Position numbers and translations under genes: made by a program. A stretch of 64,000 nucleotides of DNA from assembly GCA_013214705.1 (NCBI GenBank), contig JABSRZ010000004.1, positions 310,001 through 374,000 of the forward strand, written 5' to 3'. Positions within the stretch are counted from its first letter, which is position 1; each line of letters starts with the position of its first letter. This document shows, one piece after another, positions 1-64,000 of the stretch. The notes beneath the pieces were generated by a model, which saw only the letters and a program-made list of their open reading frames with translations, ran no database searches and had not been told where the DNA came from. The DNA is from Hyphomicrobiales bacterium (GTDB lineage: Bacteria; Pseudomonadota; Alphaproteobacteria; Rhizobiales; OSC116).

Positions 1-623
1 CCAATCATCAGCCGCGCTAGGTCATAACCAGCCGAGGTTTTTTTGGCGCGCGCACTGGTTTTGACAATTTCACCATCGGGCATAACCACGGTTAAATTAA
101 TGACATTGTCTCGCATTGTGCCATAGCGCACGGCATTTGTGCCCGAGGCGCGGGTGGCGGCCATGCCAGCCAAAGTGGCCTCTGCACCCGGGTCGACCGG
201 AAAAAACAACCCGGTATCGCGTAAATAAATGTTCAATTCTTGGCGCGTCACCCCGGCCTGCACAATCACATCCAAATCTTCCGCATGCAATTTCACAATT
301 TCAGTCATTAGCGATAAATCCACACAAATACCGCCATATAGTGCCGCAATATGTCCTTCGAGCGAACTACCTGCGCCAAACGGCACAATGGGCACTTTAT
401 GCGATGCGCATATTTTCACAATGGCCGCCACTTGCTCTGTCGATTGCGCAAAAGCCACTGCTTCTGGCGCTTTCATCGCATGATAGGTAAGTTCGCCACC
501 GCCATGCTGCTTTCTCACCGCTGGGCTGGTGACTAATTTGTCTCCCAATAAGTCGGTAAGTTCGCCGATTGCCAAATTCACATCGCCATATGAAGATTGA
601 TAAGGTGCCAATTTTTGTGTCAT
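1..623 (-). CDS. FAD-linked oxidase, D-lactate dehydrogenase (cytochrome)-like, 5' part
   Basis: The gene runs off the left edge, so only the first ~207 residues are visible. They carry the FAD-binding (PP-loop) fold of the VAO/D-lactate dehydrogenase family: PFGAGSSLEGH, then a VDPGAEATLAGMAATRASG stretch and NAVRYGTMRDNV. Family members oxidise D-2-hydroxy acids such as D-lactate or glycolate and pass electrons to cytochrome c or quinone. The start at 623 is preferred because GGAA lies 8 bases upstream; an in-frame ATG at 635 has no ribosome site. It is divergent from the ClC gene. The substrate cannot be decided without the C-terminal half. Confidence 0.85.
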   Translation of the reverse strand, partial: MTQKLAPYQSSYGDVNLAIGELTDLLGDKLVTSPAVRKQHGGGELTYHAMKAPEAVAFAQSTEQVAAIVKICASHKVPIVPFGAGSSLEGHIAALYGGICVDLSLMTEIVKLHAEDLDVIVQAGVTRQELNIYLRDTGLFFPVDPGAEATLAGMAATRASGTNAVRYGTMRDNVINLTVVMPDGEIVKTSARAKKTSAGYDLARLMI

Positions 624-740
624 AATAATTTCCATGCCGCTAGATATATTAATCTATGTACAATTCAACAAATGTTTAGGTTATTTTAAACATAAACATT
701 TATTTTAACCACTAATATTAACTAAGTTTACCCAAATATT
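624..740. promoter_or_regulatory. Divergent intergenic region with inverted repeat
   Basis: This AT-rich spacer lies between the flavoprotein gene (minus) and the ClC gene (plus). It contains a perfect 9-base inverted repeat, AAATGTTTA (670-678) and TAAACATTT (693-701), which could be an operator for a divergent promoter. No regulator gene is adjacent, so the assignment is inference only. Confidence 0.3.
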
Positions 741-2381
741 ATGAACAGTCCCATCAAGGCTATTAATAAATTTATATTCAAATATATAGCGCCAAATGCG
801 AGTTACTTTTGGTCGACCAGACAACCATTAGTGTGGTTATTCGCGCTCATCATTGGCATTGTGGTGGCTTATTCGGCCATTTTATTTAGACAATTCATCA
901 GCGCCATCCAATTTTTATGGATTGGTGAAACCTCCGAAATATTTTTTGATCAATTAGCCGATGTGCCGCTATATTTGCGCATTCTAGTGCCAACATTTGG
1001 TGGTTTAGTGGTTGGCGTTTTGGTTTATTATTTTTCGCCAGACAAACGCCCAGAAGGCGTTGCCGATGTCATCGGCGCGCGGGCCAAAGGCACGGCATAT
1101 ATTTCCATCAAACGCGGCATAGCCAACATAGTTGCCGCGGGCATTTCACTTGGGGTTGGCGGCAGCGCTGGCCGCGAAGGCCCAATTGTGCATTTTGGCG
1201 CTTCAATTGCTTCTAGTTTTGCCAAATTTATTAACATTCCGCCTTCATCACGGCGCTCACTATTTGGTGCGGGCGTGGCGGCTGCGGTTACCGCCAGTTT
1301 TAATGCACCTATTGCGGGGGTATTATTTGCACTCGAAGTTATATTAGGCCATTTTGCAGTCGCCGCCTTTGTGCCCATCGTCATTGCATCGGTGGTCGCC
1401 ACCTTAATTGTACGTTTTCATTTGGGCGATTTTCCGGGTTTTATCATACCCGAATATACCATTTCTTCGGTTTGGGAATTCCCTGCCTTTGCCTTATTAG
1501 GCATTGTGGCTGCCGTTGCGGCCATTGGCTTTCAATCGACCATTCGGCTGTGCGAAAAACTGGCAAATATGGTCAAAATCCACCTAATCATTCGCCCGGC
1601 CATTGGCGGTTTTATCATCGCCATTATGGCACTTTCTGTGCCCGAAATCATCGGCATCGGCTATGAAGCCACCAACAAAGCGTTGCAAGGCAATTATACA
1701 TTGGCCACATTGTTTTTATTGATAGCCGCCAAAACAGTGGCCGTTGGCATCACCTTGGCATCACGTTTAGTCGGCGGGGTATTTTCGCCAGCCTTATACA
1801 TCGGCGCGATGACTGGTGGGGCCTTTGGCTTACTGGCCTCAATGGTGTTTCCCGAATTGTCGTCCGAAACCGGGCTTTATGCCATTATCGGCATGGGTTC
1901 GGTGGCCGCCGCTGTGCTGGGTGCGCCCATATCCACCGTGCTCATTGTGTTCGAGCTAACGGCCGATTACCATATAACATTGGCTTTGTTATTTTCGGTA
2001 TCCATAGCCACTGGCATTTCACAAGCGGTGCAAGGACAAAGCATTTTCATATGGCAACTCAGCAATAAAGGCATATTTTTAGAACGTGGCTCACACCGAC
2101 AGATCGCCCGCAATGTAACTTTGGTGGATATGATTGACAAATGCGAGCCGTTTAAGTTTAACGCCGAAGAATATCAAGATGTGCCCATATTATCGCAAAC
2201 CGATACCTTAGAAGATGCCATTAAAAAGTTTGGCGCCCACACCGGTTGCGCCGAAATGGCAGTGGTTAGCACCGACAATAAAACCGGCGAACAAGTTATC
2301 ATTGGCTATGTTTCTCATAACCGGGCGCTGCAAATTTACAATTATGCGTTGATAGCCACCAATATAGAAGAACATAATTAA
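741..2381 (+). CDS. ClC-family chloride channel/transporter with C-terminal CBS domain
   Basis: This 546-residue integral membrane protein has the ClC signature GREGP at residues 144-148, whose Glu146 is the external gating glutamate, and NAPIAGVLFALE near residue 190. The position matching the internal proton glutamate of E. coli ClcA (second E of its EE pair) is Val here, as in ClcB-like proteins, so obligatory proton exchange is doubtful. A single C-terminal CBS-like segment occupies about residues 475-540. It probably moves chloride or other anions across the inner membrane. The helicase gene follows 60 bases downstream. Confidence 0.88.
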   Translation: MNSPIKAINKFIFKYIAPNASYFWSTRQPLVWLFALIIGIVVAYSAILFRQFISAIQFLWIGETSEIFFDQLADVPLYLRILVPTFGGLVVGVLVYYFSPDKRPEGVADVIGARAKGTAYISIKRGIANIVAAGISLGVGGSAGREGPIVHFGASIASSFAKFINIPPSSRRSLFGAGVAAAVTASFNAPIAGVLFALEVILGHFAVAAFVPIVIASVVATLIVRFHLGDFPGFIIPEYTISSVWEFPAFALLGIVAAVAAIGFQSTIRLCEKLANMVKIHLIIRPAIGGFIIAIMALSVPEIIGIGYEATNKALQGNYTLATLFLLIAAKTVAVGITLASRLVGGVFSPALYIGAMTGGAFGLLASMVFPELSSETGLYAIIGMGSVAAAVLGAPISTVLIVFELTADYHITLALLFSVSIATGISQAVQGQSIFIWQLSNKGIFLERGSHRQIARNVTLVDMIDKCEPFKFNAEEYQDVPILSQTDTLEDAIKKFGAHTGCAEMAVVSTDNKTGEQVIIGYVSHNRALQIYNYALIATNIEEHN

Positions 2382-2441
2382 ATCAGCCATTTTAAAGTGG
2401 CCGCAACATCGCTATATTAACAATTCAATATATGCGAGTGA

Positions 2442-5114
2442 ATGATGACTGATTCTAACAATATCGACCCGTTTGATCTGGACGATTTCGACCCTTTCCC
2501 CCGGTTCGATGCTGGCAAAGCCGTGGCCAAAGACGATTTGTTTGCCCCAACTCACAATGTCGCCCCAAATGCCGAACTGCCAGCACCAAGCGGCCTCGCG
2601 CAAATGGCGCAACAAGCCGCCAACCACCAAAGCCAAGCGCCAGTGCGCAATGCCATCGCCACTTATGATGATTACATGAGCGGCCTAAATGAGCCACAAA
2701 GACAAGCCGTAGAAGCCACCGAAGGGCCATTATTGGTACTCGCGGGCGCAGGCACTGGCAAAACCCGGGTTTTAACCACCCGATTAACCCATATTTTAGC
2801 CCAGCACAAAGCCTGGCCAAGCCAATTATTGGTGGTGACATTTACCAACAAAGCCGCACGTGAAATGCGCCAGCGCATTGGCGCACAAATTGGCGATGCG
2901 GTCGAGGGCATGCAATGGTTGGGCACATTTCATGCGGTAACCGCCAAAATTTTGCGTCGCCATGCCGAACTGGTTGGTTTGCGGTCAGACTTTACGATTT
3001 TAGACCCAGATGACCAAATTAGAATGCTTAAAACCATCATCAGAGCCGAAAATGTAGATGAGAAAAAATGGCCTGCCCGCGCCCTCGCCAACAGCATCGA
3101 CAATTGGAAAAACCGCGGCCTGCAACCCAACCAAGTGCCCGCAAACGAAGCGCATGACTATGCAGATGGCAAAGGCATTGCGCTGTACCAGACCTATCAA
3201 AACCGCTTAAAAATTGCCAATGCCGCCGATTTTGGCGATATGCTGATAGAATGTTTGCGGCTGTTTCAGGAAAATGCCGACGTTTTAAAAATCTATCAAG
3301 ACCGCTTCAAATATATTTTGATAGATGAATATCAAGACACCAATGTGGTGCAATATTTATGGCTCAGGTTGCTGGCTGGCAATGGCAAAGACCGCCCGCA
3401 AAATGTCTGCTGTGTGGGCGATGATGACCAATCTATTTACGGCTGGCGCGGCGCAGAGGTCGAAAATATCTTGCGGTTTGAACGGGATTTTAAAGGCGCA
3501 AAAACTGTGCGGTTAGAACAAAATTACCGCTCAACCGGCCATATTTTGGCCGCCGCTTCTGGGGTGATTGCCCACAATAGCGACCGTTTGGGCAAAACTT
3601 TATATTCTAAAGCCGAAGATGGGCTGAAACTAGTCGTAAAATCTGTCTGGGATGGCGAAGAAGAAGCCCGGGTTATTTGCGAAAAGATAGAAGATTTTAG
3701 GCATGAAGGTGTTGATTTAAATGAGATAGCCATATTGGTGCGCACCTCCACACTCATGCGGGCGTTTGAAGATAGACTGTCTATTTTAGGCATACCCTAC
3801 CGCTTGGTCGGCGGCCCAAAATTTTACGAAAGAGCCGAAATTAGAGACGTTATTGCTTATTTATCCTTGGTTCAGAACCACGATAATGACATCAAATTCC
3901 AGCGCATCATCAATGTACCCAAGCGCGGCATTGGCGCATCATCTCTGGCCAAAATGCAACATTTCGCCCGGATGAATAACATCTCATTATACGCCGCTGC
4001 CACCCAGATGACCAAAGATGACGGCTTCCCCGCAGCATTGCGCCGCAAAATTAAAAAAATAATCAACACCCTGCCTTATGGAATGGACAAAAATATAAGT
4101 TTCGAAACCGCCTTAAGCGACGCTAAAAACAAATTAAAGCCCAACGAAATTGAACAATTTAAGCTTTACGCTGGCCATAAAAATATGAACCTGTTGGCCG
4201 CCGCGCAAGACCTCATGGCCAATGAGCCATTAACCGGCAAAACCAAAACCGAACTAACCAAATTAATGCAAAATTTTGACCGTTGGAGCGGTTTCATTAC
4301 CGAAATGCCACATGCCGAGCTTGCAAAACTTATATTCGAAGAAAGCGGCTATAACAATATGTGGCAGGAGGCAACCACAGCCGATGCCGCTGGCCGGCTG
4401 GAGAACTTGCAAGAACTTGTTGGCCAAATTGGCCAATTTTCATCATTGGGTGAGTTTTTAGAGCATATTTCGCTGGTGATGGATGTCGATGAACAAAAAT
4501 ACAATAGCGAAATGGTCAGCCTGATGACATTGCACGCGGTTAAGGGCCTAGAATATGAAAAAATATTCTTGCCCGCATGGGAAGAAGGCCAATTTCCGCA
4601 CCAACGCGCGTTAGATGAGTCTGGTCAAGCGGGGCTAGAAGAAGAAAGACGCTTGGCTTATGTCGGCATCACCCGCGCCAAAAAATATTGTTGGATTAGT
4701 TTTACCGCCAACCGCCAAGTGCATGGCCAATGGCAAAATAACCTGCCCTCGCGGTTTATTGACGAAATACCGCTCGAGACCGCCGAGATAGAACAGGCCA
4801 ATAACCAATATGGCAATTATGCGCAACAGAATACCAGTTATTTAGACGATCATAAAACCGGATATGCAAGCGACAGCTTTAACACCCCGGGCTGGCAACG
4901 CGCCCAAAAAGCCAAACAATCTAGCGGTTATCAAAATTTTAAATCGGCACAAAAAGCCCGCAAAGTCGAAAATAATTTTTATACAGGCGAACGGGTCTAC
5001 CACAGTAAATTCGGTTATGGCTTTGTTTTGGCAGCCGATGGCAGCCGCTGTGAAATAGATTTTGATGATGTTGGCCGCAAAAAAGTTGTTGCCTCATTTT
5101 TAGAACAAACTTGA
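2442..5114 (+). CDS. uvrD: UvrD/PcrA-type superfamily 1 DNA helicase
   Basis: This 890-residue 3'-5' DNA helicase acts in nucleotide-excision and mismatch repair and in clearing replication forks. All SF1A motifs are visible: Walker A AGAGTGKT (101-108), Walker B DEYQDT, QSIYGWRGA (motif III), LEQNYRS (IV), LMTLHAVKGLEYE (V) and EEERRLAYVGITRAKK (VI). The last ~40 residues (GERVYHSKFGYGFV onward) form the Tudor-like domain of UvrD/PcrA that contacts RNA polymerase. The N-terminal 80 residues are an acidic, low-complexity extension typical of alphaproteobacterial forms. Two ATG codons (2442 and 2445) compete for the start; the upstream GAGTGA is a weak ribosome site. Confidence 0.95.
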   Translation: MMTDSNNIDPFDLDDFDPFPRFDAGKAVAKDDLFAPTHNVAPNAELPAPSGLAQMAQQAANHQSQAPVRNAIATYDDYMSGLNEPQRQAVEATEGPLLVLAGAGTGKTRVLTTRLTHILAQHKAWPSQLLVVTFTNKAAREMRQRIGAQIGDAVEGMQWLGTFHAVTAKILRRHAELVGLRSDFTILDPDDQIRMLKTIIRAENVDEKKWPARALANSIDNWKNRGLQPNQVPANEAHDYADGKGIALYQTYQNRLKIANAADFGDMLIECLRLFQENADVLKIYQDRFKYILIDEYQDTNVVQYLWLRLLAGNGKDRPQNVCCVGDDDQSIYGWRGAEVENILRFERDFKGAKTVRLEQNYRSTGHILAAASGVIAHNSDRLGKTLYSKAEDGLKLVVKSVWDGEEEARVICEKIEDFRHEGVDLNEIAILVRTSTLMRAFEDRLSILGIPYRLVGGPKFYERAEIRDVIAYLSLVQNHDNDIKFQRIINVPKRGIGASSLAKMQHFARMNNISLYAAATQMTKDDGFPAALRRKIKKIINTLPYGMDKNISFETALSDAKNKLKPNEIEQFKLYAGHKNMNLLAAAQDLMANEPLTGKTKTELTKLMQNFDRWSGFITEMPHAELAKLIFEESGYNNMWQEATTADAAGRLENLQELVGQIGQFSSLGEFLEHISLVMDVDEQKYNSEMVSLMTLHAVKGLEYEKIFLPAWEEGQFPHQRALDESGQAGLEEERRLAYVGITRAKKYCWISFTANRQVHGQWQNNLPSRFIDEIPLETAEIEQANNQYGNYAQQNTSYLDDHKTGYASDSFNTPGWQRAQKAKQSSGYQNFKSAQKARKVENNFYTGERVYHSKFGYGFVLAADGSRCEIDFDDVGRKKVVASFLEQT

Positions 5115-5129
5115 ATATTAGGAAAATCA

Positions 5130-6008
5130 ATGGAAGAAGCCCGTTTTTACGCACAAACAATTGTGAATAAAAAGATAGCCGATAAATATGCCGAAATATT
5201 AGAGCAAGCCACATGGCCAGAGGCGATGAGCATCACTTGGTTTGAAACCCATGACGAAAGCCAAGAGTGGGATTTGCGCGCCTATTACGAATTTGAACCC
5301 AAAATAGACGAGTTGAACAATTTATTTGTGGCGCAAAGCTTAGCGCCGTTAAACATTAACATCATAAGCCTAGATAAAAATATTAATTGGGTGGCAGAAA
5401 GCCTAACTGCGCTTGCCCCCATACAGGCTGGCCGGTTTTTTCTGCATGGCAAACATGATGCAAAAAACTGCCCAATCTCGGCCATTGGTTTAGAAATAGA
5501 TGCCAATTTAGCCTTTGGCACTGGCCATCACGGCACCACCAAAGGTTGCTTAATCGCCTTAGATAAAATATTATCTGTCGGGGCATTTCACCATGCCATC
5601 GACCTTGGCACTGGCACTGGCCTGCTGGCCATAGCCGCCGCCAAAATACTTAAAAACCAAGTCATTGCTACCGATATTGACCCAGTTGCGACCCACATAA
5701 CCCGCGAAAATGCATCCATAAACAATGTCTCTAACCTTATAAAAACCATCACTGCCAAAGGTTTCAACCATGCCGAGCTACATAAAAACGCCCCGTATGA
5801 TTTGATCATCGCCAATATATTGGCCAAGCCGCTCACCACCATGGCGGTCGACATTCGCCAACATATAAGCATGGACGGCACACTGATACTTTCGGGCCTG
5901 TTGGGCACCCAAGCCAATTGGGTTTCGAGCTATTTTAAAGCCCAAGGGTTTGTAGAAGTTGACCGCAATATAATTGACCAGTGGGCAACACTTATTTTTA
6001 CCGCTTAA
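5130..6008 (+). CDS. prmA: Ribosomal protein L11 methyltransferase
   Basis: This SAM-dependent methyltransferase of 292 residues methylates ribosomal protein L11. The family motif FGTGHHGTT (near residue 130) precedes SAM motif I DLGTGTGLLAIAAAK, and ANILAKPL occupies the motif IV position. The gene begins 15 bases after uvrD with a good AGGAAAA ribosome site, so the two are probably cotranscribed. It converges with the DUF1127 gene; a shared hairpin lies between them. Confidence 0.94.
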   Translation: MEEARFYAQTIVNKKIADKYAEILEQATWPEAMSITWFETHDESQEWDLRAYYEFEPKIDELNNLFVAQSLAPLNINIISLDKNINWVAESLTALAPIQAGRFFLHGKHDAKNCPISAIGLEIDANLAFGTGHHGTTKGCLIALDKILSVGAFHHAIDLGTGTGLLAIAAAKILKNQVIATDIDPVATHITRENASINNVSNLIKTITAKGFNHAELHKNAPYDLIIANILAKPLTTMAVDIRQHISMDGTLILSGLLGTQANWVSSYFKAQGFVEVDRNIIDQWATLIFTA

Positions 6009-6032
6009 AATGTAATTTCAAAATTTGGCCAC

Positions 6033-6063
6033 AAAAAAAGCCTCTTAGCAAACCTAAGAAGCT
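6033..6063 (-). terminator. Intrinsic terminator of the first DUF1127 gene
   Basis: On the minus strand AGCTTCTTAG and CTAAGAGGCT form a 10-base stem around GTTTG with one mismatch, followed by seven T. The stem could also stop plus-strand transcription from prmA, but the T-run serves only the minus strand. Confidence 0.8.
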
Positions 6064-6090
6064 CAAATTTGTGTGTATTGTTGGCGAAAC

Positions 6091-6276
6091 CTAAATTTGG
6101 CCCCAAACTTTGCTATGTACATCACCACGAGACATACCCATGTCTTCAAGCAAACGATCATCGAATTTTAACAATTCTAGTTCGGCGCGGCGTAATTTAG
6201 CAGATTGGTTATATTTTGCTACAAAGCTGGTAAGTTTTTTAGTTGGGTTCAATTTGTTTATTGCAAATATTGTCAT
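6091..6276 (-). CDS. DUF1127 mini-protein 1
   Basis: This 61-residue basic protein ends in the DUF1127 (YjiS-like) signature: LRRAELELLKFDDRLLED followed by MGMSRGDVHSKVWG. Alphaproteobacteria carry several such genes, often stress-induced; some members are reported to bind RNA and tune small-RNA turnover. An AGGAAAAT ribosome site precedes the start and a strong terminator follows. It is a paralogue of the gene at 6712-6897, with a shared C-terminal half. No specific role can be given. Confidence 0.85.
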   Translation of the reverse strand: MTIFAINKLNPTKKLTSFVAKYNQSAKLRRAELELLKFDDRLLEDMGMSRGDVHSKVWGQI

Positions 6277-6435
6277 ATCATATTTTCCTATATTGGAAGT
6301 TAAGTTGCGAAGCCATATTGCTTCTGTTCAACATCCATAATATATGTGTTAAACCTTTGCTTTAAAAGCAGAGTTAACGAGCTCCAGCTATGCGCAAAAT
6401 GCAGGTCTCTTGTCTTATATATGTCATAAACCGAT

Positions 6436-6465
6436 AAAAAAACCCCGCAGCTATCAACTGCAGGG
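6436..6465 (-). terminator. Intrinsic terminator of the 54-residue mini-gene
   Basis: Minus-strand CCCTGCAG and CTGCGGGG form an 8-base stem with one mismatch around TTGATAG, followed directly by seven T. It lies 34 bases beyond the stop of the small gene at 6499-6663 and shows that gene is a separate transcription unit from DUF1127 gene 1. Confidence 0.8.
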
Positions 6466-6498
6466 CTTAAATATTGCTGAGAGGCTAACCAGCGCCAC

Positions 6499-6663
6499 TT
6501 AAAACGGGCGGTAGCTTTTAGACATATAACTTTTCACATACCGACGGGCTTTTACTTCTTGTGCTTGAATGAAGGCATTGCCAACTTGCTTCAAGAAATT
6601 AGGAGCCTTGTGCGAGATTGTGTTGCTGGTATCAATGTCACTAATATCTGGTGTATTTTCCAT
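6499..6663 (-). CDS. 54-residue mini-protein between two DUF1127 genes
   Basis: This open frame encodes 54 residues beginning MENTPDISDIDTSN and ending RRYVKSYMSKSYRPF, too short for most gene callers. Support comes from a strong ribosome site (AAGGAAC, 6 bases before ATG), an own terminator downstream and placement between two similarly sized DUF1127 genes on the same strand. The acidic N-terminus and strongly basic C-terminal half (QEVKARRYVK) suggest a helical nucleic-acid- or partner-binding peptide. I do not recognise a family; a diverged relative of the alphaproteobacterial DUF1127-associated peptides is possible. Confidence 0.65.
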   Translation of the reverse strand: MENTPDISDIDTSNTISHKAPNFLKQVGNAFIQAQEVKARRYVKSYMSKSYRPF

Positions 6664-6711
6664 TTTAGTTCCTTACCTATTCAAATGTTTGCGATATGGG
6701 TATTGATTGGT

Positions 6712-6897
6712 TTAGAATTGACCCCAAACTTTACCATGCACGTCGCTACGAGACACGCCAATGTCAGCAAGCATACGGTCATCAAGTCTTAAAAGTTCTT
6801 TTTCCGCACGGCGCAATTTTGCAGCTTCTGTGCTTTTGGCGAAAAGGCCAATTTGTTTTTTAGCTTTTGGGTTTTTGTTATATGTAAAGAAAGCCAT
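6712..6897 (-). CDS. DUF1127 mini-protein 2
   Basis: This 61-residue protein has the full DUF1127 motif, AKLRRAEKELLRLDDRMLAD then IGVSRSDVHGKVWGQF. It is closer to the family consensus (LDDRMLADIGVSRSD) than its neighbour at 6091. An excellent ribosome site, AGGAGAT, lies 8 bases before ATG. The leader upstream can fold (see 6915-6956). The function is unknown; RNA binding is known only for some relatives. Confidence 0.88.
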   Translation of the reverse strand: MAFFTYNKNPKAKKQIGLFAKSTEAAKLRRAEKELLRLDDRMLADIGVSRSDVHGKVWGQF

Positions 6898-6914
6898 GTT
6901 TTTATCTCCTAGTT

Positions 6915-6956
6915 GGGCATCTGACTTAATCAGATATTGGGTAAGTGCTTATGCCC
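6915..6956 (-). promoter_or_regulatory. Structured leader of DUF1127 gene 2
   Basis: The leader holds a perfect palindromic hairpin ATCTGA-CTTAA-TCAGAT (6919-6935) and an outer pair GGGCAT (6915-6920) with ATGCCC (6951-6956). Both lie within 60 bases of the ATG at 6897, so they may be a 5'-UTR structure or an operator. No T-run follows, which argues against a terminator. Confidence 0.4.
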
Positions 6957-7098
6957 TTACGTCTTGGCTTAAACATAGGCCTATAATAATATTTGAAAAG
7001 CTGAATTACGGTATTGCAGCTATGCGGTTTTTGCATACAACCGCTCTATAGCCTCGCTATAGCGAGATGTTGACCTGTATCATTTTATCCATTATTGA

Positions 7099-7938
7099 AT
7101 GTTCATGGCCATTAGATTATCCAACTTATTTATAAATGCACTCTCCACCCTAGCACCGCAGCTTATGGCGCGCGTGGTTTTTGACAAATTTTGCCACCCC
7201 AAACGCTTCGCCCGCACTAAGGCCGAAACCGCTTGCGCTTTGCGCGGCATCAAATTCATCTTCAAATCTGGGCGCGTCGCCAATATATGGGGTGATGATG
7301 GCAGTGAAAACCAAGATTTGGTGCTGTTATGCCATGGGTGGGAGTCGCGCGGCACCACATTTTATGTGCTCATTGATACGCTGGTTGCCAAGGGTTTTAA
7401 GGTATTGGCGTGGAACGCCCCAGCACACGGCTCATCACCCGGCACTAAAACCCAAATATTCGATATGACCAGTGCCTTGATAGAAGATTTAAAACAGCAA
7501 AATTTGCAGCCGGTGGCCTTTGTTGGCCATTCTATGGGCGGCGCAATGTTGGGCATAGTGAGCAAATATATCAGCTTACCAAAACCAATAATAATGATAT
7601 CCTCGCCAAGCCAAATCCTGCCAATGTTTCAAAAGTTTTTTGCCGCGAGGCATTTGTCTAAAAAAGTACAAGCCCTTGTGTTTAAAAAAATAAACCAACT
7701 TGGCGATTATACATTAGATGAAATTAGCCTGATCAATTGCCAATTGCAACATGAACAAACGGCGCTAATCATTCACGATAAGACCGACAAACAAGTGCCA
7801 TTTGCTGAATTTGAAAAACTTCAAACTGTGTGGAAAAAGGCGCAGTTCCACCCGACAGAAAATTTAGGCCATAACCGCATATTGCGTGATGAAAACATCG
7901 CCACCCTTATCACCCAACATATTATAAAGCACAAATAA
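7099..7938 (+). CDS. Alpha/beta hydrolase
   Basis: This 279-residue hydrolase has the nucleophile elbow GHSMGG, an oxyanion-hole region LLCHGWESRG, the acid candidate in IIHDKTDKQVPF and a C-terminal catalytic His in LGHNRILRDE. There is no signal peptide, so it is cytosolic. The layout resembles serine esterases and lysophospholipase-like enzymes; the substrate is unknown. A second ATG at 7105 is possible. The gene stands alone and has its own terminator. Confidence 0.8.
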   Translation: MFMAIRLSNLFINALSTLAPQLMARVVFDKFCHPKRFARTKAETACALRGIKFIFKSGRVANIWGDDGSENQDLVLLCHGWESRGTTFYVLIDTLVAKGFKVLAWNAPAHGSSPGTKTQIFDMTSALIEDLKQQNLQPVAFVGHSMGGAMLGIVSKYISLPKPIIMISSPSQILPMFQKFFAARHLSKKVQALVFKKINQLGDYTLDEISLINCQLQHEQTALIIHDKTDKQVPFAEFEKLQTVWKKAQFHPTENLGHNRILRDENIATLITQHIIKHK

Positions 7939-7967
7939 TGCCCAAGCGGGCTTGAGCATTATTTTTA
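7937..7967 (+). terminator. Intrinsic terminator after the alpha/beta hydrolase
   Basis: AATGCCCAAG and CTTGAGCATT form a 10-base stem with one mismatch around CGGG, followed by ATTTTTATT. The stem starts inside the stop codon of the hydrolase gene. Confidence 0.7.
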
Positions 7968-7992
7968 TTCGTATATTTACCAGCTAATTGGT

Positions 7993-8322
7993 TTAACCCG
8001 GCATTTTCATCATTTTAGCCACTTGCACGCCACCACCCATATTTAAAAATGGGTCGGTTCTGGCAATTTCGATGGCCGCTTCGATATTTTCGGCCTTAAC
8101 CACCGCAAAACCAGTAAATTTACCGCCTTCATCAACATCAGACACGCCTTCAGATGTGACTAATTTATGCTCCATCATCGGCTGGCCAGGGTTCACCACC
8201 GCATCACCAAGGCCTGCCACCCAGTCCATCCAGTTTTGGCGGTGGGCCATGCCTTCTTCTTTTGTTTTGGGCATTTTATCTGGTGTACCAGAGCCGATAT
8301 ATATAATTGCAAATTCATCCAT
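7993..8322 (-). CDS. YCII-related domain protein
   Basis: This 109-residue ferredoxin-like fold protein has the YCII/DGPF-type pattern: an N-terminal MDEFAIIYIGSG strand, a central SDVDEGGKFTGFAVVKAENIE and AIEIARTDPFLNMGG. Such proteins are small cytosolic dimers of uncertain catalytic role, often encoded beside sigma factors or ArsR/SRPBCC pairs, as here. GAGGACAATGAA gives a good ribosome site. It probably forms one minus-strand operon with the next two genes. Confidence 0.8.
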   Translation of the reverse strand: MDEFAIIYIGSGTPDKMPKTKEEGMAHRQNWMDWVAGLGDAVVNPGQPMMEHKLVTSEGVSDVDEGGKFTGFAVVKAENIEAAIEIARTDPFLNMGGGVQVAKMMKMPG

Positions 8323-8352
8323 TTCATTGTCCTCAATAGTTACTGGTTAAGT

Positions 8353-8793
8353 TTAGTTTTTTTCTAACAAAGCCGCAAGCCTTGTCAGAGTTGACATCCA
8401 ACCATTGCTGCGATTGAAAGTTATTTCTTCGCTGGTTAAACCAGTTTGGGTGAGTTTGAAATCTGTGCCACCCTGCTCATTGGCGGCAATTTCAAATTTA
8501 ACCACACTCATGCGCAAACACTGCTCATCACCCGGCATCGACATATCAAATTCTACCATATAGGGCGCGTTTACCGCCAGCACCTTACCGCTCACCTTGG
8601 CACGACCACCATTTGGCGCCACCATCACAAAAAAATAACTGCCAATTTTGCTAAAATCCAGATGGTTTTCATCTACATAACAACCAATCGGCCCCCACCA
8701 TTTAAGCAGGTTTTGTTTTTTGGTTACAAAATCAAACACTTTTTGCGGCGATGCTTGAAATGTCCGTTCAAGGGTTAAAACACCTGTGTCCAT
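8353..8793 (-). CDS. SRPBCC (AHSA1-type) ligand-binding domain protein
   Basis: This 146-residue START-like protein begins LERTFQASPQKVFDFVT and has WWGPIG, the pattern of the Activator-of-Hsp90-ATPase-homologue family (COG3832 type). It would bind a hydrophobic ligand in a helix-grip cavity. Its start overlaps the stop of the ArsR gene (TAATG), with GAGG 6 bases before it, so the two are translationally coupled. ArsR-SRPBCC pairs are a common conserved arrangement; the ligand is unknown. Confidence 0.85.
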   Translation of the reverse strand: MDTGVLTLERTFQASPQKVFDFVTKKQNLLKWWGPIGCYVDENHLDFSKIGSYFFVMVAPNGGRAKVSGKVLAVNAPYMVEFDMSMPGDEQCLRMSVVKFEIAANEQGGTDFKLTQTGLTSEEITFNRSNGWMSTLTRLAALLEKN

Positions 8794-9110
8794 TAATCAG
8801 CCTCGCTAAGTGCTTGTTCAAGCCTGTCCAACCCTGCCGACCAAAATTTACGATAGCTGATAGACCATTCGCAAATTTGCTGCACAGCTTGCGGCCGTAC
8901 CGAGTATATGCGTTGTTGCTTATCAACCCGCCGTTCAATGATACCGGCCTCACGCAACACTTTAAAATGCCGAGACAAAGCCGGTGGCGACAGGTTATCC
9001 ATCGTTAAAAACGCCCCCACCGGCAAATCGCCTTCGTTAAGCAAGCGCTCGACAATGGCAAACCGGGTTTGGTTGCCAAGTGCCGAAAATGTATGTGCGA
9101 GTTGAGTCAT
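8793..9110 (-). CDS. ArsR-family transcriptional regulator
   Basis: This 105-residue winged-helix regulator has ALGNQTRFAIVERLL (helices 1-2), LSPPALSRHFKVLREAGIIERR (recognition helix and turn) and the wing VDKQQRIYSVRP. No CXC metal site is present, so it is probably not a metal sensor; it belongs to the group paired with SRPBCC proteins. The ATG at 9110, with GGAA 8 bases upstream, is preferred over the in-frame TTG at 9122. It likely autoregulates the ArsR-SRPBCC-YCII operon. Confidence 0.88.
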   Translation of the reverse strand: MTQLAHTFSALGNQTRFAIVERLLNEGDLPVGAFLTMDNLSPPALSRHFKVLREAGIIERRVDKQQRIYSVRPQAVQQICEWSISYRKFWSAGLDRLEQALSEAD

Positions 9111-9244
9111 ATTTAATTCCAATTATTGTTAATTAACATAAATGATAAATAATAATTGTCAACTTTTAATAATTTCGGCACATAAATCATAAATTACCCA
9201 CTTATCTGGTTTATTTATCTTGCGCCACCGCCTATAAACCAACA

Positions 9245-9304
9245 AAAAAGCCAGTGTTAAGAATAAAAAGCCAGTGTTATGAACAAAAAGGCAGTGCTAT
9301 GAAC
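9245..9304 (+). repeat. Three tandem 20-bp units at an initiation region
   Basis: The unit AAAAAGCCAGTGTTATGAAC is repeated at 9245-9264, 9265-9284 and 9285-9304 with 1-3 base changes. Each unit ends in the sequence that becomes the start region of the EamA gene. Unit 1 has TTAAG where units 2 and 3 have an ATG. Confidence 0.9.
9279..9302 (+). CDS. Possible 7-codon leader peptide MNKKAVL
   Basis: ATG in the second repeat unit opens a frame MNKKAVL whose TGA stop overlaps the ATG of the EamA transporter (ATGA, 9299-9302). The overlap is the usual geometry for translational coupling. It exists only because the initiation region is repeated, so it may be accidental. Confidence 0.3.
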   Translation: MNKKAVL

Positions 9305-10165
9305 AAAATGACCCATGGTTGGTTAAACGGAATGATCGGCGTTATAATTTTCAGCGGCTCTTTGGTGGGCACCCGCGTGGCGGTGCAAGATTTAAGCCCG
9401 ATATTTATAACCTCCGGCCGGGCCACCATTGCCGCACTGTTGGCCATCATTATGCTAGTGGCGTTCAAACAAAAACCACCCGAAAAAGCCGATTTTCTAT
9501 CACTGCTCATTGTCGCCATCGGCGTTGTGGTTGGGTTTCCACTGTTAACTGCCATCGCGCTGCAATATATATCGGCGGCGCATTCGGTTATATTCATCGG
9601 CCTATTGCCGCTAACCACTGCGGTGTTTGGAGTGTTTTTTACCAAACAAAACCCCGGCTTGGCTTTTTGGTTATTTTCATTAATTGGCGCCCTCATTGTG
9701 AGTGTTTATGCCGCGCAGCAAGATTTTTCGACCTCGCTCATTGGCAATATATCTATGGCCGGCGCGATAATTATATGTGGCCTTGGCTATGCAAAAGGCG
9801 CAGTGCTGACCAAAAAACTAGGCGGATTGCAGGTTATCTCAGGCGCGTTGCTGATCGCACTGCCACTCATGGCGGTCATCGCTTTGTTCAACCTGCCCGA
9901 TGACCTAAATGCAGTGAGCCCCAGCGCATGGTTAGGCTTTGCCTATGTCTCCACATTCAGCATGTTTATCGGCTTCATATTTTGGTATAAAGGCTTGGCA
10001 CAAGGCGGCATTTCAACGGTTAGCCAATTGCAATTGTTACAGCCTTTTTTAGGCCTATGCTGGGCAGCATTATTATTGGCCGAAACCATAAACTGGCAAA
10101 TGATCGTCACCGCCACACTAGTAACCGCCTGCGTAATCGGCACCACCTATTTCGCCAAAAAATAG
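9299..10165 (+). CDS. EamA/DMT-family transporter 1
   Basis: This ~288-residue protein has two homologous five-helix EamA halves (start GWLNGMIGVIIFSGSLVGTR; second half from about GNISMAGAIIICGLGYAKGA). Drug/metabolite transporters export amino acids, metabolites or drugs; the substrate cannot be read from sequence. A longer reading from GTG at 9254 is open but runs through the tandem repeat, so ATG 9299 is preferred; ATG 9308 is an alternative. It is divergent from the ArsR operon. Confidence 0.85.
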   Translation: MNKMTHGWLNGMIGVIIFSGSLVGTRVAVQDLSPIFITSGRATIAALLAIIMLVAFKQKPPEKADFLSLLIVAIGVVVGFPLLTAIALQYISAAHSVIFIGLLPLTTAVFGVFFTKQNPGLAFWLFSLIGALIVSVYAAQQDFSTSLIGNISMAGAIIICGLGYAKGAVLTKKLGGLQVISGALLIALPLMAVIALFNLPDDLNAVSPSAWLGFAYVSTFSMFIGFIFWYKGLAQGGISTVSQLQLLQPFLGLCWAALLLAETINWQMIVTATLVTACVIGTTYFAKK

Positions 10166-10193
10166 AGTTCCCTAGAATGACAGTTTCATTCCG

Positions 10194-10292
10194 AATTTGG
10201 TTTTCGCAAAAATAGTGCCCATGAGCGCCGCGCAGACGCCCAAATTCAACGCGAGATGCCGGTTTTACAAATTTGGTTTTCGCAAAAATAGT
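10194..10292 (+). repeat. 23-base direct repeats in the EamA-lepA spacer
   Basis: AATTTGGTTTTCGCAAAAAT plus AGT occurs at 10194-10216 and again at 10270-10292, 76 bases apart and identical. The spacer lies between convergent genes and also has a GAATGA/TCATTC inverted repeat near 10175-10191. No gene is visible in it. Confidence 0.8.
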
Positions 10293-10367
10293 CTAGGCAG
10301 AGTGCGGGGAGTGGGCAATTGCCCATGACCCAAGCTCTAACGACGAATATTGACGCGAAAACCGAAT

Positions 10368-12173
10368 TCAATCGTCCATTTTTAGGGCGTTGATGAATGC
10401 CTCTTGCGGAATTTCTACGCGGCCAAACTGGCGCATTTTTTTCTTACCTTTTTTCTGCTTGTCGAGCAGTTTGCGTTTACGGCTTATGTCGCCGCCGTAA
10501 CATTTTGCGGTCACGTCTTTGCGCATGGCGGCGATGGTTTCACGCGCGATGATGCGCCCGCCCAATGCAGCTTGAATGGGTATTTTAAACAGATGGCGCG
10601 GTATCATTTCTTTTAGCTTTTCGCACATGGCGCGGCCACGGCTTTCGGCACGGCCGGCATGCACTATGGTGGCCAAGGCATCAACCGGTTCTTCATTAAT
10701 TAAAATACTCATCCGCACAAGGTTTTCTTCACGATAGCCGGTTAAGCTATAGTCAAAACTTGCATAGCCGCGGGTGATAGATTTTAACCGGTCATAAAAA
10801 TCGATAACCACTTCGTTTAGCGGCATTTCATAAACCAGCATGGCGCGCGAGCCAACATAAGTTAGGTTTTTTTGGATGCCGCGTCTGTCTTGGCAGAGTT
10901 TTAACACGCCGCCTAAATATTCATCGGGCACCAATATTGTGGCTTCAATCCACGGTTCTTGAATGTGATCAATGCTCATCACATCCGGCATATCAGCCGG
11001 GTTGTGCAAAATTCGCATGCTGCCATCGGTCATATGCATTTCATAGATAACGCTGGGCGCGGTGGTGATGAGATCAATGTTAAATTCGCGTTCTAAACGG
11101 TCGCGGATAATCTCCATATGCAACAGGCCAAGGAATCCACAACGGAAGCCAAACCCAAGCGCCGCCGATGATTCCATCTCAAATTCAAAACTGGCATCAT
11201 TAAGCCTTAGCCTGGTCATCGCCTCACGCAATTGTTCAAATTCGCTGCTATCGACCGGAAACAGACCACAGAAAACCACAGGCTGTGCGGGTTTAAACCC
11301 AGTAATGACCTCAGCACAAGGCAATTTCGCATCGGTAATCGTATCGCCAACGCGGGTGTCGGCAACTTCTTTAATGGCGGCGGTAAAAAACCCAATTTCG
11401 CCGGGGCGCAGCTGGTCAAACATTTCTTGTTTTGGCCTAAACACACCCAACCGGTCTATCAGATGCACACTACCCGCGCCCATCATTTTCACCCGTTGGC
11501 CTTTTTTCATCACCCCATCAATAATGCGCACCAGCACCACAACACCTAGATATTGGTCATACCAACTATCGACAAGTGAAGCTTTTAACGGCGCGTCAAT
11601 GTCGCCTTGGGGCGCTGGCAATTGGTGTATAATGGCTTCTAACACCGCAGGAATGCCAAACCCGGTTTTGGCCGAAACTTCAACCGATTGGCTGGTATCA
11701 ATGCCAATCACATCTTCGATTTGGGTTTTAATGCGTTCAGGTTCTGCCGCTGGCAAATCTATTTTGTTCAGCACCGTCACCAATTCATGGTCATTATCGA
11801 GGGCTTTATATACATTGGCCAAGGTCTGCGCTTCGACACCTTGGCTGGCATCTACCACCAATAGCGAGCCTTCACAAGCGGCCAAAGAGCGGCTCACCTC
11901 ATAGGCAAAATCTACATGGCCGGGAGTGTCAATTAAATTCAAAACATAGGTTTCACCATCGTCAGCTTTATAATCCAAACGCACAGTTTGGGCTTTAATG
12001 GTGATGCCGCGTTCGCGCTCAATGTCCATACTGTCGAGCACTTGTTCTTGCATATCACGTTCAGCCAGCCCGCCGGTTATTTGAATAAGCCGGTCTGCAA
12101 TGGTCGATTTGCCGTGGTCAATATGTGCAACAATGGAGAAATTGCGAATTTTTTTAATGTCATAATCTGTCAT
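10368..12173 (-). CDS. lepA: Elongation factor 4 (LepA)
   Basis: This 601-residue translational GTPase back-translocates stalled ribosomes and aids 30S biogenesis. It has G1 AHIDHGKST, the switch I region [10 protein letters not shown]3 DTPGHVDF and G4 NKIDLP, followed by EF-G-like domains II, III and V. The LepA-specific C-terminal domain ends in [20 protein letters not shown]. The length is standard for the family. The two membrane genes downstream of its start on the same strand begin 51 bases upstream, so they may be read through. Confidence 0.97.
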
Positions 12174-12223
12174 AAGGCTCTCATATCAGAGCTTGGGCTA
12201 AAATTCCATGTTTAAATGGCCAA

Positions 12224-12601
12224 TTACGCGCTTATAAACGCCAAAAACGCAGTAATGGTTATCGGCCAAAAAAACATCCACTGCGGGGATGCGCCAAATA
12301 ACCCATAAATGAGCTTGCCATAAAGCGTCGCCACCACGCCAAAACTAAAAAATAGCACCATCAGCGTGAAGTAAATACCCTCTGCCATATCGGGGCTGAA
12401 ATAGGCATATATAGCCAACCCAGAGGCGGCAATAAACCACAATGTTATGGCATGCCAAATAAACCCCAACGAGCCTTTAATTAGCTTATTCTGCGGGTGA
12501 GATTGCCAATGTTTTAACATCGGTCGCCAAATTTTCTTGCCCCCAATCACCCCGTGAATATAGGTCATTAGCAACATTAAACCTGCGAGTAATAACCCCA
12601 T
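12224..12601 (-). CDS. Small integral membrane protein, paralogue B
   Basis: This 125-residue protein has four hydrophobic segments and the pattern LGFIWHAITLWFIAASGLAIYAY. It resembles the upstream neighbour at 12603-12992 (LVWHGLTVLFIIMAGLSLLAYA and a C-terminal PQWxxFxP element), so the pair looks like a tandem duplication. Start and the previous stop are separated by one base (TGATATG). The function is unknown; the pair may form a heterodimer. Confidence 0.7.
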   Translation of the reverse strand: MGLLLAGLMLLMTYIHGVIGGKKIWRPMLKHWQSHPQNKLIKGSLGFIWHAITLWFIAASGLAIYAYFSPDMAEGIYFTLMVLFFSFGVVATLYGKLIYGLFGASPQWMFFWPITITAFLAFISA

Positions 12602-12602
12602 A

Positions 12603-12992
12603 TCACACCTGCCTATTTGCGGCTATCAAGGCCATAAAGCTAAAATATGCCATCGGCAGAAACAACACCCATTGCGGCAACAATAACACTCCACCAGTTT
12701 GCAACAGGCCATAAAATAAGGCCAAACCACCAATGCCCAAATTAATAAACATGAGACTCATATTAACCCCAGCCGCCAAACTTGGCTTTGCATAGGCCAG
12801 CAAACTCAAACCCGCCATAATGATAAATAAAACCGTTAACCCATGCCAAACCAAACCCATGGTTATGCGCACCGTCAAAGGCAGATCGGAGTTATAAACC
12901 GGCTGCCAAATTTCGGGCCCGCCACCAAATGCATGGGCGACAATGGTCAGAGCCATCATGGCAAATGCGGTTAAATTCCATTTAGATTTCAT
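12603..12992 (-). CDS. Small integral membrane protein, paralogue A
   Basis: This ~129-residue protein has four predicted membrane segments. The ATG at 12992 is chosen because GGAG lies 7 bases upstream; an in-frame ATG at 13007 overlaps the operator palindrome. It is divergent from a TetR-type regulator with a shared promoter region carrying two copies of TACAC-NN-GTGTA, so this pair is the probable target of that regulator. No family was recognised. Confidence 0.7.
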   Translation of the reverse strand: MKSKWNLTAFAMMALTIVAHAFGGGPEIWQPVYNSDLPLTVRITMGLVWHGLTVLFIIMAGLSLLAYAKPSLAAGVNMSLMFINLGIGGLALFYGLLQTGGVLLLPQWVLFLPMAYFSFMALIAANRQV

Positions 12993-13006
12993 ATCTTGCT
13001 CCAACA

Positions 13007-13066
13007 TACACTTGTGTACGCCAATTTGTAGCGTAAATTATTGACATATGTCAATACACAAGTGTA
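13007..13066. promoter_or_regulatory. Divergent TetR operator and promoter region
   Basis: Two 12-base palindromes with identical arms, TACACTTGTGTA (13007-13018) and TACACAAGTGTA (13055-13066), flank a perfect 14-base palindrome TTGACATATGTCAA (13041-13054). The latter supplies a TTGACA -35 box on both strands. The plus-strand -10 may be TATGTA at 13065-13070, overlapping the second operator. The design fits repression of both the regulator and the membrane pair. Confidence 0.75.
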
Positions 13067-13114
13067 TGTATGTGACAGAATGTCGCAATATTCATTTCCA
13101 AAGTTAGAGGTTTT

Positions 13115-13699
13115 ATGACCGACAAATCAAAACCGGGCAGCAACAAGCAAGCGTGGGTAGCGGCTGGCTTTCAGCTCTTATCGGTTGGTGGCATAGACAG
13201 TGTGCGGATTGACAGAATCTCTAAAAAAATTGGCCTTACGCGTGGCAGTTTTTACTGGCACTTTAAAAATCGCGCCGAACTATTGGATGAAATGTTAAAG
13301 GTTTGGCATCAATTAGGCACTTTGCAGGTCATCCGTCTGGTCGAGGCCGAAAAAACCAACCCGCATAAAAAACTTTCTACATTGTTAGAACTCACCACCC
13401 GCCGCCCCGGCGAAAAATATGGTGGAAAATTTACCGAATTGTCAATCCGGGTATGGGGCGGACAAAGTGAGCAAGCCGCCAAAATCATCAAACAAATAGA
13501 CAATGAACGGGTGGCATATGTGCACAAATTGCTGATCGAAATGCAATTAGAACCCGCATTAGCTAGCTTATTGGCCGAGGTGATTTACAATGCCTTTATC
13601 GGCATGATGAGCCGCGATTTGACCGAAAAGCAAGTGTCAGTAATTGCCAACCTCGCGACCAATTTTTTAGAAGATCAGATTTCACAAGTCAAATCCTAA
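13115..13699 (+). CDS. TetR-family transcriptional regulator
   Basis: This 194-residue repressor has the TetR helix-turn-helix at residues ~15-60: GGIDSVRIDRISKKIGLTRG then SFYWHFKNRAELLDEML. The C-terminal part is an all-helical ligand-binding domain whose ligand is unknown. A good ribosome site (AGAGG) precedes ATG. The palindromes in the divergent spacer are the probable operators. Confidence 0.9.
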   Translation: MTDKSKPGSNKQAWVAAGFQLLSVGGIDSVRIDRISKKIGLTRGSFYWHFKNRAELLDEMLKVWHQLGTLQVIRLVEAEKTNPHKKLSTLLELTTRRPGEKYGGKFTELSIRVWGGQSEQAAKIIKQIDNERVAYVHKLLIEMQLEPALASLLAEVIYNAFIGMMSRDLTEKQVSVIANLATNFLEDQISQVKS

Positions 13700-13746
13700 T
13701 CTTTTGGCACATATTCGATCCGGTTATTGGCTCTAGCAAACCACAT

Positions 13747-14634
13747 TTAACCACTGGCTTTGCTAGCCACTACTTTACGAATATGTAGCCAAAAAGTGCT
13801 CACTGCCAAACCGATAATAATCAGCGAACATGAGATTATTTTAACCAGACCAATCTGTTCATCAAAAATAATATAAGAGCCTAATAGCCCAAATATCGGC
13901 ACTAAAAAGCTAATCAACATGGTGATATTCATCGGGTATTTAACAATCATATTATTGAAAATAAGCCGCCCTAGTAAAGTGGTTGGATAGGCCTGAAACA
14001 ATAATGAAAAAATCGCAATTGGGGTTAAATTAACCCATAAATTTGTAAACACATCCATGCCATTTACAAAATATGCCATGGCAAAAAGCGGAATGGGCGA
14101 AAACAAACTAGACCATACCAACAAGCCAAACATTTGTTTTACCTTTAAATATTTGAACATGATAATGGTTGAGCTGAGCGCCAAAGCGGCAAACATAACC
14201 ATGCCCATGCCCAATAAAGTCGCCCGCCCATCGGCCACGCTGGCAATCAACAACAGGCCAATAAGCGCCAAGCCTAAGCCAATATACTGCCCAATATTCA
14301 ATTTTTCTTTAAATATCACCGCCCCCGTAAGCACCACCAAAAACGCACTCAGTTGCAGGATGAGCGACGTCACACCTGCTGACGCGCCAAAATGAATGCC
14401 AAGCCCAACCATGCCCCACACACCAACACCGAATAACAGGCCATAACTGGCGATATATTTCCAAGCCAGATCTGGTTTTTTGACAAAAAATACCAACGGG
14501 AATGCGCACAGTAAAAACCGCAAGCCATTGAGGGTGAAACTATCTAAAGTCCCCATGCCCAACTTAATGACCGAAAAATTCACCCCCCATATAGCCATAA
14601 TGCTAACGGCCAAGATAAAATCTTTAACTGGCAT
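13747..14634 (-). CDS. EamA/DMT-family transporter 2
   Basis: This 295-residue ten-helix transporter has two EamA repeats; it opens with AVSIMAIWGVNFSVIKLGMG and the second repeat begins near LLGMGMVMFAALALSSTIIM. The family includes RhaT/YdcZ-like exporters of amino acids and metabolites. A strong ribosome site (GAGGGGC) precedes ATG. It is divergent from an ArsR-type gene whose operator-like palindromes lie in the spacer, suggesting a regulator-transporter pair. Confidence 0.88.
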   Translation of the reverse strand: MPVKDFILAVSIMAIWGVNFSVIKLGMGTLDSFTLNGLRFLLCAFPLVFFVKKPDLAWKYIASYGLLFGVGVWGMVGLGIHFGASAGVTSLILQLSAFLVVLTGAVIFKEKLNIGQYIGLGLALIGLLLIASVADGRATLLGMGMVMFAALALSSTIIMFKYLKVKQMFGLLVWSSLFSPIPLFAMAYFVNGMDVFTNLWVNLTPIAIFSLLFQAYPTTLLGRLIFNNMIVKYPMNITMLISFLVPIFGLLGSYIIFDEQIGLVKIISCSLIIIGLAVSTFWLHIRKVVASKASG

Positions 14635-14697
14635 AAGTGCCCCTCATCTAAACATTGACAAATTGCCAACAAATTTTATGATATCAGAAATTAAATA

Positions 14698-14735
14698 ATA
14701 TAGCTTACAGGCTATATAGCCACAGAACTATATAG
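14698..14735. promoter_or_regulatory. Palindromic operator between DMT transporter and ArsR gene
   Basis: A perfect 12-base palindrome GGCTATATAGCC (14710-14721) is flanked by further CTATATAG-like elements (AATATAGC at ~14697-14704 and CTATATAG at 14728-14735). The last one directly abuts the ArsR start codon at 14738, so binding would block both transcription and initiation. Confidence 0.55.
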
Positions 14736-14737
14736 AT

Positions 14738-15052
14738 ATGCCAAATAAGTCAAGTTTAAAAATTTTGAGCGCGCTCGCTAATGAGAATAGGTTTCAAATC
14801 ATGCAATGGATTTCAGACCCATTGCCAAATTTCAAACCACAATCAGATGGTGATTTGGTCGACGATGGTGTGTGTGTGGGCTCAATAGCCACTAAAATTG
14901 GCCTCAGCCAACCCACAGTGACCAAACATATGGGCATTTTGGAAAATGCCGGGTTAGTCAGCCATAAAAAGTTAAAAAATTGGGTATTTTATAAGCCCAA
15001 CTCCAAAGCTATAGATGTCGCCATGAAGAAAATCGTAGAAGATTTAAAATAA
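14738..15052 (+). CDS. ArsR-type winged-helix regulator
   Basis: This 104-residue protein has ILSALANENRFQIMQWI, then IATKIGLSQPTVTKHMGILE as recognition helix. An acidic insert with one Cys (DLVDDGVCVGS) lies before the recognition helix. No ribosome site precedes ATG, and a TATATA-like -10 is very near it, so the messenger may be leaderless or nearly so. The divergent DMT transporter is the likely target. Confidence 0.82.
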   Translation: MPNKSSLKILSALANENRFQIMQWISDPLPNFKPQSDGDLVDDGVCVGSIATKIGLSQPTVTKHMGILENAGLVSHKKLKNWVFYKPNSKAIDVAMKKIVEDLK

Positions 15053-15064
15053 ATATCCATTCAG

Positions 15065-15721
15065 CTAAAGCGGCAAAATATAGGTGCCAAAAAAGCCGAC
15101 ATGCACAATCATGGCTAAAAACCAAAAACTCACCGCGCCGATAACCGGCACCAGTTTAAAATCCGCATGAGTGAGGCGCGTGCGGCCTTGAGCAATCGCC
15201 AAAAATGGCAACCAACTTGAATTTTCGGCAGAATTTTGCCAGCGCACGCTGCCTTCGCGAATTTTCCGATTGTCTAAGAAGTAAGAACCGACAACTGCCG
15301 ACCCAAATAGCGAACCCCAAAACATTTGCGCTTCAATGCTGCCATTACTAACCATGTGCGCCAAGGCAAAAATAGCCACGCCCCAATTGCTGGGGTGGCG
15401 GGTGATGGCAAATATGCCTTTGCCTAATTTGGCGTCTTTATCAGGTATATTACCCAACACAATAAATGCAAACGCCACAAACATCAGTGCGGCATTCATC
15501 CACAGCCAATAATCTGGCATCACCCATAGGTCTTCAAATCTATTGGCCTGCAAATATTCTAAGGTCATCCAACTGAAAAACCCCAACGAAAATAAGCTGA
15601 AAATGCCCATCCACGCGCCTAAGCCATATTTATTGACCATGGCTGCCCTTAAATTGGTGGCAGACACAAAATGCAGCAGCAAAAACCCCAATGATGCGAT
15701 GAATAGTGACAAATTTTCCAT
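15065..15721 (-). CDS. NnrU family membrane protein
   Basis: This 218-residue integral membrane protein of the NnrU/Z-ISO type has about six helices and the family motif GIFAITRHPSNWG, whose His residues bind heme in the plant zeta-carotene isomerase relative. Bacterial NnrU proteins were first noted near nitric-oxide reductase genes, but their reaction is not settled. There are no denitrification or carotenoid genes nearby. The start has a clear AGAGG site. Confidence 0.85.
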   Translation of the reverse strand: MENLSLFIASLGFLLLHFVSATNLRAAMVNKYGLGAWMGIFSLFSLGFFSWMTLEYLQANRFEDLWVMPDYWLWMNAALMFVAFAFIVLGNIPDKDAKLGKGIFAITRHPSNWGVAIFALAHMVSNGSIEAQMFWGSLFGSAVVGSYFLDNRKIREGSVRWQNSAENSSWLPFLAIAQGRTRLTHADFKLVPVIGAVSFWFLAMIVHVGFFGTYILPL

Positions 15722-15804
15722 TTAAACCTCTTAATTTTTAGCTGAACCTATCAGCAAAACTGAGTGAGGTAAATATGGTTTTAAATAGGCCAGCAAAAAA
15801 CATA

Positions 15805-15832
15805 TTGACAAAACTAGTTTATTAGTTATGAT
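15805..15832 (+). promoter_or_regulatory. Promoter with internal operator, likely leaderless arsR
   Basis: TTGACA (15805-15810) and TATGAT (15827-15832) are separated by 16 bases. An inverted repeat AACTA-GTTTAT-TAGTT (15812-15827) occupies the spacer. The expected transcription start, about 7 bases past the -10, coincides with the ATG at 15839, and no ribosome site exists. Confidence 0.7.
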
Positions 15833-15838
15833 GCTTGT

Positions 15839-16132
15839 ATGGAACAAAAACACGCCGCAACAATTTTACATGCATTGGGCCACGAGGCCCGGTTAGGGCT
15901 TTTTCGACTATTGGTGCAAGCTGGTGAGGATGGCCTAAACATTGGCCAAATGCGCCAGCAAATTAACATGCCAGCATCAACATTGGCGCATCACATCGCC
16001 ACCTTAGTAAAGGCCAATGTCATAATTCAACACCAGCAAGGCCGCGAAACCATAAATATAGCCAATTTCACCTTGGTTGAACTTATGGCCGATTATTTAT
16101 TTAACGATTGCTGTAAAGGCATAGCCAGCTAA
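15839..16132 (+). CDS. ArsR-family regulator of the permease
   Basis: This 97-residue winged-helix protein begins ILHALGHEARLGLFRLLVQA and has MPASTLAHHIATLVKANVII as its recognition region. A vicinal Cys pair near the C-terminus (LFNDCCKG) matches ArsR proteins that sense trivalent arsenic or related thiophilic ligands through C-terminal cysteines. It lies 44 bases before an ArsP-like permease, so an ArsR-ArsP unit is likely. The promoter geometry suggests a leaderless messenger. Confidence 0.88.
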   Translation: MEQKHAATILHALGHEARLGLFRLLVQAGEDGLNIGQMRQQINMPASTLAHHIATLVKANVIIQHQQGRETINIANFTLVELMADYLFNDCCKGIAS

Positions 16133-16176
16133 GTCTTTTTTTATCATCAAACAACTAAAAAACTAGGTATATAATT

Positions 16177-17178
16177 ATGTATTATCATCTCACTAAATTC
16201 TCTGCATGGCATATATTATTTGGTGCTGTGTTGCTCACTTTGGCACTCGACAATAGCCAAGCCATGGACAGCGTTATATTTTTAGCCAATGCGCTGTTAG
16301 GCATCATCCCATTTTTGCTATTTGCCATTGTTTTCATGGCCTACGCCAGCGCGTCTAGTCTCGACAACATCATTGCCACCACCTTAAAGTCAAAAGGCAA
16401 ATATTCCATCATCATCGCCGCGTTAATTGGTGGCCTGTCGCCATTTTGCTCGTGTGGGGTGATACCGCTTATTGCCGCTTTGCTGCGCATGGGTGTGCCA
16501 TTAAGCGCGGTTATGGCCTTTTGGCTGGCCTCGCCGATCACCGACCCGGCGGTGTTTGCACTCACCTATAGCGTTATAGATTTAAATTTTGCCGTGGCGC
16601 GCACTTTGGCGGCGGTAGCGATTGGCATTTTTGGCGGCTCTGTGGTTTATATTTTAAATAGAAACGGCCTGTTCGCCAACCCATTAAAGCCCGAAATTGC
16701 CGCCAAAACCAATGGCGTGGTGCTAGACAGTAAAAAAATTATCTGGAAATTTTGGCAACACGAGGCCCGTAAAGCTAGTTTTATTGCCGAATTTAAAACC
16801 ACTCTATTTTTCTTGCTAAAATGGCTGAGCTTGGCGTTTTTCTTAGAAAGCCTAATGATTGCCTATATACCCAATGAGCTCATCATCAACTTGGTGGGTG
16901 GTGAAGGCATATTGCCCATCGCCACTGCCACAATAGTTGGCATACCGGCTTACTTAAACGGTTTCGCAGCACTGCCGCTTATCAAAACTATGATCGACCA
17001 AGGTATGAGCCAAGGTGCGGCGCTAGGCTTCATGTTGGGCGGGGCTGTTTCCTCTATGCCCGCCGCCATTGCTGTGTTCGCTTTGGTTAAAAAACCAGTA
17101 TTTGCGGCTTATATTATATTGGCATTATTGGGCGCGTTCACCTCGGCAGTCTTATTCCAAGCCTATCTAAATATATAG
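16177..17178 (+). CDS. ArsP/YraQ-type permease
   Basis: This 333-residue permease of the DUF318/UPF0718 group has the hallmark SPFCSCGVIPLIAALLRMG, then FWLASPITDPAVF, and a second related element MLGGAVSSMPAAIAVF in the C-terminal half. Characterised ArsP proteins export trivalent organoarsenicals, and the cysteines of the CSC motif are important. The upstream ArsR with a CC pair supports a role in resistance to arsenicals or another thiophilic toxicant. The substrate is inferred, not proven. Confidence 0.82.
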   Translation: MYYHLTKFSAWHILFGAVLLTLALDNSQAMDSVIFLANALLGIIPFLLFAIVFMAYASASSLDNIIATTLKSKGKYSIIIAALIGGLSPFCSCGVIPLIAALLRMGVPLSAVMAFWLASPITDPAVFALTYSVIDLNFAVARTLAAVAIGIFGGSVVYILNRNGLFANPLKPEIAAKTNGVVLDSKKIIWKFWQHEARKASFIAEFKTTLFFLLKWLSLAFFLESLMIAYIPNELIINLVGGEGILPIATATIVGIPAYLNGFAALPLIKTMIDQGMSQGAALGFMLGGAVSSMPAAIAVFALVKKPVFAAYIILALLGAFTSAVLFQAYLNI

Positions 17179-17195
17179 GCCAAAAAAGTCAGACG

Positions 17196-17228
17196 GCCGC
17201 CCTTTAATCTTGTTTATTGGGCGGCTTT
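17196..17228 (+). terminator. Intrinsic terminator after the permease
   Basis: GCCGCCC (17196-17202) and GGGCGGC (17219-17225) form a 7-base GC stem with a 16-base loop, followed by a short TTT. The T-run is weak, so efficiency is uncertain. Confidence 0.55.
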
Positions 17229-17293
17229 CATCTCACCAAATTGATAAAATAGTATGGCTTGTATTTCGACATTAAGCAGGCTAAGCATTGGGT

Positions 17294-19108
17294 ATGACAT
17301 TTCAAAATTACAGCGAAAATAACGACCCAAGTGTAGGCAGGCGCAACATTGCAGCCCTCAGACGGGAATTGATGAAAAACGACATTACTGGCTTTATCAT
17401 TCCGCGTGTTGATGCCCATATGGGCGAAAATGTCGCCCCCGCCGATGAGCGTTTAAAATGGCTAACCGGTTTTGGCGGCTCTTGGGGTCAAGCCATCGTA
17501 AAAATGGACAGAGCCGGTATATTTGTCGATGGTCGATACACCATTCAGGTGCGCCAACAAGTGGACATAAAGCGGTTTGAGCCTTACCATTTATATGATG
17601 AACCACCGACAGAATGGCTAAGTAAATATTGCACAAATGATGACATCATCGCCATCGACCCATGGTTACACACCTCTGCTGAAGTGGAAGGCTATCGCCA
17701 AGCTTTGCAAAAATCTGGTGCAAAATTGCTTATCAGTGACCAAAATATAGTCGATTTGGCTTGGGATGACCGCCCCGAATTGCCACAAGGCCAAATTAGC
17801 CTTTATCCCGAAAAATATGCCGGCGTGAGCGCGGCCAACAAGCTAGCCTCTTTAGCCAAAGAGGTTAAAAATCAAGGCGCAGATGCCGCCATACTTTCGC
17901 TATGCGATGGCATTGCTTGGGCATTTAATATACGCGGCAGCGACATCCAGCGCGTACCCGTGGCGCACAGTTTTGCATTAATTTCGGCAACAGGCGAGCA
18001 TAAGATATTTATTTCTGGCAAAAAATTAACTGCCGAAACCCGCACATATTTAGCCAATTTGGCGACTATATATGAAATCGAAGATATGCAAAAAGAGCTA
18101 AAAAAATTGGGCAAACTCAAGGGTAAATTGCTCATCGATAAGCTCAAAACACCGCATTGGTTTAAGCTGGTTATAGAAAAATCTGGCGGCGGCGTGATGG
18201 CGGGGCAAGACCCTACAATTATGCCCAAGGCTTGCAAAAATGACTCCGAACTTAACGCCACCCGCCAAGCCCATATACGCGATGGCAAGCCGATGGCGCA
18301 ATTTTTACGCTGGTGCGATGACGCTTTGCCCAGCGACAATGTCGATGAGATTCATGCCGCCATCCAGCTAGAAGGTTTCAGAAAAGCCACTGGCGAATTA
18401 AAAGACATTAGTTTTGACAGCATTTCTGGCGCTGGCGAAAATGGCGCAATTTGCCATTATCATGTCAACGAAAATAGCAGCATCAACATTCCCAACAACC
18501 GTTTATATCTTATCGATAGTGGCGGCCAATATATCGATGGCACGACCGACATCACCCGCACCATTGCCGTGGGCACCATAAGCGATGAAGCCAAACGCAA
18601 TTACACATTGGTGCTGAAAGGCATGATTGCCATTAGCATCACCAAATTCCCCATTGGCACAACTGGCGCGCAATTAGACGCTTTGGCACGGCAATTTTTA
18701 TGGGCTGATGGCAAAGATTACGACCATGGCACCGGCCACGGCGTGGGGGTGTATTTAGATGTACATGAAGGCCCTGCCCGCATATCTAAAGCCTCTGACA
18801 TTCCGCTGCAGCCGGGCATGATATTGTCCAATGAACCGGGATATTACAAACAAGGTGAATATGGCATCCGCATTGAAAACCTGTTAATTGTGTGCAAAGA
18901 TAAACGCGATAATACCGAAAAACCTATGCTATATTTTGAAACCATCACCTTAGCGCCTATCGACAAACGGCCGGTAGAAAAAAACCTAATGAGCCAAATC
19001 GAGATTGATTGGTTTGACAAATATCACCGCGAAGTGTGGAAAAAAATTAGCCCTCAACTGGACAAAGATGAAAAAGCTTGGCTAAAACAGGCCACATCTG
19101 CGCTTTAA
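17294..19108 (+). CDS. pepP: Xaa-Pro aminopeptidase (M24B)
   Basis: This ~604-residue enzyme removes N-terminal residues preceding proline. It has two creatinase-like N-terminal domains and a pita-bread catalytic domain. The dinuclear metal ligands are visible: Asp in LIDSGGQYIDG and TTDITRT, His in DHGTGHGVG, Glu in SNEPGYY and Glu in GIRIENLL. The length matches the long eukaryote/alphaproteobacterial form. ATG 17294 is preferred over TTG 17288; no strong ribosome site is seen for either. The stop is 2 bases before the next gene. Confidence 0.93.
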   Translation: MTFQNYSENNDPSVGRRNIAALRRELMKNDITGFIIPRVDAHMGENVAPADERLKWLTGFGGSWGQAIVKMDRAGIFVDGRYTIQVRQQVDIKRFEPYHLYDEPPTEWLSKYCTNDDIIAIDPWLHTSAEVEGYRQALQKSGAKLLISDQNIVDLAWDDRPELPQGQISLYPEKYAGVSAANKLASLAKEVKNQGADAAILSLCDGIAWAFNIRGSDIQRVPVAHSFALISATGEHKIFISGKKLTAETRTYLANLATIYEIEDMQKELKKLGKLKGKLLIDKLKTPHWFKLVIEKSGGGVMAGQDPTIMPKACKNDSELNATRQAHIRDGKPMAQFLRWCDDALPSDNVDEIHAAIQLEGFRKATGELKDISFDSISGAGENGAICHYHVNENSSINIPNNRLYLIDSGGQYIDGTTDITRTIAVGTISDEAKRNYTLVLKGMIAISITKFPIGTTGAQLDALARQFLWADGKDYDHGTGHGVGVYLDVHEGPARISKASDIPLQPGMILSNEPGYYKQGEYGIRIENLLIVCKDKRDNTEKPMLYFETITLAPIDKRPVEKNLMSQIEIDWFDKYHREVWKKISPQLDKDEKAWLKQATSAL

Positions 19109-19110
19109 AC

Positions 19111-20283
19111 ATGCAAAAACTAACATTTACCAATCGCCATGGCCACAAATTGGCAGCAACTTTGCACCCCAGCAAAAAACCCAGTCAGGCCTATGCGGTT
19201 TTTGCTCATTGTTTCACCTGTGGGCAAAATAGCAATGCTGCGGCAAATATAGCCAAGCAATTGGCGGCCAAGGGCATACATATATTGCGGTTTGATTTTA
19301 CCGGCATTGGCGCTAGCCAAGGCGCAGTAGAACAAGCATATTTTAGCTCCAATGTGCAAGATATGGTCGATGCGGCTAATTTTTTGGCCGAAAACTACCA
19401 AGCCCCTAGCTTGTTAATTGGCCATTCTCTCGGCGGCACAGCGGTTTTGGCGGCAGCGCTACAATTGCCAAATGTCAAAGCCGTTGCCACCATTGGCGCG
19501 CCGTCCGACAGTGGGCATATACTCAAAACCTTGGGCACAGATGCGCAAAGCGTGGCGGCTAAAGGCACACATATAATTAAATTTTATGGCAATGACATTA
19601 CGCTTAGCCAAACATTTATCGATGATTTATGCGTCGATCATTTAACCGATAGGTTGGCCAAACTTAAAAAAGCGTTGCTCATCATGCATTCACCGATAGA
19701 TGAGATTGTATCGGTAGACAATGCTGGCACATTGTTCCAAATGGCACATCACCCCAAAAGCTTTGTCAGCCTCAATAAAGCCGACCATTTATTATCTAAA
19801 AAATCAGATGCCATTTATGCCGCCAGCATTATATATGATTGGGCGTATGCCTATATTAATACTGACACTGGAGCTAAATTCCCCACCGCCAAAAGTGGCC
19901 AAGTGGCCGCCGCATTGCGTATGCAGGACACCTATTTAACCCGCATAAACATGGCAGGCCACCAAATATTGGGCGATGAACCTAAAAATGTTGGCGGCAC
20001 AGATATGGGCGCAGGCCCGTTTCAATTGTTAGAGGCGGCACTAGCCTCTTGTACCACAATAACATTGAGCATGTATATCACCCGTAAACAGTGGGATGTA
20101 ACCGATATAAATTGTGTGGTCACCACCAGCAAAATAAATGGCAGGCGCGCTTTTGAGCGTCAAATATCTGTTAAAGGCAATTTAACTGATGCCCAGCGCG
20201 AGCGGATTTTAGACATTGCCAACAAATGCCCAATACATAAAACTTTAAGCCATGGCTCTGTGGTCAATTCTTATTTGGTTTAA
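19111..20283 (+). CDS. Alpha/beta hydrolase-OsmC fusion protein
   Basis: This ~390-residue bifunctional protein has an N-terminal alpha/beta hydrolase domain (nucleophile GHSLGG; RFDFTGIGAS; a late His in NKADHLLSKK) and a C-terminal OsmC/Ohr-like domain from about residue 265. OsmC cysteines are in EAALASCTTITLSMY and ANKCPIHKTLSHG, the pair that reduces organic hydroperoxides. Fusions of this type are known in Proteobacteria and may hydrolyse a (thio)ester before peroxide reduction; that coupling is inference. The ATG at 19111 follows pepP by 2 bases; an upstream TTG at 19078 would overlap pepP. Confidence 0.88.
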   Translation: MQKLTFTNRHGHKLAATLHPSKKPSQAYAVFAHCFTCGQNSNAAANIAKQLAAKGIHILRFDFTGIGASQGAVEQAYFSSNVQDMVDAANFLAENYQAPSLLIGHSLGGTAVLAAALQLPNVKAVATIGAPSDSGHILKTLGTDAQSVAAKGTHIIKFYGNDITLSQTFIDDLCVDHLTDRLAKLKKALLIMHSPIDEIVSVDNAGTLFQMAHHPKSFVSLNKADHLLSKKSDAIYAASIIYDWAYAYINTDTGAKFPTAKSGQVAAALRMQDTYLTRINMAGHQILGDEPKNVGGTDMGAGPFQLLEAALASCTTITLSMYITRKQWDVTDINCVVTTSKINGRRAFERQISVKGNLTDAQRERILDIANKCPIHKTLSHGSVVNSYLV

Positions 20284-20299
20284 TTATAGGTGTTTTTAA

Positions 20300-20776
20300 A
20301 TGCGCATTGTCTGCACCATCCTACTGATTATATATCTCACAACCAGTGGCCAAGCCGTCGAAAATTACAAAAATATTTGGCGACTATCCAAGCCAGATAT
20401 ATACCCGCCATATTTGGTAGATTGCACAAATTGTAATGATGAAGAAATTGGCGCAGCGTTTGAATGCGACCCAGAGCGTAAAAAAATAACCCTCGAATTA
20501 TATGCATCCGCTTTAGCAACAGGTGAAGAGGATGCAATTATGCCCGCAACCCTTAGGCTGAGTTTTGGAGATTATAACCAACCCGCAAAACTCAAACTAT
20601 ATGAATTCCACGGTTATACGCCCGTGCTGAGTTTCGAGTTTAATGACCCCATTTTTAATGAATTAAAACATACCCGTAACATCACGATAAATATCAAAGG
20701 CACGATAAGCGAATATAGCGCCGCCGGGCTTTCGCCACTAATCAGCGAGTTTTTACGCCGCTGCAAAAGCCAGTGA
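20300..20776 (+). CDS. Exported protein of unknown function
   Basis: This 158-residue protein has an N-terminal hydrophobic segment (IVCTILLIIYLTTSGQAVE) that looks like a signal peptide with cleavage after GQA. The mature part is beta-rich and has cysteines in DCTNCNDEE, FECDPER and RRCKSQ, which suit periplasmic disulfides. I recognise no family. It begins 16 bases after the hydrolase-OsmC gene and may share its transcript. Confidence 0.6.
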   Translation: MRIVCTILLIIYLTTSGQAVENYKNIWRLSKPDIYPPYLVDCTNCNDEEIGAAFECDPERKKITLELYASALATGEEDAIMPATLRLSFGDYNQPAKLKLYEFHGYTPVLSFEFNDPIFNELKHTRNITINIKGTISEYSAAGLSPLISEFLRRCKSQ

Positions 20777-20790
20777 ATTGGTGGTTATTT

Positions 20791-20915
20791 GACGCATTAA
20801 TCGGCCAAATTCTAATGTCCTGATGGGTGGAAATTTGATCGAGTTATAGGAAAGGGATTTTATAGGAAGCCAGATAGGCTTTCAAAATCCCTTGACGCCT
20901 AAATCGGCCAAATTT
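20791..20915. repeat. Hairpin flanked by 21-base direct repeats
   Basis: Near-identical 21-base copies (GACGC, two variable bases, then AATCGGCCAAATT) lie at 20791-20811 and 20894-20914. Between them AAGGGATTTT (20852-20861) pairs with AAAATCCCTT (20884-20893), with a nested AAGCC-AGATA-GGCTT. It sits between convergent genes and could stop transcription both ways, but there is no T-run. Confidence 0.7.
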
Positions 20916-20921
20916 ACCCCA

Positions 20922-23490
<2,569 letters not shown>

Positions 23491-23500
23491 CTACACCCGG

Positions 23501-25165
23501 CTATACGTTTAATAATTTTTGTGCGGCGGCGCGCGCTTCATCGCTCACCACGGCGCCCGCTAACATACGGGCTATTTCTTCATGTCGCTCGTCTTCGCTC
23601 AGCAATTGCACATTAGTCACCATTCTCTCATCAGCATTTGCCGATTTCGAAATTACAAATTGCCGATCAGCTGCCGATGCCACTTGCGGCGAATGAGTAA
23701 CCGTAATCACCTGTACTTGTTGGCCAAGCCGTGCCAACCGCGAGCCAATGGCCTCGGCCACCGCGCCGCCAACACCGGTGTCAATTTCATCAAATACCAA
23801 AGTGGGTGCGCTGCCCTTATCGGCCAAACTTACTTTTAACGACAGCATTATACGCGCCAATTCGCCGCCTGAAGCCACTTTCATCAACGGGCCAGCCTGT
23901 GTGCCGGGGTTGGTCATCACTTCAAAACTCACATTGTCAAACCCGCTGCGCGAGGCGTTCGCCACCCCATGGCTGTTAACAATGCAATAGAATTTTGCCT
24001 GCTCGAGCTTTAACGGCGGCAGTTCAGATGTCACCGCCGCTTGCAATATTTTAGCCGCCGCTTGACGCTTTTGGCTTTGTATTTTGGCGGTCTTTTCAAA
24101 ATCTACTTGCGCCTCATTCATGGCTTTATACAGCTCATCAGCCCGGGCTTGGTCGCCTTCTAAGCTGGCAATGGTGGCTCTGAATTTTTCTAACAATTCA
24201 GGCAATTCATCGACCATCACCCCATGTTTGCGTGCCGCACCGCGTAAGGCAAATAGCCGCTCTTCAACATCATCTAGCCGGGCGGGGTCAAACTCCAAAT
24301 TATGCGAAAGTTCCGATATTTGCATATGCGCTTCTTGAATTTCCACCAAGGCACGGTCTAAAGCATCGACCGACGGTTTTACCAATTCTTCGATATTGGC
24401 ATCATTTTTTTCGAGTGCCGACATAGCGCTGTTAATGCGCCGCTCGACGCCACCATCTTTGTTTAAAAATTTGATCGCATTGATCACATCTTGCGCCACT
24501 TTTTCTGAGGCTTGCAATATCGCCCGCTCGTCGGCTAAGGCTTGCTCTTCTTGGCTAGATGGTTGCAACTGCTCTAACTCGGCCAATACATGGCGGGTGT
24601 AATCTTCATCGGCTTGGGCTTTGCGTAAATTTTCTTCGTGCTGGGCGACTTTTATTTTCGCCGCCTGCCACACATCCCACAATTTGCCGATTTTTTTGGC
24701 CGCTATAGTTAAGCCAGCGAATGAGTCTAATAACGATATATAGGTCGAGCTATCGGCCAAAGCTCTGTTGTCATGCTGGCCGTGTATTTCAATTAGCAAT
24801 TCGCCAACTTGCTTTAGCAAACGGGTCGAAACCAATTGGTCATTTATGAAAGATTTGCTACGGCCATCGGCATTTTGCACGCGTTTTAAAATCATTTCAC
24901 CATCATGGTCAATGTCGTTCTGGGCTAATATTTCAAAACTTGGGTGGTCTAGTGATAGGTTAAATGCCGCAATCACTTGGCCTTTTTCGCTGCCGTGGCG
25001 CACCAAGCCAGCGTCTCCGCGTGCGCCCAAAGCCAAGCCCAAACTGTCTAACAAAATGGATTTACCCGCGCCAGTCTCGCCAGTTAATGCGCTTAAGCCG
25101 CCCACAAACCCAATGTTCAATTTATCAATTAAAACAATGTTATGAATAGATAGACTATCGAGCAT
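23501..25165 (-). CDS. recN: DNA repair protein RecN
   Basis: This 554-residue SMC-like ATPase acts in double-strand break repair. The N-terminal Walker A is GETGAGKSILLDSLGLALG. A central coiled coil spans roughly residues 160-380, and the C-terminal ABC region has LVFDEIDTGVGGAVAEAIG with the H-loop TVTHSPQVASAAD. The length is typical. It lies between bamD and ligA on one strand. Confidence 0.96.
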   Translation of the reverse strand: MLDSLSIHNIVLIDKLNIGFVGGLSALTGETGAGKSILLDSLGLALGARGDAGLVRHGSEKGQVIAAFNLSLDHPSFEILAQNDIDHDGEMILKRVQNADGRSKSFINDQLVSTRLLKQVGELLIEIHGQHDNRALADSSTYISLLDSFAGLTIAAKKIGKLWDVWQAAKIKVAQHEENLRKAQADEDYTRHVLAELEQLQPSSQEEQALADERAILQASEKVAQDVINAIKFLNKDGGVERRINSAMSALEKNDANIEELVKPSVDALDRALVEIQEAHMQISELSHNLEFDPARLDDVEERLFALRGAARKHGVMVDELPELLEKFRATIASLEGDQARADELYKAMNEAQVDFEKTAKIQSQKRQAAAKILQAAVTSELPPLKLEQAKFYCIVNSHGVANASRSGFDNVSFEVMTNPGTQAGPLMKVASGGELARIMLSLKVSLADKGSAPTLVFDEIDTGVGGAVAEAIGSRLARLGQQVQVITVTHSPQVASAADRQFVISKSANADERMVTNVQLLSEDERHEEIARMLAGAVVSDEARAAAQKLLNV

Positions 25166-25188
25166 TAAAGTAAAACCTTACCGCTATA

Positions 25189-25935
25189 CTATTTTTTGTT
25201 CAGCAAATTAAATGCATAATTATACCATTCGCCAGACGGGTAATTACGCCCCAATAAAGCGGCGTTGGCTTTGGCTTCATCGCGCAAACCCAGCGCTAAA
25301 TATGCCTCGACCAACCGCGCTAACGATTCTTCTATTTGACGGGTTGTTTGGTATTTATCAACCACCACTTTAAACCGATTTATCGCCGCTGGGAAATTGC
25401 GGGCATTTAAATAATAACGCCCCACTTCCATCTCTTTTGCCGCCAACAAATCTACAGTGACCAATATCTTTTTAACCGCGGCTTTGGCTTCTAGACTATT
25501 CGGAAAACGCTTCACCAAAGCTTTTAAGCCAGCTTGAGCTTGCAAAGTTATGCGTTGGTCACGTTTAACATCTGCCAAACGAATGTAAAAAGCCTCGGCG
25601 CGTAAGAAATAAGCCCGTTTCACATCAGCCGCTTTGGGGTATAAAATAATATATCGATCGGCAGTAAAGGCCACATCATCATAAGCCCTAATTAGGAAAT
25701 AAGCTTCAACCGCTTCCATCATACCCGCTTGGGTATATTTAGAATATGGATGTTGGCGCTCTAACTCTAAAAACCTATCAGCGGCTTCTTTATAAGATTT
25801 TTTAGCCAGATAATTGCGGGCATCGGCATTGATCACATGGGCGGGTTCATCTACTGGTAAAACCGAGATAGAAGACGCACAAGATGTTATCAAAGCAGCC
25901 AACAAAACCAGGCTAAAAAATTTAAAAAACCGCAT
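25189..25935 (-). CDS. bamD: Outer membrane assembly lipoprotein BamD
   Basis: This 248-residue lipoprotein has a signal peptide and lipobox LITSC (cysteine near residue 19). TPR-like helical repeats follow (RNYLAKKSYKEAADRFLELE, HPYSKYTQAGMMEAVEAYFL). BamD works with BamA to fold beta-barrel proteins into the outer membrane. In most Alphaproteobacteria lpxC lies between ftsZ and this gene; here only 137 bases separate them. Confidence 0.93.
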   Translation of the reverse strand: MRFFKFFSLVLLAALITSCASSISVLPVDEPAHVINADARNYLAKKSYKEAADRFLELERQHPYSKYTQAGMMEAVEAYFLIRAYDDVAFTADRYIILYPKAADVKRAYFLRAEAFYIRLADVKRDQRITLQAQAGLKALVKRFPNSLEAKAAVKKILVTVDLLAAKEMEVGRYYLNARNFPAAINRFKVVVDKYQTTRQIEESLARLVEAYLALGLRDEAKANAALLGRNYPSGEWYNYAFNLLNKK

Positions 25936-26017
25936 TGAATTCCCTTTTTGTTTTTAGAGCGAAATCCGCCATAAAATATTATTTACATTTATATTCTCAA
26001 AACCCATATTGAGCAAC

Positions 26018-26049
26018 AAAAAAAGCACCGAGTCAAACCCGATGCTTTT
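26018..26049 (-). terminator. Intrinsic terminator of the dcw transcript after ftsZ
   Basis: Minus-strand AAAAGCATCG pairs with CGGTGCTTTT (one G-T pair), and the stem runs into seven T. It lies 23 bases after the ftsZ stop and separates the dcw cluster from bamD-recN-ligA. Confidence 0.8.
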
Positions 26050-26072
26050 AAATTTTTATCAGCCATTAAGCT

Positions 26073-27809
26073 TTAGTTATTTTGGCGTCTTAAAAAAGCC
26101 GGGATTTCTAAATTTGGTTGCTCATCCGTATTTTCCGCAGTCTTTTCAAATGGTTTTGGCTCTGGACGACGTACCAAAGGCTTTGCCATTGGCTCGGCTG
26201 TGCGGGCTTCTTGGCTGCGGTTTTGCGCACCTTCCACCAAATTGTTATCTTTGCGGCCAAGGCCAACATTGGCCAAGCGATCAAAGAAACTATTGCGTTT
26301 GGTGGTTTGGTCTACATTTTGGCTAGAATCAGCTGGTGCAACCTCAGTTTCGCGGCGTTTATTTTCATATGATTGGCGAATTTCGCGCTGTGCAACCGGT
26401 GGGAAGTCATCTGTGCGCAAAGCATGTGCAGGACTTTGTTGAGCCAAATTTGCCCGTGGCGTATTATTGCCCAAATTACCAGCCACACGGCTTTGTTCTT
26501 GCTCAGACAAACGTTTCATTTGTGGCTGCATCGCCTGTTTGTTCACGCCAATATGGCTGTTTGTCGAAGGGTGCACAGTCGCCGGGCGTTGTGGTTCAAA
26601 AGCTTTGGGCGCAACGTTGCCACTGGCCACATCATGAGTTTCAGATTGCTCTAAACGCACACCAGCTTTGCCGACGGCATCAGATGCTGTTAAGCGCCGC
26701 ACTTCAATATTTTCGGCATGCGGTTTAAGCTCAGCCGTTTCGGTTGCTGGCGCAGGATCGGCCGATTTTTCGGCGGCTGGTTGTGCTGGTACTGGGCGTT
26801 GGTAGCCGTTGCTGGCGCTATTGTCCATTGCCAACAAAGCATCTTCTTTATCAATGCCAGTTGCCACCACCGATACCCGCATAATGCCGTCTAAGGTATT
26901 ATCAGTGGTCGTGCCCAAAATAATGTTAGCTTCAGGGTCAACTTCACTGCGGATGCGCGAGGCAGCTTCGTCAATTTCATATAAAGTTAAATCGTCTCCG
27001 CCAGTGATGGCAATCAACAATCCTTTTGCGCCTTTCATCGACACATCATCTAACAAGGGGTTAGAAATCGCCGCTTCGGCAGCTTCGACAGCGCGTTTTT
27101 CGCCAGTCGCTTCGCCCGTGCCCATCATGGCTTTGCCCATGTCTTTCATGATCGATCTTACATCAGCAAAGTCTAAGTTAATCAAACCTTCTTTAACCAT
27201 CAAATCGGTAATGCCTGACACGCCGCTCATCAACACTTGGTCGGCCATCGCAAACGCGTCCGAAAAAGTTGTATTTTCGTTGGCAATGCGAAATAAGTTT
27301 TGGTTGGGTATAACAATCAGCGTATCAACATGTAGCTCAAGCTCGGCAATGCCTTGTTCGGCAATGTCCATGCGGCGTTGGCCTTCAAATTGGAATGGCT
27401 TAGTCACCACGCCAACGGTTAATATGTCCAATTCACGTGCACAGCGTGCAATAACCGGGGCAGCACCTGTACCAGTACCGCCGCCCATTCCGGCGGTGAT
27501 AAAGCACATATGGCTGCCTTCCATGCAGTCTGCAATATCTGGCAGACTATCTTCGGCAGCGGCCGCGCCAATTTCGGGGCGAGACCCAGCGCCTAAACCT
27601 TCGGTAATCATGGTGCCCAATTGTATTTGGCGCTCTACTTTAGATTGTCGTAATGCTTGTGCGTCAGTATTAGCGACCACAAATTCAACGCCTTCAAGGC
27701 CTTGTTCTGCCATGTTATTAACGGCGTTACCACCTGCGCCACCCACACCAAATACGGTAATACGGGGCTTTAATTCTCTTAGTTCAGGCATTTGAATATT
27801 TAATGACAT
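26073..27809 (-). CDS. ftsZ: Cell division protein FtsZ
   Basis: This 578-residue tubulin-like GTPase forms the Z-ring. The tubulin signature GGGTGTG is at residues 109-115, and the T7 loop [11 protein letters not shown] follows. After the ~320-residue globular core comes a long (about 240 residues), disordered, Pro/Gln/Ala-rich linker and the terminal peptide [13 protein letters not shown], which binds FtsA and other partners. A long linker is typical of Alphaproteobacteria. The start has an AGAGG site. A 205-base spacer to ftsA suggests a dedicated promoter. Confidence 0.98.
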
Positions 27810-28014
27810 TACAAACCTCTACTCTTAATTGATCACTATTGCAGGTTTTAGATGTAAGCCAATATGGTTATCAAACTGTTAAGCCAGCGCTTTTTTTACA
27901 GTTTATTAACGTTGTATTTTAATTAAATTTTATGATAATTTTACCCGCCACAACAAATATATAGTTGCAGCAAAACCTATTGGAGTTGGTTTTCATGCCA
28001 AAATTTAATGCCGG
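27810..28014 (-). promoter_or_regulatory. ftsA-ftsZ spacer with inverted repeat
   Basis: The AT-rich 205-base spacer contains AAACTGT (27873-27879) and ACAGTTT (27898-27904), perfect 7-base arms 18 bases apart. Such a spacer within a dense cluster probably holds an ftsZ promoter. I could not identify a convincing -35/-10 pair or a TTAA-N7-TTAA CtrA box here. Confidence 0.35.
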
Positions 28015-29328
28015 TTAAAAGTCATTACGCAGCCAATGCGCAATGCGCGAAAATATACCACCATTGGCGGCTATCTTTTGTGCTTGTTCAGCCTCAGCAA
28101 GGTTTAGAGCCAATGGCCGTGCGCCCGCGTAGGCCATCATGCCGATGGCGGTGGCAAAGCTGGTGTCGGCATAATCGTCATTTAACCCCGCAATGCGTAA
28201 TGGCTTGCCCACCCGCACTTGACGGCCAAGCACTCTGGCGGCAATTTCGCGCACGCCGGTTAACTGGCTAGCGCCGCCGGTTAGCACCACTCTATGGCCG
28301 GCCACATCGCCATATCCACTGGCGGTTAACCGATCGCGAATAATCTCAAAAGTTTCTTCTATCCGCGGTTCGATAATGCCGGTTAATAAAGATTTTTCAA
28401 TTTCTTGTTGTTCCCAATCTTCCTCGCCCAGCATCGGTATGCTTATCAGATGGCTTTCATCGGCAATGCCAGCAATGGCCGAGCCGTGCAAAATTTTAGC
28501 CCGTTCGGCATGGGCTATTTGGGTGTTTAACCCCCGCGCCAAATCAATGGTTACATTTTGCCCGCCAATGGCTATCATATCGGTATAAATAAATTTGCCT
28601 TCAAAAAACACTGCGATGGAGGTCGAGCCGGCGCCCATGTCTATGCAGGTCACACCTAAATCCATCTCATCTTCGACCAAGCAAGCCAGACCAGACGCAT
28701 AAGGCGCGACTACAAAATCTTGTAATTTTAAATGACAGCGTTCGATGCATAGTTTTAAGTTTTTAAGCGGGCCAATGTCGGCGCTCACCACATGCATATC
28801 CACACCCAAATTATCGCCAAACATACCACGCGGGTCGGTAATGCCCCTATTGCCATCGATCGAAAACGCCACCGGCACAGTGTGTAATATTGCCCGGTCT
28901 AGCTGCAAGCTTTGGCGCTCGCCTTCTTTAACCACATGCAACATATCTTGATTGGATACTTTTTCGCCGGCCACCATAACTTCAATATCATAAATGTCGC
29001 TACGCGCCCGCCCGCCCGAAACGTTCACAATCACTTCGCTCACTCGCACATTGGCTTCTTTTTCTGCCGCCGCAACCGCCAAGCGAATCGAATGTTCAGC
29101 CAGTTCCATATCCATTATATTGCCAGCTTTTATGCCTTCAGAGCGTTTATAACCGACACCCAATACATGAATTTGATGGCGCGCCCCGCGCAGCGCACCC
29201 GGCCAATTGGTCGAGTGGCCAATTTTAGCAATCATGCAGGTAATTTTACTCGTGCCAATGTCCAAAATAGCCACAAATGGTTGCTTGCTGTGCGCTCTAG
29301 GTGCAAGGGGCATATTGATAATGGTCAT
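28015..29328 (-). CDS. ftsA: Cell division protein FtsA
   Basis: This 437-residue actin-like ATPase anchors FtsZ to the membrane. The phosphate-binding loops ILDIGTSKITCMIA and CIDMGAGSTSIAVF and the adenosine motif VVLTGGASQLTGV are present. The last residues (GIFSRIAHWLRNDF) form the amphipathic membrane-targeting helix. It lies between ftsQ and ftsZ as usual. Confidence 0.97.
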   Translation of the reverse strand: MTIINMPLAPRAHSKQPFVAILDIGTSKITCMIAKIGHSTNWPGALRGARHQIHVLGVGYKRSEGIKAGNIMDMELAEHSIRLAVAAAEKEANVRVSEVIVNVSGGRARSDIYDIEVMVAGEKVSNQDMLHVVKEGERQSLQLDRAILHTVPVAFSIDGNRGITDPRGMFGDNLGVDMHVVSADIGPLKNLKLCIERCHLKLQDFVVAPYASGLACLVEDEMDLGVTCIDMGAGSTSIAVFFEGKFIYTDMIAIGGQNVTIDLARGLNTQIAHAERAKILHGSAIAGIADESHLISIPMLGEEDWEQQEIEKSLLTGIIEPRIEETFEIIRDRLTASGYGDVAGHRVVLTGGASQLTGVREIAARVLGRQVRVGKPLRIAGLNDDYADTSFATAIGMMAYAGARPLALNLAEAEQAQKIAANGGIFSRIAHWLRNDF

Positions 29329-29342
29329 AAGGTCACTCTTTA

Positions 29343-29368
29343 TTTTACTATTTATTTTTACTATTTAT
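29343..29368. repeat. 13-base tandem duplication in the ftsQ-ftsA gap
   Basis: TTTTACTATTTAT occurs twice head to tail (29343-29355 and 29356-29368), filling most of the short gap between the ftsQ stop and the ftsA start. Confidence 0.85.
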
Positions 29369-29370
29369 TT

Positions 29371-30447
29371 CTAATTATTGTCGTTTTTTTCAGCGTCTTT
29401 GGCGGCGTGATAGGCTTCGGCCGTAGCATCATCCATTCTAAACCGCACCCGGTCACTTAACCTAAAATCTATAATGTTAATGCCGCGCTCAAATATTTTT
29501 TGGTCAACAATCATCCGCTCTAAATCGGCCAACATGGCTTCGGGCTTGGCTGCTGGCAACAACACCCGTATGCCATTGATAAAATCTATATCCCAACGCC
29601 GCTCGCCGACCCGCACCAAAGCCCGCACATGGTCTAAAATTTCTAATCTTTCTTCTAATGCGCTCAATAGCCCTAGCGCTTCTGTCGCCGCGCCTTTGCC
29701 AACAATTAGCGGCAGATATTGGTAACCTTCGGGTATTTCATCAGCCACCAAAACACCGTTTTTATCGACCAAATAATGTTTGCCATTAATTTGCCAAATG
29801 GCATAGGGGTTGCGCTCGACAATTGATACATCTAGCCGATCGGGGAAAATCCGCTGCACATCGGCGCGCTCAATCCAACCTAATTTTTCGATGCGTTTTC
29901 TCGCCGCATCGACATCAAAACTTAGCAATGGCGTGCCGATTTTTACATCTAACGCCGCCAAAATATCTTGTTTATTACTGTGTTTACGGTTGTGCAGCTT
30001 AACTTCCTGCACATTCACCCCAGCAACGCTCGACCATTCGCCAATCTGTTCAACCAAAGTCATTTTAACCAAGCTAATTTGCCCACCGCGATATAACAAT
30101 ATGGCGCTCACCGCAAATACGATGATGAATAAGGCATTGGCCAAACTACGCAAACTGGTGTTAAAAGCTTTAGTTTGCTCTAATTTCAACACATAATAAG
30201 TGTAGTTGCGTTTGGCAAACCTAAACATTAACCTAAATGGCCGCCAAATTATGATGCCAATGCCTTTTATGACGTTTTTACCAAATTCTAGATTTGTCTG
30301 ATTGATGTCAGCTTGGTTATAACTGGCGTTATATTGCGAATTATGAGTGTGGTTTGCAGCGCTATTCGATGCGCCAGAAACATTTTGTTTCGGCGGTGCG
30401 CCAGGGTTATTTACCCCTTGTTGGTAGCGTCCATCGGTTGTTTGCAT
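29371..30447 (-). CDS. ftsQ: Cell division protein FtsQ
   Basis: This ~358-residue bitopic protein has a Gln/Asn-rich cytoplasmic part of ~110 residues, one membrane helix (ALFIIVFAVSAILLY), a POTRA domain (VQEVKLHNRKHSNKQDILAAL) and the FtsQ domain ending near ERGINIIDFRLSDRVRFR. It links FtsB/FtsL to the divisome. ATG 30447 is preferred because GGAG lies 8 bases upstream; an in-frame ATG-equivalent at 30468 is weaker. It overlaps ddl by 37 bases. Confidence 0.93.
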   Translation of the reverse strand: MQTTDGRYQQGVNNPGAPPKQNVSGASNSAANHTHNSQYNASYNQADINQTNLEFGKNVIKGIGIIIWRPFRLMFRFAKRNYTYYVLKLEQTKAFNTSLRSLANALFIIVFAVSAILLYRGGQISLVKMTLVEQIGEWSSVAGVNVQEVKLHNRKHSNKQDILAALDVKIGTPLLSFDVDAARKRIEKLGWIERADVQRIFPDRLDVSIVERNPYAIWQINGKHYLVDKNGVLVADEIPEGYQYLPLIVGKGAATEALGLLSALEERLEILDHVRALVRVGERRWDIDFINGIRVLLPAAKPEAMLADLERMIVDQKIFERGINIIDFRLSDRVRFRMDDATAEAYHAAKDAEKNDNN

Positions 30448-31427
30448 TTCGCTTGCTCCACCATCCATGCAACAAATTTTTCAAAATCAATGCCAAGTTT
30501 TTGCGCTTGTTCAGGCGCTAATGATGACCCTGTCATGCCCGGCTGAGTGTTGACCTCAAGGCAAATTAATTCATCATTTCCATCTTCACCATCATCATAT
30601 CGCCAGTCTACCCGCGCGACACCTCGACAGCCCAAAACTTCGCAGGCTCTAACTGACCATTTCATTATATCTTGGTAAATATTTGGTTTAATTTTTGCAG
30701 GAACTATGTGTACTGACCCACCTTCGGCATATTTTCCTTCGAAATCATAAAATTCGGTGTTGGATATTATGTCAGTCACCGCCAAGGCTTTATTGCCCAT
30801 CACCGTGCAGGTTAGCTCGCGCCCCGCAACATATTTTTCGGCAAGCATATCGTCACTTAGCGGCCAATCGCTGGCCAATAATTCACGCGGCGGGCGGTTG
30901 GCTCCACGCTCGACAATAAACACCCCAAATGATGACCCATCTGCCACTGGTTTTAGCACATAAGGCGGTTCCATCACATGTTCGCGGGCGGCATCAAAAC
31001 GGTTGATAACTTTGCCTTCAGCAATGGGAATGCCCACCGAGCTAAACAATTGCCGCGCGACATTTTTATCCATCGCCAATGACGAGGCCAAAACATCACT
31101 ATGGGTGTAAGGAATGCCCATAATTTCCAACAAGCCTTGGATGTGCCCATCTTCGCCGAAGGGGCCATGCAAAGCGTTAAACGCCACATCAGGTTTCACT
31201 CTGGCTAATTGTGTGGCCACATCGCGCCCAACATCTATTTTGGTCACTTTATAGCCAACATTTAGCAAGGCTTTGGCACAGGCATCACCCGACCAAATGC
31301 TCACCGGCCGCTCGGCTGACCAGCCGCCCATTAGCACCGCAATATGGGTGGTTTTGGGATCTCTTTTCAGCCTATTCAGATCAATAATGGCGTCTATTTC
31401 CGCATCTGATAATCTAATGTCAGTCAT
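30411..31427 (-). CDS. ddl: D-alanine-D-alanine ligase
   Basis: This ~338-residue ATP-grasp enzyme makes the D-Ala-D-Ala dipeptide for MurF. Visible are VLMGGWSAERPVS, LHGPFGEDGHIQGLLE, PYVLKPVADGSSFGV (ATP grasp) and CLEVNTQPGMTGSSL. The ATG at 31427 overlaps the murB stop as ATGA, so the longer reading from 31457 is unlikely. Family: DdlB type. Confidence 0.96.
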   Translation of the reverse strand: MTDIRLSDAEIDAIIDLNRLKRDPKTTHIAVLMGGWSAERPVSIWSGDACAKALLNVGYKVTKIDVGRDVATQLARVKPDVAFNALHGPFGEDGHIQGLLEIMGIPYTHSDVLASSLAMDKNVARQLFSSVGIPIAEGKVINRFDAAREHVMEPPYVLKPVADGSSFGVFIVERGANRPPRELLASDWPLSDDMLAEKYVAGRELTCTVMGNKALAVTDIISNTEFYDFEGKYAEGGSVHIVPAKIKPNIYQDIMKWSVRACEVLGCRGVARVDWRYDDGEDGNDELICLEVNTQPGMTGSSLAPEQAQKLGIDFEKFVAWMVEQAKCKQPMDATNKG

Positions 31428-32329
31428 GATTTGCGCCCAACTCGTTTTATTTCCCAATGCAAGATAGTGCCGGTGTCGGTTTCCACCTTGGCTTTGACCA
31501 TATCGCCTAATTGTTCGATGTCACTGGCCGTGGCATCGCCCATATTAATTAAAAAATTGGTGTGCATTTCACTCACTTGCGCGCCGCCATTTATATGCCC
31601 TCTAAAACCAGCTTCATCTACATATTTCCACGCGCTTTTGTCATCTGGGTTTTTAAATGTGCTGCCACCAGTTCGGCTATTAATCGGTTGTGCCGCCACG
31701 CGCAAATCAGTCACTTTGTCCATTTTGGCTTTAATGCTTATTTGGTCAGATGTCACACCTTCGAATGTTGCCGAAATAAATATATAATCCTCATCTATGC
31801 CGCAATGCCGGTAACCAAAGCCCATATCATCGAGGCTAAAAATATGCACATTGCCTTGGCTATCTAGTGCCCGCGCCTCTACCAATATGTCTTTAATTTC
31901 TGTCCCATGCGCGCCGGCATTCATCCGCAACGCGCCGCCAATAGCCCCGGGTACGCCTTTTAAAAAGGCAAATCCATCTAAGCTTTCATCATAAGCAGCT
32001 TTGGCCACCCGGGCATCCGCAACCCCCGCCCCGGCTAAAATCCGGTTGCCGCCAAGCGCTTCTATTTTGCTAAATTTACGCCCCAGTTTAATCACCACGC
32101 CGGCAACGCCGCCATCTCGCACCAACATGTTCGAGCCCATGCCAATCAGCATCACCGGCACATTTTTGGGTTTATTTTGCAAAAAATCTATCAGGTCATC
32201 TTCATCTTCGGGGCTAAATAAAACATCGGCCACGCCACCAACCCTAAACCAAGTTAATTTGGCCAAATCGGCATTTGGTTTGTATTTACCGCGCACGGTT
32301 GGCAACATATCAAGGCTGGTTTTTGTCAT
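31424..32329 (-). CDS. murB: UDP-N-acetylenolpyruvoylglucosamine reductase
   Basis: This 301-residue FAD enzyme reduces the enolpyruvyl group with NADPH to give UDP-MurNAc. FAD-binding MLIGMGSNMLVRDGG, the catalytic serine region RTGGSTFKNP and the C-terminal GAQVSEMHTNFLIN are present. The absence of the extra C-terminal domain is consistent with the shorter type II form. It starts 3 bases after murC. Confidence 0.96.
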   Translation of the reverse strand: MTKTSLDMLPTVRGKYKPNADLAKLTWFRVGGVADVLFSPEDEDDLIDFLQNKPKNVPVMLIGMGSNMLVRDGGVAGVVIKLGRKFSKIEALGGNRILAGAGVADARVAKAAYDESLDGFAFLKGVPGAIGGALRMNAGAHGTEIKDILVEARALDSQGNVHIFSLDDMGFGYRHCGIDEDYIFISATFEGVTSDQISIKAKMDKVTDLRVAAQPINSRTGGSTFKNPDDKSAWKYVDEAGFRGHINGGAQVSEMHTNFLINMGDATASDIEQLGDMVKAKVETDTGTILHWEIKRVGRKS

Positions 32330-32332
32330 GCT

Positions 32333-33739
32333 CTAAAAGCCTTCTTCATTTAGGGTCTGCGGCAAAGCATTGGCCCAATTGGTGATGCTGCCCGCGCCAC
32401 AAAATACCACAAAATCATTGGCCTTGGCGTTGTCGGCCACTAGTTTTGGCAATTCATCTTCATTCTCAATCGCCACCACATGCCGGTGGCCATTGCGGCG
32501 CATGGCATCGGCCAAATGTATATGGTCTATGCCGTCTATCGGCGCTTCACCGGCTTCAAATACCGGGCATACAATCACCATATCCGCATCATTAAAACAG
32601 GTGGCAAATTCGTTAAACAAATCGCGCAGGCGGGTATATCTATGCGGCTGAACAATGGCAACCACGTTACGCTCCGAGGCATCGCGTGCGGCTTTTAACA
32701 CCGCGCCAATTTCAACCGGGTGGTGGGCATAATCGTCAAAAAACGCAATGCCATTCCACATTCCGGTTTTGGTAAAACGCCGCTTCACGCCTTTAAACTC
32801 GGCCAAACCTTGTTTAATCGCCTCGCTGCTCACGCCCATATTAACCGCCACGGCTATCGCCGCAGTGGCATTGGCAACATTATGTTTGCCCGGCATTGGC
32901 AAGCGGACATTGTCAATGACAGTGGTTTCGCCAGTTTTGCGATCATGTATTTCGATGTCAAACAGGCTATCGCCCTGTTTATAGGTTAAATTTAAAAACC
33001 GAATGTCGGCTTGGCGGCTTTCGCCATAGGTCACAATGCGTTTATCGTCTATCCGCCCGACCAGAGCTTGCACCTCGGGGTGGTCGATGCACATCACCGC
33101 AAAGCCGTAGAATGGCACTTTTTCGACAAAGCTTTTAAACGCATCTTTAAGTGTATCAAAATCGCCATAATGGTCTAAATGCTCGGGGTCGATATTGGTC
33201 ACCACCGCCACTTCGGCGGGCAGTTTCATAAAGCTACCATCGCTTTCATCAGCCTCAACCACCATCCATTCGCCACTGCCTAGCTTTGCATTAGTCCCAT
33301 AGTCATTAATAATGCCGCCATTAATCACCGAGGCATCAAATTCTGCCGCTTCTAAAATACAGGCGATTAACGATGTGGTGGTGGTTTTGCCATGCGTACC
33401 CGCCACAGTGACACAGCTTTTAAGCCGCATAAGTTCGGCTAGCATTTCGGCCCGCCGCACAATGGGTAAATATTGCGCCCGCGCCGCCACCAATTCGTCA
33501 TTGTCTGGCTTAATGGCCGATGATACCACCAACACCGCGGCTTTATCGACATTGCTAGCTTGATGGCCAACAAACACTTTTATGCCCATATCGCGCAGGC
33601 GCAGTACATTTGCGTTTTCGCCAATGTCACTGCCTTGGACGCTATAGCCTAAATTGTTAAGCACTTCGGCAATGCCGCTCATGCCAATGCCGCCAATGCC
33701 TACAAAATGTATCGCACCCACTTCTTCTGGTGATCGCAT
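32333..33739 (-). CDS. murC: UDP-N-acetylmuramate-L-alanine ligase
   Basis: This 468-residue Mur ligase adds L-Ala to UDP-MurNAc. The N-terminal Rossmann loop is [17 protein letters not shown], the ATP loop is [12 protein letters not shown], and [10 protein letters not shown] marks the ligase C-terminal region. It follows murG by 9 bases. Confidence 0.97.
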
Positions 33740-33748
33740 AGTTAGCCC

Positions 33749-34885
33749 CTATCTGCTCTGTCTTTTATCTACACTATATTTCTCAACCAATTTTGCCAAA
33801 TTTAAGGCAGCGTCTGGTTGGCCTAATTTTTTTGCATTTTTTGCCGCTTGTGCCAATATATCTGGCGATCTTATCCAGTTTAACAGCGCAGTTGCCAAAT
33901 AATCTGCCGTAAACGCGGGCTGCGGGCATAGCCACCCGCCCTTAACATCGACAATATTTTGCGCGTTATTGGCTTGGTCGGCGTCTAACGCACCGGGCAA
34001 TGGCACCAGCAATGATGGCCGGCCAATATAACATAGCTCCGCCACAGTGGTCGCGCCTGCCCGGCCAATGACCAAATGGCTATTGGCAATAATTTGCGGC
34101 ATATCATTAAAAAATGGCGCGACCTCAGCCTGTACATTCAGTTGCTTATATCGGGCTTTCACATCGGCCACTTCTATTTGGCGCACCTGTTGCACCAAGT
34201 TAATTTCGGCTCTCACATCTGCCGGCAACAATTTCATAGCCGCCGGTAATATGTCACTAAATACGCTCGCCCCTTGGCTGCCGCCAAACACCACCAAATT
34301 AAATTTCTGCTCTGGTTTGTTGTCTGTATTTGGCTCATAAGCCAAATATGGTGTGGCTTTTAGCTGCCGCACCATGCCGCGCAATGGGTTGCCAATAAAC
34401 GTGGTTTTGTATTTTATATCATCGGTAAATTTTGTGTTAGGAAAACTAAGCGCCACTTGCTTGGCAAATTTGGCTAGCCATTTATTGGCGCGGCCAAGCA
34501 CCGCATTTTGCTCGTGTAATATGCTGGGTTTGGCCAATAATTTCCCGGCAAACAGCGGCGCAAAACTCGGGTAGCCGCCAAAACCCACCACAATGTTAAT
34601 CTGGCGTTTGCGTATATAACCCAGCGATTGCCATATGCCGTGGCTAATTTTAAACAAAGCTTTGAATAAAGACCATGGCGATTTCGAAAACACCGTCGCG
34701 CCTGCAATGCATTTCACCTCAATGGCCGGAAAATTCTCAGCGAATTTTAGGCCGCGCACATCGGTGGCAAAAAACACCCGATGCCCGCGTTCGGTCAACA
34801 TTTCGGCCAAAGCTTCGGCGGGGAATATATGCCCGCCCGTGCCGCCTGCGGCTATTAAAATATTATATTTGCCAATGTCTTGCAT
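33749..34885 (-). CDS. murG: Lipid II synthase MurG
   Basis: This 378-residue GT-B glycosyltransferase adds GlcNAc to lipid I on the inner face of the membrane. Signature loops are AAGGTGGHIFPAEALAE, HEQNAVLGRANK, VFGGSQGASVFS and the UDP-binding VIGRAGATTVAELC. Standard length and dcw position. Confidence 0.97.
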   Translation of the reverse strand: MQDIGKYNILIAAGGTGGHIFPAEALAEMLTERGHRVFFATDVRGLKFAENFPAIEVKCIAGATVFSKSPWSLFKALFKISHGIWQSLGYIRKRQINIVVGFGGYPSFAPLFAGKLLAKPSILHEQNAVLGRANKWLAKFAKQVALSFPNTKFTDDIKYKTTFIGNPLRGMVRQLKATPYLAYEPNTDNKPEQKFNLVVFGGSQGASVFSDILPAAMKLLPADVRAEINLVQQVRQIEVADVKARYKQLNVQAEVAPFFNDMPQIIANSHLVIGRAGATTVAELCYIGRPSLLVPLPGALDADQANNAQNIVDVKGGWLCPQPAFTADYLATALLNWIRSPDILAQAAKNAKKLGQPDAALNLAKLVEKYSVDKRQSR

Positions 34886-34902
34886 AAAAATAAACCGCCA
34901 AT

Positions 34903-36063
34903 TTACGCCTGAAGAGGTTGGTTATAACGCCCGCCCACCGGCAATTGGTCGGCATGTGGTTGGCGGCGGGTTAGTGCCAATAACAACCCCACGGTTATCG
35001 CCATCGACATTAATGACGAACCACCAGATGAAATGAATGGCAAAGTCATGCCTTTGGCGGGTAGCATTTTTAAATTCACCCCCATATTGATGAAGGCTTG
35101 CATGCCAAATAAAATGGTCAACCCGGTGATTGAAAGTTTTTTAAACATATTTTCGACCGAAAACGCATGTCGCAAAAAATTAAAGGTGATGAATGAAAAT
35201 ACCGCCACTATCAGCAGGCAACCTATAATGCCAAATTCTTCACCCGCCACGGCAAAGATAAAATCTGTATGCGCATCTGGCAGTTGGCTTTTAATGCTAG
35301 ACTCGCCGGGGCCTTTGCCAAACCACCCACCTTGGATGAAGGATTGGAGTGACAAATCCACCTGATAATTGTCAGTATCTGCCGGGTTTAAAAACCCATC
35401 AATACGCGCTGCCACATGGCTCATCGTGTTGTAGGCGTAAAAACCCCCGACCCCGGTAATGCCCAAAAACCCGGCCAATATCCATAATGATGCGCCAGAC
35501 AGAAAAAACATCGCCACCCAAACGGCGGTTACCAACATGGTTTGGCCCATATCTGGCTGCAATACCAGCAAGCTTATAAAGCTCGCAAACAAAATAAATG
35601 ACAATAAATTACCGCGAATTTTAGGGTATTTCATCCCTTGCGAAAACAGCCATGCCGACAATATAACAAACCCCGGCTTGACAAATTCAGAAGGTTGCAA
35701 GGTCATAAAACCCAGTGATACCCAGCGGTAAGAGCCTTTAATTTTAACCCCATATAATAAACCACTGATCAGTAAAACCATGCCGCCGACAAATAATGCC
35801 AACGCAATATAACGCACCAGACGCTCGGATGTGATGAAACTAATGGCTAAAATCAACAACAACGCCACCGGCATGAATTGCATTTGCTTTTTCACAAAAT
35901 ACATTTCATCACTCATATCTAGGCGTATCGCCACAGCCGGGCTAGCCGCTAGCGACAACACCAAACCCACAACCATTAAAATGATGCAGGCCAACAAAAC
36001 CATCCGGTCTACTGTCCACCACCATTGGCTAAAATAACTTCTGTCTGTTCTGCTTAATAACAT
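34903..36063 (-). CDS. ftsW: Divisome SEDS glycosyltransferase FtsW
   Basis: This 386-residue ten-helix SEDS protein polymerises lipid II at the septum with FtsI. Characteristic segments are KGSYRWVSLGFMTLQPSEFVK, LLVLQPDMGQTML, GPGESSIKSQLPDAHTDFIF and the late PFISSGGSSL. It lies between murD and murG, as in most Proteobacteria. Confidence 0.96.
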   Translation of the reverse strand: MLLSRTDRSYFSQWWWTVDRMVLLACIILMVVGLVLSLAASPAVAIRLDMSDEMYFVKKQMQFMPVALLLILAISFITSERLVRYIALALFVGGMVLLISGLLYGVKIKGSYRWVSLGFMTLQPSEFVKPGFVILSAWLFSQGMKYPKIRGNLLSFILFASFISLLVLQPDMGQTMLVTAVWVAMFFLSGASLWILAGFLGITGVGGFYAYNTMSHVAARIDGFLNPADTDNYQVDLSLQSFIQGGWFGKGPGESSIKSQLPDAHTDFIFAVAGEEFGIIGCLLIVAVFSFITFNFLRHAFSVENMFKKLSITGLTILFGMQAFINMGVNLKMLPAKGMTLPFISSGGSSLMSMAITVGLLLALTRRQPHADQLPVGGRYNQPLQA

Positions 36064-36096
36064 TTAACCCACCAAATTCGCCGGATCAAAGCCAAT

Positions 36097-37491
36097 TTAA
36101 CTTAGCTTTGCACCCAAATCCTTGGCCATCTGCTTGAACATTTGCCCGCGTTTTTCAAAATTGTCGAATTGGTCGAACGAAGCCGCGGCAGGTGAAAGCA
36201 GAATAACCTTTAATCCATCATCGCCAGTATGCATTATATCGGTTAGGGCTTTATTAATAGCCTCACCCATATTTAAAAAAACTTCACATGCGGTAATATT
36301 TGTCAATTCATCGGCAAAATCTGGCGCCGATTGACCAAAAACATAGGCTTTTTTAATATGTTTTAAACTCTCATATAACGGCTGCAACCCACCTTGTTTA
36401 CCTTGGCCTCCGGCCAACCAATATACGTTTTCATAAGCGCCCAAAGCTGGTTTTACTGCCTCGGCATTAGTGGCTTTGCTGTCATTGATAAACAATATAT
36501 CTCCGGCTCTGCTAGCAATTTTACCAACATATTCCATCCGGTGTTCAAGGCCTTTAAAACTATGCAGGCCCTGTTTTATCACCTCATCTTCAACCCCAAA
36601 ATATTTGGCTATTTCATAAGCAATCGCAGTATTTTGCGCGTTATGTACACCTTGCAAATTTACAGCTTGGCCAAATTCCAAAATAGGTTGGCCATTCTGC
36701 AAAATCTGGCCATTTTTACAAAATATATCTGCATTTTGCTGCACTGCGGATATGCTGACGGCATTATAAATATCGGCAAATTTTGCGCCAAATTCATCAT
36801 CAATGCCAATAATCGCCAAATCTTCGGCGGTTTGTGGCTCAAATATTTGTGCTTTTACCTGGGCATAATGTTTTAGGTCGCCATGCCGGTCTAAATGGTC
36901 GGCCGATACATTTACCAACACCGCAATGTCGGGCGCGAGGCCGGGTTTTTGCAAGCTTGGCATCAAATCTATCTGGTAGCTAGAAAGCTCTAATATATAT
37001 ATTTTTGTCGCCGAAGTCGTTGGCAAATCTAGCGCCATGGTCGAACCAATATTGCCACCCAAATGAGCATCTAGCCCAGCTTCGCTCAATATATGGTGAA
37101 TCAGGCTTACGGTTGTCGATTTGCCATTTGTGCCGGTAACCGCCACAATTTTGCCAACCCCAGCATGCTTAACCGCCCGTAAAAACAGCTCAATATCGCC
37201 CATTATAGGCAGGTTTGCCTGCTTGGCTTTATCGACCACCCAATGCGGTTTCGGGTGGGTTAATGGCACGCCGGGGCTTAAAATTAACCCGTCAAACCGG
37301 CCAAAATCAGCAATTGTTAAATCTAATATATTATGCCCATCTTTAGCCGCTTGATGGCGAGATTTTTCTTCATCGTCCCATAAAGCCACTTTTGCACCCG
37401 CCCGTTCTAGCGCAGTTGCGGTGGCAAGGCTGCTTTTGCCAAGCCCAAATATGGCAAAATATTGACCTTTAAACAGGCTCAAATCTATCAT
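36097..37491 (-). CDS. murD: UDP-N-acetylmuramoylalanine-D-glutamate ligase
   Basis: This 464-residue Mur ligase adds D-Glu. It has FGLGKSSLATATALERAG at the N-terminus, the ATP loop AVTGTNGKSTTVSL, DHLDRHGDLKHYA and NDSKATNAEAVKPAL. Many codons are AT-rich compared with neighbours, but nothing suggests transfer. It follows mraY by 17 bases. Confidence 0.96.
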   Translation of the reverse strand: MIDLSLFKGQYFAIFGLGKSSLATATALERAGAKVALWDDEEKSRHQAAKDGHNILDLTIADFGRFDGLILSPGVPLTHPKPHWVVDKAKQANLPIMGDIELFLRAVKHAGVGKIVAVTGTNGKSTTVSLIHHILSEAGLDAHLGGNIGSTMALDLPTTSATKIYILELSSYQIDLMPSLQKPGLAPDIAVLVNVSADHLDRHGDLKHYAQVKAQIFEPQTAEDLAIIGIDDEFGAKFADIYNAVSISAVQQNADIFCKNGQILQNGQPILEFGQAVNLQGVHNAQNTAIAYEIAKYFGVEDEVIKQGLHSFKGLEHRMEYVGKIASRAGDILFINDSKATNAEAVKPALGAYENVYWLAGGQGKQGGLQPLYESLKHIKKAYVFGQSAPDFADELTNITACEVFLNMGEAINKALTDIMHTGDDGLKVILLSPAAASFDQFDNFEKRGQMFKQMAKDLGAKLS

Positions 37492-37508
37492 ATCGTGCTT
37501 TTCTATAC

Positions 37509-38600
37509 TTAACGAAGTTTAAGTGTCGCAAGGCCAACCATCGCCAGAATAACCGCGATAATCCAAAACCTAATCACAATGGTTGGCTCTGCCCAGCCCT
37601 TTTGCTCAAAATGATGGTGCAAAGGTGCCATGCGGAACACCCGTTTGCCAGTGAGTTTAAACGATATCACCTGCACAATTACCGACACGGTCTCGAGCAC
37701 AAATAAGCCACCAACAATGCCAAGCACAATTTCATGTTTGATGGCCACCGCCACCACGCCCAAAGTGCCGCCCAGCGCCAACGAGCCGGTATCGCCCATA
37801 AATATCATCGCCGGCGGGGCGTTAAACCATAAAAAGCCCAAACCAGCCCCCACCAAAGCGCCCAGTAACACCGCCAATTCACCAGTGCCCGGCACAGCAT
37901 GCACTTGCAAATAGCCCGAAAACACTGCGTTGCCAACGATATAAGCCAATAAAGCAAAGGTCGCGCCGGCAATCATCACCGGCACAATCGCCAGCCCGTC
38001 TAAACCATCAGTTAAATTCACCGCGTTGCCAAAGCCAACCACGGTAAACACTGCAAATACTGGGTAGAACCAGCCCATATTCCACAATAAATCTTTAAAC
38101 AGTGGGAAGGCGAGCGAAGTGTTAAAACCGTCTTGTTGCAGCGACATAACCCCCATCACACCGACCAATGCCACCATAGATTCCAGCAATAGCCTAACTT
38201 TGCCAGAAAAGTTGGTTTTGGCGCTGGCGCGTTTTATCTTCAAATAATCATCATAATAGCCAATCGCGCCAAAACCCATGGTCACAAATAATACATACCA
38301 GACATATTTATTGCCCAAATCGGACCATAATAATGTGCTAAATACAATGCCAAACAATATCATCAACCCGCCCATAGTTGGCGTGCCCTTTTTGGTCAGT
38401 AAATGGCTTTGTGGGCCATCTTCGCGTATCGGCTGGCCTTCGCCTTGCACTTCTTTTAGCTGTTTAATCAGGCTCGGACCAAACAAAAACACCAATAACA
38501 TCGAGGTCATAACCGCAGCACCCACTCGCGAGGTGATATAGCCAAAGGCGTTTAAGAATGAAAAATATTCGCTAAACTCGCTCAGTAGAAAATGAATCAT
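37509..38600 (-). CDS. mraY: Phospho-N-acetylmuramoyl-pentapeptide transferase
   Basis: This 363-residue membrane enzyme makes lipid I from UDP-MurNAc-pentapeptide and undecaprenyl phosphate. Active-site motifs are [31 protein letters not shown] and [12 protein letters not shown]. The start overlaps the murF stop by 4 bases (ATGA). Confidence 0.97.
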
Positions 38601-40042
38601 ATGGCTGCCTTACTAGTTTCTTTTAATTTATTTATGATCTCAGACATTTTTGTGCCTAAACTTCCCTTCACCATCACCACGTCATTTGGCGATAATGCTG
38701 CATTTAATTTTTTTACCAACAATGCCGAACTGGGCGCATAGCCCGCCTGCATGTTAGCCGGTAGCAATTCATAACAATTTTTCATATCTGGGCCACAGGC
38801 CAAAACCAGGTCTATATCTGCGGCCACAATACCCGCTGCCAATTGCGCATGAATTTGTGGCGAATCTGTGCCTAGTTCCAACATATCGCCAATAATCGCC
38901 ACCTTGCGGCCATCGGGTTTTACAATCTGCGCCGACAATACACTAAATGCCGCCACCATAGAAGCCGGGTTTGCATTATAACTTTCATCTATCAGTTTTA
39001 TATGGCCATTTTTAAAACCAATGTCAGATTGCGCCCCGCGTCCATCGGTTAATTCAACCATACTTAACACAGACAAAACCCGCACCAAATCAATATCTAA
39101 ACTTTTTATCGCCAACAACACGGCCAAGCTGTTCGAGATTTGATGTTTACCAGCAACTCCAATTTCATATTTATATTTTTTATCGCCGTCAAAAACTGTA
39201 ACTTTTGATTGGGTGGGCAGAAGTTGATATTCGTATAAATGTAAGTCGGCTTCTGGATGAGATCCAAATGACACAATGTTAGTTATATTTTTAAGCTTGG
39301 CTCTATCAGATAAATAATCAAAAAACTCATTGTCTCGGTTTAATATGGCCGTGCCATTTTTTGCCAAACCATCAAATATTTCCGATTTTGCCAAGGCGAT
39401 TTGTTGTAAATTTTTAAAATAACCCAAATGGGCAGGCGCAACCGTGGTGATGATCGCAATATCCGGCGATACCATTTTCACCAATGGGGTGATTTCATCC
39501 AAATGATTCATGCCAATTTCAAACACCCCATATTCGGTGTCTTTGGGCATGCGCGCAAGGCTAATCGGCACCCCCCATTGATTGTTAAAACTTTTAACTG
39601 AAGCATGAGTTTTGCCGCAGGCTTGTAGGCAATCTTTTAAAAATTCTTTGGTCGATGTTTTGCCAACACTGCCGGTAATGGCCACAATTTTGGCTTGGGT
39701 GCGGCGGCGCGCGGCCACAGCCACCCGCGCTAGCGATTTTAGCACATCATCAACCAAGACCACAGACGCGCTTACATTCTGGGCATATTTTTCATCCGAT
39801 ATCACCACCACGGATGCGCCATTTTCTGCCGCTTTCTGCACATAATCATGCCCATCAGATAACTCACCTTTAATGGCAAAAAATGCGTCACCACGCGCAA
39901 TGTCGCGGCTGTCGATAGAAATGCCATCTGCCCCGTTCATCGTGACATTGCTCATCTCGGCATTATTCGTCTCTCCGGCAATCAATATGCCGTCCAAAGC
40001 GCTCAGCAGCTCGTCAGCAGGCCATAAAATTGGTTCACTCAT
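38597..40042 (-). CDS. murF: UDP-MurNAc-tripeptide-D-Ala-D-Ala ligase
   Basis: This 481-residue Mur ligase adds the dipeptide from Ddl. The ATP loop is [15 protein letters not shown]; also present are [27 protein letters not shown] and [15 protein letters not shown], all typical of MurF. It overlaps murE by 8 bases and mraY by 4. Confidence 0.97.
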
Positions 40043-41519
40043 TCTCGGCCTTTAACAGTTTTAAAATCTCAATTTGGTCAGAAAATTCATATTCCTTACC
40101 CATAATTTTTTGCCCAGTTTCATGGCCTTTGCCAGCCACTAGCAATATATCTCCAGCGTCTAGCAGCGCTATGCCTTTGGCTATGGCCGCACGCCGGTCA
40201 CCAATTTCCAACGCGCTCGGGCAGCCTTGTTTGGCCATGGCTCTAATACTTGCCGGGTCTTCAAATCTGGGGTTATCATCGGTTAATATGGCGATTTCGG
40301 CATTTTTTTCGGCCACTGCGCCCATTAATGGCCGCTTGCTCTGGTCTCTATCGCCGCCACAGCCAAAGATAACCACAAGTTTGGAATCTGTGCCTAAATA
40401 CGGCCGCAACGCCAATATGGCATTTTCCAAACTGTCATTTGTGTGGGCAAAATCAACAAATATACGGCCTCCTGTTTGGTTTTGGCCAACTAGCTCTAGC
40501 CGCCCCTTAGCGCCTTTAAGTTGTTTTAAAGCTTGCATCACCAAATCTACATTTATATCGGGCTGCGACAATGCCAACCCTGCCGCCACCAAGGCATTCT
40601 CGACTTGAAAAACTCCAATCAATGGCAAATCTATTTCATAATTTTTGCCCAATAAATCAAAATTCATCCGCTGGCCGTTCTGCAAATTTGTCACTTTATT
40701 GAGTTTTATATAATCACCTGCAAACCCCACACATTTGGCATTGCTGCCAGCAAACCCAGCTATATTTGCCACTCGTTTAGAATAAGAACCATCGGCCGAA
40801 ACCACCGCTTGTGATGTTTTGGGCAGCAATTCGGTAAATAAGCGCATTTTGGCTTCAAAATAATCTTCCATATTTTCATGATAATCAAGATGGTCGAGGG
40901 TTAAATTTGTAAACCCTGCGGCGCAAATTTTCACCCCATCTATGCGGTTTTGCACCAACCCATGGCTGCTGGCTTCAATGCCTAAAAATTCAACATTTTT
41001 GGCCGCCAACTGGTGTAATATTCGGTGCAAGCTAATCGGGTCTGGCGATGTATGATGCAGCTCAATATGTTCATCTGGTTGGCCATCTTCACATATTTGC
41101 ACACCCAATGTGCCTAAACTAGCCGCCCGCTTGCCAGCTTTGGCAAATATTTGCCGCAAAAAATCCACGATGGAAGATTTGCCATTGGTGCCAGTTATGG
41201 CCAATATTTTAGGTGGTTGGTTGGGGTAGAAATTGGCCGCCAAAAAGGCCAGCACTTTGCGTGGTTCGGCGGATTTTATCCAACTTACATCTGTGGGCAT
41301 TTCGCCAGCATAATCGGCAGCCACCAAAATAGCCCGCGCACCAGAATTTATGGCTTGCTCAATAAATTGAGTGCCATCAAGCGCAACGCCTTTTAGGGCC
41401 GCGAATAAAAACCCGGCCTCTACCTTGCGGCTATCGGCCTCCAAGCCAGTAATGTCTATATCAAAATTGCCAACAATTTCAATATTTTCAATGTTTTTGA
41501 TCAAGTCTTTAAATTGCAT
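40035..41519 (-). CDS. murE: UDP-MurNAc-L-Ala-D-Glu-meso-DAP ligase
   Basis: This 494-residue ligase adds the third stem residue. The ATP loop is AITGTNGKSSIVDF. The specificity motif DNPR in LTDDNPRFEDP indicates meso-diaminopimelate rather than lysine. GKGHETGQ is near the C-terminus. The peptidoglycan is therefore of the usual Gram-negative A1-gamma type. Confidence 0.97.
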   Translation of the reverse strand: MQFKDLIKNIENIEIVGNFDIDITGLEADSRKVEAGFLFAALKGVALDGTQFIEQAINSGARAILVAADYAGEMPTDVSWIKSAEPRKVLAFLAANFYPNQPPKILAITGTNGKSSIVDFLRQIFAKAGKRAASLGTLGVQICEDGQPDEHIELHHTSPDPISLHRILHQLAAKNVEFLGIEASSHGLVQNRIDGVKICAAGFTNLTLDHLDYHENMEDYFEAKMRLFTELLPKTSQAVVSADGSYSKRVANIAGFAGSNAKCVGFAGDYIKLNKVTNLQNGQRMNFDLLGKNYEIDLPLIGVFQVENALVAAGLALSQPDINVDLVMQALKQLKGAKGRLELVGQNQTGGRIFVDFAHTNDSLENAILALRPYLGTDSKLVVIFGCGGDRDQSKRPLMGAVAEKNAEIAILTDDNPRFEDPASIRAMAKQGCPSALEIGDRRAAIAKGIALLDAGDILLVAGKGHETGQKIMGKEYEFSDQIEILKLLKAENE

Positions 41520-41569
41520 TCATTCACCAATTCACTCATTAGAATCATTATTTAGCGCCACAAAATGTT

Positions 41570-43348
41570 CTAATTATGGTTTACATCCAAAACATCACTA
41601 CCATCTATTTTACGGCTATCATAGCGCGGCGCAAGCCCCAATAATGGCGCAATGCGCTCTATAATTTTACCACTTGTCGGCACCACATTCCAGCCAGCGG
41701 TGTTAAACCCTTGGTCTTCTTCTAGACCTTTTGGCTCATCAATAGATACCAACATCATATATTGTGGTTTGTCGGTCGGGAATACACTTAAAAACGAGGC
41801 TAATAATTTTTCTTTGCTATAGCCGCCTTTTATCGGTTTGTCGGCAGTGCCGGTTTTACCGCCGACCATATAGCCATTGACATTGGCTGTTTTGCCGCTG
41901 CCTTCTAATACGTTTAACCGCATGAGCGACACCAGATCGCGGCTGGTTTCGGGTTTGATAACTTGCTGTTTAAGCGCGCTGGCTTCTGCCGCACTGCGTT
42001 TTAAAAATGTTGGTTTGATGTAAAAGCCGCCATTCATCATCGCGCCACTGGCCGCAATCATTTGCAACGGCGTAACGGCAATGCCATGGCCGAAGGATAT
42101 GGTCATCGTACTCACCCGTTTCCAGTTTTTCTTAAGCGGATATTGCGGCTTGCCCGCCCCGGGTATTTCGGTTTGTAATTTATCCAATAAATTTAATTTT
42201 CTTAAAAACGCTTGCTGGCGCTCTGCACCCACATCCAAAGCCATAAGTGCAGTGCCGATGTTAGATGAATATTTAAATATTTCAGGCACGGTTAAATAGC
42301 GTTTCTTGCCATGAAAATCACTTATAAATTTACCCCTTGTTGATGGCAACGGGCTGGTGGCATCATAGCCGCCCTCCATCGTGGTAACACCATAGTCTAA
42401 CCCCATGCCGCTGCTAAGCAATTTATATATGGAACCCAATTCATAAACCCCGCCATTAATGCGGTTCAATCGGTCTGCTTTGTTGGCATCGCCGTAAATA
42501 TTGGGGTTATAATCGGGCAGGCTTACCATACTAATCACTTCGCCAGAATAGATGTCCATCACCACCGCCATGCCGCCAATGGCGTCAAATTTTTCGATGG
42601 CAGCGCCCAATTCATCATATACCACATATTGCACGCGCGCATCTATTGAGCTTACCAACGGTTGGTATATTTTGCCGGCATCATCTTGTTTATAATTGGC
42701 AATTTTTTTCGGTTTGGCAAAATTGGCAAAATATTCTAGCCCCGCCTGCCCTTCATGGTCAATATTCACATAACCCAAAACATGCGAGGTTAAATTGCCA
42801 TTTGGGTAATCGCGTTTTAATTCTTTTTCAAAATAAGTGCCAATGATTGCCAAATCTATCACTTGTTGTTTTTGCTCAGGGCTAATTTCGCGCGCAATTT
42901 GGGCATATTTAGCATTGCTGTTTAACCGCCTGCGTATTTGCAACCAATTTAAATCTGGAAATACCAACCGCAATTTATCGATTGTGGCCTCGACATCGGC
43001 AACTTTTCTCGGGTTAACCGATAGTGATTCAACGGTTAAATCGGTCGCCAGCATCACCCCATTGCGGTCAACAATGTCAGGCCGAGGTTGGTTTATCAAT
43101 GTCTTTGCAAGCGGGTTAATGTCAACATGCACCGCCTCTATGCTGGTTTCATCGGCTATTGTTAGATATTCGTCAAACCCAAACATCACCAAACGGCCAA
43201 ACAGCAAGGCAAATAATATGACGCTTAAAAAACTAAGCACCCGGAGGCGCCTCTTAAACACCAGATCATGATTTTTAGAGCTTTGCGCCATTGGGTTAAG
43301 CCTTTGGCTAGCTTTTGTCTGTGTAAACGATGCCAAATTTTGCTGCAT
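41570..43348 (-). CDS. ftsI: Septal peptidoglycan transpeptidase (PBP3)
   Basis: This 592-residue class B penicillin-binding protein has one N-terminal membrane helix (VLSFLSVILFALLFGRLVM), a pedestal domain and a transpeptidase domain. The active-site serine lies in ELGSIYK (SxxK), with YSSN (SxN) and GGKTGTADK (KTG). SIYK differs from the more common STFK/STVK but keeps both catalytic residues. It partners FtsW. The C-terminus extends past the usual end with a short Asp-rich tail. Confidence 0.95.
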   Translation of the reverse strand: MQQNLASFTQTKASQRLNPMAQSSKNHDLVFKRRLRVLSFLSVILFALLFGRLVMFGFDEYLTIADETSIEAVHVDINPLAKTLINQPRPDIVDRNGVMLATDLTVESLSVNPRKVADVEATIDKLRLVFPDLNWLQIRRRLNSNAKYAQIAREISPEQKQQVIDLAIIGTYFEKELKRDYPNGNLTSHVLGYVNIDHEGQAGLEYFANFAKPKKIANYKQDDAGKIYQPLVSSIDARVQYVVYDELGAAIEKFDAIGGMAVVMDIYSGEVISMVSLPDYNPNIYGDANKADRLNRINGGVYELGSIYKLLSSGMGLDYGVTTMEGGYDATSPLPSTRGKFISDFHGKKRYLTVPEIFKYSSNIGTALMALDVGAERQQAFLRKLNLLDKLQTEIPGAGKPQYPLKKNWKRVSTMTISFGHGIAVTPLQMIAASGAMMNGGFYIKPTFLKRSAAEASALKQQVIKPETSRDLVSLMRLNVLEGSGKTANVNGYMVGGKTGTADKPIKGGYSKEKLLASFLSVFPTDKPQYMMLVSIDEPKGLEEDQGFNTAGWNVVPTSGKIIERIAPLLGLAPRYDSRKIDGSDVLDVNHN

Positions 43349-43449
43349 TAAACCCTTACCCCACGCAAAAACTAAAATTGCTGTTATGATAAAAAAACAT
43401 TAAATTATTGAGGTAAATATATATTTAACTATTGGTTATTTTAAGCAGA

Positions 43450-43857
43450 TTATTCAGTTGTCGGTTCGCCAGTGAATTCATCAGCTATGTCGCCATCGAA
43501 CTGCGCGGCCAATTCGGCCATGCTATTGTATATTTTCTGGTCATCACCGTTCAGCGTGGTCAACTCTGGCAACCGCGTCACTAATTTATATGGCAGTTGA
43601 TCTATGGTCACAAATTGGTCTATTTTTTGTGCCGATAATTGCAACAATTCTAAGTTTAATTGTTTAATATTCTGCGGCTGTTTGGCGCGGCTTAACGCGG
43701 CGCGTAAATTATTAATACGTTGTTTTTCATCAACTATTTCGGCTTTTAGTAATTTTATATTCTGCCTAATGTCATTGGTATTATAGCTGACTTCATACAA
43801 TTGAAACGTCATCAACGAAACCAAAATAGTGCCGGCTATAAGTAAATATCTAAACAT
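43450..43857 (-). CDS. ftsL: Cell division protein FtsL
   Basis: This 135-residue bitopic protein has an N-terminal membrane helix (LLIAGTILVSLMTFQLYEV) and a heptad-like coiled coil through about residue 85, with an acidic tail. Sequence conservation in FtsL is low; the call rests on size, topology and position between rsmH and ftsI. It recruits FtsQ/FtsB and activates FtsWI. Confidence 0.8.
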   Translation of the reverse strand: MFRYLLIAGTILVSLMTFQLYEVSYNTNDIRQNIKLLKAEIVDEKQRINNLRAALSRAKQPQNIKQLNLELLQLSAQKIDQFVTIDQLPYKLVTRLPELTTLNGDDQKIYNSMAELAAQFDGDIADEFTGEPTTE

Positions 43858-43879
43858 TTCGTGTTTTAAACCAAATCAA

Positions 43880-44869
43880 TTAAGCCAAATTAGGCATTAC
43901 CGGTAGCGGATTAAAATATTCAGCAAACACATCTGCGTCTGTGCGTATTGCGGCGCGTAACTTAGCCGAGCGCGAGCGAATATTAACATCCAACTCTTCA
44001 CTTGTAGCGGTAATTACCTTACGATTGATTAACACAAAGCTGGGCTTGTCCTGCGTATCGACCACCATAACATAGCGCGAAGGCGCAGAAACATTGCCAG
44101 TGCGCAATTTTAAAAAATTTTTAACAATCCGGTCTTCAAGCGAGTGAAAGCTCACCACAACCAACCGCCCATCGGGTTTTAACAATTGTTCTGCGGCGTT
44201 TAATGCCTTGACCAATTCTGCCAATTCTTCATTGACAAATATTCTCAACGCCTGAAAAACCTTGGTCGCCACATGGATTTTCGATTTGCCTTTTTTAATG
44301 GTATTCTCGATTAAATTTGCCAATTCTAATGTGGTTTCAAACGGTTTTTCTGCCCGTTGGCGCAAAATCGCCCCGGCAATTGGGTAGGAACGTTTTTCAT
44401 CGCCTAAAATATAAAATATACGGGCTAAATCCGCTTCCGAAAATTGGTTCACCACATCTGCAGCGCTCATACCTTTGGCGCTCATCCGCATGTCCAATGG
44501 TCCATCTTTTTGAAACGAGAAGCCGCGCTCGGCTTGGTCAATCTGCATAGATGAAATGCCAATATCAAGCACAATGCCATCTGGTTTTTGCACATTATTT
44601 TCACTCAATAAAGTCTGCATATCGCCAAATTGGCCAGCGATAAATTTAAACCTATCGCCATATCCTACTGCCAGCTGGTCGGCAGCCATTTGGGCATTTG
44701 GGTCACGGTCTAGGCCAATCACTTGGCAATTTGCATGGTTTAAAATGTTGCGGCTATAGCCACCTGCGCCAAAAGTAGCGTCGACAATTAGGTCACCATC
44801 CTGCGGGGCTAAAGTTTCAAGCACTTCGGCCATTAACACCGAATAATGTGGGCTGTCTATATTCGCCAT
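43880..44869 (-). CDS. rsmH: 16S rRNA m4C1402 methyltransferase RsmH
   Basis: This 329-residue SAM enzyme methylates N4 of C1402 in 16S rRNA. It starts HYSVLMAEVLETLAP and has DATFGAGGYSRNIL (SAM motif I), DIGISSMQIDQAERGFSF and VVSFHSLEDRIVKNFL, all RsmH hallmarks. It lies 5 bases after mraZ. Confidence 0.97.
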   Translation of the reverse strand: MANIDSPHYSVLMAEVLETLAPQDGDLIVDATFGAGGYSRNILNHANCQVIGLDRDPNAQMAADQLAVGYGDRFKFIAGQFGDMQTLLSENNVQKPDGIVLDIGISSMQIDQAERGFSFQKDGPLDMRMSAKGMSAADVVNQFSEADLARIFYILGDEKRSYPIAGAILRQRAEKPFETTLELANLIENTIKKGKSKIHVATKVFQALRIFVNEELAELVKALNAAEQLLKPDGRLVVVSFHSLEDRIVKNFLKLRTGNVSAPSRYVMVVDTQDKPSFVLINRKVITATSEELDVNIRSRSAKLRAAIRTDADVFAEYFNPLPVMPNLA

Positions 44870-44874
44870 ATAAG

Positions 44875-45342
44875 TTAACGCGCCTTTTGCGCAAATAATT
44901 TACGATGCAATATGGCTTTCTCGCGCGCATCTTGCATATAGATTTCAAATAATTCTGGCGACCATATACGAAATTTATCGCCCATACCAACAAAAGTCAC
45001 ATAATCGTCTATTTTTGCATAGTCCCGCATTTGCTGCGGCACAATGATGCGGCCATCAGAATCTATTTTTAAATTTACCGAAGCGCCAAATAACGCAGAT
45101 GATAAAACATCGCGCTCTTCACTATAGGGTGGCAAGTCTTCAAGTAATTGATATATCTTACTAACCAAGGGCGCACCGCCAGCCTCTATGGCATTCACAT
45201 CAATGGCGGAGTAACAAAATAGCTGATTTGGCGTGTCGGCCGCTATGTCGGTTTTGGCCAAAATAGCTCTGAACGATGCAGGCACAGAAACCCGACCTTT
45301 TTTATCTATTTTATTTTGAAAAGAAGAAACAAAGGGTTGCAT
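44875..45342 (-). CDS. mraZ: Transcriptional regulator MraZ
   Basis: This 155-residue protein of two AbrB-like MraZ repeats has DKKGRVSVPASFR (N-terminal half) and DSDGRIIVPQQMR (C-terminal half), each with the DxxxR core. MraZ forms a ring that binds tandem TGGGN-type repeats and represses the dcw promoter. Five period-10 TGGA/TGGG repeats lie ~190 bases upstream. Confidence 0.96.
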   Translation of the reverse strand: MQPFVSSFQNKIDKKGRVSVPASFRAILAKTDIAADTPNQLFCYSAIDVNAIEAGGAPLVSKIYQLLEDLPPYSEERDVLSSALFGASVNLKIDSDGRIIVPQQMRDYAKIDDYVTFVGMGDKFRIWSPELFEIYMQDAREKAILHRKLFAQKAR

Positions 45343-45529
45343 AACATACCAATACTCAAAACCAACACTGTATGAACCAACTCAGAAGCATTTGAAATGA
45401 ACGAGAGAGATGGCCTCACCTCCCTCGTCCTGCAATTAAACAAGAGCGTGGCAGCCGCCGTGCTGCCAACCCCTAACCTAATATTTTCAAACCCGCCGCG
45501 ATGACATCTAATTCTATTTACGTCATTCC
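45343..45529 (-). promoter_or_regulatory. mraZ leader
   Basis: This spacer between the presumed dcw promoter and mraZ has no gene. It can fold: GGCAGC (45450-45455) pairs with GCTGCC (45462-45467), and a purine-rich GAGGGAG segment near 45419-45426 can pair with nearby CTCTCTC. The ribosome site of mraZ is weak. A long structured leader could carry attenuation, but I see no T-run. Confidence 0.4.
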
Positions 45530-45594
45530 TGGATGATTATGGAATATCATGGGATATTATGGAAGTCAATGGAATTAACCAGACGTTAACCATA
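45530..45594 (-). promoter_or_regulatory. dcw promoter with MraZ-type repeats and CtrA-type box
   Basis: On the plus strand TGGAT, TGGAA, TGGGA, TGGAA and TGGAA begin at 45530, 45540, 45550, 45560 and 45570, an exact period of 10, matching the known TGGGN-N5 MraZ site. Beside them TTAACCAGACGTTAACCAT (45575-45593) contains TTAA-N7-TTAA, the full CtrA box. On the minus strand TTGACT (45564-45569) and TATTCC (45541-45546), 17 bases apart, are a possible promoter lying under the repeats. Confidence 0.65.
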
Positions 45595-45693
45595 AGTATT
45601 AGGGCAATAGCTGCTTGCATGTATAAGCGGTATTATTTTGAATTAGATCAATATAAGCCGAAATATTGTTGACATTGGTTTATTTATAAAAAT

Positions 45694-46056
45694 GCTAGAT
45701 GGCCGATAAGCCGAGTTTTGTAAAAGACAATCATTCATCTGAAATATTTGTTACCAAATATTTTAAGCAACCAACCCGAGCGATCTGATGTAAAAACGCA
45801 TCCATCATAGATAAATCTTGAACCCGCCGCTCCTATTTGGTCTTGCTCCCAATGGGGTTTACACTGCCGTTTCTGTTACCACAAACGCGGTGCGCTTTTA
45901 CCGCACCTTTTCACCCTTACCATGTTAAACATGGCGGTATATTTTCTGTTGCACTTTCCCTAGGGTCGCCCCCGCTGGACGTTATCCAGCATTGTGTTTT
46001 TATGGAGCCCGGACTTTCCTCTCAGCCAAAGCCAAGCGATTGTCTAGCCATCTAGC
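45694..46056 (-). ncRNA. rnpB: RNase P RNA (class A)
   Basis: The ends pair perfectly: GCTAGATGGC at both termini forms P1 (45694-45703 with 46047-46056). Near the 5' end GAGAGGAAAGTCCGGGCTCC is the universal CRI segment, followed by AGGGAAAGTGCAACAGAAA, GGTAAGGGTGAAAAGGTGCGG and, near the 3' end, a region ending CAAAACTCGGCTTATCGGCC. The length of ~363 bases fits bacterial type A. It is the catalytic RNA that matures tRNA 5' ends. Confidence 0.95.
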
Positions 46057-46192
46057 GCCCTACATAAAGCGTAAACCCCAACCGATTGCAAGCAAAATTA
46101 TCATTCTGAATGGGAGAGGAATAATCACTAAGATCCAGCCAATGAACTGATCTTGGAAATTAGTAAGATATTGTAGGAAAAGCCCGAACAAA

Positions 46193-46209
46193 TGGGCAGG
46201 TAGCCCATG
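46193..46209. other. Small hairpin between djlA-like gene and rnpB
   Basis: ATGGGC-AGGTA-GCCCAT forms a 6-base perfect stem. It lies just beyond the stop of the J-domain gene and before rnpB on the same strand. With no T-run its role as terminator is uncertain. The rest of the 46057-46236 spacer shows no gene. Confidence 0.35.
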
Positions 46210-46236
46210 TGAGTGGCTTTGACGCCCAAGATCGCC

Positions 46237-47043
46237 CTAATTTACAAGATCTTTTTCTATTTGGTCGAAAGCGGCGTTTATTCTGGCCAATTTTTCGTTG
46301 GCAATCTCGACAAATTCTTCGGGCACGCCGCGGGCTATTAATTTGTCAGGGTGGTTTTCTTTCACCAGGCCTCTATAGGCGCTTTTTATGCTTTTAAAAT
46401 CATCGCCGCGCTTCACGCCCAATATTTTATACGGGTCACCAACGCCAGATACGCCGCCATTATTTACCGTGCCATGTCGGGCAACAATGCGGTCAAACTC
46501 ATCTTGGCTAAAGCCAAAAATTTGCGCCACATTGGTTAGAAACTCAACTTCATTGGGGTGGATGATGCCATCGGCTTTGGCAATGTGAAACAAGCCATCA
46601 ATCACATCTTCCAGCGTCGCGCGTTTGTTTTTAAACAGTTCGGCCAGTTGGCCAGCATAGGCTTCATAACCGGCAATGTCTTTTTTAGCCGCGTTAAACA
46701 GCCGCGCTACATTTTGGGTTTCGGCTTCTGGCACTTTAAACACTTGCTTAAAAGCCGCCACCTCGTCAGATGTCACAACCCCATCGGCTTTGGCCATTTT
46801 AGCGCCTAAAGCAATAATGCCCATGGTAAAAATAACGCTGTCTTCTGGTTGGTTGCGGCTCCAATTGCTGGTTTTGGCATTTGCCCAACCACCCGGGTCG
46901 GCGGTTTTATTATGGCTGTGGTCAATTTGGCCACCTTCCTTATCAAAGAAATAATGCCCTGCCACTGCGCCTAACAACGCGCCAAGTGGGCCTGCAAAAG
47001 TCATGCCTGCCGCCGCGCCACCAATTTTACCCCAAACCGACAT
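46237..47043 (-). CDS. TerB/J-domain co-chaperone (DjlA-like)
   Basis: This ~268-residue protein has a Gly/Ala-rich hydrophobic N-terminus (GGAAAGMTFAGPLGALLGAV), a TerB-like domain (about residues 65-175) with repeated AKADG motifs, and a C-terminal J domain (DPYKILGVKRGDD) carrying the HPD motif in ENHPDKLIARG. This is the DjlA arrangement, in which a membrane-anchored J protein stimulates DnaK. ATG 47043, with GGGGA before it, is preferred to the TTG at 47061. Confidence 0.85.
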   Translation of the reverse strand: MSVWGKIGGAAAGMTFAGPLGALLGAVAGHYFFDKEGGQIDHSHNKTADPGGWANAKTSNWSRNQPEDSVIFTMGIIALGAKMAKADGVVTSDEVAAFKQVFKVPEAETQNVARLFNAAKKDIAGYEAYAGQLAELFKNKRATLEDVIDGLFHIAKADGIIHPNEVEFLTNVAQIFGFSQDEFDRIVARHGTVNNGGVSGVGDPYKILGVKRGDDFKSIKSAYRGLVKENHPDKLIARGVPEEFVEIANEKLARINAAFDQIEKDLVN

Positions 47044-47200
47044 TTCTATCCCCACAATCAAATCATTTGCCTAAAGATAGGCATTCAGAATATAAAAACA
47101 AGCCATAGCTTACAATATTTCGTAACCCACAATTTTTATACAATTGACATTTTTACAATTTTTGGCTTAACCTCCCTTCAAACATTTAGAGGATTTTTTT

Positions 47201-47908
47201 ATGAGCATACATATTGGTGCAAAACCCGGCGACATTGCCGAAACCGTTTTATTACCCGGCGATCCACAACGCGCAAAATGGGTGGCCGAAACATTTTTAA
47301 AAGATGCAGTTCGTTATACAACCGTGCGCGGCATGTTTGGCTATACCGGCACTTATAAAGGCCATAAAGTGTCCGTTCAAGGCACGGGCATGGGTGTGCC
47401 GTCAATTTCCATTTATGTGAATGAATTGTTTAATGAATATGGGGTAAAAACCGCCATTCGGGTTGGCAGCGCCGGCGCACTAACCGCCGATATTAATGTC
47501 CGCGACATTGTAATCGCCATGACCTCATCTACCGATAGCAGCACCAATCGCCACGAAATGAATGATTGGGATTACGCGCCCGCAGCCAATTTTGAATTAT
47601 TGCGCGATGCCGCAGCGTCGGCAGTTAAGCATGGCTTTACCCATCATGTTGGCGGCATTGTTACATCCGATAGGTTTTACGCCACCGATAACGGCCCGTT
47701 GATGCGCATTGCCGAACATGGCGCGTTGGCGGTTGAAATGGAAACCACTGCGTTATACACTTTGGCCGCACGCTATGGCTGCCGGGCCTTAACCGTGCTC
47801 ACAATTTCCGACCATTTGGTCACCGGCGCCGACACAACATCATTAGAGCGCGAGCAAACTTTTGGTGATATGATGACCATTGCACTCGAAGCGGCATTCG
47901 GAGAATAA
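47201..47908 (+). CDS. deoD: Purine nucleoside phosphorylase (DeoD type)
   Basis: This 235-residue hexameric phosphorylase cleaves purine nucleosides to base and (deoxy)ribose 1-phosphate. It has [14 protein letters not shown], the phosphate-binding [20 protein letters not shown], the ribose-binding VEMETTALY and TISDHLVTG with the catalytic Asp. The ribosome site TTTAGAGGA is strong. It heads an operon with the oxoprolinase gene 4 bases later. Confidence 0.96.
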
Positions 47909-47912
47909 AGCG

Positions 47913-50900
47913 TTGAAATGGCAATTTTGGATAGACCGCGGCGGCACGTTTACAGACATTGTCGCCCAAAATCCTAGCGGCGATATTTTAGCCCATAAAT
48001 TGCTGTCTGAGAACCCAGAAAGCTATAAAGACGCTGCCATTCAAGCCATTCGTGATTTAATGAATGTGGGCAAAAACCAGCCCATTCCGGTGCAGTTAAT
48101 CGACTGCATTAAAATGGGCACCACAGTGGCCACCAATGCGTTGCTTGAGCGCAAGGGCGAGCCAACTTTATTGGTTATCAATAAAGGCTTTGGCGACGCT
48201 TTAGAAATTGGCTATCAAAACCGCAAGGATATTTTTGCCCGCCACATTATAAAACCTGAAATGCTATATTCTAAGGTTGTGCAAGTGGATGCCCGGGTCA
48301 GAGCCGATGGCTTCATCGACCGAAACCTTAACCCAAATATTTTGCAACTGGCCAAAACCCAAATGCAAAGTGCCTATAATAATGGCATTGATGCCGTGGC
48401 CATCGTGCTGATGCACGCTTATAAATACCCGCAATATGAGCTAGATTTAAAAGCTGTGGCCGAGGATATTGGCTTTGCGCAAATTTCTGTTTCGCACCAA
48501 GTCAGCCCACTGATGAAAATTGTCGGCCGTGGCGACACCACAGTGGTCGATGCTTATCTCTCGCCCATTTTACGGCGTTATGTCAAACAGATTGAAGACG
48601 AGTTAACGGCTGGCAATGAGGCCAATGCGGCCAACAATACCTGCAAATTAATGTTTATGCAATCATCGGGCGGGCTGACGGCGGCCGACCTATTCCAAGG
48701 CAAAGATGCCATACTTTCTGGCCCTGCTGGCGGCGTGGTTGGCGCAACCCAGACTTCAATTTTGGCCGGCTTTAACAACATCATCGGCTTTGATATGGGT
48801 GGCACATCCACCGACGTATCCCACTATAATGGCGAGCTAGAACGCGCGTTTGAAACCGAAGTGGCAGGCGTGCGCATGCGCGCACCGATGATGAACATCC
48901 ACACTGTGGCGGCAGGTGGCGGCTCATTACTGACCTATGATGGCACCCGGTTTCGGGTCGGGCCACAAAGTGCTGGCGCTAACCCCGGGCCTGCCTGCTA
49001 TCGTCGCGGCGGCGATTTGGCGCTTACCGATGCCAATGTTATGTTGGGCAAATTAAGCCCCAAATATTTCCCCGCTATATTTGGCCAGAATCAAGACAAA
49101 GCCTTAGATGAAGATGTGGTGGCGCAAAAATTTGAAGCACTTGCCGCCAAAATTAATGACGGCAAATCAGCGGCCGATGTCGCCGAAGGGTTTTTAAGAA
49201 TCGCCATCGAAAACATGTCCGAAGCCATTAAAAAAATATCGGTCGAACGCGGCTATGATGTGAGTGATTATGCCCTGACTAGCTTTGGTGGCGCGGGCGG
49301 GCAACATGCCTGTTTGGTGGCCGATAGTTTGGGCATGGACAAAATATTTCTCCACACGCATAGCGGTATATTATCGGCTTATGGCATGGGCTTGGCCGAC
49401 ATTCGCGCCAGTTTGCAAAAATCTATTGAGCTAGAATTAACCGCACAAAACTTTCAATATAGCCAGACTATTATTGCAGCTTTGGCGCAAGATGTTTCGC
49501 AAAAACTAGCCGCGCAAGATGTCGCCAAAACCGACATTTCAGTCGATAAAAAACTGCAATTAAAATATGCCGGTAGCGATAGCACATTGCAGGTTAAACT
49601 GGCCAATATACCGGCCATGCAAGCCGAATTTGAACATTTACACACTCAACAATTCGGCTTTATCTCACCCGAAAAAACTCTGATCATCGAATCGGTAAAT
49701 GTCGAAGCTTATGGTGGCGGCGCGCAATTGCATGAGCAGACATATCCGCTGAAAACCGGCGAAGCCACAGCCATAGACAACACAAAAATATTCAGCCAAG
49801 GCCAATGGCATAGCGCCCAAATATTCGACAAGCAAAAAATTCTGGCCGGCCAAACCGTCACCGGCCCGGCGCTCATCATCGAAGAGCATGGCACAATTTC
49901 GGTCGAATTTGGCTGGCAAGCCAAAATGAACGCCCAAAACCATCTCATTCTCACCCGGGTCATCGCCCGCCAACAATTACACGCCATCGGCACTCAAGCC
50001 GACCCAGTTATGCTCGAGATTTTTAACAATCTATTCATGTCAATCGCCGAGCAAATGGGTGTGCGGTTGGAAAACACCGCTTCATCGGTCAACATTAAAG
50101 AGCGGCTCGATTTCTCTTGCGCGGTGTTTGACCCAACCGGCGCGCTCATCGCCAATGCGCCTCATATGCCGGTGCATCTAGGCTCGATGGATAGAAGCGT
50201 CCAGTCAATCATCAAACAAAACCCGGTTATGAATGCTGGTGATGTTTATATGCTCAACAACCCGTATAATGGCGGCACGCATTTGCCCGACATCACCGTG
50301 GTCACACCTATATTTAACGCCGATGAAACAGCAATATTATTTTATGTTGCCTCGCGCGGCCACCATGCCGATATTGGCGGCAAAGCCCCGGGCAGTATGA
50401 CACCAGATGCCAAAACATTGGATGAAGAAGGCATACTCATCAATAATTTTAAACTGGTCGATATGGGGGTTTTTCAGGAAGCCAAAACCCGCGCCCTGTT
50501 GGCCGACAACCCCTATCCTGCCCGCAATATCAATATGAATATTGCCGATTTAAAAGCCCAAATAGCCGCCAACGAAAAAGGCATTTCCGAACTGCGCCGC
50601 ATGGTAGCTCATTTCAGTTTTGATGTGGTCAAAGCCTATATGCAACATGTGCAAGATAATGCCGAAGCCAATGTCCGCCGCGTCATCGCCAGTTTAAATG
50701 ATTGCAGCTTCACTTATGAGATGGACCAAGGCACCCAAATAGCCGTCAAAATTAGCATCGACAAAACCACCAATAGCGCCACAGTCGATTTTTCCGGCAC
50801 ATCTAAACAACAGAATAATAATTTCAACGCCCCCGAACCCGTCACCCGCGCCGCGGTTTTATATGTGTTTAGATGTTTGGTCGATGATGACATCCCGATG

Positions 50901-51533
50901 AATGCCGGTTGCCTAAAACCAATTAACATCATCATTCCAGATGGTTGCATGCTCAAGCCTTTATATCCGGCCGCAGTTGTGGCTGGCAATGTAGAAACCA
51001 GCCAAGCGGTAACGGATGCTTTGTTTGGCGCATTGGGCATACTTGCCGCCGCCCAAGGCACGATGAATAACCTAACCTTTGGCAATGATAAATATCAATA
51101 TTACGAAACCATTTGCGGCGGTTCAGGCGCAGGCAGAGACCATAATGGCACCAGCGCCATCCACACCCATATGACCAATAGCCGACTTACTGACCCCGAA
51201 ATATTAGAGCATCGCTACCCGGTTATGTTGCAAAGCTACGAAATTATGCGCAACTCAGGCGGCAAGGGTAAATTTAATGGTGGTGATGGCACGTTGCGAA
51301 AAATAAAATTCCTGCAAAAAATGCAGGTCTCGCTGCTCACAGGCCATCGGCGCATTCCACCGTTTGGTTTAGAAGGCGGCGATAATGGCAAATGCGGTCA
51401 AAACAGCATCACCCGCGCGACAGGCAAGGTCGAAATTTTAAACCATTGCGACCAAACCTATGCCGATATCGGCGACATTCTAACCATTAAAACCCCATCA
51501 GGTGGCGGGTTTGGGAGTAAAAATGATAGATAA
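47913..51533 (+). CDS. ATP-dependent 5-oxoprolinase (HyuA-HyuB fusion)
   Basis: This ~1206-residue enzyme hydrolyses 5-oxoproline to glutamate with ATP. The N-terminal HyuA half has [37 protein letters not shown] and [13 protein letters not shown] (actin-like ATP site). The HyuB half begins near [20 protein letters not shown] and has [13 protein letters not shown] and RGHHADIGG. No ATG fits: the likely start is TTG 47913, with GGAG 9 bases upstream. Hydantoinase activity is the alternative, but a single-chain fusion favours oxoprolinase. Confidence 0.92.
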
Positions 51534-52464
51534 ATCAACCATTATAGCCGCGTATAAACTCATCAAACCTTATATTCGCCAAACCCCGGTAATCGATGTA
51601 TCTGCCGCCGATATTTTGGGCGATCGCAACCAGAATAACCGAATAAATTTCAAATTAGAACAGCTACAATATGCTGGCTGTTTTAAACCACGCGGGGCTT
51701 TTTATAGCTTGCTTTCACAGCCTCAATTGCCCACATCCGTCGCCGCAGCATCGGGTGGCAACCACGGGGCGGCTGTGGCCTATGCCGCGCATATACTGGG
51801 CATAGACGCGCATATATTTGTGCCCAAAGGCTCACCCCAAGCCAAAATAAATAGAATCAAAGATTTTGGCGCAAATGTCATGGTCGATGGTGATAATTAC
51901 GCCGCCGCGTTAGACAATTGCAACCAATATATCCAACAATCCGCGGCATTTTCCATCCACGCTTATGATGACATCAGCACCATTACCGGTCAAGCCACCA
52001 CCGCGTTAGAATGGCATGCACAAGTTAAAGATTTAGACACAATCCTCATCGCAGTTGGCGGCGGCGGGCTAATTGCTGGCATGGCAGCTTATTTAAAACA
52101 AGTTTCAGATGTTAAAATTGTCTGTGTCGAACCAACCCATAGCGCCAGCATGTACGAAGCGATGGCCAATAACCAGGTGGTGAAAATTACCCCCAACAGC
52201 ATTGCCGCAGATAGTTTAGGCTCAAGTTCCGCCGGCAAAAACTGCTTTGCCATTGCCCAACAAGATGTCGATGAATTCATTTGCATTGACGATGAAGATA
52301 TATTAAAAGCTCAACACATATTGTGGAACGACTATCGCATTTTGGCCGAATTAGGTGGCGCCACTGCATTTGCAGCCCTGTCATCTAAGGTCTATGAAAC
52401 CCAGCCAGATGAAAAAATTGGCGTGTTAATATGTGGTGGTAATTGTAGTGCACTTGGCGAATGA
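51523..52464 (+). CDS. PLP-dependent threonine/serine dehydratase-like enzyme
   Basis: This ~313-residue fold-type II PLP enzyme has the Schiff-base lysine in CFKPRGAFY, the substrate loop SGGNHGAAVAY and the phosphate loop AVGGGGLIAG. It lacks an ACT regulatory domain, so it is a catabolic threonine/serine dehydratase or a serine racemase relative. ATG 51523, with GGGAG upstream, overlaps the oxoprolinase stop by 11 bases, implying coupling. Confidence 0.88.
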   Translation: MIDKSTIIAAYKLIKPYIRQTPVIDVSAADILGDRNQNNRINFKLEQLQYAGCFKPRGAFYSLLSQPQLPTSVAAASGGNHGAAVAYAAHILGIDAHIFVPKGSPQAKINRIKDFGANVMVDGDNYAAALDNCNQYIQQSAAFSIHAYDDISTITGQATTALEWHAQVKDLDTILIAVGGGGLIAGMAAYLKQVSDVKIVCVEPTHSASMYEAMANNQVVKITPNSIAADSLGSSSAGKNCFAIAQQDVDEFICIDDEDILKAQHILWNDYRILAELGGATAFAALSSKVYETQPDEKIGVLICGGNCSALGE

Positions 52465-52507
52465 GCCAAATGGCGCTAAGCTTAAGTTTTTAAAAATATA
52501 GGTCTCT

Positions 52508-53212
52508 ATGCAAAAATCGCCTAAAAATGTTATCATCACCGGGGCTAACCGTGGCATCGGCCTTGCGCTTACCATCCAATTTGCCAAAGCCGGTTATCAT
52601 GTATTGGCTACAGCGCGTAAACCGCTACAAGCGGTAAAACTCATCGAATTGGCCGATACAGATGAACATAACATTAGCATTTTTAAAGTCGATGTGACCA
52701 ATAAAATGTCGGTCAACAATTTTGCCAAAACCATCATCGGCATGCCAATTGATATATTAATCAATAATGCCGGTATTTTAGACACTTATAACAGCAGCAT
52801 TGACGATATAGATTTAGTCAGCTTTGCCGAAGTGTTGACCGTCAACACCCTAAGCCCGATACGGCTTATGCGCGCCGTTATGCCAAATTTGCGCTTAGGT
52901 AATACCAAAAAGGTGGCCAATATATCTAGCTTTATGGGCAGTTTTGAAGGCACTAGCACCGGCGCACATGCCTACCGCACATCAAAAGCTGCACTAAACC
53001 GCAGCATGCAAATATTTGGTCTTGAACTGGCAGATGAAGGTTTTACCGTTATGAATTTGCACCCCGGCTGGGTACAAACCGATATGGGCGGCCCGCAAGC
53101 AGACATTGATGTCACCACCAGCGCCACAGGTTTGCTAAAAGTAATTGAAACCACTAAAGCCGCAGATGCCAAACATATAATTGGTTATAATGGCAAAACG
53201 CTGAGTTATTAA
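52508..53212 (+). CDS. Short-chain dehydrogenase/reductase
   Basis: This 234-residue classical SDR has the cofactor loop TGANRGIGLAL, NNAGIL, the catalytic Ser in ISSFMGS and YRTSKAALN with Tyr and Lys. The absence of an acidic residue at the end of beta-2 (ARKP) favours NADPH. It lies 43 bases after the dehydratase gene and is probably the last gene of the operon. The substrate is unknown. Confidence 0.9.
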   Translation: MQKSPKNVIITGANRGIGLALTIQFAKAGYHVLATARKPLQAVKLIELADTDEHNISIFKVDVTNKMSVNNFAKTIIGMPIDILINNAGILDTYNSSIDDIDLVSFAEVLTVNTLSPIRLMRAVMPNLRLGNTKKVANISSFMGSFEGTSTGAHAYRTSKAALNRSMQIFGLELADEGFTVMNLHPGWVQTDMGGPQADIDVTTSATGLLKVIETTKAADAKHIIGYNGKTLSY

Positions 53213-53222
53213 CCCAAAATAT

Positions 53223-53666
53223 TTAGATGAGTGAATAATTTTTATCAGACATTACAAAGGTTTTAAATTCGGCCATATATAATTGCACACGGCTAATAAA
53301 CATTTTTGGCGCTAACAACATTGTTAACTTCAGCATCAAACCATCGACAGTATACTCTGTATTTATTTCCCATTTCGTCTGCCCATTATCCAGTTCTACG
53401 AATTTATGGCTAATTTTTAGCTGCATACCTAGCAAGTATACCTCCACATCAATTGTATCGGGCAGATTATTATTCATAAAATGAACAAGCACCTCAACGT
53501 GGCGGCCGTTCACCTCATATAGACAGATGCTTTTATTGGCATCAAATTCATTTTTTTGGCGGCTAACCATGCTGGAATGCCAAAGCTCTTCATTGTCACC
53601 TTCAGCAAATAGTTCTGTCACGACGTGTAGCGGGCTATCAATTATCAATTGAGTCTTATACTTCAT
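53223..53666 (-). CDS. SRPBCC-like protein
   Basis: This 147-residue protein has a START/SRPBCC-like pattern: KYKTQLIIDSPLHVVTELFA then WHSSMVSRQKNEFD, a beta-rich middle and a C-terminal long helix (LTMLLAPKMFISRVQLYMAEF). It would bind a hydrophobic ligand. It converges with the SDR gene (10 bases apart). The fold is inferred from pattern only. Confidence 0.65.
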   Translation of the reverse strand: MKYKTQLIIDSPLHVVTELFAEGDNEELWHSSMVSRQKNEFDANKSICLYEVNGRHVEVLVHFMNNNLPDTIDVEVYLLGMQLKISHKFVELDNGQTKWEINTEYTVDGLMLKLTMLLAPKMFISRVQLYMAEFKTFVMSDKNYSLI

Positions 53667-54130
53667 TCAGTATGCTTTCGGGGTTTTCTGCAGCCTCCCC
53701 CAAAGCTGCACAAATAGGACGATACATCCCTAAGCGACAAGTAAAAACACGCTTAAGTTGTAAAAACAATTATATAACGCTAATATCCCACAAAACATCC
53801 CAACAGTCTAGACCCTACCAAAGTAGTATGTGGCAGCATTCAGGTCCAATAGTTTGTAATTACAACCTAAAATTTGGCAGGTTATTTTGCATTGGCACCA
53901 TGCTGTTAACCCCTATTAGAGCCATTTTTGCCATCAAGATGGAACTACCTATAACCAGTGTGCCCAAAATGTTAACCTTAAATAAAAATATCGGCCATAA
54001 CCAAGCAAAAAAATAATATCAATAGCTGCTTTTCGGTCAATTAGCTTGGTATTTGAGTCACTACATTTTTTTGTTTAATAAATATCTGCCATAAACTAAA
54101 CTATAGCTAAATACATAAATGGTTTAATGC
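53667..54130. other. Gene-free spacer
   Basis: This 464-base AT-rich spacer has no convincing gene. It holds an inverted repeat TAAGCG/CGCTTA (about 53732-53756). A 114-residue open frame at 53672-54016 is compositionally unlike its neighbours and has no ribosome site. Promoters for the divergent SRPBCC gene and the membrane pair should lie here, but none was recognised. Confidence 0.5.
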
Positions 54131-54904
54131 ATGAATATTAGTGACGGCATAATTAATTATTATAACAAACCGACCCATGGCAACCCGCACGGGCGGCGGT
54201 TTTTTGCTCTGGGTTTCATCCTCTTCACGCCTATTTTTCTAAGCGTCGATTCAACCTATTTTGCTTTATATTTTTTCGATGGCCGATGGCTTGCCAACGC
54301 CTTGGTTATTGGCAGTTTTTTCATCATGTTAAATGTTGCCGATACAAGGTTGCGCAAATTAATGTTGGTATTTGTACCTTTGGGTTATTTTGGCGAAGTT
54401 ATTTTCAGCCATGTTCTAGGCCTATACGATTATCGACTTGGCCACATTCCGCTTTATGTGCCTTTCGGCCATGCGGCGGTATATGGCTGTGGCTATATGT
54501 TGCATGCAACCGCATGGGCAAAACAACATGATGCGCTGATGAAAAAAATATTCGCAGTGTTTTTTGCGGCCATATTTGTTGGTGCGGGTGTGTTTTACGG
54601 CGATATATTCTCTCTCATTTTTGGGTTTTTATTCTTCTATCGCGGTCTGCGCCGCAAAGCTTGGAATAGCCTATATTATTATGTGGCGTTTTATGTATTA
54701 TTAGTCGAATTTGCGGGTACATATTTTAACGTTTGGGTGTGGGATAGCTTGGCACTTGGCTTCATTCCCACTGCCAACCCACCTGTCGGCGTGGTATTTT
54801 TCTACATCGGCGCCGATAGTGTTTTGTTGCGCATCATGCGCTTTATAGATAGAAAAAACATCCTAACGCCGTTAAATGGCATCCGGCCTAAAGAGAATTG
54901 GTAA
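54131..54904 (+). CDS. Multi-pass membrane protein, orphan pair member 1
   Basis: This 257-residue protein has about seven to eight hydrophobic segments. Polar signatures embedded in the membrane include GEVIFSHVLGLYDYR, IPLYVPFGHAAVYG and EFAGTYFNVWVWD followed by GFIPTANPPVG. Conserved Glu, His, Tyr and Trp at these places resemble an enzyme or transporter core. I do not recognise the family. It is a close paralogue of the gene at 54908, with most of the length alignable without gaps. Confidence 0.8.
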   Translation: MNISDGIINYYNKPTHGNPHGRRFFALGFILFTPIFLSVDSTYFALYFFDGRWLANALVIGSFFIMLNVADTRLRKLMLVFVPLGYFGEVIFSHVLGLYDYRLGHIPLYVPFGHAAVYGCGYMLHATAWAKQHDALMKKIFAVFFAAIFVGAGVFYGDIFSLIFGFLFFYRGLRRKAWNSLYYYVAFYVLLVEFAGTYFNVWVWDSLALGFIPTANPPVGVVFFYIGADSVLLRIMRFIDRKNILTPLNGIRPKENW

Positions 54905-54907
54905 CCT

Positions 54908-55678
54908 ATGTTGGTTTTAACTTACGTCAATAAATATTTTAACAAACCAACCTTAGGTTCGGCCAGTGGCCGCACATTCTTCTCGATATTCTCTGTCTTT
55001 TTTATATTTGTATTTTTAGGTTTGGATTCTCAGAATTTTGCCGATGCCTATTTTGATGGCAGGCTCATAGTCACCATCATCGTCATCAGTTATTTTTTCT
55101 TAATGCTGCAAGCTGCCGATAGCCGCTTGCGCCGCCTCATGTTGGTCATGGTGCCACTGTCTTATATTGGCGAAATTATATTCTGCAATGTTTTAGATAT
55201 GTATGATTACCGAGAAAACCGCATCCCGCTATATGTGCCTTTTGGCCACGCCATAGTTTACGGCTCAGGCTATATGTTTAGTTTTACCAAATGGGCAAAT
55301 CAGCATGACGCAATGATGAAAAAAACATTCGCGGTATTTTTCGGCGCTATATTCATCGGCGCAGGCCTACTGTTTTTCGACATTCTTTCACTAATATTAG
55401 GCTATTTATTCTTCCGCGCATTGCGCCGCAAAAAATGGCTCACACTTTATTATTATGTGGCTATATATGTATTAATTGTCGAATTTACCGGCACATACTT
55501 TAGCGTCTGGGTGTGGGATGCTTATGCCATCGGCTTCATTCCCACAGTTAACCCCCCGGTCGGCGCAGTATTTCTATATATCGGCGGCGACGCCGTGTTG
55601 CTACGAGTTATGCGCTACATGCAAAAACGCAAAATCTTGATACCCACCACCCACCAACGTGCAGATGAAGTCTGGTAA
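54908..55678 (+). CDS. Multi-pass membrane protein, orphan pair member 2
   Basis: This 256-residue protein begins 3 bases after its paralogue and shares its topology. Retained motifs are GEIIFCNVLDMYDYRENR, IPLYVPFGHAIVYGSGY, EFTGTYFSVWVWD and GFIPTVNPPVGAVFLYIGGD. Since both copies keep all polar motifs, both are probably functional, perhaps as a heterodimer. The loops and the extreme C-terminus differ. The role is unknown. Confidence 0.8.
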   Translation: MLVLTYVNKYFNKPTLGSASGRTFFSIFSVFFIFVFLGLDSQNFADAYFDGRLIVTIIVISYFFLMLQAADSRLRRLMLVMVPLSYIGEIIFCNVLDMYDYRENRIPLYVPFGHAIVYGSGYMFSFTKWANQHDAMMKKTFAVFFGAIFIGAGLLFFDILSLILGYLFFRALRRKKWLTLYYYVAIYVLIVEFTGTYFSVWVWDAYAIGFIPTVNPPVGAVFLYIGGDAVLLRVMRYMQKRKILIPTTHQRADEVW

Positions 55679-56075
55679 CCCACCTCGCCATTGGTTGTAA
55701 TAAAATCACCATAGAAAGTTTGCGCTCCTGCTGACTTACGGGTGCTCTCATTTATACGTTCCTGCGGCCTGTCGGCCTTGTCACTGTTAGCACTTGCGCG
55801 CGAAGCCACACACTTACGTGTGCGTCTTCTAGCCTCCGCGCGTTGGCCACATAGTTTGCCTGACGGCTTCTGGGCGCACTCACCGAATCACCGGGATTCT
55901 TGGTGGCAGACGAAACTCTGAATGTATATGGGTAAAAAGGGCGAGCCAACTTGTTGGCGAACTTGCCGACTGAGGCCGCCCGCTAGAGCGTAGCAAGCTT
56001 AACGGAGTTAAGCGCACGCAGTGTAAGCGCAATGCGCGTAGCAAGCAAACGGAGTTTGCGCACGCAGTGCCAAGC
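55679..56075. other. GC-richer palindrome-dense non-coding stretch
   Basis: This ~400-base region contrasts with its AT-rich surroundings. It holds several short perfect inverted repeats, for example GGCC-TGTC-GGCC (~55768), CACAC-TTAC-GTGTG (~55810), GAATC-ACCG-GGATTC (~55886) and GCCAAC-TT-GTTGGC (~55945), and two long repeat units at its end. Open frames of 60-65 codons on the minus strand have no protein-like character. It may be a dispersed repeat element, structured RNA or remnant DNA. Confidence 0.55.
55988..56069. repeat. Two imperfect tandem repeats with internal palindromes
   Basis: Units at 55988-56023 and 56036-56069 share GCGTAGCAAGC at the left and GCGCACGCAGTG at the right. 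Their centres differ but each is a palindrome around CGGAG: AGCTTAA-CGGAG-TTAAGC and GCAAA-CGGAG-TTTGC. Compensating changes keep the hairpin, which points to selection on structure or to a family of mobile repeats. Confidence 0.8.
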
Positions 56076-56113
56076 AAAAAAAGCTACTAAATTATTTTAT
56101 ATAATTTAGTAGC
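56076..56113 (-). terminator. Terminator overlapping the metH 3' end
   Basis: Minus-strand GCTACTAAATTAT and ATAATTTAGTAGC form a perfect 13-base stem around ATAAA, followed by seven T. The ascending arm lies within the last codons of the cobalamin-part metH gene, whose stop is at 56092-56094. It ends the methionine operon. Confidence 0.9.
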
Positions 56114-58842
56114 GGAGCTAGCCATCTCTCACACTCATCTAGGCTCATGCCCTTGCGCCGCGCGTAATCTTTAACTTGGTCTTTTTCTATTTTACCGATG
56201 CCAAAATAGTGGCTTTGGGGGTGGCTGAAATACATGCCAGAAACGCTGGATGGCGGCCACATGGCACAACTTTCGGTTAGTTTCACGCCGATGCGTTTGG
56301 TGGTGTCTAACAATTTAAACAAAGTTTGTTTTTCGGTATGGTCAGGCTGAGCGGGATAGCCGGGTGCCGGCCGAATGCCAACATAGTCTTCTTTCCACAA
56401 TTCGTTGGTGTCGATTTTTTCATCAACCGCATAACCCCACAATTCTTTACGCACTTTGGCATGCATAAGCTCGGCAAACGCTTCGGCCAAACGGTCGCAT
56501 AAGCTTTGGAATAATATGGCGCTATAATCATCACCCGCGGCTTTAAATTGCGCCACTTTATCTTCTTCACCTAGCCCGGTGGTTACCGTAAACCCGCCAA
56601 CATAGTCGGCTATTCCGCTGGTTTTGGGCGCAATAAAATCGGCCAAACAATCATTATAACGGCCGGGTTGTTTTTTCATCTGTTGGCGCAACCCATGAAA
56701 TTTGGCTAAAATTTCTGTACGGGTGTCATCGGTGTAAAGCGTCACATCGTCAATACTGCCTAAATTTTGATTATCCGGCCACGAGGCTTCATCCACATTG
56801 GCTGGCCAAAACCCAACCACGCTGCTGGCTTTGGTCCACCGCCCGGCGATAATTTTATCTAACATAGCGGTCGCGTCTTGGTATAGGTTCTTGGCCGCTT
56901 CGCCATATTTTTCATTGTCAAATATACTGGGGTAACTGCCTTTCAGCTCCCAACTGCTAAAGAATGGCGACCAATCGATATATTTCGCAATTTGGGCCAA
57001 ATCAAAATTCTTATAGTCTTTCACGCCCAAAAATGATGGCTTTTTAGGCTCATATCCAGCCCAGTCAATCGGCAAGGCATTGACCCGCGATTGCGCCAAT
57101 GTCGGCCGGTCTTTAGAGCTGCGCGCCCGTGCATGTTTTGCCGCCATATCTATATATTCGGCCAAAGTATCGGCTTGGTAGGCGGCGCTGCCATCGCCCA
57201 TAAGTTTGGTTGCCACAGCCACAGCCCGGCTGGCATCAGTTACATATATGGTCTGCCCGGCTTTATAATTGGGGTTAATTTTAACCGCAGTGTGCACTTT
57301 AGATGTGGTCGCGCCACCAATTAACAGCGGAATGCTCAAGCCTTCACGCTCCATTTCGGCCGCCATATGGCACATTTCGTCTAAGCTCGGGGTGATCAAG
57401 CCAGACAGGCCGATGATATCGACATCTAGCTCTTTGGCTTTTTTAATAATGTCAGCAGCCGGCACCATAACCCCCATGTCAATCACTTCAAAATTGTTAC
57501 ATTGCAGCACCACCCCAACAATGTTTTTACCAATGTCATGCACATCACCTTTTACCGTGGCCATTAAAATTCTGCCACTATTGGTGCTGGTGTCGCCGGT
57601 GGCTAATTTTTCTTCTTCAATATATGGCATTAAATGTGCCACCGCGGCCTTCATCACCCGGGCAGATTTCACCACTTGCGGCAGAAACATTTGGCCAGAG
57701 CCAAACAAATCGCCAACAATGTTCATGCCATCCATCAGCGCGCCTTCGATGACGTGCAACGGTCGTTTGGCACCAAGCCGTGCTTCTTCAGTGTCCTCGA
57801 CAATAAAATCGGTAATGCCGTTGACCAAGCTATGTGCCAACCGGTCGGCGACATTTTTTTCGCGCCATTTTAAGTCTTTTTTACGTTTTACGCCCTTTTC
57901 GCCCATATATTCTTGCGCGAGTTCGAGCAAATTATCTGCCGATGTTTCGCCATTGTCTGGCGTGCGGTTAAACAATACATCTTCGATGGCCAGCAACAAT
58001 TTCTTCGGAATGTCATCATATATGGTCAGCTGGCCAGCGTTGACAATGCCCATATCCATACCAGCTTTAATCGCGTGGAATAAAAACGCGCTATGCATGG
58101 CCTCACGCACATAATTATTGCCTCTAAAGCTAAATGATAGGTTAGACAGACCACCAGACACATGCACATGCGGCAGGGTGGCTTTAATGGTTTTGGTGGC
58201 TTCAATAAACGCCCGGCCATATTCATTATGCTCTTCAAGCCCGGTTGCCACCGCAAATATATTGGGATCAAATATAATGTCTTCGGGCTTAAACCCAACT
58301 TTATCCACCAATACCCGGTATGAACGTGTGCAGATATCAACCTTACGCTGATATGTATCGGCTTGGCCATCTTCATCAAATGCCATCACCACTGTGGCCG
58401 CGCCATAGCGTTTGATTAATTTGGCATAATGTATAAACTGCTCTTCGCCTTCTTTGAGGCTAATTGAGTTGACAATGGCTTTACCCTGCACGCATTTAAG
58501 CCCAGCTTCAATCACGCTCCATTTAGAGCTATCAATCATAATCGGCACTTTGGCTATGTCAGGCTCGGCAGCAATTAAATTTAAAAATCTAACCATGGCG
58601 GCTTCGCCATCCAACATACCCTCATCCATATTAATGTCGATAATCTGCGCGCCATTTTCGACCTGTTGCCGCGCCACGGCTAACGCACCTTCATAATCAT
58701 CATTCAATATGAGTTTTTTGAAAACCGCACTACCAGTTACATTTGTACGTTCGCCAACATTCACAAAATTCACATTGTCGCTAAATACAAATGGCTCAAG
58801 GCCAGACAAGCGCATAAATGTCGGCATAATTTTATCGGTCAT
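56092..58842 (-). CDS. metH: Methionine synthase, folate/cobalamin/activation part
   Basis: This ~916-residue subunit holds three of the four MetH modules: pterin-binding ([22 protein letters not shown]), the cobalamin module with the base-off motif GDVHDIGKN, and the C-terminal AdoMet reactivation domain ([25 protein letters not shown]). It transfers methyl from methyl-THF through B12 to homocysteine bound on the partner subunit. ATG 58842, with GGA 7 bases before, is preferred over TTG 58854. It starts 4 bases after the homocysteine-part gene. Confidence 0.95.
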
Positions 58843-58846
58843 ACAT

Positions 58847-59887
58847 TTATCCAAATTTCAAAGTTTCTACAATTGGCACTTGCCGAGGCGTAACGCCTTT
58901 AACCGCATCGGCAATGGCTTTAATATGCGCAGGCGTGGTGCCACAACAACCACCAACAATATTCACCAACCCAGCGGTGGCAAATTCACCGACCAATTTG
59001 GCCATATATTCCGGGCTTTCATCATATTCACCAAATTCATTGGGCAGGCCAGCATTGGGGTAAGCGCAAACCAAGCTAGTCGCCACCGCGCCGATAGATT
59101 GCACATGTGCGCGCATTTCTTGAGCGCCTAAAGCACAGTTTAAGCCGACAGAAAATGGCTCCACATGGTTGATGCTATAATAAAACGCTTCGGGCGTTTG
59201 GCCAGATAATGTGCGGCCAGACAGGTCGGTAATGGTGCCGCTAATCATAATTGGCAGCCGATAACCAATTTCCTCAAACACCTCTTCGACCGCAAATAAG
59301 GCCGCTTTGGCGTTTAAAGTGTCAAAAATAGTTTCAACTAAAATTAAATCAACACCGCCGATAATCAGCGCGCGCGTGGCCTCACCATAGGCAATGCGCA
59401 ACTGATCAAATGTTACCGCTCTAAACCCCGGGTCGTTCACATCTGGCGACATAGATGCCGTTCTGTTGGTTGGGCCTAATGTGCCGGCCACATAACATTG
59501 CTTGCCGGTAGCGGCCAAATGCTCAGCACAGGCTTGCTGCGCCACAATGGCACTTTGCAAATTAATATTATAAGCTTCATCTTGCATTTTATAATCGGCT
59601 TGGGCGATGGTCGTGGACGAAAATGTATTGGTTTCTAATATATCCGCACCGGCCTGCAAATATTGCAAATGCAATTGTTTAATGGCCTCAGGCTGCGTGA
59701 CCGACAATATATCATTATTGCCTTTTATGTCTTGCGGCCAATCGGCATATTTTTCGGCCCTAAATTGCTCTTCAGTAAATTTCAAATCTTGAATTAACGA
59801 GCCCATCGCCCCATCCAAAACTAAGATTTCATGTTTAGCTCGGGCATATAGCTCTTGGTTGCGTTGATTTGCTAAGTCTTTGCTCAT
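58847..59887 (-). CDS. Methionine synthase, homocysteine-binding part
   Basis: This 346-residue protein is the homocysteine methyltransferase barrel of MetH, encoded separately. It has [27 protein letters not shown], and the zinc cysteines in GLNCALGA and [12 protein letters not shown]. It works with the 916-residue part encoded directly downstream. Split MetH genes are known in several Alphaproteobacteria. It starts 9 bases after metF. Confidence 0.95.
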
Positions 59888-59896
59888 CTTATTTTC

Positions 59897-60748
59897 CTAA
59901 CCAATATTTTCGAGTTGGTGGCTAATTGCATAGGTCAACTCTGCTCTATTCATCGTGTAAATATGGTAATCTCTCACCCCATGTGCATACAAATCGCGCA
60001 CTTGTTCCACCACCACCGAGGCCGCAACCAAACGGCGGGTGTCTTCATCATCATCCAAACCGGCAAATCTTTTGTCTAACCATGCAGGTATGGTCGTGCC
60101 GCATTTTTTGGCAAAATTCTTAGTGCCTTTAAAATTAATCACTGGCGCAATGCCGGGTATAATCGGCACGTTAATATTGGCTTTTTCGCATTCATCTAAA
60201 AATCTATAATATAAATCATTGTCAAAAAACATTTGGGTGATGGCTTGGCTTGCCCCGGCATCAATTTTGGCTTTCAAATTATCCATATCGGCTTTTAACG
60301 AGCCACTTTCTGGGTGCTGCTCGGGGTAGGCTGCTACGCTAATTTCAAAATCGCCAATTTTTTTAATGCCATGCACCAGCGCTTCGGCATTGGCATAACC
60401 GTCAGCCCGTGGGGTGTATTTTTCGCCAATGCCGGCTTGCGGGTCGCCGCGCAAAGCCACAATGTGGCGCACGCCATCATCCCAATATTTCTGCACTATT
60501 TGGTCAATTTCATCGCGGCTGGCATCAACACAGGTTAAATGCGCGGCCGGTATCATGCTGGTATTTTGCGCCAAATGGGTTACAATTTTGTGGGTGCGCT
60601 CGCGCGTAGAACCGCCTGCACCATAGGTTACCGATACAAATCGCGGTTTAATTTCCTCTAGTCGTTTCACGCATACCCATAATTTTTCTTGCATTTTCTC
60701 GTTCGCCGGTGGAAAAAACTCAAACGATAGGTTTAACTTGTCACTCAT
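59897..60748 (-). CDS. metF: 5,10-methylenetetrahydrofolate reductase
   Basis: This 283-residue FAD enzyme reduces methylene-THF to methyl-THF, the methyl donor for MetH. The N-terminal SFEFFPPANEKM (catalytic Glu), VTYGAGGSTRERT, ALRGDPQAG and the late MNRAELTYAI are typical. The ribosome site is weak. Just before the start a TTCTGAT-GTTT-ATCAGAA hairpin may affect translation. Confidence 0.96.
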   Translation of the reverse strand: MSDKLNLSFEFFPPANEKMQEKLWVCVKRLEEIKPRFVSVTYGAGGSTRERTHKIVTHLAQNTSMIPAAHLTCVDASRDEIDQIVQKYWDDGVRHIVALRGDPQAGIGEKYTPRADGYANAEALVHGIKKIGDFEISVAAYPEQHPESGSLKADMDNLKAKIDAGASQAITQMFFDNDLYYRFLDECEKANINVPIIPGIAPVINFKGTKNFAKKCGTTIPAWLDKRFAGLDDDEDTRRLVAASVVVEQVRDLYAHGVRDYHIYTMNRAELTYAISHQLENIG

Positions 60749-60827
60749 GGTATTTTTCTGATAAACATCAGAACCTTATATTAATATATTGGTAATTTAT
60801 TGGTTCAAATTCCCTTAAGAGCAAATC
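60749..60827 (-). promoter_or_regulatory. metF leader with hairpin and palindrome
   Basis: The spacer has a perfect 7-base hairpin TTCTGAT-GTTT-ATCAGAA close to the metF start (about 60755-60773) and a perfect 12-base palindrome TATATTAATATA (60777-60788). Either could be a regulator site. The palindrome is unlike that upstream of the regulator gene at 61795, so I do not assign it to the same protein. Confidence 0.35.
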
Positions 60828-61778
60828 TTAAATTCGTTCAAACAACCATAGTGAGACTGACAATTGCCCATCAGCCTCGTTAAGCATTCGCCCACTTGGC
60901 TCAATATTTTTAGATTGGATAAGTTTTAGCCCTGCCAATTCGCCCCATTCAACCATTTGTTCGGTCGAATATCCCAACCGCCGATGAGAATGTGTCTGGC
61001 GCAAATCTTCATGGCCATGGCTGGCCAAATCAGCCACCATTAATTTGGCTTTTGGCCGCATAACCCGCACCGCTTCTTTTAATACGCTCAGCGACTCATC
61101 TAAAAAATGCAGCACTTGGTGAATGATAACGGTGTCAAACCGCTCGCTCTCCATCGGCAAATTAAAAATATCGCCTTGGCGAACTTGGCTGTTGGTCAAC
61201 CCGGCTTTTTCAATTTTCAACCGCGCATAAGATAGCATTTCGTGGCTCATATCCACACCCACGCTATGAGTGGCGCGGTTAGAAAACAGCTCAAGCATGC
61301 GGCCAGTGCCCGTACCCAAATCTAGCAAATCACCCAACTCAGCTGGCAATATTTCGCCAATCGCGGTTTCGACCTTGCCTTCAGATATTTTTAAATTGCG
61401 CAAACTATCCCAATTTTCGGCGATGGAGGCAAAATATATCGCCGCCTCTTCACTGCGCGCCAATTTGACCGCTTCTAAACGGGTTAAATCTCGCTTTAAT
61501 ATCTTATCTGTGGCTTCAACACTTTGGATGACCGAAGCCACAAAGGATTGGTTTCTAGCTTTTTCGGAAAGCCGAAAATAAACCCAGCTGCCCTCGCGGT
61601 GGCGGTTAATGAGGCTAGCGTCTAATAATAATTTTAAATGCCGCGAGACTCGGGGCTGACTTTGGCCTAATATATTGGTTAGGTCTTTGACGTTTAGCTC
61701 GCCGCGCGCCAGCAACAGGATAATGCGCAAACGTGTTTCCTCAGCAATGGCTCTCAGCTCGGCTAATGTTTGTTCCAT
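60828..61778 (-). CDS. ArsR-methyltransferase fusion regulator, SahR-like
   Basis: This ~316-residue protein has an N-terminal ArsR winged helix (ETRLRIILLLARGELNVKDL, SQPRVSRHLKLLLDASLI) fused to a class I SAM-methyltransferase-like domain (LLDLGTGTGRMLELFS, RFDTVIIHQVLHFLDE). The same layout is found in SahR regulators, which sense S-adenosylhomocysteine and control methionine-cycle genes. The metF-metH genes downstream support this. ATG 61778, with GAGG 5 bases before, is preferred over 61796, which has no site. Confidence 0.85.
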   Translation of the reverse strand: MEQTLAELRAIAEETRLRIILLLARGELNVKDLTNILGQSQPRVSRHLKLLLDASLINRHREGSWVYFRLSEKARNQSFVASVIQSVEATDKILKRDLTRLEAVKLARSEEAAIYFASIAENWDSLRNLKISEGKVETAIGEILPAELGDLLDLGTGTGRMLELFSNRATHSVGVDMSHEMLSYARLKIEKAGLTNSQVRQGDIFNLPMESERFDTVIIHQVLHFLDESLSVLKEAVRVMRPKAKLMVADLASHGHEDLRQTHSHRRLGYSTEQMVEWGELAGLKLIQSKNIEPSGRMLNEADGQLSVSLWLFERI

Positions 61779-61794
61779 CTCAACCTCAATAATC

Positions 61795-61816
61795 ATATAA
61801 AGATATATTTATATCT
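61795..61816. promoter_or_regulatory. Palindrome at the SahR-like gene start
   Basis: ATATAAAGATATATTTATAT (61795-61814) is a near-perfect 20-base palindrome (18 of 20 positions), with an inner AGATATA-TT-TATATCT. The ATAAAGATATNTTTAT core is the kind of site I recall for SahR. It lies 17 bases before the ATG, in position to autoregulate, and between the divergent aminotransferase gene. Confidence 0.6.
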
Positions 61817-61914
61817 AATAATAAGCAAAGTAAAGATTTATCTATCAATATTTTGAATTTGCAGTATTTTTCACAATATTATATGGATTGATCTCACAAA
61901 TTTACGGATAAAAC

Positions 61915-63114
61915 ATGGACATCGAACAAATCAGAGCCGACACCCCCGCCCTAGCAGATATGGTATATATGAACGCCGCTGGCGCCGCCATCAGCCCTGA
62001 ACCAGTTTATAATGGCATGGCCTTCATATTAGATGAAGAATCGCGCATGGGCGGCTATCATGCCCATGCCAAATACACGCAAGAATTAGAGGTCGAATTA
62101 TACACCTCGGTCGCCAAGTTAATAAACGCCAAACCAAGCGAAATTGCCATTGTCGAAAGCGCCACCACCGCGTGGCAAAAAGTGTTTTATTCGCTCGCCC
62201 TCACCTGGAATAAAGGCGATATCATCTTATCCAGCACCTTAGAATATGGCGCAAATTTGGTGGCATTTCTGCATGTCAAAAAACTCTACAATGTCGATGT
62301 GAAAATTATACCCGATAATGAGTTTGGCGAGATTGACTGCCAAGCGATGGATGCCCAAATTGACGATTTGACCGCGGCAGGTAAAAACATCGTGCTCATT
62401 GCCGTCTCGCACATGCCGTCCAATAATGGCCTCATCCAACCGGCCGAACAAATTGGCAAAATTGCCAATAAACATAATATAATATATCTGTTAGATGCCT
62501 GCCAATCTGTCGGTCAATACCCGATAAATGTCAAAAAAATTGGCTGCGATTATCTCACCACCACCAGCCGCAAATTTTTGCGTGGCCCGCGTGGCAATGG
62601 CTTTATGTATGTCAGCAGCAAACAATTAGAAACCATACAACCCAATGTGTTAGACTTTTTTGGTGCCGAATTAGATGGCGCTAATAATTATAAATTGCGC
62701 AAAGATGCCCGCCGTTTTGAACAATGGGAAAACGCCTATACCTTGCGCGCCGGGTTGCACGCCGCGTGCGATTATGCGCTAGACGTTGGCATGCATAAAA
62801 TTTGGAAACGCGGCCAAATTGTCGCCACCAAATTACGCGCCGCCATCGCCGAAATTCCGCAAATACATATAGCCGATTTAGGCGCTCAACAATCTTCCAT
62901 TATCACTTGTTATCATGAAAATAAATCGTCCAAAGAAATGCTTACATTTTTGGAAGAAGAAAAAATATACCTAGCTCTGGCAAGTGATTCTAGCGCCCCA
63001 TGGGATGGTGAAAAACGCAAATTACCCGAAAAATTGCGTTTCTCTCCACATTATTATAATGACGAAAATGACATGGATAAAGTGATTGAAATTTTAAAGA
63101 TAGCTGCTCAATAA
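61915..63114 (+). CDS. Class V aminotransferase
   Basis: This 399-residue PLP enzyme of the NifS/isopenicillin-N-epimerase type has the PLP-lysine loop TTSRKFLRGPRGNGF. Also visible are VYMNAAGAA at the N-terminus and LLDACQSVGQYPI with the cofactor-contacting Asp. The RKFLRGPRG variant is shared with EgtE-like C-S lyases and other desulfurase relatives; the exact reaction is not clear. It is divergent from the sahR-like gene and abuts the methyltransferase gene end-to-end. Confidence 0.85.
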   Translation: MDIEQIRADTPALADMVYMNAAGAAISPEPVYNGMAFILDEESRMGGYHAHAKYTQELEVELYTSVAKLINAKPSEIAIVESATTAWQKVFYSLALTWNKGDIILSSTLEYGANLVAFLHVKKLYNVDVKIIPDNEFGEIDCQAMDAQIDDLTAAGKNIVLIAVSHMPSNNGLIQPAEQIGKIANKHNIIYLLDACQSVGQYPINVKKIGCDYLTTTSRKFLRGPRGNGFMYVSSKQLETIQPNVLDFFGAELDGANNYKLRKDARRFEQWENAYTLRAGLHAACDYALDVGMHKIWKRGQIVATKLRAAIAEIPQIHIADLGAQQSSIITCYHENKSSKEMLTFLEEEKIYLALASDSSAPWDGEKRKLPEKLRFSPHYYNDENDMDKVIEILKIAAQ

Positions 63115-63921
63115 CTATTTTGTGGCAATGAATAAATGGCATTTTTGCGGAATGATCAATTCTCCCGCCAGTTTAAACGGTTGCATTTTGTCAAAAACCT
63201 CCTCAACAACTTTGGCTACAATTTGCTGGTTTTGTTGTGCCAAAATCATCCCTGCGGGCGTGCTTAAAATTAAATTTTTCACCGCTTCGGACGAGGCTTT
63301 TAAAACCCGCAATGTCCCGACCGAGCGCAATTTAATATGCGCATAATCTTGCTCAGCCAACAGCGCCCCGATAATCTTTTCGTCTCTAAACGCAAACGGC
63401 GAAAGTGCCTTTTGTTCAGCTTCAAGCCCAATATGTTGCTTAACCGAAGCGGCAATTGCCTCAATCAGCGGGCTTAACTCACTCCACACCGTCAAAATAA
63501 ATCTGCCGTTTTTTGCCAGCAATCGATACATTTCTTTTAATGATGCAGGCTTATCTGGAAAATATTGCAAACCCTGTTGGCAAAAAATAAGGCTAAATTC
63601 CTCATTGTCATAATGGGTATTTGTCACATCTGCGACCTCCCAAATGCAACTTTTAGCATGCGGGTCAGGTAGGCTATTTGCCGTTTCAATCATCGCTTGG
63701 TTCAAATCAAACCCGACAATGCGCGGCTTGCTGCCCACCTTTACCCGCACTTCACGTGCCACAACACCAGTGCCGCAGGCGGCATCCAATATCACATCAT
63801 GCTCAGCAATAGAAATTTCTGCCAGCACAGCCTGTGCCAAAGGCCGTAATACTGCAGGCACCAAGCTGGTTTCGTATTTTTCTGCTGCGGCAATGTCTAA
63901 CTGAAATCCATCTTTGTCCAT
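63115..63921 (-). CDS. SAM-dependent methyltransferase (type 11)
   Basis: This ~268-residue class I methyltransferase has motif I ILDAACGTGVVAREV, an acidic end of beta-2 in IVGFDLNQAM, and CQQGLQYFPDKPASL as post-II/III. It resembles UbiE/COQ5-like small-molecule methyltransferases. ATG 63921, with GGAGG 8 bases upstream, is preferred to TTG 63936. Its stop is directly next to that of the aminotransferase, with no base between. Confidence 0.85.
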   Translation of the reverse strand: MDKDGFQLDIAAAEKYETSLVPAVLRPLAQAVLAEISIAEHDVILDAACGTGVVAREVRVKVGSKPRIVGFDLNQAMIETANSLPDPHAKSCIWEVADVTNTHYDNEEFSLIFCQQGLQYFPDKPASLKEMYRLLAKNGRFILTVWSELSPLIEAIAASVKQHIGLEAEQKALSPFAFRDEKIIGALLAEQDYAHIKLRSVGTLRVLKASSEAVKNLILSTPAGMILAQQNQQIVAKVVEEVFDKMQPFKLAGELIIPQKCHLFIATK

Positions 63922-63956
63922 AACACCCGCCTCCAAAGTTTTTGTGTCTGTCTAAA

Positions 63957-64000
63957 TCATTTATTTAAATCTAGCTTTACGGCAAATTCAATGCCATTTT
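63957..64000 (-). CDS. C-terminal end of a further gene (partial)
   Basis: The minus-strand frame reads NGIEFAVKLDLNK and then TGA at 63957-63959. It is open to the right edge and lies 36 bases upstream of the methyltransferase start on the same strand. The amino-acid composition looks coding, but 14 codons are too few to be sure or to name a product. Confidence 0.35.
   Translation of the reverse strand, partial: NGIEFAVKLDLNK

Follow-up and report, generated by a model that had tools for sequence, protein, structure and literature searches.

In the genome of an uncultured Hyphomicrobiales bacterium, the promoter of mraZ carries, directly upstream of its predicted core, a sequence with both halves and the spacing of a CtrA full site, TTAA-N7-TTAA. 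Judging from sequence comparison, this box is probably a genuine CtrA binding site on the mraZ promoter, placed beside a core promoter that would be held by MraZ. Making it credible as such is the combination of a ctrA gene in the genome, a peak of TTAA pairs at spacing 7 in intergenic DNA, and, at mraZ promoters, the conservation of the half-sites and the lead of the N7 spacing over others. The conservation in close relatives suggests that the cell cycle feeds into the wall and division gene cluster. The arrangement thus provides a testable link from an alphaproteobacterial cell-cycle regulator to a conserved cell-wall/division operon, and a defined promoter anatomy, in which the putative CtrA-type site stands beside -35 and -10 elements that lie inside a MraZ-type repeat array.

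Anatomy of the mraZ promoter region

The window, that is, the whole stretch of 64,000 nt that was analysed, contains the following features around the box:

43880–44869, minus strand: rsmH (mraW), 329 aa (TIGR00006, 312.8 bits; cut-off 154.3)
44875–45342, minus strand: mraZ, 155 aa (NCBIfam MraZ model and gene order before rsmH)
45401–45428, minus strand: mraZ leader hairpin with apical UGAGGCCA, a neighbour outside the CtrA claim
45530–45574, minus strand: presumed MraZ operator of five TGG/CCA units repeating every 10 bp (sequence; array common to relatives)
45541–45546, minus strand: predicted -10 element TATTCC with TG-N before it, 17 nt after TTGACT
45564–45569, minus strand: predicted -35 element TTGACT, inside the array and 5 nt downstream of the box
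45575–45593 (pair 45575–45589), no strand assigned: CtrA-type box TTAA-N7-TTAA (sequence, genus conservation, intergenic spacing enrichment)
45691–46055, minus strand, upstream of mraZ: RNase P RNA gene, rnpB (RF00010, 314.1 bits)

Genes were called with a simple longest-ORF rule, without a gene finder. The mraZ product matches its best NCBIfam MraZ model with an E-value of 1.6e-42, but its 145 bits fall below the curated cut-off of 162, and it scores below the cut-offs of the remaining NCBIfam MraZ models too; the assignment is therefore also based on rsmH coming next in gene order. Beyond rsmH comes a gene resembling ftsL (42 bits, below its cut-off of 50) and then, at the position of ftsI, one for a penicillin-binding protein; the same strand runs in close order to a gene at 26073–27809 which, recognised by eye, we take to be ftsZ. 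It is gene order that suggests that CtrA may govern the whole dcw cluster.

On the plus strand the box reads TTAACCAGACGTTAACCAT, which occurs as a single exact copy in the 3,516,053-base genome. It consists of TTAA at 45575–45578, the spacer CCAGACG, and TTAA at 45586–45589, followed by CCAT. As mraZ is encoded on the minus strand, the box reads ATGGTTAACGTCTGGTTAATTCCATTGAC on the coding strand, and the extended half, TTAACCAT (45586–45593, plus strand), is the one distal to mraZ. The box is located between rnpB and mraZ, with 232 bp separating it from the start of the latter. A first-pass annotation of this DNA had described a perfect TTAA-N7-TTAA beside MraZ-type repeats, and both parts of this description hold: the pair, as expected of a CtrA full site, is present within the box, and the box abuts the repeat array.

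The TGG repeats of the array start at 45530, 45540, 45550, 45560 and 45570, and so constitute 10-bp-period direct repeats at a mraZ promoter, as expected of a MraZ operator. The MraZ operator of Escherichia coli consists of TGGG direct repeats. The presumed operator described here resembles it in that the mraZ promoter carries direct repeats of roughly 10 bp, but differs in its TGGRA/CCCAT units, in the location of the -35 element within the array, and in the attached CtrA-type box. A triple CCAT pattern has two overlapping matches at the mraZ promoter and one elsewhere in the genome. Outside the genus, a CCA array with the same period is found at the aligned mraZ promoters of 88 of 104 relatives from the order, representing 31 families. 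In the alignment of these 88 promoters, TTGAC is situated within the array, with its columns 96-100% conserved, and TAT with a preceding TG-N follows 17 nt further (T88 A98 T92 at columns 23-25; T96 G87 at columns 20-21). We read TTGAC as the -35 element and TG-N-TATNCC as the -10 element of a promoter that reads ATGGTTAACGTCTGGTTAA-TTCCATTGACTTCCATAATATCCCATGATATTCCATAATCATCCA on the mraZ strand. The array spans both predicted elements, as the site of an autorepressor would, and the box would be positioned on a dcw promoter autoregulated by MraZ. With 5 nt between the end of the box and TTGAC, the two halves would begin at about -55 and -44.

Spacing preference in intergenic DNA

Counted without regard to context, the bare string TTAA-N7-TTAA occurs three times in the window against 3.83 expected, a number reached by 70 of 100 shuffles, and genome-wide it is found at 166 places, compared with 429 for the backward-read pattern. 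The longer form TTAACC-N5-TTAACC has six exact occurrences in the genome, the box among them; with at most one mismatch there are 48 genomic places versus 126 for the backward control, and with at most two mismatches 16 in the window versus 6.69 expected, which none of 100 shuffles reached. We set overall counts of TTAA-N7-TTAA aside as a test, as they do not separate signal from chance. A comparison of spacings in intergenic DNA does.

This comparison sampled 800 kb, or 23% of the genome, at 44% G+C and with about 9-10% of it intergenic. Among intergenic TTAA-Nk-TTAA pairs, k=7 forms the peak, with 26 pairs against a mean of 12.9 (maximum 21) over 20 other spacings. Requiring TTAAC as the second half leaves 19 pairs at k=7 against a mean of 4.8 (maximum 11, at k=9), and requiring it as both halves leaves nine against 1.2 (maximum 3). 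The respective Poisson tails are 9e-4, 9e-7 and 4e-6. In the coding DNA of the sample, k=7 yields 16 pairs and is among the lowest spacings. The genome thus prefers N7 pairs in intergenic DNA, as is expected for CtrA sites. The proposition that the motif might occur at mere chance frequency in an AT-rich genome therefore applies to the bare string, which does so, but not to intergenic N7 pairs, which lie above other spacings; moreover, the 800 kb sampled are only moderately AT-rich.

Conservation in the genus and at other mraZ promoters

All five congeners have the box at a position that agrees to within 1 bp; the N7 pair is perfect in four of them, while the fifth (G004) has TTAA-N7-CTAA. Across the six genomes of the genus, whose mraZ promoters are 56-91% identical in pairwise comparison, seven of the eight half-site columns are invariant, as opposed to none of the seven spacer columns and 9 of 79 upstream columns (Fisher p 0.0012 for half-sites versus spacer, 1.4e-5 versus upstream). 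The halves are kept in relatives while the spacer varies, as would be anticipated for a CtrA site.

For a broader view, we assembled 119 mraZ promoters, comprising 88 from the order, 6 from the genus and 25 named loci, and tallied the pairs found within 40 nt upstream of TTGAC. From the order, 16 of 104 non-genus promoters were dropped for a repeat score below 15. Eighty of the order promoters had been picked, with their sequences still unseen, for genus spread among the matches listed, a listing that under-represents weak mraZ matches. Of 80 named loci, two were dropped for having less than 400 nt upstream of rsmH and 53 for a score below 15, which left the 25. Most mraZ promoters of the order relatives are without a TTAA-N7-TTAA pair. 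In the whole set, this pair is found in 11 genomes from four genera, while any other spacing from 0 to 20 is found in at most three genomes. TTAA-N7-YTAA occurs in 18 genomes and 10 genera, where each named locus is taken as its own genus, so that related rumen loci are counted apart. In shuffled promoters, none of 1000 trials reached the observed number of genera. Without the genus of the window, N7 still leads, with TTAA-N7-TTAA in six genomes and TTAA-N7-YTAA in 12, while TTAA pairs at other spacings from 0 to 16 are present in at most three genomes each. The recurrent N7 pairs belong to f4/g54 (three genomes), f34/g34 (two genomes) and locus L058, and loci with TTAA-N7-CTAA include L036, L041 and L050. 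A perfect N7 pair in Kiloniella (L023), with halves at about -41 and -30 as judged by eye, lies beyond the 40-nt limit and was not counted.

Could the box nevertheless be a chance match in moderately AT-rich intergenic DNA? The totals for TTAA-N7-TTAA in window and genome, which are at or below expectation, would allow for this, and about half of the intergenic N7 pairs would be expected anyway if the C is disregarded. However, the excess of pairs with TTAAC in both halves, the genus footprint that retains the halves but not the spacer, and the prominence of N7 at the mraZ promoters of other genera make a chance origin improbable.

Another reading is that the TTAA nearest to TTGAC is part of an extra, worn MraZ repeat, with the second TTAA being incidental. 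A lone TTAA exactly 11 nt upstream of TTGAC is seen in 20 of the 88 order promoters, and no other position has one in more than five. C is also the preferred base at -13 (65%) and -12 (53%), which lie one period ahead of the first CCA. As this lone TTAA coincides with a possible additional CCA repeat and is ambiguous, we set it aside as an order-wide CtrA half-site and kept it out of the evidence for CtrA. In the genus, however, the halves are at -20 (-21 in one genome) and -9, out of phase with the CCA array, the positions -13 and -12 are not CC, and both halves are conserved, which renders a worn repeat quite unlikely as the origin of the box.

CtrA and the genes near other sites

The genome does encode CtrA, as the first-pass annotation had asked to be checked. 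A Caulobacter CtrA query retrieves one protein with 80% identity, the next best having 36%, and this protein scores 419.6 bits in the NCBIfam CtrA equivalog NF045991, above the cut-off of 350; absence of ctrA is thereby excluded. CtrA was also found in all ten further genomes tested, with the copy in G004 being a fragment.

The 26 intergenic N7 sites are flanked by 31 distinct proteins. Twenty of these, chosen by us, were scanned against Pfam, plus the mraZ product separately; two were scanned as fragments and two gave no match. The ten outside the scan include, by eye, some metabolic or transport genes. Near the sites, we found motility and signalling proteins, namely two flagellins, FliL, FlgB- and FlgF-type rod proteins, a methyl-accepting chemotaxis protein with CHASE3, and Cache-HAMP, GGDEF-EAL and Hpt proteins, and further an HU/IHF-type protein, sigma-70, DnaB, LysM-M23, cold-shock, FecR, a DEAD helicase, AIR synthase and PCMT. 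Because the scanned proteins were hand-picked and ten were left out, the list of motility genes does not constitute an unbiased tally. As to the enrichment in front of division and motility genes that was to be checked, several sites precede flagellar or chemotaxis genes and others sigma-70 and DnaB genes, while mraZ is the sole division gene recognised behind such a box in the 800 kb. For comparison, the cited passages report flagellar genes as CtrA targets in Caulobacter, and rpoD as CtrA-bound in Brucella (PMC4287350, PMC3616915). As a side observation, two more full TTAACC-N5-TTAACC sites (G000:C34:181876 and G000:C23:265727) are candidate CtrA targets; one is located between an Hpt-domain gene and a gene for 983 aa, which has no Pfam match in the part scanned, and the other before the dnaB gene.

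Orientation of the box

Owing to its C extension, the CtrA motif has a direction. At the mraZ promoter, the extension points away from mraZ, i.e. antisense, in all six genus genomes and in all three genomes of f4/g54; in the two f34/g34 genomes the orientation is tied. Among the 17 N7 sites of the 800-kb sample with a single target, nine are sense, four are antisense, mraZ included, and four are ties.

This orientation raises the question whether the box instead drives plus-strand transcription antisense to rnpB, towards which the TTAACCAT halves point, all the more as the other CtrA sites of the sample mostly point to their gene. However, the genus alignment has no conserved -10 element beyond TTAACCATAA, four of the nine invariant flank columns adjoin the box, and no plus-strand gene starts before 47201, apart from short ORFs over rnpB. 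We thus regard a plus-strand promoter as very unlikely.

What would CtrA do at the mraZ promoter?

In the scenario we prefer, CtrA would bind the two TTAA half-sites on the mraZ promoter, flush against the intact -35 element TTGAC, while MraZ would bind the 10-bp repeats over -35 and -10 and so hold down its own operon, with the two proteins occupying adjoining DNA. CtrA, being active at specific stages of the cell cycle, would then modulate a promoter whose level is in other respects governed by the MraZ loop, and would thereby alter the supply of the first dcw genes. The composite switch envisaged in the first-pass annotation is thus partly supported; that annotation made no mention of the intact TTGAC behind the box or of a C extension pointing away from mraZ.

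As in full CtrA sites of Caulobacter crescentus, both halves and the spacing of 7 are present, the site is intergenic, and CtrA is encoded (PMC4287350, in the part consulted). According to the passages at hand, the 5' end of full, activating CtrA boxes lies close to -35 in Caulobacter, one example being -39, and in R. sphaeroides a gap of 23-24 nt separates the end of activating boxes from the start (PMC4287350, PMC6180460). Unlike the boxes described for Caulobacter, which start near and overlap the -35 element and have the C extension towards the gene, the present one starts at about -55 relative to the predicted elements, some 17 bp further upstream, with the full TTGAC behind it and the C extension directed away (PMC4287350).

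As the box covers neither -35 nor -10 and leaves the core promoter free, we lean slightly towards activation by contact with RNA polymerase, at roughly an even chance. Almost as much speaks for repression, or for CtrA interfering with MraZ at the first of its repeats, since the box has the reverse orientation and lies farther upstream than activating boxes of the classical kind.

A different arrangement is seen in Caulobacter and Asticcacaulis, whose promoters are outside the set of 119 due to repeat scores of 12-14. At all six loci so labelled (L042, L056, L059, L070, L079 and L087), TTAAC is found over the predicted -10 element of mraZ (CATGTTAAC), and L074 has TTAA at this position. Among the 88 order promoters, not one has TTAAC over the predicted -10. 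Half-sites over -10 have been reported as repressing in the passages cited (PMC4287350, PMC6180460), and the TTAAC in Caulobacter and Asticcacaulis is possibly such a repressing CtrA half-site. With this would fit that, in the part of the report consulted, mraZ and ftsL are raised upon loss of CckA function in Caulobacter (PMC12421884). As the half-site over the Caulobacter -10 is different, the sign of the effect in the organism of the window cannot be read from Caulobacter. Speculatively, CtrA may have captured the mraZ promoter several times and in opposite senses, through a full, reversed site ahead of an intact -35 element in this genus and in f4/g54, and through TTAAC over the predicted -10 in Caulobacter and Asticcacaulis, so that dcw expression goes up or down by lineage while the MraZ loop is unchanged, although we consider this rather doubtful. 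If the sign does differ by lineage, it would provide a simple case of a cell-cycle network that was rewired around an unchanged feedback loop.

Relation to other regulators of mraZ

For Sinorhizobium meliloti, a prediction already places a CtrA motif in front of mraZ (PMC3616915; mraZ is named in PMC4414408, both as far as consulted), and thus the link between CtrA and mraZ as such is not new. The box is like this motif in being of the CtrA type and preceding mraZ; beyond the passages on S. meliloti go the conservation, the abutting repeat array and the orientation described here (PMC3616915, PMC4414408). The word mraZ is absent from the main texts of the S. meliloti CtrA ChIP-seq paper (PMC4433202), the alphaproteobacterial CtrA survey (PMC2877005) and the Caulobacter start-site paper (PMC4287350). 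In the accessible portions of the open-access literature on CtrA together with mraZ, dcw or mraW, we found no description of a CtrA box that adjoins an array of MraZ repeats. The box is a putative CtrA-type site with unusual position and orientation.

Two-component regulators at mraZ have a precedent in Rhodobacter sphaeroides, where, in the passages cited, NtrX is reported to activate mraZ-mraY directly and ChIP places CenR at the same promoter (PMC7240162, PMC9275681); these are other response regulators with other motifs. It is very improbable that NtrX or CenR uses the region with the TTAA pair not being the effector site: although the motif proposed for NtrX, GCA-N9-TGC (PMC7240162, in the part consulted), has one match at 45604–45618, this motif and TGA-N8-TGA are unlike TTAA-N7-TTAA, and the former recurs in none of five congeners and 3 of 24 order relatives, the latter in one of six genus genomes.

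A hairpin in the mraZ leader

The leader hairpin downstream of the promoter is a separate observation. It is kept in all six genus genomes with at least 12 pairs; at the 12 pairs compared, all cells are paired, and both sides have changed in a compensatory manner at six. In the window and eight relatives searched, it belongs to no Rfam family; at gathering level only RNase P was found, and matches below it are at chance level. The hairpin may represent an undescribed leader element. Among 104 order relatives, 24 carry GAGGCCA or GAGGCTA upstream of mraZ, although in two or more of these the motif lies a long way from the leader.
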